Assembly: GCA_028714255.1 (NCBI GenBank)
Contig: JAQTMR010000013.1
Location: 1 to 58,431 of the forward strand
From: Phycisphaerae bacterium
GTDB taxonomy: Bacteria > Planctomycetota > Phycisphaerae > Sedimentisphaerales > Anaerobacaceae
DNA: 58,431 nt
Direction: 5' to 3'
This document shows, piece after piece, positions 1-58,431 of this stretch (positions within the stretch are counted from its first letter, which is position 1; the number at the start of each line of letters is the position of its first letter). The notes beneath the pieces are model-generated. The model made no database searches, was not told where the DNA came from, and saw only the letters and a list, made by a program, of their open reading frames with translations. The translations under genes were made by a program, and so were the position numbers.

Positions 1-3
1 CTT

Positions 4-129
4 AATTATGCAAAACGAACCCAATTTTTCAAAAAGTCAAATGCTTGCAACATTAGCAGTAACAATGAATTGCAGCGAAAAATCAACAATGGACACTTGG
101 TCAAAACGAACCCAAACGAACCCAATTTT
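4..129 (+). repeat. Dispersed ~125-bp repeat, copy 1
   Basis: First of three similar copies in the window (others at 24608-24735 and 52326-52452), all in the same orientation. Each begins AATTATGCAAAACGAACCCA and ends with a doubled AAACGAACCCAAACRA.CC motif, and each carries the block AAAAATCAACAATGGACACT in the middle. This copy ends exactly at the stop codon of hemB on the other strand. It holds no convincing gene; long reading frames across it are by-products. The function is unknown. It could act as a transcript end structure or be a non-autonomous mobile repeat. Confidence 0.85.
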
Positions 130-1096
130 AAATGCCCTTTGCGACATCTTTTGCGAAGTAGGTGATGATAATATCCGCGCCGGCACGTTTGATGGAAGTA
201 AGCATTTCAAGCATAGCTTGTTGTTTATCCAGAAGGCCCGCCTCGCCGGCGGAATTGAGCATCATATATTCGCCGGAGACATTGTACGCGGCGATGGGGC
301 AATCGAAACGCTGACGGGCACGATAGATAATATCGAGATAGGGCAGGGCGGGCTTGATTATTACGATGTCGGCACCTTCCTCGATGTCGAGCGCAATCTC
401 GGCAAGGGCCTGCCGAGCGTTTGCCGAATCCATTTGATAAGTTTTGCGGTCGCCAAAGACAGGGGCGGAATCAAGCGCGTCCCTGAACGGGCCATAGAAA
501 GCGGATGCGAATTTGGCGGAGTAAGACATAATGGCAATATCGTGGAAGTTATTTTCTTCGAGGGCTTCGCGGATATATTTCACCCGGCCATCCATCATAT
601 CCGAAGGTGCGACAATATCTGCGCCCGCATAGGCATGCGAGAGGGCAACCTTGGCGAGCAGTTCGCAGGTCGCATCGTTATCAACCTTGTTATCCTTTAT
701 TACGCCGCAATGACCATTGGAAGTATAGCCGCAGAGGCAGACGTCGGTAATGACAAGCAAATCGGGAACGGCTTTTTTGATTTCCTTAATAGAGCGCTGG
801 ACGACGCCGGTCTCGGCCCAGGCCTGCGAGCCGATTTCGTCTTTTTTATCAGGCAAGCCGAAGAGAAGAACGGCGGGTATTCCCAGAGCGGCGACTTCGA
901 CGGCCTCGGCTGTTACGGTGTCGGATGAGAAGTGGAAACAATCGGTCATTGATTTAATCGGCTCTTTTAGTTCAGAACCCTCGCGGACAAAGAGCGGATA
1001 GACAAGATTATCCACGCTCAAAGTAGTTTCGCGGACTAACCTTCGCATAGAGGCGCTGCTTCGCAGCCGGCGTAATCTGATTTTCGGAAAAGACAT
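128..1096 (-). CDS. hemB: Porphobilinogen synthase (delta-aminolevulinic acid dehydratase)
   Basis: Condenses two 5-aminolevulinate molecules to porphobilinogen in the cytoplasm, the first common step of tetrapyrrole synthesis. At 322 residues it has the usual length. The metal-site motif [15 protein letters not shown] has the three cysteines of zinc-type enzymes. Both Schiff-base lysines can be seen, in [17 protein letters not shown] and [12 protein letters not shown]. It lies last in the leftward heme cluster, about 170 bases after ahbC, and that gap holds repeats, so it may have its own promoter or rely on readthrough. The repeat at 4-129 touches its stop codon. Confidence 0.97.
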
Positions 1097-1113
1097 AAAT
1101 ACTCCTCTGGAGA

Positions 1114-1217
1114 AACTCTAATTTCTAAATCCTAAATAAATCCAAATGACAAAATCCAAAATCCCAAATGTTTTTAATACCCTAACATCTGGATTCCCGC
1201 TTTCGCGGGAATGACAG
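1114..1217. repeat. AT-rich spacer repeat plus inverted-repeat (REP-like) hairpin, copy 1
   Basis: The gap between ahbC and hemB holds a low-complexity stretch of the 'ctaaatcctaaataaatccaaatgac' type, then the hairpin TGGATTCCCGCTTTCGCGGG followed by AATGACA at 1190-1217. The stem is CCCGC/GCGGG. Related hairpins lie at 25797-25823, 32856-32882 and 35862-35888. It may attenuate or terminate transcription between ahbC and hemB, but it has no clear U-tract. Confidence 0.7.
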
Positions 1218-1264
1218 AAAACAACCGTTTATTTTATTATAATTTCCTAATGTTTTTTTGACCA

Positions 1265-2428
1265 TTAGCTGTATATCTCTTCGTCCGCAAGGTAGCAGGC
1301 CGGTTCGAGGAGCCAGTTTTTCTCGGCGGGGTCCGGGCCGAGGAAGCGGAAATTGCCCTTGCACAAATCGAACCATTTGCATTTCAAACATCGCTTATCG
1401 GAAAACTTGTCCTTATTGCGGAGCTTGTTGAGTACAGGCTCATCGGGGTTATTCCAGATTTCCTTGAAGGTTTGTTCTTTAACATTACCGAGCGAATAGT
1501 TTCGCCAGAACTGGTCGGCGTGGACAAAGCCATCCCAGGTGACAGAGGCGATTTTTTCTCCGATTTTGCTGCCGCCGTTAGCGAGGAGAAGGTCCTTGGC
1601 TTTCTGATAAAGCGGTTTTTTTTCTTTGGCCATTTTCAGCAGAAGGTATGGGCCGTCGGCGTGATTGCCTACGGTGAGGACTTCATCGACGAGTTTTTTT
1701 TGAACGAATTCGCCGGTTTTTTCTATTATTGTGTCAACAGCCCGGCGGGTTTCAATAGCGTTTAGCTTGCTGTCGGTTATCTTACTTGCCCTGCCTGCTT
1801 TTACGAGGTGATAGAAACATATCCTGCGGATGTCGGCAGAAGCGGCAATGTCGAAGGCAACGGGAATTTTATCGAGGTTTTGCTTGGTGATGGTAAAACG
1901 CAGGCCCGTTCTAAGGCCGGCGTTTTGGCAATTTTCAATACCTGTCAGGGCGGCCTTGAAACAGCCGGGGGATTGTCTGAATTTATCGTGGAGAGATTCG
2001 TCGCCGTCGATGGAAACGCCAACATAACTTACGCCGAGAGTGACAAATTTTTTAGCGGAGGCTGAATCAATTAACGTCCCGTTGGTGGAGATGACCGTTC
2101 GCAGGGACAATTGCTTTGCCTCGGCCAGCAATTCGAATAAATCTTCCCGCAACAAAGGTTCGCCGCCGGTAAATAACACTACCGGTGCGTTTACCTCAGC
2201 AAGTTGGGCAAGTAATCGCTTTGCCTCGGCGGTGGATAGTTCGCTGCCCTTGAGGTCGGAGGTGGAACTGCTGTAACAATGCAGACAATTCAAATTGCAT
2301 CGGCTTGTGCAGTTGTAAACGACTACGGGGCCGAATGTGTTTCGCCGTTCGTAGCGTAAGTGGTCGGATTCGCCGGCCAGTCCGCAATATAATTTTGAGA
2401 TATTTATCATTAGTTCGGCTTTACTCAC
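1265..2428 (-). CDS. ahbC: Radical SAM/SPASM protein, 12,18-didecarboxysiroheme deacetylase (AhbC/NirJ family)
   Basis: Predicted to remove the acetate side chains of 12,18-didecarboxysiroheme to give iron-coproporphyrin III in siroheme-dependent heme synthesis. The radical SAM cluster motif CTSRCNLNCLHC lies at about residues 40-51, followed by the SAM-binding TGGEP. A C-terminal auxiliary cluster region has CLKCKWFDLCKG and a later cysteine. The segment MINISKLYCG near the start is typical of AhbC/NirJ1. The chosen GTG overlaps the hemD stop (TAGTG), suggesting translational coupling; the ATG at 2410 matches family N-termini better. Assigning AhbC rather than another NirJ-like enzyme rests on context: ahbD and ahbAB are present at 34-36 kb, and no heme d1 genes are seen. 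Confidence 0.85.
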   Translation of the reverse strand: MSKAELMINISKLYCGLAGESDHLRYERRNTFGPVVVYNCTSRCNLNCLHCYSSSTSDLKGSELSTAEAKRLLAQLAEVNAPVVLFTGGEPLLREDLFELLAEAKQLSLRTVISTNGTLIDSASAKKFVTLGVSYVGVSIDGDESLHDKFRQSPGCFKAALTGIENCQNAGLRTGLRFTITKQNLDKIPVAFDIAASADIRRICFYHLVKAGRASKITDSKLNAIETRRAVDTIIEKTGEFVQKKLVDEVLTVGNHADGPYLLLKMAKEKKPLYQKAKDLLLANGGSKIGEKIASVTWDGFVHADQFWRNYSLGNVKEQTFKEIWNNPDEPVLNKLRNKDKFSDKRCLKCKWFDLCKGNFRFLGPDPAEKNWLLEPACYLADEEIYS

Positions 2429-3942
2429 TACAAGTTATATATCTTTTCTATGGCTGCCAGCAGGCCATCGGCAGTATGTTCATCTGCATGGACGTTGACT
2501 TCGAAGCCGAGGTTTTTTAATTGTTCGGAGGTTACCGGCCCTATGGAAGCTATTTTAACGCTGCTTGAATTTACTAATTCAACAGGAATTTGTTCGAAAA
2601 ACGCCCTGGTCGAGGAAGGGCTTGTAAATGTCAGCCAGTCAATTTCGCCATTTTTGATTTTTTCTATTACAGGGCCGGGGTCATTTTTTACTGCTGCCGT
2701 GGTATAGACCGGGACATTATCTACTTCGGCACCTGCGATACTTAATAGTTCGCTAAGCTCATCTGAAGCAAGCTGGGAGCGAAGGAGCAGGATTTTTTTG
2801 GCTTTTAGATTCGCATAGGCGATTAACTGTTTGCCAAGCTCTTTGCTGGTGAAAACGCTCGGCGTGAAATCAGCTTTTATGCCGAACTGTTGCAATTTCG
2901 CGGCGGTTTCGCTGCCTATGGCTGCGATTTTAGCAGAAGCGAAGACGCGGGCGTCTTTACCCAACTGCTGCAAGGCGTCAAAAAGAACAGATGCGCCGTT
3001 TGCGCTTGTGAAGATAAACCAATCGTATTCGGAAAATTTTGTGAGGGTTTGTAAGAATATATTCGTCTGCGTCAGCGGTTCAATTTTTATTGTTGCGAAT
3101 TCTACGGGGTTTCCACCTTTGGAGATAATTTTAGCTGCGAAATCGACGTTACTCTCGGCGTCGCGTGTTATGACGATGGTCTTGCCGAAGAAAGGTTTGC
3201 CGACAAGCCAATTGAGTTTTTCATCAGCGGCTGCGCCTATGACCACAATCGCGGGCGGGGCGATTTTATTTTCTTCGCACTTTTCGGTTATCTGTTTGAG
3301 CGAAGCCCTTACGGTTCTTTGGCTCGGCAATGTAGCCTCGGCTATTACCGCAACCGGCGTTCCTTCAGCCATACCATTTTTTATTAGTCGCTCGGCGATA
3401 AGCTCCAAATTTTCCATCGCCATATAAAAAACTATGGTGCCTTGGAATTTAGCGAGAAGTTCCCAATTGATACTGCTTTTTTGTTTGCCCTGGGCTTCCC
3501 TGCCTGTTATGAAAACCACCTGTGAGCTGTAATCTCTGTCTGTCAGTATGATTCCTGCTGATTCAGCAGCTGCGACGGCGGCAGTTACGCCGGGGACTAT
3601 CTCAAAATCGATACCTGCCTCTTTTAGAGCGGACAACTCTTCACCTATCCTTCCGAAGATGCCGGGGTCGCCGCCTTTTAAGCGGACAACCGTTAAACCG
3701 AGGTTTGCTTTTTCGACCAGCAGGTTATTGATTTGGTCCTGGGTAGCGGAGCCGGGGCCGATTCGCTTTGGTACGTGGATAAGCTCGGCAGCGGGGCGGG
3801 CAAATTTCAGCAGGGCGGGGTTGGCCAATTTATCGTAAATTATACAGTCGGCTGTTTTGAGCAGTTCCGCACCGCGGACGGTAATCAAATCGGCACTGCC
3901 GGGGCCGGCACCAACGAGATATACTTTGCCTTTTTCGTTCAT
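2428..3942 (-). CDS. cobA-hemD: Fused uroporphyrinogen-III C-methyltransferase / uroporphyrinogen-III synthase
   Basis: A bifunctional 504-residue protein. Residues 1 to about 245 are a SAM uroporphyrinogen-III methyltransferase: the N-terminal VYLVGAGPGSADLIT and VVRLKGGDPGIFGR motifs are diagnostic. Residues about 250-504 are the HemD fold, which cyclises hydroxymethylbilane. Together they convert the HemC product to precorrin-2. The start overlaps the hemC stop by one base (TAATG), so the two are translationally coupled. Fusion of these activities is known in several phyla, including Clostridia and planctomycetes. Having the methyltransferase here commits the pathway towards siroheme, consistent with ahbC immediately downstream. 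Confidence 0.95.
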   Translation of the reverse strand: MNEKGKVYLVGAGPGSADLITVRGAELLKTADCIIYDKLANPALLKFARPAAELIHVPKRIGPGSATQDQINNLLVEKANLGLTVVRLKGGDPGIFGRIGEELSALKEAGIDFEIVPGVTAAVAAAESAGIILTDRDYSSQVVFITGREAQGKQKSSINWELLAKFQGTIVFYMAMENLELIAERLIKNGMAEGTPVAVIAEATLPSQRTVRASLKQITEKCEENKIAPPAIVVIGAAADEKLNWLVGKPFFGKTIVITRDAESNVDFAAKIISKGGNPVEFATIKIEPLTQTNIFLQTLTKFSEYDWFIFTSANGASVLFDALQQLGKDARVFASAKIAAIGSETAAKLQQFGIKADFTPSVFTSKELGKQLIAYANLKAKKILLLRSQLASDELSELLSIAGAEVDNVPVYTTAAVKNDPGPVIEKIKNGEIDWLTFTSPSSTRAFFEQIPVELVNSSSVKIASIGPVTSEQLKNLGFEVNVHADEHTADGLLAAIEKIYNL

Positions 3943-4865
3943 TATCTTTCCAGTTTTTCCAGGATTTCTCTGCCGCCTGCGTCGAGAAGTTCGTTAGCGA
4001 TTTTCTCGGCGATTGCTTCGGCATCGGCAACCGGGCCTGCAAGTCGGCGAGTAATGAAATTCTTGGCTTTCAAATCCGATATAAACGCGCTAATTTCCAT
4101 ATCGCCTTGTTCTATTTTCGCAAAAGCCCCTACAGGGGCGTGACAGCCGCACCGCATTGTAACCAGAACCTGACGCTCCGCAAAGGTAATCGTTCTTAAG
4201 TTTTTGTCATCTATGGCGGCGACCAGTTCCGTAGTCGCGTGGTCATCTGTCCTTGTTTGGACAGCGAGAGCGCCCTGAGCCGGGGCAGGGATAAACTGCT
4301 GCGGGTCAAAGCATAATGATATTTTTTCACCCAAACCGAGTCTTTCTATTCCGGCTCGTGCCAAAATGATAGCATCAAACTTGCCCTGCTGCAGCAATTT
4401 TATTCGCGTTGGGACATTGCCGCGAATGGGCAGGGGGGTAAGGTCGGCTCTTAAATGTTTTATCAGGGCCGTTCGCCTTAAGCTCGAAGTACCGATTTCC
4501 GCCGATGGGGGAAGCTGTCGGATGGAGTTGACCGGGATATTCGACATCAGACAATCTTCCGCAAATTGTCTATCACAAACCGCTGCGATGGTCAGTCCAT
4601 CTCGCGGCTGTGTGGGTAAATCCTTGAAGCTATGGACGGCAAAATCAGCTTCACCGGCAAGCAGGGCGTCTTCGAGCTGTGAGGTGAAAAAGCCGGTGTT
4701 CTTTAAGTTCCACAATGCTGTGCGTTTGTCGTGGTCACCTTCGGAGATAATTTTTTTGATTTCGATTCGGACATCGGGACAGGTTTTCTTCAGAGCCGAG
4801 ATGATAAGGCCGGTTTGTGCAATAGCCAAGTCTGTCCCCCGAGTTGCAACGGTAAGTACATTCAT
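3942..4865 (-). CDS. hemC: Hydroxymethylbilane synthase (porphobilinogen deaminase)
   Basis: Polymerises four porphobilinogens into hydroxymethylbilane. It has 307 residues, the usual length. The N-terminus reads TVATRGTDLAIAQT, and the dipyrromethane-cofactor cysteine lies in TMRCGCHAPVGAFA near residue 240. Arginine-rich substrate-binding motifs such as GTSSLRRTALI are present. It lies between hemA (2-base gap) and cobA-hemD (1-base overlap), so the genes form one tight operon transcribed leftward from the promoter near 6.17 kb. Confidence 0.97.
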   Translation of the reverse strand: MNVLTVATRGTDLAIAQTGLIISALKKTCPDVRIEIKKIISEGDHDKRTALWNLKNTGFFTSQLEDALLAGEADFAVHSFKDLPTQPRDGLTIAAVCDRQFAEDCLMSNIPVNSIRQLPPSAEIGTSSLRRTALIKHLRADLTPLPIRGNVPTRIKLLQQGKFDAIILARAGIERLGLGEKISLCFDPQQFIPAPAQGALAVQTRTDDHATTELVAAIDDKNLRTITFAERQVLVTMRCGCHAPVGAFAKIEQGDMEISAFISDLKAKNFITRRLAGPVADAEAIAEKIANELLDAGGREILEKLER

Positions 4866-4867
4866 TG

Positions 4868-6139
4868 TTAATCACGCCGGTCTTGTGAGAGGAACATTTT
4901 GTTTATCAAATCCACCGCCCGGAGCTGCTCTGCGTCAGGCTCTTCGTCGGCGCCATTTTTGAGAAAGTTGATTGGCCCGTGCAGTATTTTTTTCACGAGA
5001 GACTGGGCAAAAAGCTCCAGCTTTTCGGCATTGTCCAGACCAAAGTCTTTTGCGTAACGACTGGCTTCGCTGTGGGCCAGGTTAAGACCTTTCTGCGTTA
5101 GTTGCGTAATTATCGGCACAAGATTTAGAGAATCACACCATTGCATAAACTTATCCGTGAAGTCCGCAACGATTGCCTGGGCCTTTGGGATTTCATCGCT
5201 GCGTTTTTCTTTATTACGATTTATCTGCTCGTTCAAATCATCAATGTTAAACAGCGAAACACAATCGAATTGGCTGATTTGCGGTTCTATGTCACGTGGT
5301 ACAGCGATATCTATCATAAGCAAAGGCTTTTTCCTCTGCGACAGGCAATCCGCAACCGCCTGATATGTCACTACCGGCTCATCTGCGGAGGTAGAGCCAA
5401 TGACAAGGTCAACTTCGTCCAGTCTGCCGGCGATATCCGCCAGGCCGATTATTTCACCAGCTTTGAGTTGGACCTGAAGGGCTTGGGCTTTTTCCGTATT
5501 GCGATTTGCGATAATCAGATTCTGCAATTGTGCTTTCAGGAGATACCTTGCGGCAAGGGCCGCGTTTTCACCTGCACCTATTACTAAAGCTTTGCCGATG
5601 GATAAATCGATTTTCTTTTTAGCCAATTCCACGGCAGCGAGGCTTATCGAAACCGCACCGCAATTGATATTCGTATCGGTCCGCACGGTTTTCCCTACCC
5701 TAAAGGCGCTGTGAAAGAGGTGGTGAAACACAAATTTGCTCATTCGGCAGTCGATGGATTCTGTGTATGCGGATTTTACCTGCGAGAGTACCTGATTTTC
5801 GCCAAGCATCTGCGAATCAAGTCCTGCGGAAACCTCGAAGAGATGGCGAACAACCTCGGTTCCTTCGCTTTGACAACTGTATTTGTTCCACGTATCAACT
5901 GCTTCAGGCTGTATATGGGCAATGAGTTCTGCCAAAAAAGCGGTTACATCGAAATCCTTCTTGGCGTAGGCGTAAAACTCGGACCTGTTGCAGGTTTCAA
6001 GAATAGCCGCTTCGGTAATCCGGCTCTCGGCGTATATCCTTTTCAGCATAAGATGCCGTTTCTCCGGGGCAAAAGCGACCTTTTCCCGCAGCTGCACGGG
6101 GCAATTGTGATAAGTTACATTATTCAAAACAAGCTTCAT
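4868..6139 (-). CDS. hemA: Glutamyl-tRNA reductase
   Basis: Reduces glutamyl-tRNA(Glu) to glutamate-1-semialdehyde, the entry to C5-type tetrapyrrole synthesis. It has 423 residues. The catalytic cysteine is in ILETCNRSEFYAYA near residue 50. The NADPH-binding Rossmann segment KALVIGAGENAALAARYL follows, and the C-terminus is the helical dimerisation domain. The start is supported by a strong GGAGGTG about 4 bases upstream. It is the first gene of the heme operon. The next enzyme of the route, HemL, is not in the window. Confidence 0.97.
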   Translation of the reverse strand: MKLVLNNVTYHNCPVQLREKVAFAPEKRHLMLKRIYAESRITEAAILETCNRSEFYAYAKKDFDVTAFLAELIAHIQPEAVDTWNKYSCQSEGTEVVRHLFEVSAGLDSQMLGENQVLSQVKSAYTESIDCRMSKFVFHHLFHSAFRVGKTVRTDTNINCGAVSISLAAVELAKKKIDLSIGKALVIGAGENAALAARYLLKAQLQNLIIANRNTEKAQALQVQLKAGEIIGLADIAGRLDEVDLVIGSTSADEPVVTYQAVADCLSQRKKPLLMIDIAVPRDIEPQISQFDCVSLFNIDDLNEQINRNKEKRSDEIPKAQAIVADFTDKFMQWCDSLNLVPIITQLTQKGLNLAHSEASRYAKDFGLDNAEKLELFAQSLVKKILHGPINFLKNGADEEPDAEQLRAVDLINKMFLSQDRRD

Positions 6140-6168
6140 TGCACCTCCGTTTTTTGGAAACCGGCAGT

Positions 6169-6197
6169 ATAATACAGTATTACCGCCTGTCTGTCCA
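6169..6197 (-). promoter_or_regulatory. Predicted sigma-70-type promoter of the hemA operon
   Basis: On the minus strand TGGACA (6192-6197), a 17-base spacer and TATTAT (6169-6174) lie about 30 bases upstream of the hemA start, with a GGAGGTG ribosome binding site at 6142-6148. It stands in the gap divergent to the TPR gene, which has its own plus-strand promoter. No operator-like palindrome is evident. Confidence 0.5.
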
Positions 6198-6236
6198 GAC
6201 GACCAGCCGATGTAATCGGCCCATCGAAAAAAACTA

Positions 6237-6264
6237 TTGCCAAAGCCAAATTTCTTATTATAAT
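6237..6264 (+). promoter_or_regulatory. Predicted sigma-70-type promoter of the TPR/alpha-CTD gene
   Basis: TTGCCA (6237-6242), a 16-base spacer and a perfect TATAAT (6259-6264) precede the gene by 44 bases. The ribosome binding site AAGGAG is at 6293-6298 and the start codon at 6309. This may drive the whole rightward series up to the LysM gene. Confidence 0.6.
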
Positions 6265-6308
6265 AGCGCGTTTCCTATGCAAGATACAAATTAAGGAGTA
6301 AGTTCATA

Positions 6309-7625
6309 ATGGAATCAACCACAGAACGCCAAATAGACTTGTTCGCCGAAACGATACCGTCAATAGAAGACATCGAGAAATTGTCCTGTTTAATCCACTC
6401 CAGCGAGACCAGCCGGATAGCTTTCAGCAAACAGGTGGAAGATAATATGTCCGGAACGGGCCAGAAAACTTTGCTATCGACAGGAATAGGCCTTTTCATT
6501 CTCGGCAACGATACCGAAGCAATCAAGAGATTAGAAAAAGCAAAGGACTGTAAAGAGAAATTCATCTATCTGGCTTTTGCGCTTCGCCGAATGCGTGAAT
6601 ACGATGAAGCAATTAAGAACCTGCAAAAGGCCCTCGATTATGAAGCGGACAAGGTAAACATAACACTGGAGAAAGCCGCCACATATCGATATGCGTCAAA
6701 CGTCGATGCCGCAGCCAAGGAACTCAAGACCCTGTCCAATTTTGAAAACGTAAATGCCGACTATCACTACCAGCTCGCCCGTCTTCAGGAAGCACAGGGA
6801 CTTTATGACCAGGCAACAGATAATTACAAGACAGCTTTGGAATTATTTCCGAACCATCAGAAAGCCCTTTTTCATCTGGCGTATCGGTGCGATTTATCCG
6901 GTGATGAAGAGGCAGCCATCGACTATTACGTACAAATTACTTCAATCGCTCCGGTTTATGTAAGCGCCCTGCTGAATTTAGCCGTGCTTTATGAAGATGC
7001 GGGCGAGTTCGACAAGGCGGAGCGATGTATCGATAAGGTTTTGAAGTATCATCCGAATCACCAAAGAGCAAGTCTGTTCAAAAAAGACATCGAAAGTTCA
7101 AAAACGATGTTCTATGATGAGGAAAAAGAAAAGAAGAAAGACCGCAAAACCCAAATACTTGAAACCCCAATCTCAGATTTCGAGCTTTCGGTACGCAGCA
7201 GAAATTGTCTGAAGAAAATGAATATCAACACCGTCGGGGACCTTTTGAACATAACAGAAGTAGAACTGCTGTCCTACAAAAACTTCGGCGAAACCTCGCT
7301 TAGGGAGATAAAAATCATCCTCGAATCGAAAGGATTACACCTTGGTATGGCTCTGGAGGAAAAACAGTTCACCATAACAGAGCCATTTGACCGCAGCGTC
7401 GTAAAAGAGGAAAATGAAGGTCTTTTGAGTAAACCTGTGGAGGACCTTCAGCTATCGGTCCGTGCCCGGAAGTGCCTGCAAAAGCTCAATATCCGCACAA
7501 TTGGCGAGATAGTACGTAAGACGGAGGCTGAACTTCTCGGCGTTAAAAACTTCGGCGTAACGAGTCTAAACGAAATCAAAAAAGCCGTCGGCAATCTCGG
7601 GTTGTCCTTACGAAGCCTGGATTAA
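6309..7625 (+). CDS. TPR-repeat protein with two RNA polymerase alpha-subunit C-terminal-like domains
   Basis: A 438-residue protein without signal peptide. Residues about 60-270 form tetratricopeptide repeats, and a charged linker rich in E/K follows. Residues about 290-355 and 375-438 are two copies of a helix-hairpin-helix domain very like the alpha-CTD of RNA polymerase: FELSVRSRNCLKKMNI and LQLSVRARKCLQKLNI match the E. coli stretch LTVRSANCLK. The arginine equivalent to R265 is kept in both; the equivalent of N268 is kept only in the first; and the GKKS motif reads GETS and GVTS, so K298 is lost. It may bind DNA or a transcription partner while the TPR part binds another protein. That role is inferred; the architecture is directly visible. 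Confidence 0.85.
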   Translation: MESTTERQIDLFAETIPSIEDIEKLSCLIHSSETSRIAFSKQVEDNMSGTGQKTLLSTGIGLFILGNDTEAIKRLEKAKDCKEKFIYLAFALRRMREYDEAIKNLQKALDYEADKVNITLEKAATYRYASNVDAAAKELKTLSNFENVNADYHYQLARLQEAQGLYDQATDNYKTALELFPNHQKALFHLAYRCDLSGDEEAAIDYYVQITSIAPVYVSALLNLAVLYEDAGEFDKAERCIDKVLKYHPNHQRASLFKKDIESSKTMFYDEEKEKKKDRKTQILETPISDFELSVRSRNCLKKMNINTVGDLLNITEVELLSYKNFGETSLREIKIILESKGLHLGMALEEKQFTITEPFDRSVVKEENEGLLSKPVEDLQLSVRARKCLQKLNIRTIGEIVRKTEAELLGVKNFGVTSLNEIKKAVGNLGLSLRSLD

Positions 7626-7665
7626 ATTTTAACCACAGATTACTGTTTATTATTTTAGATGGGGT

Positions 7666-8970
7666 ATGACCCCACCAATTTCAGAATTGAAAATGCCTGT
7701 GGCAAAGCTGCGATTTCCTATCCACCATAAATCATACGTCCCCTATTATTGCCGGATAGCTTTTTTTCTCTGGCTGATAATTCTCGGCGGGTGCAGAGAA
7801 AGGCAGCTCGGCAGAACCACTCCACAGATGGACATCGAGCCGAAGTTTTGGATACGGGTCCTGCTCCTTGATAATGTCGGGGCCTGTACACTGAAAGCCG
7901 AATCATTCTTCTCTGTCCAGGATGGGCAGACACAGACTGCACAAGCCCGCGTTAACCAAACCGATGTGCCGGTAGAGATAACTATATCTGACGGCAGAAT
8001 CGCTGTCTCCGGTAGGCCTTTTGCCAGCGAACAAATAATAATTTTCCCCGATGAACCGCATATATTCAACCTGAACGGCGACGAATACCGCGGCAAATTG
8101 GAGATTATACTTAATCCTGACAGCAATTCTTTCGATGCAATAAATCTTGTTCCGCTTGAACCGTATTTAGCCGGCGTAATAAGCGCCGAGATGCCCAATT
8201 ACTGGGAGCCGGAGGCGCTAAAAGCCCAGGCAATCACCGCGAGAACCTACTGCCTGTATATCAAAAATCGTTTCGGCGACGGCCGCAACTGGGACGTTAC
8301 CAAGACACAGGCCAACCAGCGTTACCTCGGAGTTTCAGCCGAATCAACTCAGGTATGGGAAGCGGTCAATCGAACACACGGTCAAGTCCTAGTCTGCAAA
8401 CAAGCTAACGGTACCGAAGAGCTTTTTCCTGCTTACTACGGCTCAAGCTGCGGCGGCCATACCGAGAACAGCAAAAATGTATTCGGAGATTCTTTAGCAC
8501 CGCTTGTCGGCGTGTCCTGCCCGTATTGCGAGAGCGTGGCAAAGGCAGACTTTTTTTACTGGCCCACGGTGTGGTTTGATAAAGCCAGCGTTACAGAGAA
8601 ACTGTTAAAGAGGTATCCGAAATTAACGGAACTTGCGGAAGTTAACGATATTAATTGTATCGGGCAAAGTAACTACGAAGGATTCTCCAGACTGACGCGA
8701 ATACAACTTATTGGCTCAACCGGCAAAAAGGGTTATTTACGGGCTGAGGACTTTCGACTTGCAATAGACCCAAGCGGGCAAAAGATAAAAAGTGCAAGCT
8801 GCCGAATCATTAATACAGGCGATAAATGGGCATTCGTACAGGGCAGAGGTTTCGGCCACGGCGTCGGAATGTGCCAGTGCGGAGCCGAGGGAATGGCAAG
8901 AGAAGGTAAAACCGCAAAACAAATTCTTTCATACTACTACCCCGGCTCTAAAATGAGAAAAGTTTATTAA
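7666..8970 (+). CDS. SpoIID/LytB-domain lipoprotein
   Basis: A 434-residue protein with an N-terminal hydrophobic segment ending in the lipobox LGGC, so probably a lipoprotein. The central SpoIID domain is recognised by YLAGVISAEMPNYWEPEALKAQAI, with the catalytic-type glutamate in SAEM, and by the ending GFGHGVGMCQCGAEGMA. SpoIID-type enzymes are lytic transglycosylases acting on peptidoglycan stripped of stem peptides. Here it probably remodels the wall or cleaves glycans, since nothing else points to sporulation. Two starts are possible, 7666 and 7690; neither alters the lipobox. It lies 1 base before tgt. Confidence 0.85.
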   Translation: MTPPISELKMPVAKLRFPIHHKSYVPYYCRIAFFLWLIILGGCRERQLGRTTPQMDIEPKFWIRVLLLDNVGACTLKAESFFSVQDGQTQTAQARVNQTDVPVEITISDGRIAVSGRPFASEQIIIFPDEPHIFNLNGDEYRGKLEIILNPDSNSFDAINLVPLEPYLAGVISAEMPNYWEPEALKAQAITARTYCLYIKNRFGDGRNWDVTKTQANQRYLGVSAESTQVWEAVNRTHGQVLVCKQANGTEELFPAYYGSSCGGHTENSKNVFGDSLAPLVGVSCPYCESVAKADFFYWPTVWFDKASVTEKLLKRYPKLTELAEVNDINCIGQSNYEGFSRLTRIQLIGSTGKKGYLRAEDFRLAIDPSGQKIKSASCRIINTGDKWAFVQGRGFGHGVGMCQCGAEGMAREGKTAKQILSYYYPGSKMRKVY

Positions 8971-8971
8971 A

Positions 8972-10069
8972 ATGAGTAACTTCGAACTTCTATCTACAGA
9001 TTGCAAGTCCGCGGCTCGGCTCGGATTATTAACCACGGCCCACGGCAAGGTCGAAACTCCCGTCTTTATGCCGGTAGGGACAGCCGGTGCGGTAAAGGGC
9101 ATCACGCCGCAACAACTCAAAGAAACCGGAGCCAATATTATATTGGCCAATACGTATCATCTGCTGCTGCGGCCGGGCGTTGAGACGGTTGAAAAAATCG
9201 GCGGACTGCACAAACTTATGGGCTGGAACAATCCGATACTAACCGACAGCGGCGGTTATCAGGTCTTTTCCCTAAGCCCGCTGGCTAAAATAGATGATGA
9301 GGGCGTCGAGTTCGCCAGCCATATAGATGGGGCAAAGTTATACTTAAACGCTGAAATCGCCACCGGGATTCAGAATCGACTCGGCGCCGATATAATAATG
9401 TGTTTCGACCAGTGCACTCCATTTCCCTGTGACGACACACAACTAAACAAAGCCGTTGAAAGAACTATAAGCTGGGCAAAGCGTTGTAAACAGGCCCATA
9501 CCAAGCCTGACCAGTTATTGTTCGGTATCGTTCAGGGCGGAACAGACCTGCCGATGCGAGAGCAATGTGCCCGTGAACTTGTCGAACTGGAATTCGACGG
9601 TTATGCCATAGGCGGATTGAGCGTGGGCGAGGGACATAAAGAGATGATAAGAACGGTCTCGCATACGACCCCGATTTTGCCGCAGGACAAGCCCCGCTAT
9701 TTGATGGGCGTCGGTACGCCGGAAGATATTATCGCCGCTATAGGCGCCGGCGTCGATATGTTTGACTGCGTCCTGCCGACCCGAAATGGACGAAACGCCT
9801 TTGCCTTTACTAAAGATGGTCCCGTCAGACTGCGAAACAGCGCTCACATAAACGACCCGTCGCCAATCGAAGCCGGCTGTGATTGTTACTGCTGCGGGAA
9901 CTTCAGCAGGGCGGCTCTAAGGCATTTCTTTAATGTCGGAGAAATGCTCGGGCCGATATTGGTGTCTCTGCATAATCTAAGATTTTACCAGAGGCTGACG
10001 GCAGGGGCAAGACAAGCCATAAAAGAGAATAAATTCGCCGACTGGGCGGCAGAACAATTAAAAAAATGA
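8972..10069 (+). CDS. tgt: tRNA-guanine transglycosylase
   Basis: Exchanges guanine-34 of Asp, Asn, His and Tyr tRNAs for preQ1, a step of queuosine synthesis. It has 365 residues, the family length. Motifs seen: the nucleophile-region segment TPVFMPVGTAGAVKGI, the DSGGYQVFSL motif, GGLSVGEGH, GVGTPEDI, DCVLPTRNGRN and the zinc site CDCYCCGNFSRAALRH. It stands directly upstream of yajC-secDF, a gene order common in many bacteria (tgt-yajC-secD-secF). Confidence 0.97.
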   Translation: MSNFELLSTDCKSAARLGLLTTAHGKVETPVFMPVGTAGAVKGITPQQLKETGANIILANTYHLLLRPGVETVEKIGGLHKLMGWNNPILTDSGGYQVFSLSPLAKIDDEGVEFASHIDGAKLYLNAEIATGIQNRLGADIIMCFDQCTPFPCDDTQLNKAVERTISWAKRCKQAHTKPDQLLFGIVQGGTDLPMREQCARELVELEFDGYAIGGLSVGEGHKEMIRTVSHTTPILPQDKPRYLMGVGTPEDIIAAIGAGVDMFDCVLPTRNGRNAFAFTKDGPVRLRNSAHINDPSPIEAGCDCYCCGNFSRAALRHFFNVGEMLGPILVSLHNLRFYQRLTAGARQAIKENKFADWAAEQLKK

Positions 10070-10157
10070 TTATTGATTATTGGTCATAGATAATTTAACA
10101 TCTTACCCAATAATCAGTAACAGGCTGTGAAAGATAAATTAAGAAGGGAATACAGAA

Positions 10158-10577
10158 ATGAAGGATATATGGATGCTGGCTAAAACGGAAGCTAATGACG
10201 TGCCGTTGCATATAACATCGGAACCGGTATCGGAAGGTCAGGCAACAACGATGGTGCAATCCTCCGACCCTAATGGCGCCGCAGCCAAGGCTCCGGAGCA
10301 GAAACCGTTCGGAAGCTGGCTGTGGATTTATGTTGCTCTGATGATTCTGATGGTTTTCGTTTTTTTCAGAGGGCCTCAAAAGCAAAAACAGGAGCGTAAG
10401 AAACTAGTCCAATCACTGCAAAAAAATGACAGGGTTCAGACCATCGGCGGAATTTTCGGCACCATAGTGGACATCAAAGACGACGAGATTACGCTGAAAA
10501 TAGATGAGTCGAATAATACGAAAGTAAAAGTTACCTCTTCGGCAATCGGGAGGAATTTGTCACAAGATAAATCGTGA
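10158..10577 (+). CDS. yajC: Preprotein translocase subunit YajC
   Basis: A 139-residue protein with one transmembrane segment at about residues 55-73 (WLWIYVALMILMVFVFF), followed by the typical cytoplasmic GPQKQKQERKKLVQSLQKND and VQTIGGIFGTIVDI. It joins SecDF at the inner membrane. The N-terminal part before the helix is longer than in E. coli, at about 50 residues, and unlike the family. It lies between tgt and secDF, as usual. Confidence 0.95.
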   Translation: MKDIWMLAKTEANDVPLHITSEPVSEGQATTMVQSSDPNGAAAKAPEQKPFGSWLWIYVALMILMVFVFFRGPQKQKQERKKLVQSLQKNDRVQTIGGIFGTIVDIKDDEITLKIDESNNTKVKVTSSAIGRNLSQDKS

Positions 10578-10649
10578 TAGATGCATTGATAACCGGCAAT
10601 TGTATAACAGTTTAATCTGCTGCCAATTTCGCAAGTATAAGAGGAATCT

Positions 10650-13600
10650 ATGAATAAGAATTTGTGGCCAAAATTCATTTTAATTATCACTCTCGTGGTT
10701 ATTGCGGTGTGGACTTTATATCCGCCTGACAAAACCTTAAAGCCTGGAATAGACCTTGCAGGCGGAACAAGCCTTATCTACGAAATCGATACGCAGGGGC
10801 TTGAGGGCATGGAAAAGAAAGACTTGGCGCAGAGAATGATAACTGTTCTGCGAAGGCGAATAGACCCCGCCAACATCCAAAATCTTGTATGGCGTCCGCA
10901 GGGCAGCAGCCGTTTTGAAATACAAATGCCTCTTGCAAGTGAAGAAACGCGTCAGGAGCGGCAGAATTTTGAAAAAACCAGAGATGAATTGCTGGCTGGG
11001 AACATAAATCCGGCAATAATTCTCCGCAGCCTGCAAAAGCCGGCAGAACAACGAACCAAAGATTTTGAAGAATTCGCCCAGGGCAATTCTGACAGAATAA
11101 CGATACTCAATAATCTGGCCAAGGTGTATGACGAACATAAGGTTTTACGGGACAAAAGAGACAAGCTCTTTACAGAACTTAAAGCCCCGGAAAGTAAAAT
11201 TGCCGCAGCCGGACTTAACCTCGATGATATAAAGCAACGCATCGGCGAATGGATTAAACTTGATGAGCAGCAATTAAAAGAATCGCTGACAGCCTACCTT
11301 GGTTCCGGAGGCAATTTGGACCTGCTGACCAGGTATATAAAGATATATGCCGAATGGTCTGAAGTTGTCGAGCAATTGACGAACGCCGAAACCGGCGTAA
11401 ACCTCCAATACAAAGAGGCAAAAACAGGACTCGATAGATTAAATCTTACCGAAGACCAGCTAAAGTTTTGCCTTGAAACACCCCCTAAGTCACTTAAACG
11501 CCAGCGGGTCATCGACGAGCTTAAAGCCGCGTTTCCAGACCGTTCAGAAAAGATTGACAGAGCAGTTGCAGCCTTCGATGAATATCGTCCTTTCCAGGGA
11601 AGACTCGACGACCCGAGAGACCTGCAGCGAATGCTGAAAGGCGCCGGAATACTGGAGTTCAGAATACTGCCGACACAGGGACACCCGGAAGTTGATGCCG
11701 ACGAGATGGCCGGCTATGTTGAACGGCTTAAGACGAAGGGGCCAAAATACGCATCAGATAATAAATATGTATGGTGTGAAATAGAAAATATCGACGAATG
11801 GAAAAGGAATGATGTTTTCTTTGCACAATTTGGTGATAAGTTCTATGTCCTGACAAGCAACAAAAAAGGTGAGATTTTAGTGCATGGCGCCGAAGGCAAA
11901 GACTGGAGTCTAAAAAGAGCCTATCCCACGACCGACCAAACCGGTAGAAGGGCCATTGGTTTTATGTTTGATGAAAGAGGCGGAAGATTATTTGGCAATC
12001 TTACAGGGGAGAATATTGACCGACCGCTTTGTATTCTGCTCGACGGTGTCGCAATATCCGCTCCAAATATTCAGTCCAGGATATTTACACAAGGCATAAT
12101 AACAGGCACCTTCACACAAACAGCCGTTGTTGATATGATCAACAAACTAAACGCCGGTTCTCTTCCCGCCAGACTGATAGAACAACCCATCTCGGTAAAA
12201 ACAATAGGCCCGTCCATTGGTGCCGACAACCGTGACAAAGGAATCAAGTCAGGCATCATCGGCCTTGCAGGAACAATGCTTTGTATGGCAATTTATTACA
12301 CCCTTGGCGGCGCAATTGCCGATGCGGCACTGCTTATGAACCTGCTGTTTACCCTGGCGGTAATGGCATTGCTGCGAGCAACTTTCACACTGCCCGGCAT
12401 AGCCGGTGCAATTCTAACCATCGGCATGAGCGTTGACGCCAACGTGCTAATTTTCGAGAGAATCCGTGAAGAACAATTGCGAGGCTCATCCCTGAGAATA
12501 GCTATTAAAAATGGCTACGAAAAAGCGTTCAGCGCCATTTTCGATGGAAATATCACCACCATTATGACCGCTGCAATTCTTTATTGGGTCGGTTCGGAAG
12601 AGATAAAGGGCTTCGCTATCGTACTTATTCTGGGCCTGTCATCGAGCTTGTTCACCGCCTTATTCGTAACACGGACAATTTTTGACCTCCTGCTGAACAA
12701 ACGAATCATAAAAGACCATTTGGTTATGTTAAACCTGATACACAGACCGAATATAAACTGGATGAGTCTGCGGCCGGTTTTCTTTACGCTTTCCGCAATA
12801 CTTACTATCGGAGGTGTGGCTGTATTTCTGACCAGGGATGACACAAAAAACAGCAAATATGACATCGAATTTACCGGCGGGACAAGCGTTCAAATTAATC
12901 TGAAGGATAGTGCCAGCTTAAGCAGGCAAGACGTAGAAGACAAAATCCACAAGATAGGAACCGACAAGGGTAATAGCGCCCTTGCGGCAGCGACTGTTTA
13001 CAGTATCGGAACGTCGGGCAAACAATATGAAATAACCACAACAGAAACAAACAGGACCAAAGCATCAATCGCCTTCCCGCAGACCGGTCAGACAATCGAA
13101 ACTATGACCGCAGCAATCGCAAAAGCTGCGAAGCAGGAAGGCAGATTAGATAACCTTGTGATAACACCTGTCAGCGGGACCACTACCGAATTCACAGTTA
13201 CAACAAACCAGTTAAATACATTTTTAGTTGGAGACGTTTTAAGGACTGCTTTTCCAGATGCCAACGTTTCTCAGCCGCAAGTTGACGAAATCGTCAACGA
13301 TGCGATACTGACTGCCTTTACAAACGAACTGGAGATTCAACAGGACCTTCAGCCGGAGATTACCTCGCAGGAAAAAATCACACAGAACATAACGGATTCT
13401 TATCCTGAACTTACCGACTTTTTCGGCGGCATCAAAATCACCTGCACAATCGAAAAAGCAGCTACAGCAAAAGAAATCAACCGCAGACTTGCGGACTTGC
13501 GATTCAAGCCTGATACTCAAAATCTTAATTGGTATTCATATGAAATCCTCACCCCGGCTATGACGGCAATAGAACCGAACAAGCCTGTCAACTCTTTTGT

Positions 13601-14324
13601 TTATGTCAGTGCCGAGCCGGAGGCAGGCTTCCGGGAACTAAACGAGGACGAATGGGCACAATTTGCCAAGAACGAAACAACCAAAGTCCTGGCTGCAGCC
13701 GAACTGGAAACCTCGCTGCCGCGAGTAACACAGATTGACCCCTCGGTGGGAGCAGAGGCCAAAACACGGGCATTGGTAGCAATTGTCCTGTCACTGATTG
13801 CGATATTGGTTTACATTTGGGTACGATTCGGAGATTTACACTTCGGCTTCGGTGCCATCGTAACACTCTTTCACGATACCTGTGTGACAGTCGGCATGGT
13901 TACTGCCTGCACTTATATTGCCGCAACAGTAATCGGTCAAAAACTTCTCATCGGAGATTTCAAAATCGACCTTGCTATGATAGCTGCCTTTTTGACGCTG
14001 CTCGGATATTCAATTAACGACACAATCGTTATTTATGACCGCATTCGAGAGAACCGCCGCAAGGGCACTCTGACTGCGCAGCTTATCAATAACAGCATTA
14101 ACGAAACTCTCTCCAGAACCCTGCTGACAAGCACTACTACACTTTTGGTCCTGATAGTAATGTACATCTTCGGAGGCAAAGGGCTGCGAGGCTTCAACTT
14201 TGCGATGCTCTTTGGTATTATTATAGGGACATATTCTTCAATAGCGATTTCGGCGCCAATACTGCTGTTACGCTTCAAAGCCGCCGATAAAAAAGTAAAG
14301 GCCAAAGAAGCATCTCTCACATAA
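10650..14324 (+). CDS. secDF: Fused protein-export membrane protein SecDF
   Basis: A 1224-residue fusion that uses the proton-motive force to pull proteins through SecYEG. The SecD half begins KPGIDLAGGTSLIYEI. The TM4-TM6 region has SVDANVLIFERIREE, and the SecF half begins near residue 715 with its own YSINDTIVIYDRIRENRR motif. Both halves have enlarged periplasmic parts. About 200 mostly helical residues (about 100-305) are inserted in the SecD P1 domain, before LKGAGILEFRIL. The SecF periplasmic domain is about 290 residues instead of about 100. Size and fusion are consistent with planctomycetes. Confidence 0.95.
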   Translation: MNKNLWPKFILIITLVVIAVWTLYPPDKTLKPGIDLAGGTSLIYEIDTQGLEGMEKKDLAQRMITVLRRRIDPANIQNLVWRPQGSSRFEIQMPLASEETRQERQNFEKTRDELLAGNINPAIILRSLQKPAEQRTKDFEEFAQGNSDRITILNNLAKVYDEHKVLRDKRDKLFTELKAPESKIAAAGLNLDDIKQRIGEWIKLDEQQLKESLTAYLGSGGNLDLLTRYIKIYAEWSEVVEQLTNAETGVNLQYKEAKTGLDRLNLTEDQLKFCLETPPKSLKRQRVIDELKAAFPDRSEKIDRAVAAFDEYRPFQGRLDDPRDLQRMLKGAGILEFRILPTQGHPEVDADEMAGYVERLKTKGPKYASDNKYVWCEIENIDEWKRNDVFFAQFGDKFYVLTSNKKGEILVHGAEGKDWSLKRAYPTTDQTGRRAIGFMFDERGGRLFGNLTGENIDRPLCILLDGVAISAPNIQSRIFTQGIITGTFTQTAVVDMINKLNAGSLPARLIEQPISVKTIGPSIGADNRDKGIKSGIIGLAGTMLCMAIYYTLGGAIADAALLMNLLFTLAVMALLRATFTLPGIAGAILTIGMSVDANVLIFERIREEQLRGSSLRIAIKNGYEKAFSAIFDGNITTIMTAAILYWVGSEEIKGFAIVLILGLSSSLFTALFVTRTIFDLLLNKRIIKDHLVMLNLIHRPNINWMSLRPVFFTLSAILTIGGVAVFLTRDDTKNSKYDIEFTGGTSVQINLKDSASLSRQDVEDKIHKIGTDKGNSALAAATVYSIGTSGKQYEITTTETNRTKASIAFPQTGQTIETMTAAIAKAAKQEGRLDNLVITPVSGTTTEFTVTTNQLNTFLVGDVLRTAFPDANVSQPQVDEIVNDAILTAFTNELEIQQDLQPEITSQEKITQNITDSYPELTDFFGGIKITCTIEKAATAKEINRRLADLRFKPDTQNLNWYSYEILTPAMTAIEPNKPVNSFVYVSAEPEAGFRELNEDEWAQFAKNETTKVLAAAELETSLPRVTQIDPSVGAEAKTRALVAIVLSLIAILVYIWVRFGDLHFGFGAIVTLFHDTCVTVGMVTACTYIAATVIGQKLLIGDFKIDLAMIAAFLTLLGYSINDTIVIYDRIRENRRKGTLTAQLINNSINETLSRTLLTSTTTLLVLIVMYIFGGKGLRGFNFAMLFGIIIGTYSSIAISAPILLLRFKAADKKVKAKEASLT

Positions 14325-14349
14325 CAGCCTGCGAAATGAAGGTTTCAAA

Positions 14350-14736
14350 ATGCAGAGAGATTTCAAAATAGGAATGGTTTTGGGACTGGTGCTGGTAGCT
14401 GTAGTTGTAGTTCTGCTTTCTACCCAACCCGGCCTAAGTATCCAGGCAAGGATGCAAAGCCCCGATTCTGCGGTGCACCGCAAAATGGGAATATCGCCGC
14501 TGGCCAACAGTATCAAACCTCGAAAAGAAAACACTATTCGGGTCAATAATAAACCGTCTAAGGATGTAAAAACCGAAAGGATTCATATTGTAAGCAACGG
14601 TGAAACTCTTTCCGATATTTCCTGCAAATATTACGGCTCCGCAGATAAATGGCAAAAGATTCTCGGAGCCGACCGCTTTCCCGTAAAAGACCCGGATAAA
14701 CTCAGGCCGGGAACAAGATTAATCATACCCGAGTGA
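14350..14736 (+). CDS. Membrane-anchored LysM-domain protein
   Basis: A 128-residue protein. An N-terminal transmembrane segment (about residues 7-25, MVLGLVLVAVVVVLLS) is followed by a linker of about 50 residues and a C-terminal LysM domain (HIVSNGETLSDISCKYYGSA to GTRLIIPE) that should bind peptidoglycan or chitin-like glycans. It lies 25 bases after secDF and is probably co-transcribed. Its role is unknown beyond wall anchoring. Confidence 0.85.
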   Translation: MQRDFKIGMVLGLVLVAVVVVLLSTQPGLSIQARMQSPDSAVHRKMGISPLANSIKPRKENTIRVNNKPSKDVKTERIHIVSNGETLSDISCKYYGSADKWQKILGADRFPVKDPDKLRPGTRLIIPE

Positions 14737-14780
14737 ATGTAATAATTGACGCTTGAGAGCTTATCTTGTCCAAATCATCT

Positions 14781-15539
14781 CTATGACAGGAGTTTTGCTG
14801 CTTTGCTATCTACAAGCCAGGTGATTTTATGAAGAATAGGCCAAAGGGTATGAATGGGGTATCGAACTTCGTCAGGCTCGCGAGTCAAAACTTCCTTCAA
14901 AATACCGGCCTTTTCTTCCCCCGAAACCAGAACAGCCACGTGGGATGCTGCGCGTAAAACCGGATGCGTCAAGGTTATCCTGTTGAGCTTTTCATCCAGG
15001 GCATAAACGACACAGGCCAAATCTTCCGTGTCAAAAGGCGCATAACTATTGGGAAACAACGAGCCGGTATGCCCCTCAGTACCCATACCCAGCACAATCA
15101 GGTCAAATTCGGGGAGCTGATTTTCCTGCAGGCCAAAAACCTTTCGAATCGTTTCTTCATAGCACCGGGCGGCAGTTTTGAAATCATTGTATTCTGTCGG
15201 TATTCTATGTACGTTTTCTTTGGGGAGGGCAACTTTAGTCAGAAAAGTATCAGCAGCCAGCTTGTAATTGCTCCATTTCGAATCCGGCGGAACATATCGC
15301 TCGTCAACCCAAAATAGCTGTATTTTATCCCAGGTTAGGGCTTTTGCTTTCGGTATTTCACTAAGCAACTCAAAAAAACGTTTTGGTGTATGTCCCCCAG
15401 ATATCGCAACGTAAAAGACACCTTTTGTTTTTATTGCTTCTTCTGCGCTGTTGATAAAAAGCGTAGCGCCCCTATATGCCAGGCCCTCCGGGTCGGAAAC
15501 AACTTCAACATTAGGCTTATAGTTTGCAGTAGTTTCCAT
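14781..15539 (-). CDS. pgl: 6-phosphogluconolactonase (SOL/DevB type)
   Basis: Hydrolyses 6-phosphogluconolactone in the oxidative pentose phosphate pathway. It has 252 residues. Family motifs: VAISGGHTPKRFFELLSE near the N-terminus, FWVDERYVPPDSKWSNY, and FDLIVLGMGTEGHTGSLFP. The ribosome binding site AGGTG is about 7 bases before the ATG. It converges on the LysM gene with about 45 bases between. No glucose-6-phosphate dehydrogenase gene is seen nearby. Confidence 0.95.
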   Translation of the reverse strand: METTANYKPNVEVVSDPEGLAYRGATLFINSAEEAIKTKGVFYVAISGGHTPKRFFELLSEIPKAKALTWDKIQLFWVDERYVPPDSKWSNYKLAADTFLTKVALPKENVHRIPTEYNDFKTAARCYEETIRKVFGLQENQLPEFDLIVLGMGTEGHTGSLFPNSYAPFDTEDLACVVYALDEKLNRITLTHPVLRAASHVAVLVSGEEKAGILKEVLTREPDEVRYPIHTLWPILHKITWLVDSKAAKLLS

Positions 15540-15693
15540 ATTGCACCTAAATTTAATAACTCGTAACTATTATCCTATTTTAGAAATGATTTAGCCAGAA
15601 AATTCTCTCAAAAATAAGGTCGGCCGTAGATGCCTGTTAACTACCGGACTTAAAAGTACTTATCGAATAAAAAGTGTTATTTAAAATCTTCCT

Positions 15694-15984
15694 TCAGGTA
15701 ATATCTTCAACTTCCCACATAAACGCCTTCAGGCCTTCTTTGGTAACCCTGGATTTTAGTTTCCGAATGCGGTCAAAAATATCGTAGGCATTTTTCTCCG
15801 GCAACACCGTAAATAAAGCGTTATTGGCTTTGGGCCAGATAGCGGTTATCAGGTGCGGGCCGCTGGTTTTACCTTTACCCTGAACTTTTGTCCACTTGGT
15901 ATAACCTTCTACGCCCGCCTGTTCGAGAAGTTCGATGACTTCATCGTCTATTGCCTCATTATAACAAATTATCATAAGTTTCAT
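15694..15984 (-). CDS. PII-like protein associated with RND transporter (PG0541-like family)
   Basis: A 96-residue protein starting at MKLMIICYN. It has the ferredoxin-like make-up of PII-type trimers: N-terminal strand, two helices, and a C-terminal EGLKAFMWEVEDI strand. Related short proteins are found directly after RND pump genes in other genomes (PG0541 family), and here it follows the RND permease by 16 bases, last in the operon. It may sense a ligand and modulate the pump; that is inference. The glycine-containing loop GKGKTSGPH may correspond to the PII T-loop region. Confidence 0.7.
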   Translation of the reverse strand: MKLMIICYNEAIDDEVIELLEQAGVEGYTKWTKVQGKGKTSGPHLITAIWPKANNALFTVLPEKNAYDIFDRIRKLKSRVTKEGLKAFMWEVEDIT

Positions 15985-16000
15985 CGACACACCTTTCACA

Positions 16001-19000
16001 CTAAGCTTTTTTTCTGATATGCGTTTCAAATATGCTGTAGAGAGTCGGTACAAGAACCAGAGTCACCAGCGTTGATACCAGAAGTCCTCCTATAATGGTT
16101 AAGCCCAGCGGATTCCAGACTTCAGAGCTTTGTCCGCTAAGAAAAGCCATTGGAAGAAGACCGAAAATAGTAGTAATTGCCGTCATAAGAACAGGTCTTA
16201 ATCTGTTATGCCCTGCCTGCCTGACGGCTTCATCCAGCGACAGTCCACGAGCCCTGAGAATGTTGATATAATCGACGAGCACAATCGCGTTATTTACTAC
16301 GATTCCTATCAACAGCAGCATTCCGAGAAACACCACAATACTTATATGATGGCCGCCGAGAAAGATGGCTATTATAGCTCCTGTAAAGCCGAACGGGATT
16401 GAGAACAAAACCACAAACGGGTCCAGCAGTGATTCGAACTGAGATGCCATAACCATATAAACCAGACTCGCTCCCACTATTAAAGCCAATATCAGCCAGA
16501 AGAACGACTCCCTTTGCTCTTCCGTCTGGCCGGCCATATATATTTCAACGCCGGATGGAATATCCATTTTCGCAATTCCGGCTTCGATATCCGAGGCAAC
16601 ATCACCGAGTGCACGTTTATATATATTGCTCTCCACTTTAACAATTCTTCCGCGGTCCTTACGTTCAATCTTGACCGGGCCGAGTCCTATTCCTGTCTGC
16701 GCGACATTATCAACACGTATCAGCTGTCCCCCCGGCAGACGAACCGGAATTTCCTTCACATCAGTGGTGTTTATACGGTCCGATTCTCGCAGACGCACAA
16801 ATATATCATACTCATCGCCTTCAATGCGGTACTTACTTGCCTCTCTTCCGTAAAATGATGCGCGGATAGTATCGCCGACATCCGACACATTTAGCCCCAT
16901 AGTCGATGCCTTTGCTCTATCCACGTTAACCCAGAGTTCCGGCCTGCCTTTTTCCCTTGAAACACTGACATCAACCGCGCCGGGCGTATTTTTGGCTATC
17001 TCCATAATTTCAGCGGCAATTCTGTCAGTAACTTCCATGTTGTCCCCAATAATATCTACCGAAATCGGTTTACCGCTTCCCAATACCAATTTGGACATTA
17101 TGTCACTTAAGCTTATGGAATACTTTTCGATTCGCAGCGGTCCCTTAAGTTCTTCCAAACGCTTCCTGACAGCAGCACCGATTTCCTTAACAACACGTTT
17201 TCGTTCAACTTTGGGAACAAGCTTAATGGTAAAGCTGCCGATATGCGCCCCCTCGTCGCCAAACGGAGACATTCCCTCACTAACGCCGCATCGCGTAAAT
17301 ATGCTTTCTCTTTCGGTTTCCGGAACTTCCTCTCGCAGAACTTTTTCTATTGTTTCCAATACGCGCGCTGTTTCTTCCACACGAGTCCCCACCGGCAAAT
17401 ACAGGGTGCCGCTAATCATTGCGGTGTCTTCTTCCGGCATAAATTCAGTTCCAATAAACGGCAGCAAAAATATCGTAGGCAGGAAGAACAACAACGCAAT
17501 AACGACAACTCTCGTACGATGGTTTAACGCCCAGCCCAGCAAGGCCGAATACTTATCTGATATGGTATCGAATATCTCTTCTGTTTTGGTAAAGAATCTG
17601 CCGTGCCTGCGTTTCTCAAGAGAAGCCCGCATCAGCGTTGAGGACAGCATCGGTGTTAATGTAAGGGCTGAAAATAAAGATGCTACCAGAACAACGCATA
17701 TTACCACCGCAAACTGGGTAAATATAATCTTGGTAATACCCTTGATGAAAAGCACCGGGAAGAAAATGCACACCGTCGTGGCGGTTGACGCAATTATCGC
17801 CATTGCAACTTCGGATGCGCCGCAGATTGCCCCTTCCTTCGGGCGTTCTCCCTCTTCGCGGTGACGAGTAATGTTTTCCAGTATCACAATCGAGTTATCG
17901 ACAATCATACCCACGCCGATTATCATCGCAAACAAACTCATCATATTGATGGTGTAGTCGAGGAAATATATCAATATTATCGATACTATAAGTGAAAACG
18001 GAATTGTCGTGCCTATCACAATTGTCGCCCGCCATTCACGAAGAAAAACAAGCACAACTAACATCGTAAGCAATCCGCCGGTCAGTAATGTCCTCGAAAG
18101 GTCCCTAATTGTTCTTTCGATATCTTCAGACGCATCCATTACATTTACAAGTTTTATATCCGAAGGCAGACGCTTGGCCAGCTCTTCTACACGTTTGCGG
18201 ACTGCTTTTGCTACTTGTACCGTATTGGCTTCGGATTGTTTTTGAATAAAAAATATGGCGCCTTTCTGCCCGTTAATACGAACATATCGCTGGATTTCCT
18301 TAAAACCGTCCTCAACTGTACCGACGTCGGATATTTTTACGATAGAACCATTTCGCGAGGCCAGAACAATCTGCTCCATCGGTTTGACAGTTTCAAATTC
18401 TCCCGGCACCCTCACCAGGTAGTCGGTTAACCCCATCTTGATATTCCCGGCAGAGACGTCTTTGTTCTCGTTCATTACGGCACGAACCACGTCCTGCGGT
18501 GTAAGGCCGAAGCTGGCAAGCCGTTCGCGGTCAACATCAATATTAATCTGTCGCTTCAGCGGCACATTTACCGAGGCCGACCCGACGCCGGGCAGTCTTT
18601 TCAGCGGGTCGGTTATTTCATCTTCCATTATTTTCTCAAGTTTGGGATAGCTTGCCTCGGCGATAACTCCGTAAACCAATATTGGGAAGGTGGCTATATT
18701 AAATTTCACGACTCTCGGCTCATCTATTTCTTCAGGAAGCAGCATCTTCGCCTGTCCGACCGCATCGCGAACCTCATTGGCTCTCGTGTCCATATCCGTT
18801 TCCCATTCGAATGTCAGGGTAATTATGGACCTGTCTTCTTCCGAAGAAGAGGTTATATGTTTCAGCTCAGGCACAGTCGAAAGGTAACGCTCAAGCACAT
18901 CAGTTACCTTGGTTTCAACTTCTTCAGGGGCCGCTCCCTCATAAGGCGTGATAACCGAAATAGACGGAATATCCATTTCCGGCATCTGGTCAACCGGCAA

Positions 19001-19093
19001 TAGATAAAGACACATCCCTCCGACCATCAACGCGCTGATGAACGTCATAAGAGTCGTAACAGGATTTCTTACCGAAAGTTCAGGAAGAATCAT
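16001..19093 (-). CDS. RND-family efflux permease (AcrB/HAE1 type)
   Basis: A 1030-residue inner-membrane pump with 12 transmembrane segments and two large periplasmic loops, the standard layout. The N-terminus reads LPELSVRNPVTTLMTF. The proton-relay region in TM4 is GVGMIVDNSIVILEN, with one aspartate kept and the next replaced by asparagine, as in many HAE-type pumps. It overlaps the adaptor gene by 4 bases (ATGA). It should export hydrophobic or amphiphilic compounds; the substrate cannot be read from sequence. Confidence 0.95.
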   Translation of the reverse strand: MILPELSVRNPVTTLMTFISALMVGGMCLYLLPVDQMPEMDIPSISVITPYEGAAPEEVETKVTDVLERYLSTVPELKHITSSSEEDRSIITLTFEWETDMDTRANEVRDAVGQAKMLLPEEIDEPRVVKFNIATFPILVYGVIAEASYPKLEKIMEDEITDPLKRLPGVGSASVNVPLKRQINIDVDRERLASFGLTPQDVVRAVMNENKDVSAGNIKMGLTDYLVRVPGEFETVKPMEQIVLASRNGSIVKISDVGTVEDGFKEIQRYVRINGQKGAIFFIQKQSEANTVQVAKAVRKRVEELAKRLPSDIKLVNVMDASEDIERTIRDLSRTLLTGGLLTMLVVLVFLREWRATIVIGTTIPFSLIVSIILIYFLDYTINMMSLFAMIIGVGMIVDNSIVILENITRHREEGERPKEGAICGASEVAMAIIASTATTVCIFFPVLFIKGITKIIFTQFAVVICVVLVASLFSALTLTPMLSSTLMRASLEKRRHGRFFTKTEEIFDTISDKYSALLGWALNHRTRVVVIALLFFLPTIFLLPFIGTEFMPEEDTAMISGTLYLPVGTRVEETARVLETIEKVLREEVPETERESIFTRCGVSEGMSPFGDEGAHIGSFTIKLVPKVERKRVVKEIGAAVRKRLEELKGPLRIEKYSISLSDIMSKLVLGSGKPISVDIIGDNMEVTDRIAAEIMEIAKNTPGAVDVSVSREKGRPELWVNVDRAKASTMGLNVSDVGDTIRASFYGREASKYRIEGDEYDIFVRLRESDRINTTDVKEIPVRLPGGQLIRVDNVAQTGIGLGPVKIERKDRGRIVKVESNIYKRALGDVASDIEAGIAKMDIPSGVEIYMAGQTEEQRESFFWLILALIVGASLVYMVMASQFESLLDPFVVLFSIPFGFTGAIIAIFLGGHHISIVVFLGMLLLIGIVVNNAIVLVDYINILRARGLSLDEAVRQAGHNRLRPVLMTAITTIFGLLPMAFLSGQSSEVWNPLGLTIIGGLLVSTLVTLVLVPTLYSIFETHIRKKA

Positions 19094-20217
19094 TTTCCCA
19101 TCTCCTGGACAACTTCAACTATTTGACCATCTTTTAATTGTGTCTGGCCGTGAGTAATAACCATATCACCTGCCGACACCCCTTCCAAAACCTCGTGGAA
19201 TTGGCCTTGTGACAATCCGAGTTTAACCTTTCGGCGATGCGCTTGACTGTTATTGACAATAAAAACATATGTTTCTTCACCTGTTCTGATTAGCGACGAA
19301 TCTGGAATAACTACCACGTTTTCTTTCTGACTCGCGGCTATCGTCATCCTCGCAAACATCCCCGGCTTTAGTTTTCCATCTGCGTTGGGTACACGAATTT
19401 CCACTTCGCCGGTTCGGGTAATTGTATCCACTGAAACACCAACCCTGTAAACCGTCCCTTCAAATTCATCTTCCGGATAGGCATCCGTTTTGATTTGCAC
19501 CGACGTTTTTCCGGCAACCAGCTTCGGCAGATAGCGCTCACTGACTCCGCCCAAAACCTTCAACGTATCTATCTGCACAATTCTTACCAGCGGCGCGGAC
19601 GGCCCAACCATATTGCCTTCGTCAACGTACTTTTGGGAAACAATACCTGTAATCGGCGCCTCTATAGTGGCCTTATCAACATTGACTTTCGCCATATCCA
19701 GCGAGGCTTGTGCCTGGTTGAACTGCGCCGCGGCCAGGTCGGCAGCGGTTATGGCCTTATCCTTGGCCTGCTCTGTTGCTGAGCCGCCCTCGAATAATTT
19801 TACCATTCGATTTTTCTCACGCTCAGCTTCCGCAAGAGCAACCCTGCCGGCCTCAAGGGCAGCCTGGCATTCAGCCAACTGCGCCAGATAAATATCGTGA
19901 TTGATTACCGCGACAACCTCACCTTCCTTTACAACAACTCCGACATCTAGCGGTGTTCCATTGGCCAACCGCAGCTGCTGCAGTTGTCCCGATACCTCCG
20001 GAACAATCTCAACACTAATCAAAGGTTCGAAACTTCCCGTCACCGAAATTCTTTCATCCAGCGTTGCTGTGCCTACGGTTTGAGCAACAACCTTAAGGAT
20101 TACCTCCGGAGCGTCGTTTTTTGTCCCCTTATCCCGCCAAATGATAACAATAAGAAAAACTGCAGCTACAATCATAACTGCGGTAGCCTTCTTGTGATTT
20201 TCTAACCAGCGTCTCAT
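19090..20217 (-). CDS. RND efflux periplasmic adaptor (membrane-fusion protein)
   Basis: A 375-residue protein with one N-terminal membrane anchor (about residues 12-28), a lipoyl/barrel-sandwich domain split by a helical hairpin (about residues 100-165, AECQAALEAGRVALAEAEREK), a beta-barrel domain (IEAPITGIVSQKYVDEGN) and a C-terminal membrane-proximal domain. It bridges the inner-membrane pump and the TolC-like channel. It overlaps both neighbours by 4 bases. Confidence 0.95.
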   Translation of the reverse strand: MRRWLENHKKATAVMIVAAVFLIVIIWRDKGTKNDAPEVILKVVAQTVGTATLDERISVTGSFEPLISVEIVPEVSGQLQQLRLANGTPLDVGVVVKEGEVVAVINHDIYLAQLAECQAALEAGRVALAEAEREKNRMVKLFEGGSATEQAKDKAITAADLAAAQFNQAQASLDMAKVNVDKATIEAPITGIVSQKYVDEGNMVGPSAPLVRIVQIDTLKVLGGVSERYLPKLVAGKTSVQIKTDAYPEDEFEGTVYRVGVSVDTITRTGEVEIRVPNADGKLKPGMFARMTIAASQKENVVVIPDSSLIRTGEETYVFIVNNSQAHRRKVKLGLSQGQFHEVLEGVSAGDMVITHGQTQLKDGQIVEVVQEMGK

Positions 20218-21716
20218 TTAGACTCTCCTTTGTTCTGCTTATCAGTCAGCAATGGGGTAGACGAACCGGATATATCATTCTGCATCGTCACGCCCAAAAC
20301 TCCCATTGCTTTTTGCAGGTAAAGTTTGGAAACTATATGCGAATAGATAGCCTGGTAATAAAGCGATTTCGCTTTGGTCAGCGCCGACTCGGCGTCAATC
20401 ACCTCAACTTGCGTGTTTATGCCTTCCCTGTAACCAACTTGTGCAAGCCGGCTTCCTTCTTCTGCCCTGGTAAGGTTTAACTGCTGTGATTGAACGAATT
20501 CCTCCGCGTCTTCAATGCTCAACAGTCCTTTGGTTAATTCGAACAAAGTAGTCTCTTCCGCGTCAATTAAATCTATCTGGGATTGTTTGAACCGCGCCTT
20601 CTGCTGTACGATTTGGCCTTCGCGGGCGAAACCGTCGAATACAGGCAGCGTAGCCATAACCCCCGTCTGCCAGGCGCGTCCCCAATCAATCATCATGCTG
20701 TTGTGCGGGTCGGGGTTTGACCATGTATTATCATAAAAGCCGCTAATAACCGGCCAATATCGGCTTTTGGCAATCTTAAGCAATTCCTTCTGATACTTTA
20801 TATCGAACTGCCGTCCGTACAAATCGGGACGGTTGCGGTAAGCGGTTTCAACTGCCTGTTCCATAGCTATCTTCTGGGCAGCATATACCAATTCGTCCGA
20901 TGGAACAAATTCGCTGTCCTGCGAAATGCCCATAACTTTCAGCAGTTGCGCCTTCGATACGTTAATGGTATTTTTGTTTTGTATCAATTCCGCCTGGAAG
21001 TTCGACAGCTCCACCTCTGCCCGCAGAACGTCAAAATCCGAAGCGACGCCGCCGGAGCGTTTTTGCTTTACATCATCCAGATGTGCCTGCGAGGAACGCA
21101 CCGCGTCTGCGCTTATCTGGTATAAATGCTGATTAAGAAGAACATCATAATAGGAACGCTCCGCTTCGTAAATTACCTCCTGCGTCGCGGCCCGGACCGT
21201 CTGATCGGTCATCAGAGAGAATAATTTCCCTGCGTTTATCTTGGCTACTATCGAGCCGCCCGCAAAGACCGGCTGAGTAACCCGCAGGCCCGCCGAATAA
21301 TTGTCCACATCGCCGAGAGTTACCGACCCGCCTCCGACGGAAAAGGATGAAACCTTATCGAGCCGGGTGTAATCAGCAGTAAGATTTACCGAAGGCAGAA
21401 TCGCCGAATAAGACATCAGCGTGTTCCCGCGGGCAATCTCCTTTTCCTGAACGATTCTTTGCAGGGCCTTGTTATTTACAAGCGTCAGCTTCAAACAATC
21501 ATTCAGACTAAGTTGCCCGTTTATCCGTGTCTGCGACTGCTCCTTGGCCTCTCTTTGGTTCTTCCATTGGTGATAGGCGCTGTTTCTGGATAAACTCGCC
21601 TCCTGATAATACTCTTCGCTGCTCGTACAGCCGGCCAGTCCAACCAAAAACATCGCAAGCAATATAGCCGAGCCGGATTTTATTTTAGTTTTGCTAATAT
21701 ACATTCGTATTCTCAT
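20214..21716 (-). CDS. TolC-family outer-membrane efflux lipoprotein
   Basis: A 500-residue protein with a lipoprotein signal (lipobox LAGC near residue 29) and two outer-membrane-efflux repeats with long helices (for example ARGNTLMSYSAILPSVNLTADY and LYYQAIYSHIVSKLYLQKAMG). It forms the outer channel of the tripartite pump. The start ATG overlaps the tetR stop codon (ATGA). The presence of such a channel supports a Gram-negative envelope with an outer membrane. Confidence 0.93.
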   Translation of the reverse strand: MRIRMYISKTKIKSGSAILLAMFLVGLAGCTSSEEYYQEASLSRNSAYHQWKNQREAKEQSQTRINGQLSLNDCLKLTLVNNKALQRIVQEKEIARGNTLMSYSAILPSVNLTADYTRLDKVSSFSVGGGSVTLGDVDNYSAGLRVTQPVFAGGSIVAKINAGKLFSLMTDQTVRAATQEVIYEAERSYYDVLLNQHLYQISADAVRSSQAHLDDVKQKRSGGVASDFDVLRAEVELSNFQAELIQNKNTINVSKAQLLKVMGISQDSEFVPSDELVYAAQKIAMEQAVETAYRNRPDLYGRQFDIKYQKELLKIAKSRYWPVISGFYDNTWSNPDPHNSMMIDWGRAWQTGVMATLPVFDGFAREGQIVQQKARFKQSQIDLIDAEETTLFELTKGLLSIEDAEEFVQSQQLNLTRAEEGSRLAQVGYREGINTQVEVIDAESALTKAKSLYYQAIYSHIVSKLYLQKAMGVLGVTMQNDISGSSTPLLTDKQNKGESK

Positions 21717-22387
21717 TTCGTTTTCTCACCTGCGTATGCCCGAATCCCGGCTGCCGAAAATTTGACAATATGCTCAACCGTTTCAGACAAATCAAAACCG
21801 AGCAATTCTGCTCTGGCGTTTTCACCGAACATGGTCCTTACCCGTACCGCGTGTATCAACTGCCCGACGATGGAAAATACTATCAGGGCTACCTGCGCTC
21901 CATCCAGCCCGGGACACGTCCTAAGCAGCGCCTTCTCCATTGCACCCAAAGTCGGTTTAACCACCTCATTGGCAAACATATCCGCAGGCAGGCGGTTATC
22001 CAGCATCTCACGCATCATAAGCTTCAGCAATCGATTGCTCCTGCCTTTATCTACCAATGAGCCGACGAACGTCTCCGCAAAGGACCTTAGCAAATCCTCA
22101 AGGTGGGGCGGCCCCTGACTTTCAGACATTACCTTTTCGATACTCGCCAATTGGCTGTCCCGCAGCAAAAGCAGATGATGGCGCCAAACATCGGTGTATA
22201 AGTTTTCTTTTCCGCCGAAGTAATAGTTTACCGATGCGACATTGCAGCCGGCCCCTGCGGTTATGTCTCGAACGCTCGTGCCGTCAAAACCTTTTTCAGC
22301 AAAGGATTCCGCCGCCGTCTCAAGAAGACGCCCGCGGACCGCTCCGTCCGAATCGCAGTTATTACCGTTTTTATGCGTATTTTTCAT
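21713..22387 (-). CDS. TetR-family transcriptional regulator (CerR-like C-terminal domain)
   Basis: A DNA-binding repressor of about 224 residues. The helix-turn-helix lies near residues 20-60: GRLLETAAESFAEKGFDGTS, VRDITAGAGCNVASVNYYFG. The C-terminal ligand domain resembles the CerR-type domain found with efflux operons. Start chosen at 22387 because AGAGGTGG stands 6-8 bases upstream; the frame extends further but without a ribosome binding site. First gene of the efflux operon, so it very likely represses its own transcript through the two boxes upstream. Confidence 0.92.
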   Translation of the reverse strand: MKNTHKNGNNCDSDGAVRGRLLETAAESFAEKGFDGTSVRDITAGAGCNVASVNYYFGGKENLYTDVWRHHLLLLRDSQLASIEKVMSESQGPPHLEDLLRSFAETFVGSLVDKGRSNRLLKLMMREMLDNRLPADMFANEVVKPTLGAMEKALLRTCPGLDGAQVALIVFSIVGQLIHAVRVRTMFGENARAELLGFDLSETVEHIVKFSAAGIRAYAGEKTK

Positions 22388-22402
22388 ATTTACCACCTCT
22401 TT

Positions 22403-22450
22403 AAACAGTCGTTTCAAACTAAAGTATAAAACAATCGTTTGAATTGTCAA
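22403..22450 (-). promoter_or_regulatory. Promoter of the tetR-efflux operon with two TetR-like operator boxes
   Basis: On the minus strand a perfect -35 TTGACA (22445-22450), a 16-base spacer and TATACT (22423-22428). Two near-palindromic 12-base boxes sit on it: AAACGATTGTTT (22429-22440) within the spacer and AAACGACTGTTT (22403-22414) just downstream of the -10, starting 26 bases apart. Occupation of either would block RNA polymerase. The boxes differ at one position only, which supports their role as operators of the TetR protein encoded next. Confidence 0.75.
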
Positions 22451-22546
22451 GCGTTTTTCGAAGAATTTTTTCAATATCTTCCAAAAAGTTCATTTTATGG
22501 ACAAAAAACACGGTTTTTTAGCTGAAAAGGACGGCACTGCCATCAG

Positions 22547-22573
22547 TCATTGCGAGCGAAGCGAAGCAATCTC
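22547..22573. repeat. Short dispersed repeat of the GAGCGAAGCGAAGCAATC type
   Basis: The stretch CATTGCGAGCGAAGCGAAGC followed by AATCTC is a widespread short repeat of environmental bacterial genomes. A shorter relative (CATCGCGAGCGAAG) occurs at about 22954-22970. It lies in the 222-base gap between the tetR promoter and the small membrane protein gene. No function is evident. Confidence 0.6.
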
Positions 22574-22696
22574 AACCCGATTGCTGACAACTATGTGTAT
22601 TGGAATTTTGATTTGACTGGATTTAGAACAATAGTTATCATAAGGCTGTAAGAGGGATTAAAATTAAACATAAAAATCAACTTATTGAGGTGAAAA

Positions 22697-22936
22697 ATGA
22701 GTCTTGCTTATACGTTATTACTTATTGCTGCTATTGTAGTTGCGCTCGGCTGGATAGCTTACGGAATATGGTGGTATAAGATGGAGCAGGAGGAGAAAAA
22801 ACAGCCGATAGATGCGAAAAAGACTGAACACTTGAATAAGGTTAAAAGCTCGTTCGAGGAGTACGCAAAGAAAATAGGGGACTATAAATTAAAGCCATAC
22901 GATAAAAAAGACATCAATACCCACCATAAAGATTAA
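22697..22936 (+). CDS. Small single-span membrane protein, unknown function
   Basis: A 79-residue protein with a ribosome binding site (GAGGTG) 6 bases before the ATG. Residues 4-26 form one transmembrane helix (TLLLIAAIVVALGWIAYGIW), followed by a lysine/glutamate-rich cytoplasmic tail of about 50 residues. I do not recognise a family. It stands alone on the plus strand between repeat patches, and its clear start signal and membrane segment make it a believable gene. Confidence 0.6.
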   Translation: MSLAYTLLLIAAIVVALGWIAYGIWWYKMEQEEKKQPIDAKKTEHLNKVKSSFEEYAKKIGDYKLKPYDKKDINTHHKD

Positions 22937-23038
22937 ATATTAGCCGGGGAATGTCGTCATCGCGAGCGAAGATAATCACAGAGCCGCGCACGTAAGTAAG
23001 CGGTAAATTTCCCAACCCGAAAGCCTGCCGGCTTGTCC

Positions 23039-23078
23039 TGCCATAGCTTTAGCGAAGGCGTGATTTATCCGGCGGGTT
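23039..23078. repeat. Hairpin repeat with CCATAGCTTTAGCGAAGGCG core, copy 1
   Basis: Lies in the 329-base gap before the next gene. The 20-base core CCATAGCTTTAGCGAAGGCG recurs in inverted orientation at 50330-50349. Flanking CCTGCC...GGCGGG arms can pair. The gap also contains the GCGAGCGAAG motif and otherwise nothing I can identify. Confidence 0.6.
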
Positions 23079-23265
23079 ATTTCCTTTCATATCTTTTGCC
23101 ATTGTAAATTGGGAGTTCTGGGGGTAAGATTAAACGAGCAACTTTGGGAGGAAAACATCACGGAGTCAGGTATTAGTACTTCGTATTTGTTGAGCAATGG
23201 TGGTAATTTCTAATTTTTTGCTTTTTAGTTATAGGGATTTTCGGCCACAAAAGAGAGGAAATTTA

Positions 23266-24228
23266 ATGAAGAAAAAATTGATTATTTTGGTGTGTGCAAC
23301 AATTATAGCTTTACCACAACTAGGATTTCCTCAAACTGGTGTCCAGCAAGAATTCTTGAGTGGTCAAAAAACGAAATACTCCACAAAAGGCCACCCAAAA
23401 GCCAATGGTCTCAACATCAGCATTGAGTATCCAAGCAATTGGAAAAGTTCTGAAGGAGAACGACCGCATATCATTCAGAAATTCACCTCTGATGCATCAG
23501 ACGGTCTCGTGCGAATGTGTATCATCGCAATAAAGGAACAACCCTCTTTTATGAAACTTTTTTCGTCTGATGATATTTCTCAAGCAATGTTTGCTCAGGA
23601 GACACTTAATGAACTGGTTCCAGAAGGTGCGATTTTTATCAAAGGCGAGCCAACAAAGTATGAGGGACAACCAGGTGCTTGGTTAATCTATATCTCGCAG
23701 GCTGAACGTGCTGGATTAAGAGCTGAAATGTATATTCTACAGCAAATGTTTATGTATTCTGGAAAACTTATTGTGCTTGAATGTAGCGTTGGTGGACTTG
23801 TTGACTCTGCTGCAACAGTAGAACAGGAGTTTACGCGTTACCTGCCTCTTTTCCAGCTTATCGGTAACAGCATCGTCTTACATGACAAGTGGGCAGAACC
23901 AACAAATGTGGGTAACAACTCTATAATGGAAAATGTCTTGGGGGAGTATTGGTGGATAACACTAATTATCTCCATAGTTTTGACTTGGGGAGTCGGGTTA
24001 ACTCCACCATTATTAATTAGGTTTGCTTTTCTTCGACGCCCAATATCTAAGGGATGGGCTATTGGTATTGTAGTTTTATTCTGGTGTATCAACATTGTGT
24101 TTTTCACTGCGATCGGGAGTAAAAGCAAGACACACGCTGCACTTTTCTTGGTAGCGTGGGCATCGTATACAATTTTGCGGAAAGGGGTTCAAAAGCAGCA
24201 GGCTAAAAGTGAAAATCTCGTAGCGTAG
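23266..24228 (+). CDS. Secreted/membrane protein of unknown function with C-terminal membrane segments
   Basis: Start chosen at 23266, after GAGAGGAAATTTA, giving about 320 residues. A signal peptide (KKKLIILVCATIIALPQLGF) is followed by a soluble domain of about 180 residues with the pattern GLNISIEYPSNWKSSEGERP ... QPGAWLIYISQAERAG, reminiscent of PsbP/Mog1-like folds. After that come three transmembrane helices near residues 235-310. I do not recognise the family with certainty. The base composition is more AT-rich than that of neighbouring genes, and the gene is flanked by repeats, so recent acquisition is possible. Confidence 0.6.
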   Translation: MKKKLIILVCATIIALPQLGFPQTGVQQEFLSGQKTKYSTKGHPKANGLNISIEYPSNWKSSEGERPHIIQKFTSDASDGLVRMCIIAIKEQPSFMKLFSSDDISQAMFAQETLNELVPEGAIFIKGEPTKYEGQPGAWLIYISQAERAGLRAEMYILQQMFMYSGKLIVLECSVGGLVDSAATVEQEFTRYLPLFQLIGNSIVLHDKWAEPTNVGNNSIMENVLGEYWWITLIISIVLTWGVGLTPPLLIRFAFLRRPISKGWAIGIVVLFWCINIVFFTAIGSKSKTHAALFLVAWASYTILRKGVQKQQAKSENLVA

Positions 24229-24735
24229 CGCAGACCTCGGCGGAGCCGTAGGCGAAGACAGGCCCACAAGCCACGTGCTAAATCAATCAAAAGCGCAACA
24301 GACTAAGAGCAAAAATCCATTTTTTCAAAATTTTTTATCTCTCTCCATATAACTATTTGCAATTCTTTAGTCCCTGAAAATCTCATCCTTTTCACTCCAT
24401 TTGCGCATGTTCGCTCTACTAAGGAGGAGGTCTATCTATGAAACATGAAATGCCATTTAACCAATTAAAACTGTTTGTAATTCATTTCTCTGTGTCCTCT
24501 GTGCTCTCTGTGGCTAAAAATAACAGTGTTAATCAGTGTAAATCCGTGTCTAAAAAATCTCTGCGCTCTCCGCGTTCTCTGCGGTTAACGATTCAATCAA
24601 AACAACTAAATTATGCAAAACGAACCCAATTTCCAAAAAAGTCAAATGCTTATAACATTAATAATAACAATTGATTACAACGAAAAATCAACAATGGACA
24701 CTTGGTTAAAACGAACCCAAACAAAGCCAAATCTT
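24217..24735 (+). repeat. Composite repeat patch A with short ORF, ending in ~125-bp repeat copy 2
   Basis: This 505-base gap holds, in order: a GTAGCG...GGCGAAGAC motif (24220-24260); a GCGCATGTTCGCTCTACTAA leader with AAGGAGGAGG; an ATG at 24438 opening a 78-codon frame; stretches of the dispersed 'CTCTGTGTCCTCTGTGCTCTC' repeat family (24488-24600); and the ~125-bp repeat (24608-24735) ending at the stop codon of the E2 gene. The same order appears at 52120-52452. The frame's protein is simply the translated repeats, so I do not call it a gene, though its ribosome binding site is strong. Confidence 0.75.
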
Positions 24736-25765
24736 AGAATGCGAAGTTGGAGGTGTCTTCGAGGAGTTTACGTGTGAAGTCGAGGAACTCGGCAGCGTAG
24801 GCGCCGTTGGCGATTTTGTGGTCAACAGAAATTGTCATATTCATAAACTTCCGTACCGCAACACCATCATTATCAGGGACGCAGGTGTCAGTTATTCGGC
24901 CGACGCCGAGGATGCTGCACTGGCCGGGGATGACGATGGGGATAAAAGAGATAACGCCGAACGGGCCGAGGTTGCTGATGGTGATGCAGGCTCCTTCGAG
25001 GTCGGTGAGGAGCAATTTGCCGGCCTGGGCCTTTTCGGCAAGAATGGCTGTATCAGCGGCAATTTGTTTGACGGTTTTTTTGTGTGCGTCTTTTACAACG
25101 GGGACGATGAGTCCATCGAGGACCGCGACGGCCAAGCCGACATTAATGGTATCGGGGATTTTTACGGCGTCGCCGGCCAATTGGCCGGTAAGAAGCGGGT
25201 ATTTCTGCAAACCGATTGCAACGGCCTTTATGAAAAGAGCGTTGTAGGAGATTTTCAGTTTGGCGGTTTTGTTTAAGTTATTTCTTAAATCCACGAGGTC
25301 AGTGACGTCTGCCCGGACGGTAAGATAGAAACAGGGGATTTCACGTTTGGATTTGAGCATTCTCTCTGCGGTAAGTTTCTGCTTTTTCGTAAGCGGTATG
25401 GTCTCTCTGATTTTGACTTGCGATTGCACTTCTTCGGCTGGCGACGATTGCGATTCGACGGGTTTAGCTTTAACGGGAGTAACGGCGGTTTTGAGGGAAT
25501 CGAGGAAGCTTTTGGGGACGTCTTCGCCGCTTGCGCCCAAGACAAGAAGCGGGGAGCCGACGGGTACGGTCTGGCCCGGCTTGACGAGAATATGTTTTAC
25601 GAAGCCATCGGCGGGCGATTCCATTTCGAGGGTCGCTTTGTCGGTCTCTATTTCGAAGAGGAAATCGCCTTTTTTGACTTCGGCATCGAGCTTGACGAGG
25701 CATGCGATAATCGCCGCCTCTTCCATTGTTTTGCCCAGCAGGGGTAATCTTATTTCTTTTGCCAT
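24734..25765 (-). CDS. 2-oxoacid dehydrogenase E2-like dihydrolipoamide acyltransferase lacking the E3-binding domain
   Basis: A 343-residue protein. Residues 1-80 are a lipoyl domain (lysine in IETDKATLEMESPADG). A linker of about 45 residues follows, then the acyltransferase domain from about residue 125 (TIPLTKKQKLTAERML) to the end. The short peripheral-subunit-binding domain that normally holds E3 is absent. The active-site motif, usually DHRxxDG, reads DHKIANG: the histidine is kept and the aspartate is asparagine. No E1 or E3 gene is adjacent; the upstream neighbour is a class II aldolase. It could be a degenerate or alternative E2 whose partners lie elsewhere. The start codon is supported by the lipoyl-domain beginning MAKEIRLPLLG. 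Confidence 0.85.
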   Translation of the reverse strand: MAKEIRLPLLGKTMEEAAIIACLVKLDAEVKKGDFLFEIETDKATLEMESPADGFVKHILVKPGQTVPVGSPLLVLGASGEDVPKSFLDSLKTAVTPVKAKPVESQSSPAEEVQSQVKIRETIPLTKKQKLTAERMLKSKREIPCFYLTVRADVTDLVDLRNNLNKTAKLKISYNALFIKAVAIGLQKYPLLTGQLAGDAVKIPDTINVGLAVAVLDGLIVPVVKDAHKKTVKQIAADTAILAEKAQAGKLLLTDLEGACITISNLGPFGVISFIPIVIPGQCSILGVGRITDTCVPDNDGVAVRKFMNMTISVDHKIANGAYAAEFLDFTRKLLEDTSNFAF

Positions 25766-25796
25766 ATATAAAGCCTTATTAAAATCTATATAAGTC

Positions 25797-25823
25797 TGGA
25801 TTCCCGCCTTCGCGGGAATGACA
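25797..25823. repeat. REP-like hairpin, copy 2
   Basis: TGGATTCCCGCCTTCGCGGG then AATGACA, stem CCCGC/GCGGG with CTTC-type loop, in the 66-base gap between the aldolase and E2 genes on the minus strand. Same family as 1190-1217. Confidence 0.75.
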
Positions 25824-25831
25824 GAACAGTG

Positions 25832-27034
25832 TTATACACCGGCGGGGGTGCCGGTTGCCAGTTTTTTTCGGAAAGCATCAGCCTCCCAGCGGTTAATAAA
25901 ATTCTGCTCGGCTTTATTTAAAGCGCAAATCCCGCCGAGGCGGAATGCGTTGGTTCGGATGACGAATGAGTTCTTAACAATATCCCTGACGGCAGGAGCA
26001 ACCCTAACCGGCGCGGCGACAAAGAGGCCAACGGATTTTACCAAAAAGGCGACGGGCGGAGTTTTGCCTTTTTTGATTAGCGAGTTCAATCTGCGTGTGT
26101 TTTTTTTCGGGCCGCAATCATCCAGCCACATAGCAGGGCCGTTGACATAAAGCAATTCATCAGGGGTCAAGGCAGGGGGAGTGAGCAACTTCTTTGCATT
26201 TTTATCACGGCAAAACGCAGCGATTTGGCCATCGTAAAAATATTTTATTACAGTATGTTTGCCAGTCGCCTTGAAAAGGGCCTCGGAAATGCACTGTTTT
26301 ATTTCAGCGACAATTTTTTTGTTTGGTCGTTTTGCTTTTACAGCTTTCGGGTATTTTAATTTGCCTTTGCAGCGGTTTATGACGGTTCGCAGTAATTTAA
26401 GTGCGGCATCGGGGGTATGAGCGGAAACGATAAGGCCATGCTTCTGCAGGAAGAGGACGGCAGGCTTTTTACCAAACCGATTTTGATAATCAGCAAGGAG
26501 TTTGGCTATTTGGCTGGCGAGTGCGAAGCCGGGGTGCGCGTAAGGAATCCAAAGGGGAGGAGAAACATTTTTAATTTTCAATTTATGATTTTCAATTTTT
26601 TTGAAGAGTTTCTTAAGCTCTATCTCACCATTTCGAGCACAGGCGAAAGACAAGACCGCAACTGGATGTAAATGAATGACACATCTATTATCGAGCATCG
26701 CGTGCAGGTGGGCCTCGACGGACGGGCGCGAGGCTACGGAGGCCTTATCGGTGCAGGCAAGAAGCAGATGCTTAACGATTTTTGCTTCTCTCGGCTGGGC
26801 GCCGAGTTTGGCGATTGATTTATCTTTCATAATCGCAAGGACGGGGGCAAGGCGGAGCTTGCACCAGCCTGCACGGGCGTTCATATTCTTTAAATCCGTG
26901 CCACTGGCTTTGATATAGAGGAATTTGCCGTCGGGAGTTTTTACGGAGGTATTTCCGCCTCCGCCCTGAATGAGGGCAGGGTCCTTGCCGGTGATGTTCG
27001 ATATCCTTATCAAATCCGCGAGGGTTTTATCCAT
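25832..27034 (-). CDS. Class II aldolase/adducin-domain protein
   Basis: A 400-residue protein beginning LADLIRISNITGKDPALIQG, with GGGGNTSVK and KASGTDLK, as in the aldolase half of RhaD/class II aldolases. Putative zinc ligands: EAHLHA and HLHPVA in the first half, HGLIVSA further on. Such enzymes act on sugar phosphates such as fuculose- or rhamnulose-1-phosphate, but the substrate is not evident. The C-terminal ~170 residues are extra to the canonical ~220-residue fold. A low-complexity stretch (IENHKLKIKN, 26566-26601) matches a common intergenic repeat, in frame within the gene. Upstream of the E2-like gene on the same strand. Confidence 0.8.
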   Translation of the reverse strand: MDKTLADLIRISNITGKDPALIQGGGGNTSVKTPDGKFLYIKASGTDLKNMNARAGWCKLRLAPVLAIMKDKSIAKLGAQPREAKIVKHLLLACTDKASVASRPSVEAHLHAMLDNRCVIHLHPVAVLSFACARNGEIELKKLFKKIENHKLKIKNVSPPLWIPYAHPGFALASQIAKLLADYQNRFGKKPAVLFLQKHGLIVSAHTPDAALKLLRTVINRCKGKLKYPKAVKAKRPNKKIVAEIKQCISEALFKATGKHTVIKYFYDGQIAAFCRDKNAKKLLTPPALTPDELLYVNGPAMWLDDCGPKKNTRRLNSLIKKGKTPPVAFLVKSVGLFVAAPVRVAPAVRDIVKNSFVIRTNAFRLGGICALNKAEQNFINRWEADAFRKKLATGTPAGV

Positions 27035-27242
27035 CGAAATCCGTGAAACCTTTCAGTATCTTTGAAGCTTCCAACTCTGCGCCTTTTTCGAGGCGAAAGA
27101 GGGATTATACCCAAAATCTATGCAAAGTTAAACGGGCTTTTAGCAAAGAAAAACGGAGATAGTATTTCCGGTATTTTCTTGCCCTTTTGCGCAAAAAATT
27201 ATAGTCTGTCTCGGCAGAGGGGAAATAGAATGGTGGACAACT

Positions 27243-28619
27243 ATGGCGTATAATATTCGAATAGTCAGTACATATCCGCCGCGAAAGTGCGGTATAGGAA
27301 CGTTCTCGCGGGATTTGGCCAGCTCGTTGGAGCATTTCACGGGCGAAGTCGGCCATATACGGGTCAGCGCAATCGACAATGAGGGTCTGCCTTACAATAT
27401 TCCGGTGGACCTGGTTATCGACCAGTTCAATCCAGACTCATGGAGCCACGCTATAAAGGATATTGTTACCCGGTCGCTCGAAAGCACAAATCCTACCGTT
27501 GTGGTATTGCAGCACGAATACGGTCTCGACCCGGACAAGCACGGCAATCCCGGCGAGGGAACCAATTTCGTCGAGATGGTCAAGGCGTTCAGTACCAAAG
27601 GGATGATAACGCTGGTGTATCTTCATACGGTCCTCGATGCTCCGAACGCACACCAGAAGATGATTGTGCAGGAGCTTGCCAAACACAGCGACGGATTAAT
27701 CGTTACGACCGAAAGCGCCATCGGGATTCTTGAGTCGCCCCTATACGGAATCAGCCATTCAAAGCTCAAGCATATCGACCACGGCATCCGGATGCAGCAT
27801 CCGTCTCATTACGACCGGCTGGCAATAAAGGAGATGTTCGGGCTGAAGGACCGGTTTCTGGTTACGACGTTAGGGCTGCTGTCGCCGGACAAAGGGCTGC
27901 AATACAGTATCCGCGGCTACGGCAAGTTCCTGCAGGAGTCCTGCACGGAGAACCAAAGGAAAAATATCGTATATCTAATCGGCGGACAGTTCCATCCTGA
28001 ATTTGTAAAATCAGGAGACGGAGAGGCGTACCGACAGTGTCAAAACGAGTTAACAAAGGCATTGGAGGAATCCAAGCTTAACTGGTGCAAGGTCAAAGAA
28101 CTCAAATACGCGGACTTCGGAACATATGACGTTATTTTTCTCGATACGTTTCTGGACGAGAAGACACTGCTGAGACTTTACGGTGCGACAAATGCCATGG
28201 TTCTGCCTTATTTGGATATGCAGCAAATATCAAGCGGAGTATTGGCGGACACACTGGGAGCAGGCAGAGTCGCGATAGCAACGAAATTCAGATACGCACT
28301 GGAGTTGATACTTTCGAACAGGGAGTGTTCGCCGGGCCTTGTACTGGGCCGGCATACGAGAGGTATCTTAGTTGACCCCAAAGAGGCGTCTATCGGGCAA
28401 ATAGCTGAAGCGCTTGATTTTCTGGTCTTCAACAAGAGCAAGCGGCTTTTGATGGAAAAGCAGGCACACCAGAGAGGTTATCAGATGAGGTGGCAAAATA
28501 CCGCATGGGCGCTGCTTCAGCATATCGAATTTGTCAGAGAGGAAAAAGAGATAATTACCGGCAGAGGGCTAACGTTTAAAAGGGAAAAGCCGTCTATACT
28601 TCAAAAAGAAAACAGTTAG
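27243..28619 (+). CDS. Glycosyltransferase family 4 protein
   Basis: A 458-residue GT-B-type glycosyltransferase. The N-terminus reads IRIVSTYPPRKCGIGTFSRD, typical of GT4 enzymes; the nucleotide-sugar side has LVTTLGLLSPDKGLQYSIRG and VLPYLDMQQISSGVLADTLG. It transfers a sugar from a nucleotide-sugar donor in the cytoplasm; the acceptor is unknown. It is the first gene of a rightward series and is followed after 18 bases by the radical SAM gene. Divergent from the aldolase across about 200 bases. Confidence 0.88.
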   Translation: MAYNIRIVSTYPPRKCGIGTFSRDLASSLEHFTGEVGHIRVSAIDNEGLPYNIPVDLVIDQFNPDSWSHAIKDIVTRSLESTNPTVVVLQHEYGLDPDKHGNPGEGTNFVEMVKAFSTKGMITLVYLHTVLDAPNAHQKMIVQELAKHSDGLIVTTESAIGILESPLYGISHSKLKHIDHGIRMQHPSHYDRLAIKEMFGLKDRFLVTTLGLLSPDKGLQYSIRGYGKFLQESCTENQRKNIVYLIGGQFHPEFVKSGDGEAYRQCQNELTKALEESKLNWCKVKELKYADFGTYDVIFLDTFLDEKTLLRLYGATNAMVLPYLDMQQISSGVLADTLGAGRVAIATKFRYALELILSNRECSPGLVLGRHTRGILVDPKEASIGQIAEALDFLVFNKSKRLLMEKQAHQRGYQMRWQNTAWALLQHIEFVREEKEIITGRGLTFKREKPSILQKENS

Positions 28620-28637
28620 CAGTAAACGAGCAGTTTT

Positions 28638-29792
28638 ATGGTAGGGATTGTCAGTAAGCCAGGGACAGGCGAAAAGCTGGAGATACTTAGCGCCGATGCG
28701 CAGTATGATTTGGCGTGCGCGTGCGGGAGCAGAAAAGAAGAACACAGAAAAAGAAGCAGCAAAGGAAAGTGGATATACCCTATAACACTTCCAAACGGGG
28801 GCAGAAGTGTTTTATTCAAAACTTTAATCTCGAATGTCTGCACGAATGACTGCAAATATTGCCCGCTAAGAGATGGCCAGGATGTCCGGCGGTGCAGTCT
28901 CGGCGCGGATGAGACGGCAAAGGTGTTTCTGGATTATTACAACAGGCGAGAAGTTTTCGGCCTGTTTTTAAGCTCCGGCGTGTTCGGCTCGGCTGATACG
29001 ACAATGGAAAGATTAAACCGAATAGCGAAATTACTGCGAAAAAAATATGCCTTTCGCGGATATATTCATCTAAAGGTCATACCCGGAGCAAGTAACGCGG
29101 CAATAGAGGAAGCGGTGTCACTGGCAAGCGCGGTATCATTGAATATCGAGACGCCCGGCGAAGCTAACCTGGCAAAACTATCGAATAGAAAAAAGTATAT
29201 CCGTGACATCATCGAGCCAATAAAGCTGATAAGTAAATTAACGGGGCGGGGGATGAAGTACGAAAGGGTCAAGCAAACGACACAATTTATCGTGGGGGCG
29301 GCGGGGGAATCGGATTCGGAAATAGTTAAGTATATGGGTGGGCTGTATGACAGGCTGAAAATGCACAGGGTGTATTTCAGCGCTTATCAGAAAGGACTGG
29401 GGGACAGGTCCATAACGGGTGAAAAAGCAGAACTGACAGAGCCGACGGATGTGTTTGTGCGGGAGCATCGGTTATATCAGGTGGATTTTCTGCTGCGCAA
29501 ATACGGATTTAAGGACTCGGATATTGTTTTCAATAAAGAGGGTAATCTTTCTTTGGCGTGCGACCCAAAAGAAGCGTGGGCACAAAGACATCCGGAGATA
29601 TTTCCTGTGAATGTGAATCGAGCTTCCGAGTGGGAACTTTTGAGAGTGCCGGGGCTTGGGCCCGTGACAATAAAGGGGATTCTGGAACAGCGAAGGAGAT
29701 GGAGAATTAACGGTATAGAGGATTTAGGCAAGGTAGGAATCAGGCCCCTAGGGGGCAGGCTTGCAAAAGCGAGCAAATATCTGGTTTTTTGA
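28638..29792 (+). CDS. Putative DNA modification/repair radical SAM protein
   Basis: A 384-residue protein. The radical SAM cluster motif is CTNDCKYC (residues about 74-81). An additional CACG precedes it, as in the family described as 'putative DNA modification/repair radical SAM protein'. The C-terminus, residues about 325-384, is a helix-hairpin-helix DNA-binding segment (ASEWELLRVPGLGPVTIKGI). In other genomes this family is typically paired with a uracil-DNA-glycosylase-like partner; no such gene lies next to it here. The reaction is unknown. Confidence 0.85.
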   Translation: MVGIVSKPGTGEKLEILSADAQYDLACACGSRKEEHRKRSSKGKWIYPITLPNGGRSVLFKTLISNVCTNDCKYCPLRDGQDVRRCSLGADETAKVFLDYYNRREVFGLFLSSGVFGSADTTMERLNRIAKLLRKKYAFRGYIHLKVIPGASNAAIEEAVSLASAVSLNIETPGEANLAKLSNRKKYIRDIIEPIKLISKLTGRGMKYERVKQTTQFIVGAAGESDSEIVKYMGGLYDRLKMHRVYFSAYQKGLGDRSITGEKAELTEPTDVFVREHRLYQVDFLLRKYGFKDSDIVFNKEGNLSLACDPKEAWAQRHPEIFPVNVNRASEWELLRVPGLGPVTIKGILEQRRRWRINGIEDLGKVGIRPLGGRLAKASKYLVF

Positions 29793-29813
29793 GAAATAAG
29801 GAAAGGATTTATT

Positions 29814-31862
29814 ATGGAATTTGGCCTTTTGGATATTGTAGTATTCGTCGGGTTCATTGCTGTGGTGGTCAGCACGGGTATCCTGAAGAGCCGGCACGAA
29901 AAGACAGGTGAGGATTACTTTTTGGCCGGTCGCGGTTTGAAATGGTGGCTGATTGGATTTTCACTGATAGCCGCCAACATTTCTTCGGAACAATTGGTTG
30001 GTATGAGCGGTAATGCCGCCAGTCATGTGGGCCTGGCGATAGCGAGTTATGAGTGGATGGCAGCGATAACGCTTGTGGTAATAGCGTTTGCGTTTCTGCC
30101 GTATTTTTTAAGAGCGGGCATATATACGATGCCGGAGTTTCTCGAAGTTCGCTACAATGCGACCGCGAGGACAATAATGGCGGTGGCGACATTGTTTATT
30201 TATATGCTGCTATTGGGTTCGGTAACGTATTCGGGAGCTCTGACCATTAATACGATGGCAAGCAAGATGGGTTATAACGTATCCATCTATAACGCAGCTT
30301 TGGTGATAGGTATTATCGCAATGGCGTATGTCACGGCCGGCGGACTGAAGGCCTGCGCGTGGGCGGATTTAATCCAGGGAAGCGCGTTGATTCTCGGCAG
30401 CGCGGTGGTGATGCTATTCGCATTCAAGAAGCTCGGCGCAACTACAGAGGGGCTTGCCTTTGTGGAGAATGTTAAAACCGGCGCGGTGGGTATGAAGAGT
30501 TTTGCCCAAGATACCGGAGCGATGGACCGCTTTTGGGAATTGAACAAGGTTCGAATGAATATGTTCCTGCCGAAAGATGATAAGGTTCTGCCGTGGACTG
30601 CGCTTCTTCTCGGCCTGTGGATACCGAATTTTTATTACTGGGGCATGAACCAGTATATCACGCAGCGGACGCTGGCGTCGAAGTCACTGGCAGAGGGACA
30701 AAAGGGCATCGTGTTCTCGGCATTTATGAAGATTTTAATTCCGTTCGTAGTGGTTGTCCCCGGCATCATAGCATTTAATCTCTTCGCAAAGGATATGCAG
30801 GACCAGTCGGTCGGCGACAATGCCCCTGTGATTGCCAAGTATATGATGGCGAACAAGAACACTCAATTGGTCAGTGTGGTGCAGAACCCGAGCGAAACGG
30901 CCGTTGCGGACTGGGTACACGGCAAGTTTATGATTGCTGTGTATCCGGATGAGGTATCTCTGAAAGCCGTTAAGGTGAATAATCCGTTTGTTCTGCCTTT
31001 GACGCAAGAGAAGTTCGATGGGCTGAAAGTGGCGGAATATACGGTGTTCGAATCGGAAGACAAATCCTGGCAGGCGGCGTTTCCGGAACTGGCGGCGGAA
31101 TTGCAGGGGTACAACGAGTCGGTGATGGCTGCGGCCTCGACGGCCAAGGTTAGCGTCACAAGTGAGAAATTCATCGCCTATAAATATGACACGGCCCTTG
31201 GACAGTTGCTAAGCAACGTGCTGCCTGCGAAGACGGGTTTGGTGGGTTTTGTTCTGGCGGCACTGCTCGGAGCGATAGTCAGTTCTCTGGCAGCGATGCT
31301 CAATGCAGCCTCGACGATTTTCACGATGGATATTTTCAAGAAATATATCCATCCGCAGGCCGGTCAGAAAACTCTTGTTCTGTTAGGGCGGATATGCGTC
31401 GTAGTATTCTCTGTCATCGCGGTGATGCTGGCTCCGCAATTGGGCAATCCCAAAATCAGCAATAGTATCTTCACTATAATTCAGGAGAGCCAGGGTTTGA
31501 TTAGCCCGGGCATTTTGGGGGTTTTCGTATTCGGCCTGATTGTTCGCAAGGCTCCGCCTGTCGCCGGTGTAATCGGGCTGCTGACCAATATCGTCAGCTA
31601 CGGCGGGATGTATATGCTCGGTCGTTACAAAATCGGCCCCGAGATTCAGTTCCTCAACCGGATGGCGATATGCTTTGCTTTGGTTTTGATTGTGATGTCG
31701 CTGATTACTTTGATAAAGCCGTTGGCGCAGCCGATAGTATTCGAGCGCAAGACTAACATCGAGCTTGTGACAAGCAGAGGTGCAAAGATAGCCGGTATTT
31801 TTGTGGTGATAATCACGCTGGCGCTGTACATACTGTTTAGTCCGATCGGCCTGGCGAAATGA
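29814..31862 (+). CDS. Sodium:solute symporter (SSS/SLC5 family)
   Basis: A 682-residue inner-membrane transporter with about 14 predicted helices, resembling the vSGLT sugar symporters. Family signals: EDYFLAGRGLKWWLIGFSLI, AANISSEQLVGMSG near the Na+ site, and GLKACAWADLIQGSALI. A hydrophilic insertion of about 130 residues (about 340-470) sits between two helices. The stop overlaps the pyrK start by 4 bases (ATGA). The substrate is probably a sugar or related solute. The overlap with pyrimidine genes is unusual and implies co-translation. Confidence 0.9.
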   Translation: MEFGLLDIVVFVGFIAVVVSTGILKSRHEKTGEDYFLAGRGLKWWLIGFSLIAANISSEQLVGMSGNAASHVGLAIASYEWMAAITLVVIAFAFLPYFLRAGIYTMPEFLEVRYNATARTIMAVATLFIYMLLLGSVTYSGALTINTMASKMGYNVSIYNAALVIGIIAMAYVTAGGLKACAWADLIQGSALILGSAVVMLFAFKKLGATTEGLAFVENVKTGAVGMKSFAQDTGAMDRFWELNKVRMNMFLPKDDKVLPWTALLLGLWIPNFYYWGMNQYITQRTLASKSLAEGQKGIVFSAFMKILIPFVVVVPGIIAFNLFAKDMQDQSVGDNAPVIAKYMMANKNTQLVSVVQNPSETAVADWVHGKFMIAVYPDEVSLKAVKVNNPFVLPLTQEKFDGLKVAEYTVFESEDKSWQAAFPELAAELQGYNESVMAAASTAKVSVTSEKFIAYKYDTALGQLLSNVLPAKTGLVGFVLAALLGAIVSSLAAMLNAASTIFTMDIFKKYIHPQAGQKTLVLLGRICVVVFSVIAVMLAPQLGNPKISNSIFTIIQESQGLISPGILGVFVFGLIVRKAPPVAGVIGLLTNIVSYGGMYMLGRYKIGPEIQFLNRMAICFALVLIVMSLITLIKPLAQPIVFERKTNIELVTSRGAKIAGIFVVIITLALYILFSPIGLAK

Positions 31863-32806
31863 CAGAAGAAACTTTTAAGTCCAATAGAGGTGTGTTTGAC
31901 GCGGTCGTCTTTGCTAATAAGCAAATCAGGCAGAGGTTCTATCGACTCGGATTAGAATTTTCGGGTGACGGAGCGGCGGCTTTTGCTCAAACCAGGCCCG
32001 GGCAATTCGCGGAGATAGACCTTTCCGATGTTAAGCTGCCTCCGAAGGAAGAGATAGCAGAAGATTTGCAGGATTCAGCCGAGCGAAAAGTGTTGCTGCG
32101 GAGACCCTTTAGTTTTTGCGATGTCATCAGCCAGAGAGGAAAAACCAGAGTAGAGATTCTTTATTGCGCCCTCGGGCCCGCCACTTTGCGAATGACAACA
32201 TTGTCGGCGGGTAACTCTGTCAGCGTAATCGGGCCATTGGGAAATGGCTTCCAGATGCCGGCGGACAAGAAAACGGCCCTATTGGTAAGCGGCGGAATGG
32301 GAGCAGGGCCTTTGATTCATCTGGCGAAGGCAATTACAACCGAATACCCCCAGGTCGAAGTAACGGCGTTTGCCGGCGCGAAGACGAAGACGGAACTGCC
32401 CTTTGAAAAGCCTTTGGACGAGATTTCGCGACAGTTGGGTTTTGCACTGCACGAGTTTGCAATGTACGCCGTAGAATCACAATTGGCAACGGATGACGGC
32501 TCGATAGGGTACAAAGGGTTTGTAACGGATTGTTTTTCGCAATGGCTTGGGCAGCAGCGCAGCTTATCGGCTAATGATACGATTATTTACAGTTGCGGGC
32601 CTGAGGCGATGCTTGCACGAATAGCGAAGATCGCGGAAGATAAAAAAATCGACTGCCAGGTAAGTATGGAACGAATGATGGCGTGCGGGATAGGCGTTTG
32701 TCAGAGCTGCGCCATTAAATGCAGGGTTGAAGGTTCGGATGAAATGGTATATAAATTATGCTGCAAAGACGGACCGGTTTTTGACAGCAGGGAAGTAGTT
32801 TTTTAG
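31859..32806 (+). CDS. pyrK: Dihydroorotate dehydrogenase B, electron-transfer subunit
   Basis: A 315-residue FAD and 2Fe-2S protein that passes electrons from PyrD to NAD+. The FAD-binding part has RRPFSFCDV and LGPATLRM. The NAD-binding part has LLVSGGMGAGPLIHLA. The 2Fe-2S ligands are in CGIGVCQSCAIKC and LCCKDGPVF at the C-terminus. The N-terminal ~45 residues before the FAD domain are longer than usual. It precedes pyrD by 82 bases, as expected for a type 1B enzyme. Confidence 0.93.
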   Translation: MTEETFKSNRGVFDAVVFANKQIRQRFYRLGLEFSGDGAAAFAQTRPGQFAEIDLSDVKLPPKEEIAEDLQDSAERKVLLRRPFSFCDVISQRGKTRVEILYCALGPATLRMTTLSAGNSVSVIGPLGNGFQMPADKKTALLVSGGMGAGPLIHLAKAITTEYPQVEVTAFAGAKTKTELPFEKPLDEISRQLGFALHEFAMYAVESQLATDDGSIGYKGFVTDCFSQWLGQQRSLSANDTIIYSCGPEAMLARIAKIAEDKKIDCQVSMERMMACGIGVCQSCAIKCRVEGSDEMVYKLCCKDGPVFDSREVVF

Positions 32807-32882
32807 CCACAGAGGGCGCAGAGAACACAGAGAAAATTAAAATAAAGACTAAAAATGGATTCCTGCTTTCGCAGGAATGACA
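32806..32882. repeat. ACACAGAG-type repeat followed by REP-like hairpin, copy 3
   Basis: Between pyrK and pyrD: GCCACAGAGGGCGCAGAGAA then CACAGAG (the dispersed 'ctctgtg' family), followed by a hairpin at 32856-32882 with stem CCTGC/GCAGG. The other hairpin copies have CCCGC/GCGGG, so one C-G pair has become T-A with the pairing kept, which supports selection for, or recent spread of, a folded form. The hairpin's AATGACA runs into the 5' end of the pyrD region. Confidence 0.75.
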
Positions 32883-32888
32883 AATTGT

Positions 32889-33821
32889 ATGAATGAAACG
32901 ATGGATATTTCGATTGATTTTTCGAGATTGAAACTGGCCAATCCGGTATTCACTGCGTCAGGGACGTGCGGGTACGCGGAAGAGCTGGCCGATTTTATGG
33001 ATGTAAATCAGCTCGGCGGTTTTATTACTAAAAGTGTTACGGTAAAGCCGAGGATGGGCAACGATACACCAAGAGTGGTTGAGACGGATTCCGGGATGCT
33101 TAACGCGATAGGGCTGGCGAACCTCGGCCTTGAAGCATTTATACAGGAGAAGCTGCCGGCCATTTCGAAGCTGACGGTTCCGGTTTTTGTTAATGTAGCC
33201 GGTGAAACTATCGAAGATTACGTTGCTGTGGCACAGAGGCTGGCGACGGAGCAGGCGATAGCGGGATTCGAATTGAATATCAGTTGTCCCAATGTCGCTA
33301 AAGGCGGATTAAGTTTCGGCACTGACCCTGCACAGGTTACGGAGATTACCTCGGCGGTGAAACAAGCAGCGGGCGACAAGATTCTAATGGTCAAGCTGTC
33401 ACCCTGCGTTACGGATATAAGCGTTATAGCACGTGCGGCTGTCGAGGCAGGAGCCGATGTACTTAGTCTGGTGAATACTTTTACGGCGATGGTTATCGAT
33501 ATCGAGAGCCGCAAGCCGGTGCTGGCCAACAGGACGGGGGGGCTATCGGGGCCGGCGATAAAGCCGATAGCGGTATATATGGTCAATAAGGTTTTTAATG
33601 AGGTTACCAAAGAACGCGGGATACCGATTCTGGGCCTTGGCGGCATACGCACGGCTTCGGATGCTGTTGAATTTATTATTGCGGGCGCAACGGCGGTAGC
33701 GATAGGTACAGCGAACTTTGTCGAGCCTAATTGCGCCGTTAAAATTATAGAAGGCATAAAAAAATATTGCGACGGCAAAGAGATAAAAAATATCAGAGAA
33801 CTAATCGGTTCTCTTGAGTAG
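32889..33821 (+). CDS. pyrD: Dihydroorotate dehydrogenase B, catalytic subunit
   Basis: Oxidises dihydroorotate to orotate in pyrimidine synthesis, using FMN with PyrK as partner. About 310 residues. Signals: LANPVFTASGTCGYAEE, NISCPNVAKGGLSFG with the catalytic-cysteine region, VKLSPCVTD, NRTGGLSGPAIKPIAV and GLGGIRTASDAVEFI. The frame is open from 32877, but that ATG belongs to the repeat hairpin; starts at 32889 or 32901 are more likely. None has a clear ribosome binding site. Confidence 0.95.
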   Translation: MNETMDISIDFSRLKLANPVFTASGTCGYAEELADFMDVNQLGGFITKSVTVKPRMGNDTPRVVETDSGMLNAIGLANLGLEAFIQEKLPAISKLTVPVFVNVAGETIEDYVAVAQRLATEQAIAGFELNISCPNVAKGGLSFGTDPAQVTEITSAVKQAAGDKILMVKLSPCVTDISVIARAAVEAGADVLSLVNTFTAMVIDIESRKPVLANRTGGLSGPAIKPIAVYMVNKVFNEVTKERGIPILGLGGIRTASDAVEFIIAGATAVAIGTANFVEPNCAVKIIEGIKKYCDGKEIKNIRELIGSLE

Positions 33822-33851
33822 GCACAAAGCAAGCAACAATCATGCGTGATT

Positions 33852-34883
33852 ATGGGCAAAAAAGCAGTAAAGCCTCGTCTTATAGCTTTCGAAGTTACTC
33901 GCCGATGTCAGTTTAGCTGCCGGCACTGCCGGGCAAATGCTGTCGCTTCTGTTGAAGAAGAGCTGACCACAAACCAGTGCAAAAAAATCCTCAAGTCCGT
34001 AGCGAAGTATAAGAAATGCGTTTTGATTTTGACCGGCGGGGAGCCGATGGAGCGGGAGGATATTTACGAGCTTATTCGGTACGGGCGAGAAATAGGCCTG
34101 CGAATGGTAATGGCGACGTGCGGTTATCTGATTAACGAAAAAACAATTCTCAAATTAAAAAAGGCGGGCATTATGGCCTTGTCGTTTTCAATAGACGGCA
34201 CAGGAGCCGATACCCACGATAAATTCAGGGGCACCGAAGGGGCCTTCGATTCGGCTGTTAACGCCGCCAAAATAGCTCGCGAAGCGCATGTTCGTTTTCA
34301 GATTAATACCACACTCAGCAAAATTAATATCAACGAGGTTATAGGCATAGCGGATTTGACCAGGGAACTCGGCGCTTATTGCTTTAATCCGTTTATTCTC
34401 GTTCCGACCGGCCGGGGGGAAGAAATCAAAGACGCCGTTCTCGACCCCGTAGAATACGAAGTGTTGTTGAACGAGCTGCTGCGGATAAAGCTGAAACAAA
34501 AAATTAAGGTAAGGGTTACGTGCGGGCCGCAGTTTGCACGAGTATGCAAACAGGCCAAGGCCAAGGGACTGATGGAAGAAGTCACCGGCTGTATGGGCGG
34601 CAGAGGATTTGGGTTTATAAGCTGCCGTGGGGACGTGCAGACCTGCGGATTTCTTGACGTCTCGGCGGGTAATCTAATCGAGAATAATTTCAACTTCGGC
34701 GAGATTTGGGAGAAGTCGAAATTCTTAAATGAGATTCGCAACGTATCAGACTACAAGGGCGACTGCGGCAATTGTGAATACGTCGGTATCTGCGGGGGGT
34801 GCAGGGCAAGGGCTTATGCAACCAGCGGAGATTATCTGGGGCAAGACCCCGTTTGTAATTACAAGCGGAGGGATAAGGCGTGA
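33852..34883 (+). CDS. ahbD: Radical SAM/SPASM protein, Fe-coproporphyrin III synthase-type heme synthase
   Basis: Oxidatively decarboxylates two propionates of Fe-coproporphyrin III to give heme, the last step of the siroheme route. About 343 residues. The radical SAM motif CQFSCRHC is near residue 20; the SAM-binding motif is LTGGEPMERED; the C-terminal SPASM-type cysteines are in CGNCEYVGICGGCRARAYAT and DPVC. The ending GGCRARAYATSGDYLGQDP is characteristic of AhbD. Its stop overlaps the ahbAB start (GTGA). A GTG at 33846 is an alternative start. Confidence 0.9.
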   Translation: MGKKAVKPRLIAFEVTRRCQFSCRHCRANAVASVEEELTTNQCKKILKSVAKYKKCVLILTGGEPMEREDIYELIRYGREIGLRMVMATCGYLINEKTILKLKKAGIMALSFSIDGTGADTHDKFRGTEGAFDSAVNAAKIAREAHVRFQINTTLSKININEVIGIADLTRELGAYCFNPFILVPTGRGEEIKDAVLDPVEYEVLLNELLRIKLKQKIKVRVTCGPQFARVCKQAKAKGLMEEVTGCMGGRGFGFISCRGDVQTCGFLDVSAGNLIENNFNFGEIWEKSKFLNEIRNVSDYKGDCGNCEYVGICGGCRARAYATSGDYLGQDPVCNYKRRDKA

Positions 34884-35857
34884 GCGTGCATTTGACAATG
34901 CTGCAGAAACAGTTGTGTAATGCACTTCAGGAGGGACTGCCGATTTGCCGTAAGCCTTATGCTGATTTGGCGCAGTTTTTAGATAGCGATGAGAAAAAAA
35001 TTTTAGAAGAAACCATGCGATTAAAAGAGGAGGGGATTATCCGACGGGTTTGTGCAATGATAAACAATCGTGCGCTGGGTACGGTAAGCACCTTGGTCGC
35101 AGCACATATTCCGCAAGAGTCTCTGCAGGAAGTCACTAAGACAATTAATAGTTTGGAAAATGTCTCCCATAATTATTTGAGGGAGCATTACTACAATTTA
35201 TGGTTCACGCTGCAAGCTGAATCGGCTGAACAAATTGAAGTTACGATATCGAATCTTTCGCAGCGTTTCGGAATTGATTTTTACAACCTGCCTGTCGAAC
35301 GCGTTTTCAAGCTTGATGTCCGCTTCGATGCCGAGAGCGAGGGACAACCGCTCGGCGATATCGAGCAGATTCCAAAAAGTGAAGCGGTGGAGCTAAATGA
35401 GGTCGAGAAACAAATCCTCTCGAAATTAGGAAATGAGCTGGAGGTGATTTCAGAACCCTTTAATTCTTTATGCAGCAAAGAGTTAAAAACAGAGGATGTT
35501 TTGCGGATTATACAGGAGCTGATTGATAAAGGAGTCATTCGGCGCATAGCAGCGATAGTGAACCACTACAAATTAGGATTCTCCGCCAATGTTCTGTTTT
35601 GCTGCAAGGTTTCACAAGACAGAATCGCCGCGGCAGGGCAGGCGATGGCACAGTTCGGGGCGGTAAGCCATTGCTACGAGAGGAAAACCGTCGAGGCCTG
35701 GCCTTATAATTTGTTCGCAATGATGCACGGCAAGAGCATGGGGGAGATTCAACATTTGATAAGCAAATTTACCGAGTCTGAAAGAATAGATTCGTTCGAA
35801 CTGCTGCCGACGGCAATGGAACTGAAAAAGCAGCCGGTCAAACACCGATTTTATTAG
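34880..35857 (+). CDS. ahbAB: Fused siroheme decarboxylase subunits AhbA-AhbB
   Basis: A 325-residue protein with two tandem Lrp/AsnC-like halves: residues 1 to about 165, with RVCAMINNRALGTVSTLVAA and HNYLREHYYNLWFTL, and about 170-325, with IAAIVNHYKLGFSANVLFC and HCYERKTVEAWPYNLFAMMH. Siroheme decarboxylase is usually a heterodimer of AhbA and AhbB; here both are in one chain. It decarboxylates siroheme to 12,18-didecarboxysiroheme, the substrate of AhbC at the window's left end. GTG start overlapping ahbD (GTGA). The winged-helix part might bind DNA or heme, but the context argues for the enzyme. Confidence 0.9.
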   Translation: MSVHLTMLQKQLCNALQEGLPICRKPYADLAQFLDSDEKKILEETMRLKEEGIIRRVCAMINNRALGTVSTLVAAHIPQESLQEVTKTINSLENVSHNYLREHYYNLWFTLQAESAEQIEVTISNLSQRFGIDFYNLPVERVFKLDVRFDAESEGQPLGDIEQIPKSEAVELNEVEKQILSKLGNELEVISEPFNSLCSKELKTEDVLRIIQELIDKGVIRRIAAIVNHYKLGFSANVLFCCKVSQDRIAAAGQAMAQFGAVSHCYERKTVEAWPYNLFAMMHGKSMGEIQHLISKFTESERIDSFELLPTAMELKKQPVKHRFY

Positions 35858-35861
35858 CATC

Positions 35862-35888
35862 TGGATTCCCGCTTGCGCGGGAATGACA
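35862..35888. repeat. REP-like hairpin, copy 4, between convergent genes
   Basis: TGGATTCCCGCTTGCGCGGG then AATGACA, with GCTTGC-type loop, lies 4 bases after ahbAB and 12 bases before the end of the convergent GTPase gene. It is followed by ATTTTTTGA, so it could end transcription in the plus direction. Confidence 0.7.
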
Positions 35889-35900
35889 ATTTTTTGAGGG

Positions 35901-36944
35901 TCAGACGTTAAATCTGAAATTAATAATGTCACCATCCTGAACGATGTAGGTTTTGCCTTCGATTCGGGTTTTGCCCGCGGCCTTGACGGCCTTTTCGTCG
36001 CCGAGTGTTTTTAAATCTTCGAAGCCGAAGGTTTCCGCGCGTATGAAGCCGCGTTTGATATCGGAATGAACCTTGCCGGCAGCATCGAGTGCGGAGATAC
36101 CCTGCTTTATAGGCCAGGCGCGGACCTCATCGGTGCCGACGGTGAGAAAGCTAATCAGGCCGAGTGAACTGTAACAGGCGCGGACAAATTTCGCGGCTGA
36201 AGATTCGGTTATACCCAAATCGGCCATAAACTGACGCCTGCTGTCGGCATCAAGCTGCGACAGCTCGTATTCAAGTTTTGCGCAGACGGAAACCGTCATA
36301 GATGGGTCGATACGGCCGGCGAAATCGAATTTCCTGTCCTGCTGGTCTTCGCCGACGTTTATCGCCACTACCATCGGCTTCAAGGTCAGGAAGCCAAGGG
36401 GTTTTACTATTTCAAGCTCGGCGTCGTTTTCGATTGCGGAACGGATTGGCTTTTCCTGCTCGATAGCGGCCTGGAGCTTTTTCTGAAGTTCAAATTCGGC
36501 TTTATAGATGGGCAGGGGTTTGCCGGGTTTATTAAGTTGTTTTTCGAGATTTTCAATCCGCGTAGTTACAAGGGCCAAATCGGCGAGCAGCAATTCGGTG
36601 CTGAGGTCGGCCAGGTCCTTCACAGGGTCTGCGGAATCTTCGAATGCGCCGATAACGAGCGCGAGCATATCGACGGTCCTGACCTGGTCGATGAGTCGTC
36701 TGGCGGCGGCCCGGCCGTGCTCGTCGGCGAAATTAAGGCCGGGGACATCGAGACAGTCAATTGTCGCATATACTGTTTTTTCGGGCTTATAGAGTTTGGT
36801 GAGCCAGTCGATTCTGTCATCGGGAACGGAGACGATAGCTTCTTCAATCCTGGTCGAGCCAACCTGCGGAACTGCCTTGCCGCTTAGCCCGGCCAAAATA
36901 GTGCTTTTGCCGGATTGCAATAAACCCAGTAGTGCAATTTTCAA
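35901..36944 (-). CDS. YchF/OLA1-like P-loop NTPase with C-terminal TGS domain
   Basis: A 347-residue protein. The Walker A motif is GLLQSGKST rather than the usual GLPNVGKST. The switch II region is DVPGLNFADEHGRAAARRLI. The nucleotide-specificity motif is NVGE, the NxxE form that lets YchF/OLA1 prefer ATP. A helical insertion (about residues 125-185) and a C-terminal TGS domain (AETFGFEDLKTLGDEKAVKA to IVQDGDIINFRFNV) complete the family layout. YchF proteins associate with ribosomes. The sequence departs from classical ychF at the P-loop, so it may be a paralogue. Confidence 0.82.
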   Translation of the reverse strand: MKIALLGLLQSGKSTILAGLSGKAVPQVGSTRIEEAIVSVPDDRIDWLTKLYKPEKTVYATIDCLDVPGLNFADEHGRAAARRLIDQVRTVDMLALVIGAFEDSADPVKDLADLSTELLLADLALVTTRIENLEKQLNKPGKPLPIYKAEFELQKKLQAAIEQEKPIRSAIENDAELEIVKPLGFLTLKPMVVAINVGEDQQDRKFDFAGRIDPSMTVSVCAKLEYELSQLDADSRRQFMADLGITESSAAKFVRACYSSLGLISFLTVGTDEVRAWPIKQGISALDAAGKVHSDIKRGFIRAETFGFEDLKTLGDEKAVKAAGKTRIEGKTYIVQDGDIINFRFNV

Positions 36945-36979
36945 GTATTCAACTCCTTCCCGCTGTTGGCGGGCAAGCC

Positions 36980-37537
36980 TTATAACTTATAAATAGTATT
37001 TCCGTGAGAGTCATACGCAACGACAGCAGGAAAATCAACCACCTGCAATTTTCTTATAGCCTCGGTGCCCAAATCCTCGTAAGCGATTACCTCCGCGGAG
37101 AGGATATGTTTGCTAAGCAATGCCCCTGCACCTCCGATAGCGGAAAGATGAACGGCCCCGTATTTTTTCAGCGTGTCTCGAACCTCATCGCTGCGATAGC
37201 CTTTTCCAATCATTGCTTTGAGACCTTTTGCGATTAGCTTCGGGCTGAAGTTATCCATTCTCGCCGAGGTAGTTGGGCCGGCAGAACCGATTACTCTTCC
37301 GGGGCGCGGGGGAGTGGGGCCGACGAAATAAATAACCGCTCCTTCAAGCTCGAAGGGGAGTTTCTGTCCGGCATCTCCCGTAAGGGATGCCTTCCGGCAT
37401 ATCGCTTCACATAATCTCTTATGGGCCATATCACGGGCGGTATAGATTACCCCGGTGATGAGAACCTCATCGCCAGCTTTCAGCGAACGCACTATAGAAT
37501 CGGCCAGAGGCGGCTGTAATTTTTTTGTTTGCCCCAT
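36980..37537 (-). CDS. Class I fumarate hydratase, beta (C-terminal) subunit
   Basis: A 185-residue protein matching the C-terminal domain of iron-sulfur fumarase/tartrate dehydratase (VLITGVIYTARDMAHKRL, YFVGPTPPRPGRVIGSAGPT, GKGYRSDEVRDTLKKYGAVH, VVDFPAVVAYDSHGN). It needs an alpha subunit carrying the 4Fe-4S cluster; no alpha gene is adjacent, so it must be elsewhere. Fumarate/malate interconversion in the cytoplasm is the likely role, though the related tartrate dehydratase TtdB cannot be excluded. Confidence 0.88.
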   Translation of the reverse strand: MGQTKKLQPPLADSIVRSLKAGDEVLITGVIYTARDMAHKRLCEAICRKASLTGDAGQKLPFELEGAVIYFVGPTPPRPGRVIGSAGPTTSARMDNFSPKLIAKGLKAMIGKGYRSDEVRDTLKKYGAVHLSAIGGAGALLSKHILSAEVIAYEDLGTEAIRKLQVVDFPAVVAYDSHGNTIYKL

Positions 37538-37653
37538 ATCTTTCCTTTATTTTCAGATAATATAGGGAGTTTACAATATATCAGCGTTTTTTGCTAATTT
37601 AAAAGATTAGAATTTGCTTTGAATTGTGCCAAGCGCGGATACAATTTATTGTC

Positions 37654-38295
37654 ATGGCCAAATATCCCATATTTCTCGAATTAGGAAATCGTCGTGCGGT
37701 CGTAGTAGGCGGCGGGGCGGTAGCCATGCGAAAGGCCCAGACGCTGCTGGCTGCGGGGGCCAGGCTGGTGGTGGTATCCAAGGATGTCGATGACGCGCTA
37801 TCAGCGCTTTGCCAGGGCGGAAATGCCGAGATAATAAAGGCAGGATATTCCAAAAGTTATATCGCCGAAGCGGTGTTAGTGATAGCGGCAACGAGTGATG
37901 AGCAACTCAACAAACAAATCTATAAGGATTGTCAGGAACTGGAGATTCTATGCAACGTTGTTGACTCGCCGGAGCTTTGTGATTTTACCGTACCTGCTGT
38001 CGTGAAGCGAGGCGACCTGCAAATAGCCATCGGCACCGAAGGGCATTGTCCCGCCTACGCAGGCCATTTACGAAAGAAATTAGAGCAGAGCATAACCCTC
38101 CAACACGGCGAATTTTTAGCTGAACTGGAAGACCTGCGCAAACGCATCATTGAAAATGTTCCGGACCAAACGCAGCGCAAGGTCTTGTTAGGCAAACTGG
38201 TCGATGACGAGTCGTTCGAATATTTTATCGAAAACGGCCCGGCTAAATGGCAGGAGTATGCCGACAGAATCATCGCAAAGGAAAGTAAAGGCTAA
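37654..38295 (+). CDS. sirC: Precorrin-2 dehydrogenase (siroheme synthase N-terminal type)
   Basis: About 213 residues. The N-terminal Rossmann domain has RAVVVGGGAVAMRKAQTLLA. The active-site region GTEGHCPAYAGHLRKKLE corresponds to the loop of CysG/Met8p/SirC. It oxidises precorrin-2, the CobA product, to sirohydrochlorin with NAD+, and some members also insert iron. It links the cobA-hemD gene at 2.4 kb with ahbAB at 34.9 kb. The ATG at 37654 is favoured over an upstream TTG at 37624, as it matches family N-termini (MAKYPIFLEL). Confidence 0.92.
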   Translation: MAKYPIFLELGNRRAVVVGGGAVAMRKAQTLLAAGARLVVVSKDVDDALSALCQGGNAEIIKAGYSKSYIAEAVLVIAATSDEQLNKQIYKDCQELEILCNVVDSPELCDFTVPAVVKRGDLQIAIGTEGHCPAYAGHLRKKLEQSITLQHGEFLAELEDLRKRIIENVPDQTQRKVLLGKLVDDESFEYFIENGPAKWQEYADRIIAKESKG

Positions 38296-38318
38296 AAACC
38301 GGCTGTCAGAAAGATGTT

Positions 38319-38648
38319 TCAGGCCTGTATCTTGTCGATTGTTATCTGCAGGGACTTTTGGCGATGGCCGATGCGCCTTCTGGTATTTTTGCGTCTGGTA
38401 AAGTACATCGGATAGAGTTTTTCGCCCTTAACAACAGCTTCGGCAGCGGTGGTCTTGAATGAGGCGATAACCTTCGCATTTTTCACCAGTGGGGCACCGA
38501 TTTTGACTTTTTTGTCATCGCATACAAACAAAACCTTATCCAACTCGATGGTCCCGGCATCGGGTGAGACTTCTGTCAATTCGATATTTAGACAATCGCC
38601 TTCGGCGACTTTATACTGTTTTCCGCCTTGTTCAATAACCGCGTACAT
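38319..38648 (-). CDS. rplU: 50S ribosomal protein L21
   Basis: A 109-residue protein, MYAVIEQGGKQYKVAEGD at the start and MYFTRRKNTRRRIGHRQKSL near the end, both diagnostic of bL21. The ribosome binding site CAGGAG precedes the ATG. rpmA (L27), its usual downstream partner, is not present: the gene converges directly on sirC. Confidence 0.96.
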   Translation of the reverse strand: MYAVIEQGGKQYKVAEGDCLNIELTEVSPDAGTIELDKVLFVCDDKKVKIGAPLVKNAKVIASFKTTAAEAVVKGEKLYPMYFTRRKNTRRRIGHRQKSLQITIDKIQA

Positions 38649-38695
38649 TCTAAAAGCTCCTGAAGTTTAGATTTCAAAATATGGATAATCGTGGT

Positions 38696-38724
38696 ATTTT
38701 ATGTGTTCTTGTCTTTTTTGTAAA
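38696..38724 (-). promoter_or_regulatory. Predicted promoter of rplU
   Basis: On the minus strand TTTACA (38719-38724), a 17-base spacer and TAAAAT (38696-38701), about 48 bases upstream of the rplU start. Reasonable sigma-70 match; no L21 leader structure was recognised. Confidence 0.5.
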
Positions 38725-38792
38725 GCAAATTATCGGTTATTTTTGTATCCTATTATCCGTCTAAATCGACAAGATGACTTTTGGAGTATTAT

Positions 38793-39626
38793 ATGCAAAT
38801 AGCCATGATAGGCGATAGAATCGTGCCTCTGGCCGAGCTGGAGCCGATTTACAACGACCGCGGAACCTACTTCGGCGACGGGGTTTATGAAGTATTACGA
38901 AGCTATAACGGCAAAATATTCGCTCTGGAAGAACATTTGCAGAGATTCGCGAGGAGCCTTTCTGAAATAGAAATAACCGGTATAGACATCGAGCAGGTCC
39001 GTTGGCGGGTTAAAAAGGGCTTTGACGCTACGAGGATTGCCAATGCGAGGATATATTTTCATGTTACCCGCGGTTCGGCTCCACGAAACCATACATGGAA
39101 GGCGGACATAAGGCCCAATTTCTTCCTGACTATTACGGAATTAGCCGACAGCAGTGAAGAAAAGAGCAGGGGAATAGCGGTATCGACCCATCCCGACTGG
39201 CGATGGAAAAGATGCGATATAAAATCGCTGAATCTGCTGCCGAACATTCTCGCCCGCCAGGACGCGGAGAAAAAAGGCTGTTCCGAGGCGATATTCGTCG
39301 ATGATGCGGGCCTGATAACCGAAGGGGCAGGCTCGGCGTTTTTTGCTATCATCGAGGGCAAGCTGCAAACAACTCCGTTGAAAGCGAATATTCTGCCTTC
39401 AGTTACCCGTAAATTCGTAATCGAGGCGAGCAGGAACATCAGCCTGGAAGTAGTTGAAAAATCATTGACGCCTAAACAGGCTGCGGACGCAGAGGAACTT
39501 TTTATAGCAGTAACGACTAAAGATATTATTCCCGTGGTAAAATTCGACTGCAAGGTTATCGGGGACGGCAAACCCGGCAAATATACAAATTTGCTTATGC
39601 AGGAGTTTCGTTCGTTTATTTTATAA
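38793..39626 (+). CDS. Class IV PLP-dependent aminotransferase (D-amino acid / branched-chain aminotransferase-like)
   Basis: About 277 residues. The N-terminus has IYNDRGTYFGDGVYEVLRSY, as in D-alanine and branched-chain aminotransferases. The PLP lysine is in KRCDIKSLNLLPNILARQDA, and EAIFVDDAGLITEGAGSAFF with the following cofactor-binding residues is intact. By overall form it is closest to D-amino acid aminotransferase (dat), which would supply D-alanine or D-glutamate for peptidoglycan, but substrate choice is not certain. Start at 38793, after TTTTGGAG. Confidence 0.88.
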   Translation: MQIAMIGDRIVPLAELEPIYNDRGTYFGDGVYEVLRSYNGKIFALEEHLQRFARSLSEIEITGIDIEQVRWRVKKGFDATRIANARIYFHVTRGSAPRNHTWKADIRPNFFLTITELADSSEEKSRGIAVSTHPDWRWKRCDIKSLNLLPNILARQDAEKKGCSEAIFVDDAGLITEGAGSAFFAIIEGKLQTTPLKANILPSVTRKFVIEASRNISLEVVEKSLTPKQAADAEELFIAVTTKDIIPVVKFDCKVIGDGKPGKYTNLLMQEFRSFIL

Positions 39627-39687
39627 GCTGCATCTTTTTTGTTCTTAATTGACAGTTTTCTGCGAAAAGATTATCCTGTTAGTTGTT

Positions 39688-39761
39688 GCGCCCGTAGCTC
39701 AATTGGATAGAGTGTTGGGCTTCGAACCCAAAGGTTACAGGTCCGAGTCCTGTCGGGCGCA
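39688..39761 (+). tRNA. tRNA-Arg (anticodon TCG)
   Basis: A 74-base cloverleaf: acceptor stem GCGCCCG/CGGGCGC with discriminator A, anticodon stem TTGGG/CCCAA around the loop CTTCGAA (anticodon TCG, reading CGA), and T arm ACAGG-TCCGAGT-CCTGT. The CCA end is not encoded. It lies in the 1-kb gap between the aminotransferase and the 193-residue unknown gene. Confidence 0.95.
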
Positions 39762-39823
39762 TTGATTATAGATTTACGGATTGCGAATCTTCTTTTTACC
39801 CGCCCAAGACGGATAAAGCTGAA

Positions 39824-39899
39824 AATCGGGGCGACAGGATACGCAGTATGGCTGAGCCACTCGAACCTGCGACCCGCCCCAAGGGCTGCGCTAGCCAAA
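39824..39899 (-). pseudogene. Degenerate tRNA-Pro copy with 20-base insertion, D-loop to 3' end only
   Basis: Read on the minus strand, TTTGGCTAGCGC matches the D-loop of the tRNA-Pro at 40173-40247, and TCGCAGGTTCGAG and TCCTGTCGCCCCGATT match its T arm and 3' end. The 5' acceptor strand is missing because the GIY-YIG stop codon stands there. The anticodon arm is replaced by an 11-base hairpin (GCCC-TTG-GGGC), and 20 bases (39840-39859) split the T loop. It cannot act as a tRNA. It shares the altered anticodon arm with the tandem copies at 40248-40574. Confidence 0.8.
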
Positions 39900-40169
39900 T
39901 CATACTATATCGGTCAAAGGTTTGTCGCCGGCAAGTCTTTTCTTCTCAGAGGCGCCGGCATGTGACTTGAGAAAAAGCTCACGTCTGACAGCTTGGGTAC
40001 GGCTTGAATATACTTCAAAATGGACTAAGTCCCACGGACCTCGTGCAGAAGTATATGTCTTTTTCCCGGGACTATTATGTTGGCATATTCGACGAGCCAG
40101 ATTATTGGTATGACCAATATAAAGGCTTTCGCCTTTACATGAACGCAGAATATAAACATAAAACTGCAT
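39900..40169 (-). CDS. GIY-YIG endonuclease-domain protein directly after tRNA-Pro
   Basis: An 89-residue single-domain protein of the small GIY-YIG (UPF0213/YhbQ-like) group: FYVYILRSCKGESLYIGHTN at the N-terminus, the arginine in NLARRICQHN, and the candidate catalytic glutamate in RRELFLKSHAG. The chosen ATG (40167-40169) is only 3 bases past the tRNA-Pro discriminator base and has no ribosome binding site. The frame is open further upstream, but there it only translates the tRNA (GSQVRVLSPR), so that part is not protein. The stop codon abuts the degenerate tRNA copy at 39824-39899. The gene is thus bracketed by tRNA-Pro sequences in direct orientation. Confidence 0.85.
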   Translation of the reverse strand: MQFYVYILRSCKGESLYIGHTNNLARRICQHNSPGKKTYTSARGPWDLVHFEVYSSRTQAVRRELFLKSHAGASEKKRLAGDKPLTDIV

Positions 40170-40172
40170 CAA

Positions 40173-40247
40173 TCGGGGCGACAGGACTCGAACCTGCGAC
40201 CCCTTGCACCCCATGCAAGTGCGCTAGCCAAACTGCGCCACGCCCCG
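40173..40247 (-). tRNA. tRNA-Pro (anticodon GGG)
   Basis: A 75-base cloverleaf on the minus strand: acceptor stem CGGGGCG/CGCCCCG with discriminator A, anticodon stem CTTGC/GCAAG around the loop ATGGGGT (anticodon GGG), T arm GCAGG-TTCGAGT-CCTGT. CCA is not encoded. It is the only intact member of a cluster of related sequences, followed at once by the GIY-YIG gene and preceded by three tandem degenerate copies. Confidence 0.95.
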
Positions 40248-40574
40248 AAATTATTTCAATTTCACAACAACTATAAAGCGGGCTTCAGCCAAGGTGGAAT
40301 CCTTGAGCCTGCGACCCGCCCCAGGGGCTGCGCTAGCCAAACTGCGCCACGCCCCGAAATTATTTCAATTTCACGACAACTATAAAGCGGGCTTCAGCCA
40401 AGGTGGAATCCTTGAACCTGCGACCCGCCCCAAGGGCTGCGCTAGCCAAACTGCGCCACGCCCCGAAATTATTTCAATTTCACGACAACTATAAACCGGG
40501 CTTCAGCCAAGGTGGAATCCTTGAACCTGCGACCCGCCCCAAGGGCTGCGCTAGCCAAACTGCGCCACGCCCCG
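40248..40574 (-). repeat. Three tandem 109-bp units, each with a degenerate tRNA-Pro
   Basis: CGCCCCG at 40241, 40350, 40459 and 40568 recurs at exactly 109 bases, giving three nearly identical units (327 bases). On the minus strand each unit has the tRNA-Pro 5' acceptor strand, D arm and TCGCAGGTTC of the T arm, but the anticodon arm is reduced to the hairpin GCCC-(T/C)TG-GGGC. The T arm then runs into a different inverted repeat (AAGG-ATTCCA-CCTT). The rest, TTATAGTTGTCGTGAAATTG and following, is unrelated to tRNA. None can decode. Differences among the units are few, so the array is recent or homogenised. Confidence 0.88.
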
Positions 40575-40643
40575 TATAAACACTGCTATTTTAACACAAA
40601 TAGAGGGATTTTCAAATATATAACTGAAAATATCCTTAGGTGT

Positions 40644-41225
40644 TTACCGCTGTACTGCCAGTCTCACGCCGGCTAACAACTCCTGGCCGGTGCGGTTTTG
40701 GTATTCGGACTGGCCGAATAGTTGGTGCCTGTCTAAAATCTCCGGCTTGGAATCATAATATCTTTGCACCGCTTCGAGGCCGCCTTCAGCAGCGCCATCT
40801 GTTTTGTAATCGCCATCTAAAAGCCAGGCACTTATTTGCCCATCGTATTCAGCAGGATAAATCAGGGCGGTGACAAGTTTTTCCTCGGAGTATTTAGCTA
40901 AATGTACTTTGGCTCGGCAGGGGGGAGCAGCCTTAACAGCTAAATTAACAAGGCCTTTGAAATCCCGTTTGGCGGTTTCGAGTTTGTTTGCATAAAAGAA
41001 CATCCCGGCCTCGAGCTGAAAAATCTCCGCCGGCACACCTTTTAGCTCAAGCTTGCCATCGGGATATGCCCTGTGTATTTTGTAGGCCTTGCAATCTTTG
41101 TATTTTTCACTTTCGAAAAGCTCAGCGACTTCCTCGGCGGTAAAACCAACGCCGGAGTGGTCACCGAAGTCGAAGACATACAGGCCTACATATTTTTCAC
41201 TATTTTTAAGTTCCGGCAGCTTCAT
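40644..41225 (-). CDS. Conserved-looking protein of unknown function
   Basis: A 193-residue soluble protein, no signal peptide or membrane segment. It begins MKLPELKNSEKYVGLYVFDF. Two halves show alternating strands and helices (FTAEEVAELFESEKYKDCKA, then PAEYDGQISAWLLDGDY). I do not recognise it. Its start overlaps the tyrS stop by 4 bases, so it is translated with tyrosyl-tRNA synthetase, and its codon use looks like its neighbours'. Confidence 0.7.
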   Translation of the reverse strand: MKLPELKNSEKYVGLYVFDFGDHSGVGFTAEEVAELFESEKYKDCKAYKIHRAYPDGKLELKGVPAEIFQLEAGMFFYANKLETAKRDFKGLVNLAVKAAPPCRAKVHLAKYSEEKLVTALIYPAEYDGQISAWLLDGDYKTDGAAEGGLEAVQRYYDSKPEILDRHQLFGQSEYQNRTGQELLAGVRLAVQR

Positions 41226-42415
41226 AGTTTTAATCTCGCGAATTTTCGTTTGCCGACCTGGATAATCATACCATCGGCAGGCGTAATCATGGTGTTGGGG
41301 TCGTTGATTTTATTTTTGTCAATCTCAACCGCTCCCTGCTTTACCATTCTTTTCGCTTCACCGCCTGATGGCACAAGCTTGCAAGCCAAAAGCAGCTTAC
41401 TTGCCATAATCGGCTCAGCAGATATTTTGACATCCGGTATTTCGTCGGGCAGTTGGCCTTTTGCGAAGACCTTGTCAAATTCGGCAGCGGCGGCATCTGC
41501 GGTTTTCTCGTCATAAAACTGCATCATAATCGTCTTAGCCAAAAGGACTTTCGCCTCTTTCGGATGAGTCTTTTCCGAATTGACGAGTTCGGTAATCTTT
41601 TCAGCAGGCAGGCTGGTCAAAAGCGTGAAATAATTTTCCATCATCTCGTCGGAAATGCTCATAACTTTTCCGAACATATCGTTCGGCTCGTCGGTTACGC
41701 CGATGTAATTGCCCTTGGATTTACTCATTTTTTCTTTGCCGTCGAGGCCGACGAGAATCGGCATAGTAATTACAATCTGCGGCGGCTGCCCGTAGGCCCG
41801 CTGAATGTCCCTGCCGACAAGATTGTTGAATGTCTGGTCCGTGCCGCCGAGCTCGACATCGCTTTTGACCGCCACGGAGTCATATCCCTGCATCAAAGGA
41901 TAAATAAATTCGTGGGTATAAACATCTATATCGTTCTGCAGACGCTGCTTGAAACTATCCCTTTGGAGCATCTGCGCAACGGTTTTCTTCGCGGCAAGCT
42001 GTATTAGCTCCATAAGCGTCATTTTTTCGAGCCATTCGGTGTTATGTCTTACTTCGAGTTTGTCTTGCGAAGTGTCGAGGATTTTCCCTGCCTGCGCGAG
42101 ATAGGTTTTAGCGTTTTCTTCGATTTGCTCTGGTGACAGCATCGGCCTTGTAGCATTTTGACCGGTCGGGTCACCGATTCGCGCGGTGTAATCTCCGATG
42201 ATAAGGACTGCCTTATGGCCGAGGTCCTGAAACTGCCGCATTTTTCGAAGCACTACCGTATGACCGAGGTGAATATCGGGGCTGGTCGGGTCCAGACCAA
42301 GCTTGATTCTAAGCTGTCTGCCTGCTTTGGCGGCACCAGCGAGCTTATCGGCAAGCTCCTGCTCATTGAAAACTTCTACTGTCCCGCGTTTTAGTAATTT
42401 CAATTGCTCTCGCAT
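41222..42415 (-). CDS. tyrS: Tyrosyl-tRNA synthetase
   Basis: Charges tRNA-Tyr. It has 397 residues. The HIGH signature appears as HLGH in DPTSPDIHLGHTVVLRKM, and KMSKSKGN is the KMSKS loop. The C-terminal S4-like RNA-binding domain runs from about residue 335 (GGEAKRMVKQGAVEIDKNKI). Form and length are those of the TyrRS subgroup near 400 residues (TyrZ-type). First gene of a two-gene unit with the 193-residue unknown. Confidence 0.96.
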   Translation of the reverse strand: MREQLKLLKRGTVEVFNEQELADKLAGAAKAGRQLRIKLGLDPTSPDIHLGHTVVLRKMRQFQDLGHKAVLIIGDYTARIGDPTGQNATRPMLSPEQIEENAKTYLAQAGKILDTSQDKLEVRHNTEWLEKMTLMELIQLAAKKTVAQMLQRDSFKQRLQNDIDVYTHEFIYPLMQGYDSVAVKSDVELGGTDQTFNNLVGRDIQRAYGQPPQIVITMPILVGLDGKEKMSKSKGNYIGVTDEPNDMFGKVMSISDEMMENYFTLLTSLPAEKITELVNSEKTHPKEAKVLLAKTIMMQFYDEKTADAAAAEFDKVFAKGQLPDEIPDVKISAEPIMASKLLLACKLVPSGGEAKRMVKQGAVEIDKNKINDPNTMITPADGMIIQVGKRKFARLKL

Positions 42416-42464
42416 ATATTCCAGTTTATTCTAACAAACCATGTTTTCTTGCTGTTTTCCGCAA

Positions 42465-42716
42465 TCATTTCCACATTACCAGTCCAAACCCTATTCCCGT
42501 AACAGGAAAGATAATCAAGGCAAGGGCAGTCTCCGCAGAGAGGAATTGTCCCAAAAACGGCTCTTTGTTTCCGTCCCAACAAATCGTCAGAACTCTATAT
42601 AGAATTGCAGTCATAACTCCCCACATCAGGACTCCGTAGAGAATCACATATCTCCACTTACCCTTAGCAAGTGTCCTGCTAAGTTTTTCTTTCTGTTGTT
42701 CTGATAACTCTTTCAT
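42465..42716 (-). CDS. Small two-span membrane protein, unknown
   Basis: An 83-residue protein. A basic N-terminus (ELSEQQKEKLSRTLAKGKWR) precedes two transmembrane helices near residues 27-47 and 62-81. The short Q/E/K-rich lead before the first helix is common in small integral membrane proteins. It lies 49 bases upstream of tyrS on the same strand. No family recognised. Confidence 0.55.
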   Translation of the reverse strand: MKELSEQQKEKLSRTLAKGKWRYVILYGVLMWGVMTAILYRVLTICWDGNKEPFLGQFLSAETALALIIFPVTGIGFGLVMWK

Positions 42717-42812
42717 TTTCTAAACCATATATTTCCTGCTTATCCAGGATTAGCAGTAGCAATTATAAAGCTTGAGCGATAAATAAGCAAGAATTACCCA
42801 ACAACCAGTTTT

Positions 42813-43331
42813 TTAATAAGGCTTTGCTCTTTTAACCTTGTTTTGTTTGACATATGAAGCCGCGGTAAAGAGATACACAATAACAGCGGCAACGAAGAAA
42901 ACAACACACCATATTTTTACCTGCCACTGACTCATCAGCCGCCATAATGGCCTTACTTTGCTCGGCCAGAATATTAGCACGTCCCAGTGGTAAAGAGCGT
43001 CAATAACAACATGAAGCCAGACACCCAGGACGCCGGACACGACCATTTTCCAAAAACCGGTTCGGTAGGGGATTAAAAGCATCTGCATTATTTTTCCAAA
43101 GAGATGCCGAAACGGATACGCCGCAATACCCCATACGGCACCAACTACCGCACCAATCAAAATGGTATGAGCATATCGATGCATCGGCCATCCGAGTCCA
43201 AGCAGGCTTATAACCAGCACCTCGATATCAACAATAACGTTGGCGAGGACAAAGACGGGGACATCGAGCCACTTTCTAAAGATAAGCCCGAGAAACACGC
43301 TTGGTCCAAAATGATATGGTGTAACCGGCAT
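42813..43331 (-). CDS. Polytopic membrane protein of YbcI/DUF457-like type
   Basis: A 172-residue protein with four or five transmembrane helices and the pattern MPVTPYHFGPS ... DIEVL ... HRYAHT ... HVVIDALYHWD. Histidines and aspartates placed like this resemble the membrane-bound 'metal-dependent hydrolase' families (YbcI/DUF457/DUF4184). The activity of these families is not well established. It stands alone between other small membrane protein genes on the minus strand. Confidence 0.65.
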   Translation of the reverse strand: MPVTPYHFGPSVFLGLIFRKWLDVPVFVLANVIVDIEVLVISLLGLGWPMHRYAHTILIGAVVGAVWGIAAYPFRHLFGKIMQMLLIPYRTGFWKMVVSGVLGVWLHVVIDALYHWDVLIFWPSKVRPLWRLMSQWQVKIWCVVFFVAAVIVYLFTAASYVKQNKVKRAKPY

Positions 43332-43360
43332 ATATTCTTTGTATACTACCCCAACTGATT

Positions 43361-43840
43361 TTAGGTTCTTGGAGATTTGTCTTCTTGCCTATGAGGAATA
43401 AAGGCTTCAAATACTCTTTTGTTTCTTCTTCTATTCAAAGGAACATTAACAAAAGCGAACATAAAGCAAAAACCTGCAAGCATAAAAAATGAGCCGCATT
43501 TCCAATATAATCCCATTATTACTTCCGTATAGTTCTTAATCTCGTCCGGATTTACAGGTGTGGATTCTTCGCCTGTTTTAGAAATAAATTTTATTAGATG
43601 TGCTTTTTCTGGTATTATCGAAGCCATGCCTTTTTCACCTAGCCGGAATGACCAAATACTCACTCCAATAGAAATTATCCCAATTATTAAAAGAAGTGGC
43701 ACTACCATCCGCTGGGCTTTAACATAATCGGCTACGATTTCCCATTGTTTGTCTGACAAATCCGCCTTTGAAGCTCCAATCGAATCAAGATATTTCTCCG
43801 CAGCCTGCTGGATTCTTGGGGAGATCTTTTTTCTTGCCAT
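43361..43840 (-). CDS. Two-span membrane protein, unknown
   Basis: A 159-residue protein with a basic N-terminal cytoplasmic domain of about 45 residues (KISPRIQQAAEKYLDSIGAS), a helix at about 46-66, an extracytoplasmic loop of about 45 residues and a second helix at about 112-130, then a basic tail. No family recognised. The start is 2 bases after the hldD stop, so it is probably co-transcribed with hldD. Confidence 0.6.
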   Translation of the reverse strand: MARKKISPRIQQAAEKYLDSIGASKADLSDKQWEIVADYVKAQRMVVPLLLIIGIISIGVSIWSFRLGEKGMASIIPEKAHLIKFISKTGEESTPVNPDEIKNYTEVIMGLYWKCGSFFMLAGFCFMFAFVNVPLNRRRNKRVFEAFIPHRQEDKSPRT

Positions 43841-43841
43841 A

Positions 43842-44816
43842 TTAATATCCCCCTAAATAACTGCTGTTCTGCAAATAGTTTTGGACATAATCTTTTACTG
43901 CGTCTTCGAGGGAAGTTATTTGTTGTTTATAGCCGGCCCTGCGGAGCTTGGTTATGTCGGCCTGCGTGAAGTACTGGTATTGATTGCGAATTGATTCTGG
44001 CATATCGATATATTCGATATTTTCTTTTTTACCCATCGCGGCAAAGACCGCTTTTGCAAGGTCGTTCCATGTACGTGCCTTGCCGGCGCCGATGTTAAAT
44101 AAACCGTTTACTTTCGGATTGTCATGGAAGAAAAGCGTCATATCGACGGCATCCTTTATGTAAAGGAAATCCCGTTTGTACTGGCCATCGGCGTAATCGG
44201 GATTGCAGCTTTTGAAGAGGCGCACTTTGCCGGCGGCATTTATCTGCTCGAAGGCTTTTAAGATGAAACTGCGCATATTACCCTTATGGTATTCGTTCGG
44301 GCCGAAGACATTAAAGTATTTCAAGCCGACGATTTTTCCAAGCAGGCTATTTTCCCGTACCCACATATCGAAACGCTGCTTGGAATGGCCGTAAAGATTC
44401 AGGGGCTGAAGCAGCTCGATTTTTCCTTCGTCATCGGAAAAACCTTTCGAGCCGTCGCCATAAGTAGCGGCACTGGAAGCATAGATGAAGCGGGAATCAG
44501 CATCTGTCGCCCATCGGGCCAGTGTTTCGGAGTATTGGCTGTTATTTTTTTCAAGGTATTCAGCATCTGTTTCGGTTGTGTCGGAACAGGCGCCAATATG
44601 AAAGACTGATTCGACGGCTGTATTGATTTTTTTATCAACGACTGTTTTTAGAAAATCGCTTTTCTCCGCATAGTCGGCAAAGGACAGATTCGCAAGATTT
44701 TCGCAACTTTCTTTGCCGAGTTCATCAACGACTAAAATATCGGTAATGCCTCTTTTGTTTAACGCAGCAATTATCGCCGAACCGATAAAGCCGGCCCCGC
44801 CGGTAACTATTATCAT
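43842..44816 (-). CDS. hldD: ADP-L-glycero-D-manno-heptose-6-epimerase
   Basis: A 324-residue short-chain dehydrogenase/epimerase. The NADP-binding motif is VTGGAGFIGSAI. The catalytic stretch is YASSAATYGDGSKGFSDDE with NLYGHSKQRFD (YxxxK), and GLKYFNVFGPNEYHKGNMRS is typical of HldD/RfaD. It makes the heptose for the inner core of lipopolysaccharide, again supporting an outer membrane. The rest of the heptose pathway is not in the window. Confidence 0.93.
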   Translation of the reverse strand: MIIVTGGAGFIGSAIIAALNKRGITDILVVDELGKESCENLANLSFADYAEKSDFLKTVVDKKINTAVESVFHIGACSDTTETDAEYLEKNNSQYSETLARWATDADSRFIYASSAATYGDGSKGFSDDEGKIELLQPLNLYGHSKQRFDMWVRENSLLGKIVGLKYFNVFGPNEYHKGNMRSFILKAFEQINAAGKVRLFKSCNPDYADGQYKRDFLYIKDAVDMTLFFHDNPKVNGLFNIGAGKARTWNDLAKAVFAAMGKKENIEYIDMPESIRNQYQYFTQADITKLRRAGYKQQITSLEDAVKDYVQNYLQNSSYLGGY

Positions 44817-44922
44817 TTATATATTCCTTATGCCAGCCACTTAGTTTTCATAAGCTTAATTTGACATCTCGATTGTGTCAATGATTAACAGATAGGCTGC
44901 AGGCGTATAAGTTTGAAGCGCA

Positions 44923-44950
44923 TAAAAAAACCGTCCAGCCGTGGACGGTT
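44923..44950 (-). terminator. Rho-independent terminator of the 31-codon peptide gene
   Basis: ACCGTCCA-GCCG-TGGACGGT, an 8-bp perfect stem with a 4-base loop (44930-44949), followed on the minus strand by seven T (44924-44930). It lies 27 bases past the stop of the small ORF at 44977-45072 and upstream of hldD, so it insulates hldD from that transcript. Confidence 0.88.
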
Positions 44951-44976
44951 AAAAGGTGAGAACATTTTTTATATTT

Positions 44977-45072
44977 CTAGCACATAGCAATGTAACTTGC
45001 TATTGCGAGAATTAAAATCCGCCTTTTCGTGAAAGTGAACGGAAGCCAAATATCGTAATAAAATTTTTTCAT
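44977..45072 (-). CDS. Predicted 31-residue membrane peptide
   Basis: A short ORF: ATG at 45070-45072, stop TAG at 44977-44979. A GGGGG run 6-10 bases upstream serves as ribosome binding site, a good promoter lies about 50 bases upstream and a strong terminator follows. The peptide begins MKKFYYDIWLPFTF, then a basic KRR, a hydrophobic stretch of about 11 residues (ILILAIASYIA), and ends MC. It resembles small single-span or signal-like peptides; a cysteine at the very end is odd. No family recognised. The 483-base gap between hldD and the aldo/keto reductase contains this unit and nothing else I can name. Confidence 0.6.
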   Translation of the reverse strand: MKKFYYDIWLPFTFTKRRILILAIASYIAMC

Positions 45073-45122
45073 CGCTACCCCCGGAAAACAAACCCGTTAA
45101 ATAATCATTCGGTTATGGGGTT

Positions 45123-45152
45123 ATTATACCCTAAAAGGGGGGCCGAAAGCAA
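45123..45152 (-). promoter_or_regulatory. Predicted promoter of the 31-codon peptide gene
   Basis: On the minus strand TTGCTT (45147-45152), an 18-base spacer and perfect TATAAT (45123-45128). A short inverted pair CCCCTTTTAGGG overlaps the spacer. Confidence 0.55.
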
Positions 45153-45299
45153 GAAAAATTGTCTCGTATTGCACTTAAATCCTTGAAAACAAAGCAGTTG
45201 CGCCATAAAAATCCGTCAGATTTTTGGCAGTGCGTATTCCCACTTTCAGGAAAAACCTGCCAAGCCGAAACTATCGGGATACCCTGTCTGAAAAACCGG

Positions 45300-46532
45300 T
45301 CAGGCCAGCTTGCCGACCGCTTCAGCCATGAGTTTTGCTATCGGCAAATGCTGCGGGCAGCGGGCCTCGGCAGAGCTATAATCAATACGGAGCAGTTTGT
45401 TTCGGACATCACCGGGAATTTGGGCAAAAAGCTCTCTTGCCTCTTCGTGTACGCCATAACTGTTGTAGTACATTAAATACCGCATAACCTCACTGACATA
45501 TGGCGTTTCCGGCAAAGCCGAATCACAAATCTCTGCACAGCCGGCACAATAACCGCTGCAGGTCGCCGCGGCGTATTTCTCAAAGACCTCGGCATCGGCC
45601 TTAGTAAGCTGGGTTTTATCGAGTGCCGCAGCTACGTTTAACGTCAGATGGGTGAGATTATCTCTGCCTATGCAGGCACAGCTTATTCTCTTGTCGTCCA
45701 AAATAAGTTTCAGCTTGGCCTGCCCATCGGTATAACCTTGCTGCAGGAAGTGTTCAGCCATTTTTTTGTCCGCTTCGGCCCTTAATCCCTGGCCGTTGGC
45801 CTGGGTCTTCATGGCGACAAGGCCGATGCCCGCTTTATGACAGGCATCAAGGGCATCCTGCATTTTCTTAACTCGCATCAACTGAAAGTTATAGGTTGTC
45901 ATTATCGCATCAATCCAATCGAGCTCGGCAGCGGCAGCAAGGCATTCGGCCATATTCTTGTGGGTAGTGAAGCCGAAAAACCGTATCAGTTTCCGCTTTT
46001 TTGCATCCTCAGCCCATTGTTTTAGTTCATCCGTTAACCGGCTGGGGTCATCCATCCCGTGAACGCCATAATACAAATCGATATAGTCGGTATTCATTTT
46101 CTTAAGGGACGTCTGAAGACGGTCTTCCACATCGGCTACGGTTTCGGCGCCGGATGCCTTGGTAGCAATGAACAAATCTTTTCGGACATTAGGATTGTTC
46201 GAGAGGTATTTACCCACGCCAAGTTCGCTGTTTCCGCCACCATAGTTATGTGCCGTGTCCCAATAATTGATACCCCACTGAAGGGCTTTTCTCAATATGA
46301 CCTGGTTCTCAACAACATCGAACATCGTGCCGAGCGACAGGATGGGGACTTCGACGCCTGTTTTGCCTAACTTTCGTTTCGGCATCTGAGGCTGTAGTTC
46401 CTGCGTTTTTGCCATGTTCGGCTCGTTCGGCTCGGCTTTCGCTCCGGTCGAGGCAAAGACCGAACCCAAACCAGCGGCACCCACAGTCTTCAAAAAGTTT
46501 CTTCTGTTGATTTTATTTTGTTTTTCTTTCAT
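45300..46532 (-). CDS. Tat-exported aldo/keto reductase with C-terminal cysteine-rich segment
   Basis: About 410 residues. The twin-arginine signal NRRNFLKTVGAAGLGSVFAS starts the protein. The aldo/keto reductase barrel follows: RKLGKTGVEVPILSLGTMFD, YWDTAHNYGGGNSELGVG with the catalytic Asp/Tyr, and the barrel lysine in LFIATKASGAETV. The C-terminal ~90 residues carry CSGYCAGCAEIC and a later cysteine, suggesting an iron-sulfur site. Start at 46532, with GGAG upstream; a TTG further up overlaps that site. Last gene of the redox operon, so it may receive electrons from the polyferredoxin. Confidence 0.87.
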   Translation of the reverse strand: MKEKQNKINRRNFLKTVGAAGLGSVFASTGAKAEPNEPNMAKTQELQPQMPKRKLGKTGVEVPILSLGTMFDVVENQVILRKALQWGINYWDTAHNYGGGNSELGVGKYLSNNPNVRKDLFIATKASGAETVADVEDRLQTSLKKMNTDYIDLYYGVHGMDDPSRLTDELKQWAEDAKKRKLIRFFGFTTHKNMAECLAAAAELDWIDAIMTTYNFQLMRVKKMQDALDACHKAGIGLVAMKTQANGQGLRAEADKKMAEHFLQQGYTDGQAKLKLILDDKRISCACIGRDNLTHLTLNVAAALDKTQLTKADAEVFEKYAAATCSGYCAGCAEICDSALPETPYVSEVMRYLMYYNSYGVHEEARELFAQIPGDVRNKLLRIDYSSAEARCPQHLPIAKLMAEAVGKLA

Positions 46533-46558
46533 CGCATTGCACTCCAAAATTGTCAGCG

Positions 46559-48298
46559 TTAAAGTAATAGTTTTCTATCAGCACTTCTTGTCTCACCTTC
46601 TGCGGAGACCCTTACAGCTTTTCTACCGCTTACAGGGCATTCGTGTTCGCACACTCCGCAGCCGATGCATTTTTCAATATCAACATAAGGCCTTTGCAGC
46701 CGAACCTGAACCTCGATTTTGCTGCCTGCAGCAGGAATTTCCCCAAATTGGTTATCAGATGAAATCACAATAGTATTTTCAGTATTTGCCGTGATTTTTG
46801 CGAATTTGTTACCTCTAACGGCACAATAGTAATCGCCGGTAGCGAATTTGTCAAGCGAAAGGTTACTTTCAACGGTTTCGATAGTATTACCTGATACCTT
46901 TTTTATCGTTAAAATGCCGTCTCTTACGGTATTGAAACATTCCTGCGTATAAATCGCCTTCGGACTAACGGGGCAGTTTTCTTCGCACACAATACAGGGC
47001 TTATCCATCGCCCAGGGCAGACATCTATTGCGGTCGAAAAAGGCGGTCCCCAACCTGATTGGCCCGACTTCTGCGAATTCGCCGAGGCCATGTTTCTCAT
47101 CGAGTGTAATAGGCCTGATAGCCGATGTCGGACAAACCTGCCCGCAAGCTACGCAGTTTAACTGACATCCGCTCGAACCGATTCTATTGTTCAGCACAGG
47201 CGTCCAGAGATTTTCCAGTCCGCCATCGATTCCGCCGGGCTGAATAACATTCGTGGGACATACCCGCATACACTGGCCGCACTTGAGACATCTCTTCAAA
47301 AATTCTTCCTCGGCCAACGAGCCGGGCGGCCGGATAACTCCATGATACCAGTTGCTGCCCAGTTTGCCGCTTAGTCTGACCGCCGGTATCGCGAAAACTC
47401 CGCTTGCCAGCGAGAGCATAAAGCCCCTGCGTGAAATATCGGGATTTGTAATTTCGCCCGTCAGCGAAGGCCGAGTCTGATAGGCGATTATATCGTGTCC
47501 ACAGCCATCGAGGCAGTTAAAGCAAAGCACGCATTCACTTATTCGGATGTTACCCGCAGGCTCACAGCCGCCTTCGCACGATTTTTCGCATAATTTGCAA
47601 TTAATACATTCACTTTGTCTTTTGCCGATTCGCCAAATGGCAAACCTGTCGATAATGCCGAATAACGCACCGAGGGGACATATAAATCTGCAATAGAACC
47701 TCGGTATAACCAGATTCAGTAAAACCGCTGTCAGGAACATCGCGAATATTAACCAGCCGCCGGTGTAAAACCGACTGCTTGTCGAAACGATGTTGGCAGT
47801 ACTATCGACTATCGGAAGCAAAACCAGATTAAAAGAGCGTGTTACAAGCGGGATAGGGTCGAGCAGGCCCGTCTGCAGACTGGCTGCAACCGATGGGAAC
47901 GCAGCTGCGAAAAGGAAGAATACGAGTATGAAGTATTTTATGCCCTGGGCTTTTCGATATTTGTTGCGCTGGATTTTTTGAGGCGTTGTTTTTCGGCGAC
48001 TTCCTAAAAAGCCGACGAAGTGATGAATTGAACCGAAGGGACAAACCCATCCGCAGAAAAACCGCCCGATTACTATTGTCAATACGACCGTAGCCAGAGC
48101 CCACAAAAGGCCTTTATAAAGCGTATGCGTTGTCAGCATTGTACCTATCGCTACCAGCGGGTCGAGCTGAAGAAATAAGTTCACGGGCCAGCCTCGAAGC
48201 TGCCAGAATTTTTCGCCAACGCTGGCGACTATGCAAAACCAGACAAACAAAAGAAAGAAGAAAATCTGGCTTATTCGTCTTGTCTGAGTAATTTTCAT
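46559..48298 (-). CDS. Membrane polyferredoxin (NapH/NosR/RdxA-like 4Fe-4S protein)
   Basis: A 579-residue protein. Several transmembrane helices lie in the N-terminal 220 residues, with the two motifs FCGWVCPFGSIHHFVG and FYCRFICPLGALFGII typical of NapH/MauN-type proteins. Further motifs include CINCKLCEKSCEGGC and CVLCFNCLDGCGHD. A Tat-like RRGFMLSLASG stretch lies mid-protein. After that come CLKCGQCMRVCPTNV, CVACGQVCPTSAI, CIVCEENCP and CIGCGVCEHECPVSG. It probably carries electrons from quinol or cytoplasm to the periplasmic side. It sits between DUF362 and the Tat-exported reductase. Confidence 0.88.
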   Translation of the reverse strand: MKITQTRRISQIFFFLLFVWFCIVASVGEKFWQLRGWPVNLFLQLDPLVAIGTMLTTHTLYKGLLWALATVVLTIVIGRFFCGWVCPFGSIHHFVGFLGSRRKTTPQKIQRNKYRKAQGIKYFILVFFLFAAAFPSVAASLQTGLLDPIPLVTRSFNLVLLPIVDSTANIVSTSSRFYTGGWLIFAMFLTAVLLNLVIPRFYCRFICPLGALFGIIDRFAIWRIGKRQSECINCKLCEKSCEGGCEPAGNIRISECVLCFNCLDGCGHDIIAYQTRPSLTGEITNPDISRRGFMLSLASGVFAIPAVRLSGKLGSNWYHGVIRPPGSLAEEEFLKRCLKCGQCMRVCPTNVIQPGGIDGGLENLWTPVLNNRIGSSGCQLNCVACGQVCPTSAIRPITLDEKHGLGEFAEVGPIRLGTAFFDRNRCLPWAMDKPCIVCEENCPVSPKAIYTQECFNTVRDGILTIKKVSGNTIETVESNLSLDKFATGDYYCAVRGNKFAKITANTENTIVISSDNQFGEIPAAGSKIEVQVRLQRPYVDIEKCIGCGVCEHECPVSGRKAVRVSAEGETRSADRKLLL

Positions 48299-48307
48299 AA
48301 ATTTACT

Positions 48308-49306
48308 TTAACTAACTGTCGCTATTATGGGTTTTAACGATTCGTAGTCTGTCGTCCCTGCGCCGGCCTTCTCGGCCTTTTCAAGGTAGGGCAAATCCGA
48401 AACCTTCATATCCAGCAAACTGCATCCGTAGGAATCAGCCGCCAGACAATTGGTGCTCGCAATTAAAGCATTCGCGCGTCTCAAATCTGAAATCGAGCCT
48501 CCGGTCGGCCCGTTGGTCATCATAACTTCGGTGCCGTCGAGTATAACCAGCGTCGGCTTTACAAGCATAGCCAGCTCGGCGATGATGCTGTTAATATCCT
48601 GATGAAAGATATTTCGCCGTCCGCCCAAAAGCCCATACCAGTTTTTCATTGTCATCGAGGCGCCTGCCCTGTGATGGTCCTTAACAGGTGTAATTCCAAT
48701 CAGCTTGTCAACCTTGCTGAACGGCTCAAAGAAAATGGGCCAGTCTTTAATAAGTTTGCCGCCGGCCAGTGACGTATGTTTGAAGAATTGTGCCTTCGGT
48801 AATACAACTTCGGCACCGGCGGCACTTGCCGCTTTGCCTATACCGCTTAATGCGAAACAGCTTTCGGGGTCGTTAATCGGATTGTCGGTAACAATGACTT
48901 TTTTTGCCCCGCCTCTGCTGTAGCACAATCTTACAACTTCCGCCACCAGCTCCGGATTAACCGTAGCGCCTAACATCGCCGGCGACGCAAACGCGACGTT
49001 GGGTTTTATCGCGACCGTTTCGCCGGGCTTGACGAATCTCTCTATCCCGCCGAGCAGTTCTATTGCCTTATCGACGGTTTTAATTCTGTCCGAACCATTT
49101 ACAATACTTATCACCTGGCCGGGACGAGGCTGTACCGAGAAGTCCGGCAGTGTCACTCGCTCTGTATCTTCGACACCGCCCCTCGGCCCCACAGCATCAT
49201 AAAGCAGCTTCGAAATAGCGCCCGCAACAGCGATTGAGATTCCCGCCTTGCCGGCCCGTGCCAATAGCTGCCTTCGGTTTAATTTTTTGTCGTCTTGTTC
49301 ATTCAT
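48308..49306 (-). CDS. DUF362-domain protein with twin-arginine-like signal
   Basis: A 332-residue protein. NRRQLLARAGKAGISIAVAG near the start looks like a Tat signal. The DUF362 body has VKPGETVAIKPNVAFASP, VTDNPINDPESCFALSG, LIGITPVKDHHRAGASMTMK and VILDGTEVMMTNGPTGG. DUF362 proteins are often encoded with ferredoxins; their reaction is not established. The start overlaps the end of the upstream DUF6599 gene by 8 bases. It lies 9 bases before the polyferredoxin. Confidence 0.88.
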   Translation of the reverse strand: MNEQDDKKLNRRQLLARAGKAGISIAVAGAISKLLYDAVGPRGGVEDTERVTLPDFSVQPRPGQVISIVNGSDRIKTVDKAIELLGGIERFVKPGETVAIKPNVAFASPAMLGATVNPELVAEVVRLCYSRGGAKKVIVTDNPINDPESCFALSGIGKAASAAGAEVVLPKAQFFKHTSLAGGKLIKDWPIFFEPFSKVDKLIGITPVKDHHRAGASMTMKNWYGLLGGRRNIFHQDINSIIAELAMLVKPTLVILDGTEVMMTNGPTGGSISDLRRANALIASTNCLAADSYGCSLLDMKVSDLPYLEKAEKAGAGTTDYESLKPIIATVS

Positions 49307-50315
49307 TATTTATCGATTTTAATTTGTTAATAAGCTCTTCCGCCAACTTTTCCGCCGAGGCCTGGCTTTGCGCCTCGTGGATACCGGCGACAAAAGGACC
49401 AACCGCAAAAACAATTTCAGTTGCGCCGTAGAAATCCACAACCCTGCCTGCTATGGTTTTGTTAGTCGTGTCTTTTATCTTGGCGCCATTTTCAATCAGA
49501 AACTTGAGATAACCTTCTGATACCGCCTCAGCTTCTTTGGAATCAGCCCGTTTACTCAAAAAGGCGGTAATAGTTTCATTTCCAATCTTGTATCTCGCGG
49601 AGAAAGTATTGGTTAGTTTTTCACAGCCGAAAGCGTTTTCCAGATAAAATTTGATACTGTCCGCAACCTGATTCTCCCTGGGAAACATTGCAAACTCGGC
49701 CATATCAGCATCTTTGTCAACAGCCAGATTCGCCTGAATATTGCCGGCGATTTCTGTCACCGCTTTGAACAATTCATCTGATTCGGCCGAACCGACCAGT
49801 TCTATATAATACCTGCCGTGCACAAAATACAGGGCGTTGCTGGTCTTGTACGCAATCTGTATAGACGGATAGGGCTGCGACTCGGCCCTTTTCTGCACAC
49901 TATAAACGGAGAAGGCGTTTTTAACTCCGCCCATATCGTAAGCATAAAATTCAATCCACAGATTCGGGTCGCTCGTGCTTATGAACCGCTGGGTGAATAG
50001 TTCCTTAAAGCCGGATTCGGTATAAAGAGGGGCCTTGCCGTTGATTTTTTCATAGAGGTTATCAGAATTGTAACTTTTAGCTTTTGAAAGCTCTTCAAAA
50101 CCTGCGGGGGCAAGGCCGGCGCCAATTGCGCTTTGGCCTGCGCCATCTTGTTGCTGACTTGTCTCGCCGGAGCCAGGCGAAGGCGGAACACCATATCTGG
50201 TTACATCATAATCGGATTGCTTTACGAATATACCAATACCGATGAGAACGAGAACCGCTAATAAGCAAACGCTTATAACAGATTCAAGATGTTTCATCCT
50301 GCCGGGAACAGACAT
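49299..50315 (-). CDS. DUF6599-like membrane-anchored protein
   Basis: About 338 residues. Start chosen at 50315, where GGAG lies 6 bases upstream. One N-terminal transmembrane helix (about residues 14-32, VISVCLLAVLVLIGIGIFV) is followed by a low-complexity linker and a periplasmic domain with DNLYEKINGKAPLYTESGFK, EFYAYDMGGVKNAFSVYSVQ and a C-terminal FYGATEIVFAVGPFVAGIHE. I associate this pattern with the planctomycete DUF6599 group, often encoded next to DUF362 genes. First gene of the redox operon; function unknown. Confidence 0.75.
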   Translation of the reverse strand: MSVPGRMKHLESVISVCLLAVLVLIGIGIFVKQSDYDVTRYGVPPSPGSGETSQQQDGAGQSAIGAGLAPAGFEELSKAKSYNSDNLYEKINGKAPLYTESGFKELFTQRFISTSDPNLWIEFYAYDMGGVKNAFSVYSVQKRAESQPYPSIQIAYKTSNALYFVHGRYYIELVGSAESDELFKAVTEIAGNIQANLAVDKDADMAEFAMFPRENQVADSIKFYLENAFGCEKLTNTFSARYKIGNETITAFLSKRADSKEAEAVSEGYLKFLIENGAKIKDTTNKTIAGRVVDFYGATEIVFAVGPFVAGIHEAQSQASAEKLAEELINKLKSINNE

Positions 50316-50329
50316 AACCAACTCCAATC

Positions 50330-50352
50330 CGCCTTCGCTAAAGCTATGGCGG
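50330..50352. repeat. Hairpin repeat, copy 2 (inverse of 23041-23060)
   Basis: CGCCTTCGCTAAAGCTATGG followed by CGG; the reverse complement gives the same 20-base core as at 23041-23060. It stands just upstream of the DUF6599 start and marks the left edge of the accessory stretch 50.3-52.5 kb. Confidence 0.65.
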
Positions 50353-50398
50353 ATAAATAACTATTACCTAAGTAACCCGAATAGATTATAGTTTTTCA

Positions 50399-51835
50399 TC
50401 AATGTTTGTCAATCTTGCCACCCTGTTCTCTCTCGGATAACGTGGTCGTCTCCGAAAGAGTTGGCGTTGGGAAGACCACGACTTCACCCTCAGCTATAGC
50501 AATTGCTTCTCGGCATTTCTTCGCATAGTCCATATCTGTCGGATGTTCTTTCATGTATTTCGCAGGTATGAACATATCTGGGGTTCGTATCAGTGCAATT
50601 TTTGCGCGTTTTGCTGCTGAGATACATTTTGTAGTGAAAAATTCACCTCGTTCAGCAAGCGGTGAAAGTCGAAATGCATTACCGAACAGTACACCCTTGG
50701 CAAAATTTTCTACATCGTCGCGAGCAAAATCCTCTTGCAGATTCCGTTCCAGTTGGCTTAGTTTGTCTATATTAATAGCTTTGTTGTCTTTGCCTTCGGC
50801 CTCTCCAAGACACCTGCCCTCTGGGCTTACAAAAACAGCATCGAATTCCGATTCACAATCTGCGAATGGCTTAGCATCATAGTCAAAAAGCTTTAATGCT
50901 TCTAGAATAGCAGCTTCGAGTGGATACCCTTGCTCATAAAGAAGGCGGCGCAAACTGCCCGTGTTACGTAACTCAGTTTCGAGCGATGTCTTCTTGCTGT
51001 GAAGATCAGCAAACTGGGTGTTTAATGTTATTATTTCTGCTTCTATCTCGCTCTCTTTTGCAAGACGGAACTTGGAGTCTGAAGTCCAATTCGGTGGTGG
51101 TGTTGCCTGTGTTGACTCCCTAAGACTATCTGCCAGAACAGATAGAGTCACCGCCAACTTCTTCCCAAACTTTAGCGCCTCTTTAGTCCAAATCTCTTCC
51201 CCCTTCTTGAAACTAACAAACTTTTCCGTATCGTAAAGTAACGGCGGTAGAAATAAGAGTGTTCCTGGAGTTCTATGAACTGCTGCGCCAACGATCCGAT
51301 TCCCAGTGCGAGTTCTAAGTAAAACTCTTTTAACATCTCCCCCGATTTCGATCTCATAAGGTGAGGAAAATTCTTTCCAATAAGGTGCCAAGTATGTCGC
51401 ATCCTTTTCGAGAAGTATTTCTTTACCCTTTTTTGAAGTTACACTCGTTAGATTGGGTACAGATTCGTATGACGACATTTCCGTGACAATGTTTGTTGTC
51501 GATCGACTGCGCCCAGTACCAGAGAATTCCTTCTCTCCTGTATACCGATAGCATTCGACTGGCTTTGTAAGATATACGATAACAAGTTTCCCAGCATTCA
51601 CGGCAGCAACAATCTCCGATTGCCAGTGATCGAGTCTTTCTTTTGTTTTGAACGAAGAATATTCATCAAGAAGGGGTTTACCATTGTAACTCTTATAGCT
51701 ATTGTAATTGCCTAGTGTTGGCTCAAAGAGGATAATGTCAGCATCCAGCAGGGTTTGATCTGAGTCAAACCTAACGTACTCGAAATCACTACTAGGTAGC
51801 TCGAATCCCACAGTAAAAATTCGTTTTTTAGCCAT
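50399..51835 (-). CDS. Orphan protein with coiled coil and PD-(D/E)XK-like nuclease segment
   Basis: A 478-residue soluble protein. The N-terminal ~220 residues (KRIFTVGFELPSSDFEYVRF, LLDADIILFEPTLGNYNSYK, VVYLTKP-like strand, LLFLPPLLYD) suggest a Rossmann/amidotransferase-like fold. Residues about 265-300 are a coiled coil (KESEIEAEIITLNTQFADLH). Residues about 305-440 have LEAAILEALKLFDYDAKPFA, then EFDAVF, then GEAEGKDNK, the spacing of a PD-(D/E)XK active site (E...D...ExEGK). The combination suits a nucleic-acid-cleaving effector, but no known family is assigned. It is alone, between repeat patches, with codon use richer in A/T than its neighbours, so transfer is likely. Confidence 0.6.
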   Translation of the reverse strand: MAKKRIFTVGFELPSSDFEYVRFDSDQTLLDADIILFEPTLGNYNSYKSYNGKPLLDEYSSFKTKERLDHWQSEIVAAVNAGKLVIVYLTKPVECYRYTGEKEFSGTGRSRSTTNIVTEMSSYESVPNLTSVTSKKGKEILLEKDATYLAPYWKEFSSPYEIEIGGDVKRVLLRTRTGNRIVGAAVHRTPGTLLFLPPLLYDTEKFVSFKKGEEIWTKEALKFGKKLAVTLSVLADSLRESTQATPPPNWTSDSKFRLAKESEIEAEIITLNTQFADLHSKKTSLETELRNTGSLRRLLYEQGYPLEAAILEALKLFDYDAKPFADCESEFDAVFVSPEGRCLGEAEGKDNKAINIDKLSQLERNLQEDFARDDVENFAKGVLFGNAFRLSPLAERGEFFTTKCISAAKRAKIALIRTPDMFIPAKYMKEHPTDMDYAKKCREAIAIAEGEVVVFPTPTLSETTTLSEREQGGKIDKH

Positions 51836-51919
51836 ATCAAAAACTCAATGTTTATCTTTCTTGTCCTTCCGGCTTATCTTACGTGCTTTATAGCCAATTG
51901 CCGCATTATCGTCAAGTCC

Positions 51920-52452
51920 CAAAAATCCGTGTAAATCTGTGTTAATCCGTGGTTAATTTTTCTCTGTGTCCTCTGCGCTCTCCGCGGTTAAAACTTCAAT
52001 CAAAAGCGCATCTACCCGAAACCAAAAACGGCTAATTAAAATTTTTTAATCTGTGATAAAAACAGGTTTCTGCAAAGCAGTTCCGCTTTATAGTGAGCTT
52101 GTCGAACCTAAATTTTGCACTTTGCACTCGCGTAGCGTCTCGGCGTAGTCCCTTGGACGAAGACGGATTGACTTTTAAATTTATTTTCACACCAATCGCG
52201 CATGTCCGCCCTTAATAAAGGAGGGGATGTATTACGTTATGAAAAACCAAAACACGATTTCTACCTTCTTTAACTTTCCCCTTTTAACTTTGTATTCTTT
52301 GTGTCTTGGTGCCTTAGTGGCTATTAAATTATGCAAAACGAACCCAATTTTTCAAAAAGTCAAATGTTTATAACAGTAGCTTTAACAACGAATTACAGCG
52401 AAAAATCAACAATGGACACTTGGTCAAAACGAACCCAAACGAAGCCAATTTT
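51920..52452 (+). repeat. Composite repeat patch B with short ORF, ending in ~125-bp repeat copy 3
   Basis: The 702-base gap 51836-52537 is mostly repeats. First comes AAATCCGTGTAAATCTGTGT plus CTCTGTGTCCTCTGCGCTCT (51926-51990), then GCGTAGCGTCTCGGCGTAG...GACGAAGACGG (52130-52168). Then come GCGCATGTCCGCCCTTAATA with AAAGGAGGGG (52197-52228), ATG at 52240 opening a 44-codon frame, TTCTTTGTGTCTTGGTGCC (52298-52316), and the ~125-bp repeat at 52326-52452. The order of modules matches patch A at 24217-24735. A near-perfect promoter for tatA follows. The short frame is repeat-derived, and I do not call it a gene. Confidence 0.75.
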
Positions 52453-52480
52453 AATTGGAAATTCGAGGGATTATTGCGGA

Positions 52481-52510
52481 TTGACAAAGTAGCTTAAGCA
52501 GGATTATAAT
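52481..52510 (+). promoter_or_regulatory. Predicted promoter of tatA-tatC
   Basis: Perfect TTGACA (52481-52486) and TATAAT (52505-52510) with an 18-base spacer, 28 bases before the tatA start; the ribosome binding site AAGGAG lies at about 52526. Confidence 0.8.
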
Positions 52511-52537
52511 ATCTCGTTTAGTAAAAAGGAGACCGAA

Positions 52538-52813
52538 ATGACTGAAAATTTGCAATATATCGTAGCGGCGTGGACGCCACAGGGATGGGAATGGCTGGTC
52601 ATACTTATCGTTGCTTTGCTGATATTCGGCAGAAGGCTTCCCGAAATCGCCCGCAGCATCGGCAAGAGTTTAACCGAATTCAAGAAGGGCATCAAAGAGG
52701 CACAGGAAACCAAAGACGAACTGGAGCAGGACGTTAAAAAAATCAAGGACGACGTAGCAAACGAAACCAAAAAGGCCTCCGGCCTTGATGATTCTGACCC
52801 TAATAATAATTAA
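52538..52813 (+). CDS. tatA: Sec-independent protein translocase TatA/E-type subunit
   Basis: A 91-residue protein with an N-terminal transmembrane helix ([15 protein letters not shown]), the conserved [20 protein letters not shown] hinge and amphipathic helix, and a charged tail. It forms the variable pore-like assemblies of the Tat system. About 20 residues precede the helix, slightly longer than in E. coli TatA. Followed after 52 bases by the tatC frame (118 bases to the chosen start). Clients nearby include the proteins at 45300 and 48308. Confidence 0.95.
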
Positions 52814-52931
52814 ATCACGGCCCCCGCTGCCCCTTATGGGCAAAACGCGGGGGTGAAACACAATTTTGAATGCCACCTGTCGAGTCGAAATGAGCAAGAC
52901 CACAACGAACCAGCCTTATCACGGGGGCACT

Positions 52932-53663
52932 ATGAGTCTGGGCGACCACCTTGAGGAGCTGCGCATCCGTCTTATCCTCGCTATAGTGGGACTGGCGGCA
53001 GCCCTGGTTGTATGTTTAGTATTCGGCAGGTGGATAATATCATTCATTGAAATACCTTATATCAAAGCGATGGGCGAAGATGCACGTTTGCAGACCATTG
53101 CCCCGACCGAAGGATTTGTCAGCTATATGGGGATAGCGATGATAGCGGCGGTGATTCTCGCTTCTCCATGGATTTTTTATCAGTTGTGGCTGTTCATTTC
53201 CGCAGGGCTTTACCCCAAAGAGAAACGATATATCTATCTGGCGATTCCGTTTTCAACGATTCTGTTCGTAACAGGTGCTTTGTTCTTCATTTTTATCATA
53301 TCGCCTGTGACTCTGCGTTTCCTTGTAATCTTCGACAGGCTTGTACTACGGAGCAATCCCAACTGGACCTTCCCGCAATACCTCTCTTTTGTGTCAATGA
53401 TGATGCTGGTCTTCGGGTTGGCGTTTCAAACCCCGGTAGCCATTTTCTTTCTGAACAAAACCGGACTGGTTTCAATCAAGGCTCTGTGCAAATCGAGAAA
53501 ATATGTTGTGCTGGCGGTAGTGTTCGTAGCAGCCGCGGCTACGCCGGGGTCCGATTTGTTTAGTTTATTCGCTTTGGCGATTCCGATGTACCTGCTCTTC
53601 GAGCTGGGGATACTGCTAAGCTATCTTTCAAATCGAAGGAAAAGATTACAAAATAGTCCGTAA
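52932..53663 (+). CDS. tatC: Sec-independent protein translocase TatC
   Basis: About 243 residues with six transmembrane helices; it recognises the twin-arginine signal. The start SLGDHLEELRIRLILAIVGL is the family beginning. Further motifs: FVSYMGIAMIAAVILASPWI, FYQLWLFISAGLYPKEKRYI and the P-rich end VAAAATPGSDLFSLFALAIP. The ATG at 52932 follows GGGGG; an ATG at 52890 and a TTG at 52866 would add 14 or 22 residues and cannot be excluded. Confidence 0.93.
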   Translation: MSLGDHLEELRIRLILAIVGLAAALVVCLVFGRWIISFIEIPYIKAMGEDARLQTIAPTEGFVSYMGIAMIAAVILASPWIFYQLWLFISAGLYPKEKRYIYLAIPFSTILFVTGALFFIFIISPVTLRFLVIFDRLVLRSNPNWTFPQYLSFVSMMMLVFGLAFQTPVAIFFLNKTGLVSIKALCKSRKYVVLAVVFVAAAATPGSDLFSLFALAIPMYLLFELGILLSYLSNRRKRLQNSP

Positions 53664-54005
53664 AAGGTTCGATAACTCTATGTCCCTCACAGAATCGTTT
53701 TATTTTTTGAGTCCCCATAGCACGGGACACAAATATCGTATAATTCAGGTCAAAATGGGCGTTTGTGCAATTACTGATTTTGCGATGTGGCGATAAAAAC
53801 CCATTCTGCGTTTGCAAAACTAGTCCCCCTTCAACCAGGCAAACCCAGAAACATAAAGTTTTTTCATCATTTAAGCCCAAAAAAACGATATTACCTGCAA
53901 TAATTCTCTTGACTTTACTACCAATGGTCTGATAACTTATAATGATAGTTTTCTTGACTTTATCGCCGGCAAACTATTACTAAATTTAAGGTTAGAGGAG
54001 AAGTG

Positions 54006-54134
54006 ATGGTGTGGAGGCTTGCCTTGATGTCATTTCAAACTTTCTCGTTTATTGAGGGGGAAAAGGGATGCTCTACACCGAATTATAAGGCTGAAAACAG
54101 GGTTTTGGAAGCCTGTTTCGAGTGTTCTTCTTAA
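54006..54134 (+). CDS. Possible 42-residue small protein ahead of a terminator
   Basis: ATG at 54006 after GAGGAGAAGTG, stop TAA at 54132. The predicted peptide begins MVWRLALMSFQTFSFIEGEK, has three cysteines in its last 22 residues, and is followed 14 bases later by a strong terminator. Two TTGACT boxes 45 bases apart (53909 and 53954) could belong to tandem promoters, but the matching -10 elements are weak or badly spaced. The rest of the gap 53664-54005 holds nothing I can identify. It could instead be a non-coding RNA or leader. Confidence 0.35.
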   Translation: MVWRLALMSFQTFSFIEGEKGCSTPNYKAENRVLEACFECSS

Positions 54135-54148
54135 ACAAATAAAGCAAA

Positions 54149-54187
54149 AAAACCGACAGCTATATATTTAGTTGTCGGTTTTTTTTA
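54149..54187 (+). terminator. Strong bidirectional-looking terminator
   Basis: AACCGACA (54151-54158) pairs with TGTCGGTT (54173-54180) around a 14-base loop, and the stem extends into A-run and T-run flanks. The plus strand ends in eight or more T. It separates the short ORF at 54006 from the large secreted protein gene. Confidence 0.9.
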
Positions 54188-54345
54188 TTCACGGATGAGG
54201 AAGTCTGGCAGGTTGTAAGAGGACCTGACCTTTCAATGTTTTTAAGCCGGCAGGGATGTTGTGTAAGTCGGCTTTGCACAAAAGGTGCGACCGGCTAAAA
54301 AAGAGATTTTTTCTTTATCCAAAATATTTAGGGAGGCAAAAAAGG

Positions 54346-57300
54346 ATGAAACGGGTCTTAGCAACAACAAAAACGAAGGTACTGATTGGTTTGTTATGTT
54401 TGTCTGGTCTTCAGATGCTGGCCACATCGGCTAACGCGGCGAGCTTTCACTTTACGGTCACGTCCGACCAGCTCGACGAGGGGAACCCGACTTTCGGCCG
54501 AGTTCTCGATTCGATTAACAGCGTAGTAGATGGTCCGGGCATTTTCCACGTCTCTGTCGGAGACATCGATTACGCTAACGGTACGAATCGTGCCCTAATC
54601 AACTCCAAATTTGGTGCGGATTTCCCATGGTTTGGAGTTGTTGGCAACCACGATGCGGACGATGGTACTGATGGCGATATGATTTGGCTGCGGAAAGAAT
54701 TTAATGACGGCCACGACGACACAAGGACTCCATTGAAGGACATCTTCCCTCCTACTAACCCCGGTCCCGCCGGAAGTACCGAAACAACGTACTCATGGGA
54801 CTATGCTAATGCTCACTTTATCGTCCTGAATTGTTATTGGGACGGTACCACAGGACAATATGCTGACAGTCACAACCACATGACTCCCGACTACGATATG
54901 TGTGGTAATATAGAACCGAATTTATTATCCTGGCTGCAAGCTGACCTCGCGGCCACCAATAAGCCATTTATCTTTATATTTGTACACGAGCCGGCTTTTC
55001 CTTATAACCATCATTACGGCGACTCCCTTGACGCTCACCCGGCCGAGAGGGACGCCTTCTGGTCGCTTTTGGAGAGCGAAAAGGTCACGGCTGTCTTCAC
55101 GGGTCATTTACACTATTACTTCAAGCATCGGGGCGGGGGTGGACCACAAGCCGAAGGATACCCCGGTCATACCTATAATTACCCTGAGCACGACAGTTGG
55201 AGGACGCAGGACCCGAATATTGATTCTTTATACGGCACGGTCTGGCAAATTAGTACAGGCAACGCCGGGAAAGTTCCCGGCGGCATCACGGCCGGTCCTA
55301 CCCTCGCTGATAATCTTCCCGATAGTTTGCAGTGGAACGGCGTAACCTTTATTGATGTTGTTGTGGATGAGGATAATGCCACAATCAACGTATATCGTGA
55401 CGAACGTGATGGTAGAGTAACGCAAGATCCGCCTTTAGGAACGCTGTTCAGCCTGGCTGATACCATAACTGTTTCAGGCGACTTTCTTGCTTACAATGAC
55501 TGCGTGTATGACCCCGGCTTAGTCGCTTACGGTACAGACCCATGTGGTAATACCGTGCATTATGGAGATACGAGTCGTATTACAACTTATGGAATTGGTA
55601 TTGTTGATACAGCACAACAACCTCCGGGTGTGGGGTATTCCGCTTCGTCCGGTGAGTTGATAGATTACACCACCGGCGCCGGCACAGGTGTTATAGCCAC
55701 GCTCACAGAGAGCGGCGGCGTGAACTGGCAGCCAATGGTCGATTGCACCGAAGTCGATAACTGCTGGACCGGCGGCTACGATACCGCTTATGGCACAGAT
55801 GCCTATAACATATTCCATGACATTGCTGATATGACCGGCTGCATTTACTATGGCAGTGCCGGCTGGTATGTTGATGTGGATTTCACAGGCCTGAACCCAA
55901 GTAAGTCATACACCTTTGCCACATCTGCATCACGAGCCAGGAGCACTACAAATGGCGAACCCGGCTACACAGACCGATGGACCATATACACCATCTCAGG
56001 GATTGACGCTGCCACTAATGCCAGCTCAGTCGGCACAACGGAATACCTGGGCGACCCTTGGAGAGTGCGGTTCAACACAGGTAATAATCACAACGAAGGT
56101 TATGTCGCAAAATGGACGGGCATTCATCCAGGGACTGATGGCTCTTTCAAGGTACGTGCGGAAGCAGCCCCGGATGCGAACGCTGGTTATAAGGCGTATT
56201 CGTTTGATGTCTTCATGCTTCAGGAAGAACCAATGGTGCCGGACGACGACCCGCCGACGCCGGACCCAATGACATGGGCTTCGCTACCCACGGCAACCAG
56301 CCCAACCTCAATCATAATGACGGCAACGACTGCCATCGACCCTAATTATCCACCTGTGAAATATTATTTCGAATGTACCACTGACGCAAGTAAGAGCAGT
56401 GATTGGCAAACAAGCACGACATACGCAGCTTCGGGGCTTATCCCCAGCACCCTTTATTCGTTCAGAGTCAAGGCACGCGATAATGCTCCTGTTCCGAACG
56501 AAACCGAATGGTCCGGCACCCAATCCGCCACCACACTGGAAAATGCCTACCTAACTAAGTTCATACAAATGGCAGGGTGGCTTGCTACACAACAGGCAAC
56601 GAATGGCGGAATATGGGAAGGAGAGGACTACACATCCGTCGTAGAAACGGATAACACCACTGAAGCTATATGGATATGGTCCCGCTATGCCGAACTAACC
56701 GGAGACTATACCACCTATCAAACAAGAATAAATAATGCATGGACTTATTGTAATAACAATCCTTCCTGGCTGGAAGGCGGTGCCCTCACAAGTCCACTAC
56801 CTTATTATAGTACATATAATATCGGTTGGGGCTTGTTAGCCGAGATGAAATACAGGCAGGTTTATCTGGGCAAATCCGGATACGTTGACCATACGTCCTA
56901 CGGCACAAGTTGCGCAAATGCCCTGGTTAGCTATAACCCCAGCACAACCGCCACTACAGACGTTTTGGTTACCGGTATCGCTGCCGGTGCCCTGTATCAA
57001 TATGGTGTGAATGTTGGCAATACCTCATACCAAAACAGGGCCGTCACCCTCGGAGGCAATGTTAGGACATGGCTTAATAGCAGTACATCACGATTCGCAT
57101 CAGAAAGCTGGGCGGTCTCGGGCGGTGTAGCCGTCTGGGGTGTGCTGAACTCATACTATAAAGTTTACTCCGGTGGGGATACCTGGGCAGCAACTGCGAA
57201 TACATATATGCCCCTCAATGCTTCCAATAGTGTGAACAACGATTACGAATACGGACATGACGGCTGGTATGCCTGGGGGCATTATGCCGTTAGTGAATAT

Positions 57301-58431
57301 TTAGGAAGCAGCTCTTTCACAAAGTATCAAAATATCATCGACCTGCTGATAACCAGCGATGGCGATAACGACGGTGGTATTCGTCAGGGACCAACATTCG
57401 GCAACGGTTCCGACTATGCATGGTCCACAAATTGTATGCAGTTTGCCGCAAACCTGATTTTGACTGATATTGATTATTATACCATTTCTGGCACAATAAC
57501 GACCGATGGTTCACCGCTGGCAGGTGTAACAATGAATGGTCTGCCAGGCAATCCTGTTACCGATGCAAATGGTTTTTATATCGCAGGAGTTGTTTCAGGT
57601 TGGTCAGGAACAGTTACGCCGACAAAATCCAATTATACATTTACCCCAACCAGCAGACCATATAGTAACGTTACGGCTGATCAGACAGGCCAAAATTACA
57701 CTGCGACCTACTCATCCACAGCTGAAGTTGTCTACGACTTCAGTAGCGGCGCAGGGACCAAACATTACGCTTGGGGTACTTACACCGATGACTGGGCCAG
57801 CGACGTGGAAGGCCAGCGGCGCAAGACGCCGGAGGTCGGCACGCAGGTTACCAGCGTTATGGCCGATGCCTATACACGGCTGGCCAACTCAGATAATTCG
57901 CGCTACACAAACCCTGACGAGGGCTTTGGTGACGAGTCAACTTTTATTGCCGAATTCAATATCGATGAGAACCCTGAGGATGTAGAGCAAATTGATGTGT
58001 TGTGGGAGGGCTACGGCAACGCAAGTCATCATATGGAACTATATGTCTGGGATTATGTGCAGGGCAACTGGGGCAACGGACAAGGCAGCTATGGAAACAA
58101 CAATTTTATGGATGACGGCAGCGGCACTTCGGACTTTGTTTTAAGTGGTTCGATAACCCAAAACGTCAGCCGTTACATCAACCCTACCACTGGTCAGATT
58201 ACCATTTTGGTCTATGATGATGTGGCCAGTGAGGCCAGCAACCACGATTATATCAGCGTTACCGTACATGTTCAAACTACCCCTCCTCCCGGTAAAGCCA
58301 CGAGTCCGAGTCCGGGCAGTGGGACGGTAAATGTCAGCTTAACTCCAACGCTTAGCTGGACGGCCGGCACCGGCGCCACATCACATATTGTCTACTTCGG
58401 CACCGATTCAACGCCGGATTCAAGCGAACTC
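54346..58431 (+). CDS. Large secreted modular metallophosphoesterase, 3' end outside the window
   Basis: The frame from ATG 54346 (ribosome binding site GGGAGG) stays open for 1362 codons to the last base. A signal peptide (VLIGLLCLSGLQMLATSANA) is followed by a calcineurin-like phosphoesterase at about residues 35-330, with GDIDY at 72, GNHD at 100, a VHEP histidine at 214 and GHLH at 253. Motif I is SDQ rather than DxH. Then come: a beta-rich region; a fibronectin type III domain at about 640-725; a helical alpha/alpha-toroid-like region at about 735-1045 (MAGWLATQQATNGGIWEGED); a carboxypeptidase-regulatory-like domain at about 1046-1125; a beta-sandwich; and the start of another FnIII-like domain (PSPGSGTVNVSLTPTLSWTA). 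Probably an extracellular phosphohydrolase attached to the cell surface. Confidence 0.88.
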   Translation, partial: MKRVLATTKTKVLIGLLCLSGLQMLATSANAASFHFTVTSDQLDEGNPTFGRVLDSINSVVDGPGIFHVSVGDIDYANGTNRALINSKFGADFPWFGVVGNHDADDGTDGDMIWLRKEFNDGHDDTRTPLKDIFPPTNPGPAGSTETTYSWDYANAHFIVLNCYWDGTTGQYADSHNHMTPDYDMCGNIEPNLLSWLQADLAATNKPFIFIFVHEPAFPYNHHYGDSLDAHPAERDAFWSLLESEKVTAVFTGHLHYYFKHRGGGGPQAEGYPGHTYNYPEHDSWRTQDPNIDSLYGTVWQISTGNAGKVPGGITAGPTLADNLPDSLQWNGVTFIDVVVDEDNATINVYRDERDGRVTQDPPLGTLFSLADTITVSGDFLAYNDCVYDPGLVAYGTDPCGNTVHYGDTSRITTYGIGIVDTAQQPPGVGYSASSGELIDYTTGAGTGVIATLTESGGVNWQPMVDCTEVDNCWTGGYDTAYGTDAYNIFHDIADMTGCIYYGSAGWYVDVDFTGLNPSKSYTFATSASRARSTTNGEPGYTDRWTIYTISGIDAATNASSVGTTEYLGDPWRVRFNTGNNHNEGYVAKWTGIHPGTDGSFKVRAEAAPDANAGYKAYSFDVFMLQEEPMVPDDDPPTPDPMTWASLPTATSPTSIIMTATTAIDPNYPPVKYYFECTTDASKSSDWQTSTTYAASGLIPSTLYSFRVKARDNAPVPNETEWSGTQSATTLENAYLTKFIQMAGWLATQQATNGGIWEGEDYTSVVETDNTTEAIWIWSRYAELTGDYTTYQTRINNAWTYCNNNPSWLEGGALTSPLPYYSTYNIGWGLLAEMKYRQVYLGKSGYVDHTSYGTSCANALVSYNPSTTATTDVLVTGIAAGALYQYGVNVGNTSYQNRAVTLGGNVRTWLNSSTSRFASESWAVSGGVAVWGVLNSYYKVYSGGDTWAATANTYMPLNASNSVNNDYEYGHDGWYAWGHYAVSEYLGSSSFTKYQNIIDLLITSDGDNDGGIRQGPTFGNGSDYAWSTNCMQFAANLILTDIDYYTISGTITTDGSPLAGVTMNGLPGNPVTDANGFYIAGVVSGWSGTVTPTKSNYTFTPTSRPYSNVTADQTGQNYTATYSSTAEVVYDFSSGAGTKHYAWGTYTDDWASDVEGQRRKTPEVGTQVTSVMADAYTRLANSDNSRYTNPDEGFGDESTFIAEFNIDENPEDVEQIDVLWEGYGNASHHMELYVWDYVQGNWGNGQGSYGNNNFMDDGSGTSDFVLSGSITQNVSRYINPTTGQITILVYDDVASEASNHDYISVTVHVQTTPPPGKATSPSPGSGTVNVSLTPTLSWTAGTGATSHIVYFGTDSTPDSSEL

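Follow-up and report, generated by a model that had tools for sequence, protein, structure and literature searches.

Transfer RNA genes are classic docking sites of mobile DNA and are known in this role mainly for integrase elements and introns. The nearest system in the literature to the locus examined here is SegB of phages T4 and T6. This GIY-YIG homing endonuclease is encoded as a free-standing gene in the tRNA region of the phage; it cuts within tRNA sequences, and a tRNA segment amplified in tandem has been associated with it (PMC13096335). Homing endonucleases have been placed in the UvrC lineage of GIY-YIG proteins, which is paralogous to the UPF0213/SLX1 lineage, and for UPF0213 and SLX1-like proteins a role in repair or RNA metabolism has been predicted (PMC1564403). 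Here we describe a locus at which a small nuclease gene of the latter type sits beside a tRNA gene, between altered copies of that same tRNA. We read the locus, at a probability of roughly 0.6, as a minimal mobile (selfish) element whose sole gene encodes a UPF0213/SLX1-type GIY-YIG nuclease, whose ends are hairpin-marked tRNA pseudo-copies, and which leaves one working tRNA.

Organization of the tRNA-Pro(GGG) locus

The window, i.e. the whole 58,431-nt stretch of DNA that was analysed, is contig C13 of a 2.41-Mb genome (G000). On its minus strand, three tandem 109-nt tRNA-Pro-like units are followed by an intact tRNA-Pro(GGG), an 89-aa GIY-YIG gene and a fourth tRNA-Pro-like piece:

40575..40640, minus strand: original tRNA-Pro promoter/leader, common to the empty sites of G001, G002 and G029 (alignment with L039, L041 and L038)
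40497..40574, minus strand: pseudo-tRNA-Pro copy 1, with the 5' 28 nt of the tRNA, a hairpin at 40546-40536 replacing the anticodon arm, and an altered T arm
40388..40465, minus strand: pseudo-tRNA-Pro copy 2, hairpin at 40437-40427
40279..40356, minus strand: pseudo-tRNA-Pro copy 3, hairpin GCCCCTGGGGC at 40328-40318
40172..40248, minus strand: intact tRNA-Pro(GGG) (ARAGORN; Rfam RF00005, 57.5 bits)
39900..40169, minus strand: GIY-YIG nuclease gene, 89 aa, single domain (Pfam PF01541, E 4.5e-19; stop codon TGA at 39902-39900)
39824..39899, minus strand: 3' pseudo-tRNA-Pro piece, from D loop to 3' end, with a hairpin at 39886-39876 and a ~20-nt T-arm insertion at 39858-39839

The intact tRNA-Pro(GGG) is the sole GGG copy that a DNA search found in its own genome. 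The conserved start of the nuclease is the ATG at 40169, 3 nt past the tRNA, and the start of a 104-aa ORF falls within the tRNA. The three upstream units, starting at 40574, 40465 and 40356, each hold the first 28 nt of tRNA-Pro followed by a hairpin, and look like a later tandem amplification. In 4/4 tRNA-Pro-like pieces the 17-nt anticodon arm CTTGCATGGGGTGCAAG has been exchanged for an 11-nt hairpin (GCCC-TTG-GGGC), whose letters in the tandem units are GCCCTTGGGGC and once GCCCCTGGGGC. A pattern search of the own genome for hairpin-bearing tRNA-Pro copies gave four matches, all confined to this locus, whereas the reversed-pattern control gave 0, indicating that the arrangement in the window is beyond chance.

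The first-pass annotation of this DNA had described an intact tRNA-Pro, a GIY-YIG ORF beginning 3 bases after it and a tRNA-Pro fragment at the stop codon of the ORF, and the layout bears it out, the fragment (39899-39824) lying directly behind the stop. The 16-base repeat that it had pointed to is exact at 39824-39839 and 40171-40186, but is merely the shared 3' end of the tRNA. Likewise, the displaced 3' part of a tRNA is present, but is not plain, as it carries the 11-nt hairpin for an anticodon arm and the T-arm insertion. The picture of a tRNA rebuilt with its old part pushed aside fits the locus; the hairpin swap and the upstream pseudo-copies had not been foreseen.

Empty and occupied sites in related genomes

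An intact, single tRNA-Pro(GGG) with neither a GIY-YIG ORF nor extra copies is found in two genomes of the same genus as the window (G001 and G002) and in G029, so that the empty sites sought after the first pass exist, with one intact tRNA and no fragment. The gene upstream of the window locus is common to G001 and G002, and the promoter to all three genomes. The left flank of the window locus aligns with these empty sites through the promoter and 28 nt of the tRNA, and the alignment breaks exactly at the hairpin. Since the 75-nt tRNA is 100% identical among the window, G001 and G029, one functional-looking tRNA has been kept.

The nearest paralogue of the nuclease in the own genome (54%) lies at tRNA-Pro(CGG) behind priA, where the order is pseudo 5' half (hairpin TCCCTTGGGGA), nuclease gene, intact tRNA. 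Across relatives this site is empty in 16 genomes, occupied in 11 (eight from the comparison of relatives and three from the family search) and a remnant in 2. The distance from the priA stop to the tRNA is 38-48 nt at the 16 empty sites, both same-genus genomes included, and 419-530 nt at those occupied sites that were measured, with the pseudo 5' half and the GIY-YIG gene in between. G027 (contig C347 near 1749) carries a scar, a pseudo-tRNA without the GIY-YIG gene, and G034 (contig C7 near 12000) a 3' remnant of the nuclease gene. On the PriA tree 5 occupancy changes are required, and the occupied G000 and the empty G001 are sisters at 100/97.

Together these results show repeated gain and/or loss at the tRNA-Pro(CGG) site; the several changes may be gains, or else an old insertion may have been lost more than once. 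The identities of the nuclease and of PriA correlate moderately (r 0.55), so that site states alone do not prove horizontal movement, and the branching of the nuclease tree of this clade does not resolve, so that transfer between hosts is not proven by it either. The Pro nuclease clade is also found at tRNA-Pro(TGG) (L211). At orthologous single-copy tRNA genes the element is found in some genomes and missing from others, and occupied sites hold one intact tRNA together with pseudo-copies in which a hairpin, commonly of the TCC...GGA type, stands for the anticodon stem-loop.

Recurrence beside other RNA genes and in other phyla

GIY-YIG genes were surveyed in 61 relatives, through a family search and in other phyla, giving 185 loci; the query for scanning genome contigs was one consensus-like Pro-clade protein. 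Of the tRNA and tmRNA genes lying <=150 nt from these 185 genes, 92 are on the same strand and 1, the convergent tRNA-Arg of the window, is on the opposite strand; the density of such genes drops more than tenfold past 300 nt. The search for small GIY-YIG ORFs close to tRNA genes, which the first-pass annotation had proposed, has returned dozens of same-strand loci. The RNA genes concerned are those for Pro, Asn, Ser, Leu, Gly, His, Ala, Glu, Val, Thr, Trp and Asp tRNAs and tmRNA, and the nuclease gene lies before the intact tRNA at some sites and after it at others. The closest named relatives of the tRNA-Pro nuclease clade are from Sedimentisphaerales/Phycisphaerae (Planctomycetota).

Hairpin-swapped pseudo-tRNAs, some of them complete, were found at Pro, Asn (six hairpin sequences), Ser (L254, Chitinophagaceae), Asp (L277, Algoriphagus), Thr, Tyr and Val (L263) genes. 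In one locus of Candidatus Magasanikbacteria (L257), a pseudo-tRNA-Thr and a copy of tRNA-Tyr each have, in the anticodon, a hairpin resembling extragenic palindromes. The swapped hairpins commonly start with TCC and end with GGA around a variable stem. Within the Pro set, U-A at the outer pair is replaced by G-C through a compensatory change of both bases, and 100% of cells are paired. The pseudo 5' half tracks the tRNA of its own host (0.6 vs 2.4 mismatches in 28 nt), a pattern that agrees with gene conversion or with the target's own half having stayed in place. Pattern searches for the pseudo-tRNA as a dispersed repeat found it at the element locus only, the scar in G027 excepted. Three pseudo-tRNAs exceed the Rfam tRNA gathering score (L011 1927-1995, L254 569-664 and L028 1169-1251), and such sequences may therefore be annotated as tRNAs.

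Among 46 internal fragment ends in 22 groups, 10 fall <=2 nt from the middle anticodon base where 3.4 are expected (p 0.0017, unselected count). For the whole anticodon arm the excess is weak (19 vs 13.6 expected, p 0.06), and other internal ends lie in the D and T loops. Beside tmRNA, the GIY-YIG gene stands 56-207 nt downstream on the same strand in twelve loci (L004, L024, L026, L084, L086, L087, L099, L119, L121, L226, L266 and L293); no tmRNA fragments were found near these, bar one weak match in L293, and fragments of RNA genes are likewise absent at many other GIY-YIG loci.

Sister nuclease clades and extragenic palindromes

Sister GIY-YIG clades in the same genomes have no tRNA beside them; their flanks carry palindromes, for instance TGTCATTCCTGCGAAAGCAGGAATCC or GATTGCTTCGC...GCTCGCAATGAC (loci L005, L007, L008, L080 and L108). 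For the palindrome of the TGTCATTCCTGCGAAAGCAGGAATCC type, REP1, a pattern search of the own genome gave 83 matches, against 0 for the control. When the genomic context was mapped on the GIY-YIG tree, 21 changes were needed vs 48.7 with shuffled labels, and tRNA identity alone needed 33 vs 61.9, a clustering to which near-copies and shared loci add. These results show that the nuclease clades follow the adjoining RNA gene or palindrome.

The dispersed palindrome family ATTCCTGCG...GCAGGAAT (83 pattern matches, control 0) flanks two other GIY-YIG genes of G000, at C1:323476-323869 and C3:49560-49942, and has four matches in the window, at 1193, 25800, 32859 and 35865. Two further GIY-YIG ORFs, in L022 and L020, lie within near-perfect 13-15 bp inverted repeats (CCCCGCACCTTCC/GGAAGGTGCGGGG and CCCTCACACCAATGG/CCATTGGTGTGAGGG).

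The nuclease belongs to the UPF0213/SLX1-like lineage

The 89-aa protein is a single GIY-YIG domain (PF01541, 69 bits), and its residues V5-Y6, Y17-x-G19, R26/R27 and E52/E64, invariant in 14 homologues, are those of the superfamily, with its GIY and YIG motifs, following Arg and C-terminal Glu. The nearest solved structures by sequence are 1zg2 (E 2.3e-16), 1ywl (1.9e-14) and SLX1 (1.9e-7). The predicted structure has a pLDDT of 84.6, and Foldseek ranked 1zg2 and Slx1 at the top, with UvrC only at E 1.0. Profile, fold and the single small domain thus place the protein in the UPF0213/SLX1-like lineage, and the nearest structures, UPF0213 and SLX1, set it apart from the UvrC/HEase lineage (I-TevI/SegB type). 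Because homing endonucleases belong to the UvrC lineage (PMC1564403), the protein is not to be filed as an I-TevI-type homing endonuclease; the nuclease of a homing-type superfamily named on the first pass is of the UPF0213/SLX1 lineage and not of the I-TevI one. The protein may work like a homing endonuclease, an enzyme that cleaves the unoccupied allele and promotes the copying of its own gene.

A proposed mechanism

Gain and/or loss of the element is shown at the sites compared; cleavage and transposition are what we infer. The nuclease would open a tRNA gene at its anticodon arm, or where the gene folds into a cruciform or, as a single strand, into a cloverleaf, and the element would be copied in by repair. 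Since the element would carry the missing tRNA half, the host would keep one working tRNA, and the old half would be left as a pseudo-tRNA. The carried half would include the promoter in the Pro-CGG type and lack it in the Asn type. Two product orders would then arise, pseudo 5' half - nuclease - intact tRNA (Pro-CGG) and intact tRNA - nuclease - pseudo 3' half (Asn, L238 and the right end of the window element). The hairpin would be the element's own end and would keep the pseudo-copy from being recognised as a target anew. SLX1 is a branched-DNA nuclease, and by analogy such an action would suit a target able to form a cruciform or cloverleaf.

Alternative explanations

The dispersed palindromes flanking the other GIY-YIG clades of these genomes, the 83 matches of REP1 against none in the control, and the mapping of nuclease clades to palindrome type would all agree with a REP-type system, in which the palindrome is the primary unit and the GIY-YIG protein its partner nuclease (cf. 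RAYT), the tRNA arms being natural palindromes that are also acted on and the selfish spread of the gene being secondary. We consider this unlikely for the locus in the window, as the pseudo-tRNAs are limited to the element locus, the sampled palindromes and the tRNA-arm hairpins have different sequences, and RAYT is of an unrelated nuclease class. An RNA-level module appears more doubtful still: here the pseudo-tRNA would have a function as RNA, whether as decoy, leader or guide, and the protein, expressed from a tRNA promoter, would be a toxin-like or tRNA-processing nuclease acting on tRNA or mRNA. The shared strand in 92/93 cases, the close match of the pseudo-tRNA body to the host tRNA, the hairpin covariation and the three upstream pseudo-copies in the window speak for such a module. 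Sporadic presence, remnants and partial pseudo-copies speak against it, as do nuclease relatives at REP palindromes without a tRNA and the folding of the window pseudo-copy, which is no better than that of shuffled sequences (z -0.6).

After the entry of an integrating element a tRNA is commonly present once in full and once in part (PMC9897764), and the locus could on that ground be taken for ordinary tRNA duplication and decay, or for what an integrase-type island left behind, the GIY-YIG gene trapped between the copies being unrelated. This is very improbable, given that no integrase lies between the tRNA copies of the window locus, that the inserts span only a few hundred bp, and that, across several phyla, this gene family is met again beside many tRNA types together with the same exchange of the anticodon arm for a hairpin. 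The fragment, with its hairpin swap and T-arm insertion, is also not the plain 3' duplication of an integrase-type tRNA island.

Other assignments were tried and rejected. A Rfam scan for a group I intron in the tRNA gave tRNAs only. As phage cargo the gene has distant phage relatives (best 46%), and none in viral contigs. It encodes a GIY-YIG protein rather than the Y1 (HUH) transposase of REP/RAYT systems, and the dispersed palindromes of such systems are seen with the REP1-associated sister clade, whereas the pseudo-tRNA hairpins occur in the element only.

The minimal mobile element agrees with the earlier interpretation as a tRNA-targeting selfish element or tRNA-linked mobile cassette, which is supported, its mobility being presumed. 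A broader reading, to which we give somewhat less than even odds, is a new cross-phylum class of single-gene elements: SLX1/UPF0213-type structure-specific nucleases would find their hairpin targets in tRNA arms and, for the sister clades, in extragenic palindromes. They would enter specific tRNA genes at the anticodon arm and rebuild the tRNA from the carried half, the leftover copy being protected by its hairpin from re-cutting. In 5.39 million open papers we found neither such elements described nor one paper in which GIY-YIG and repetitive extragenic palindromic occur together; the search covered open papers only, and novelty is therefore provisional. If the reading is true, few known mobile elements would be smaller than this single-domain nuclease of ~90 residues, which would colonise single-copy tRNA genes of several phyla and leave hairpin-marked dummy tRNAs behind. 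It would also give the large uncharacterised UPF0213 group a role, link GIY-YIG nucleases to extragenic palindromes, and explain tRNA-like pseudogenes able to pass standard tRNA models.

Comparison with known systems

SegB resembles the window element in being a GIY-YIG nuclease beside tRNA genes, but is a phage enzyme, whereas the protein examined here consists of one domain of 89 aa and is nearest UPF0213/SLX1; we found no hairpin-swapped pseudo-tRNAs described for SegB (PMC13096335). Insertion of integrative elements at tRNA genes (islands, ICEs and prophages) likewise results in a complete tRNA and a partial one. In contrast to them, the window element is a few hundred bp long without an integrase, bears an anticodon-arm hairpin in its pseudo-copies and may lie before or after the intact tRNA. 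Group I introns with GIY-YIG endonucleases also have the tRNA anticodon region as target, whereas Rfam gave no group I intron match here and the tRNA is intact outside the insert. REP/RAYT systems share one small gene, short flanking palindromes and clade-specific pairing; their nuclease (Y1) is unrelated, and the palindromes of the element lie inside pseudo-tRNAs rather than dispersed. For UPF0213 and bacterial SLX1-like proteins (1ZG2, 1YWL) we found neither tRNA association nor mobility described, but they have the same fold and size as the window protein and are its best match in both sequence and structure.
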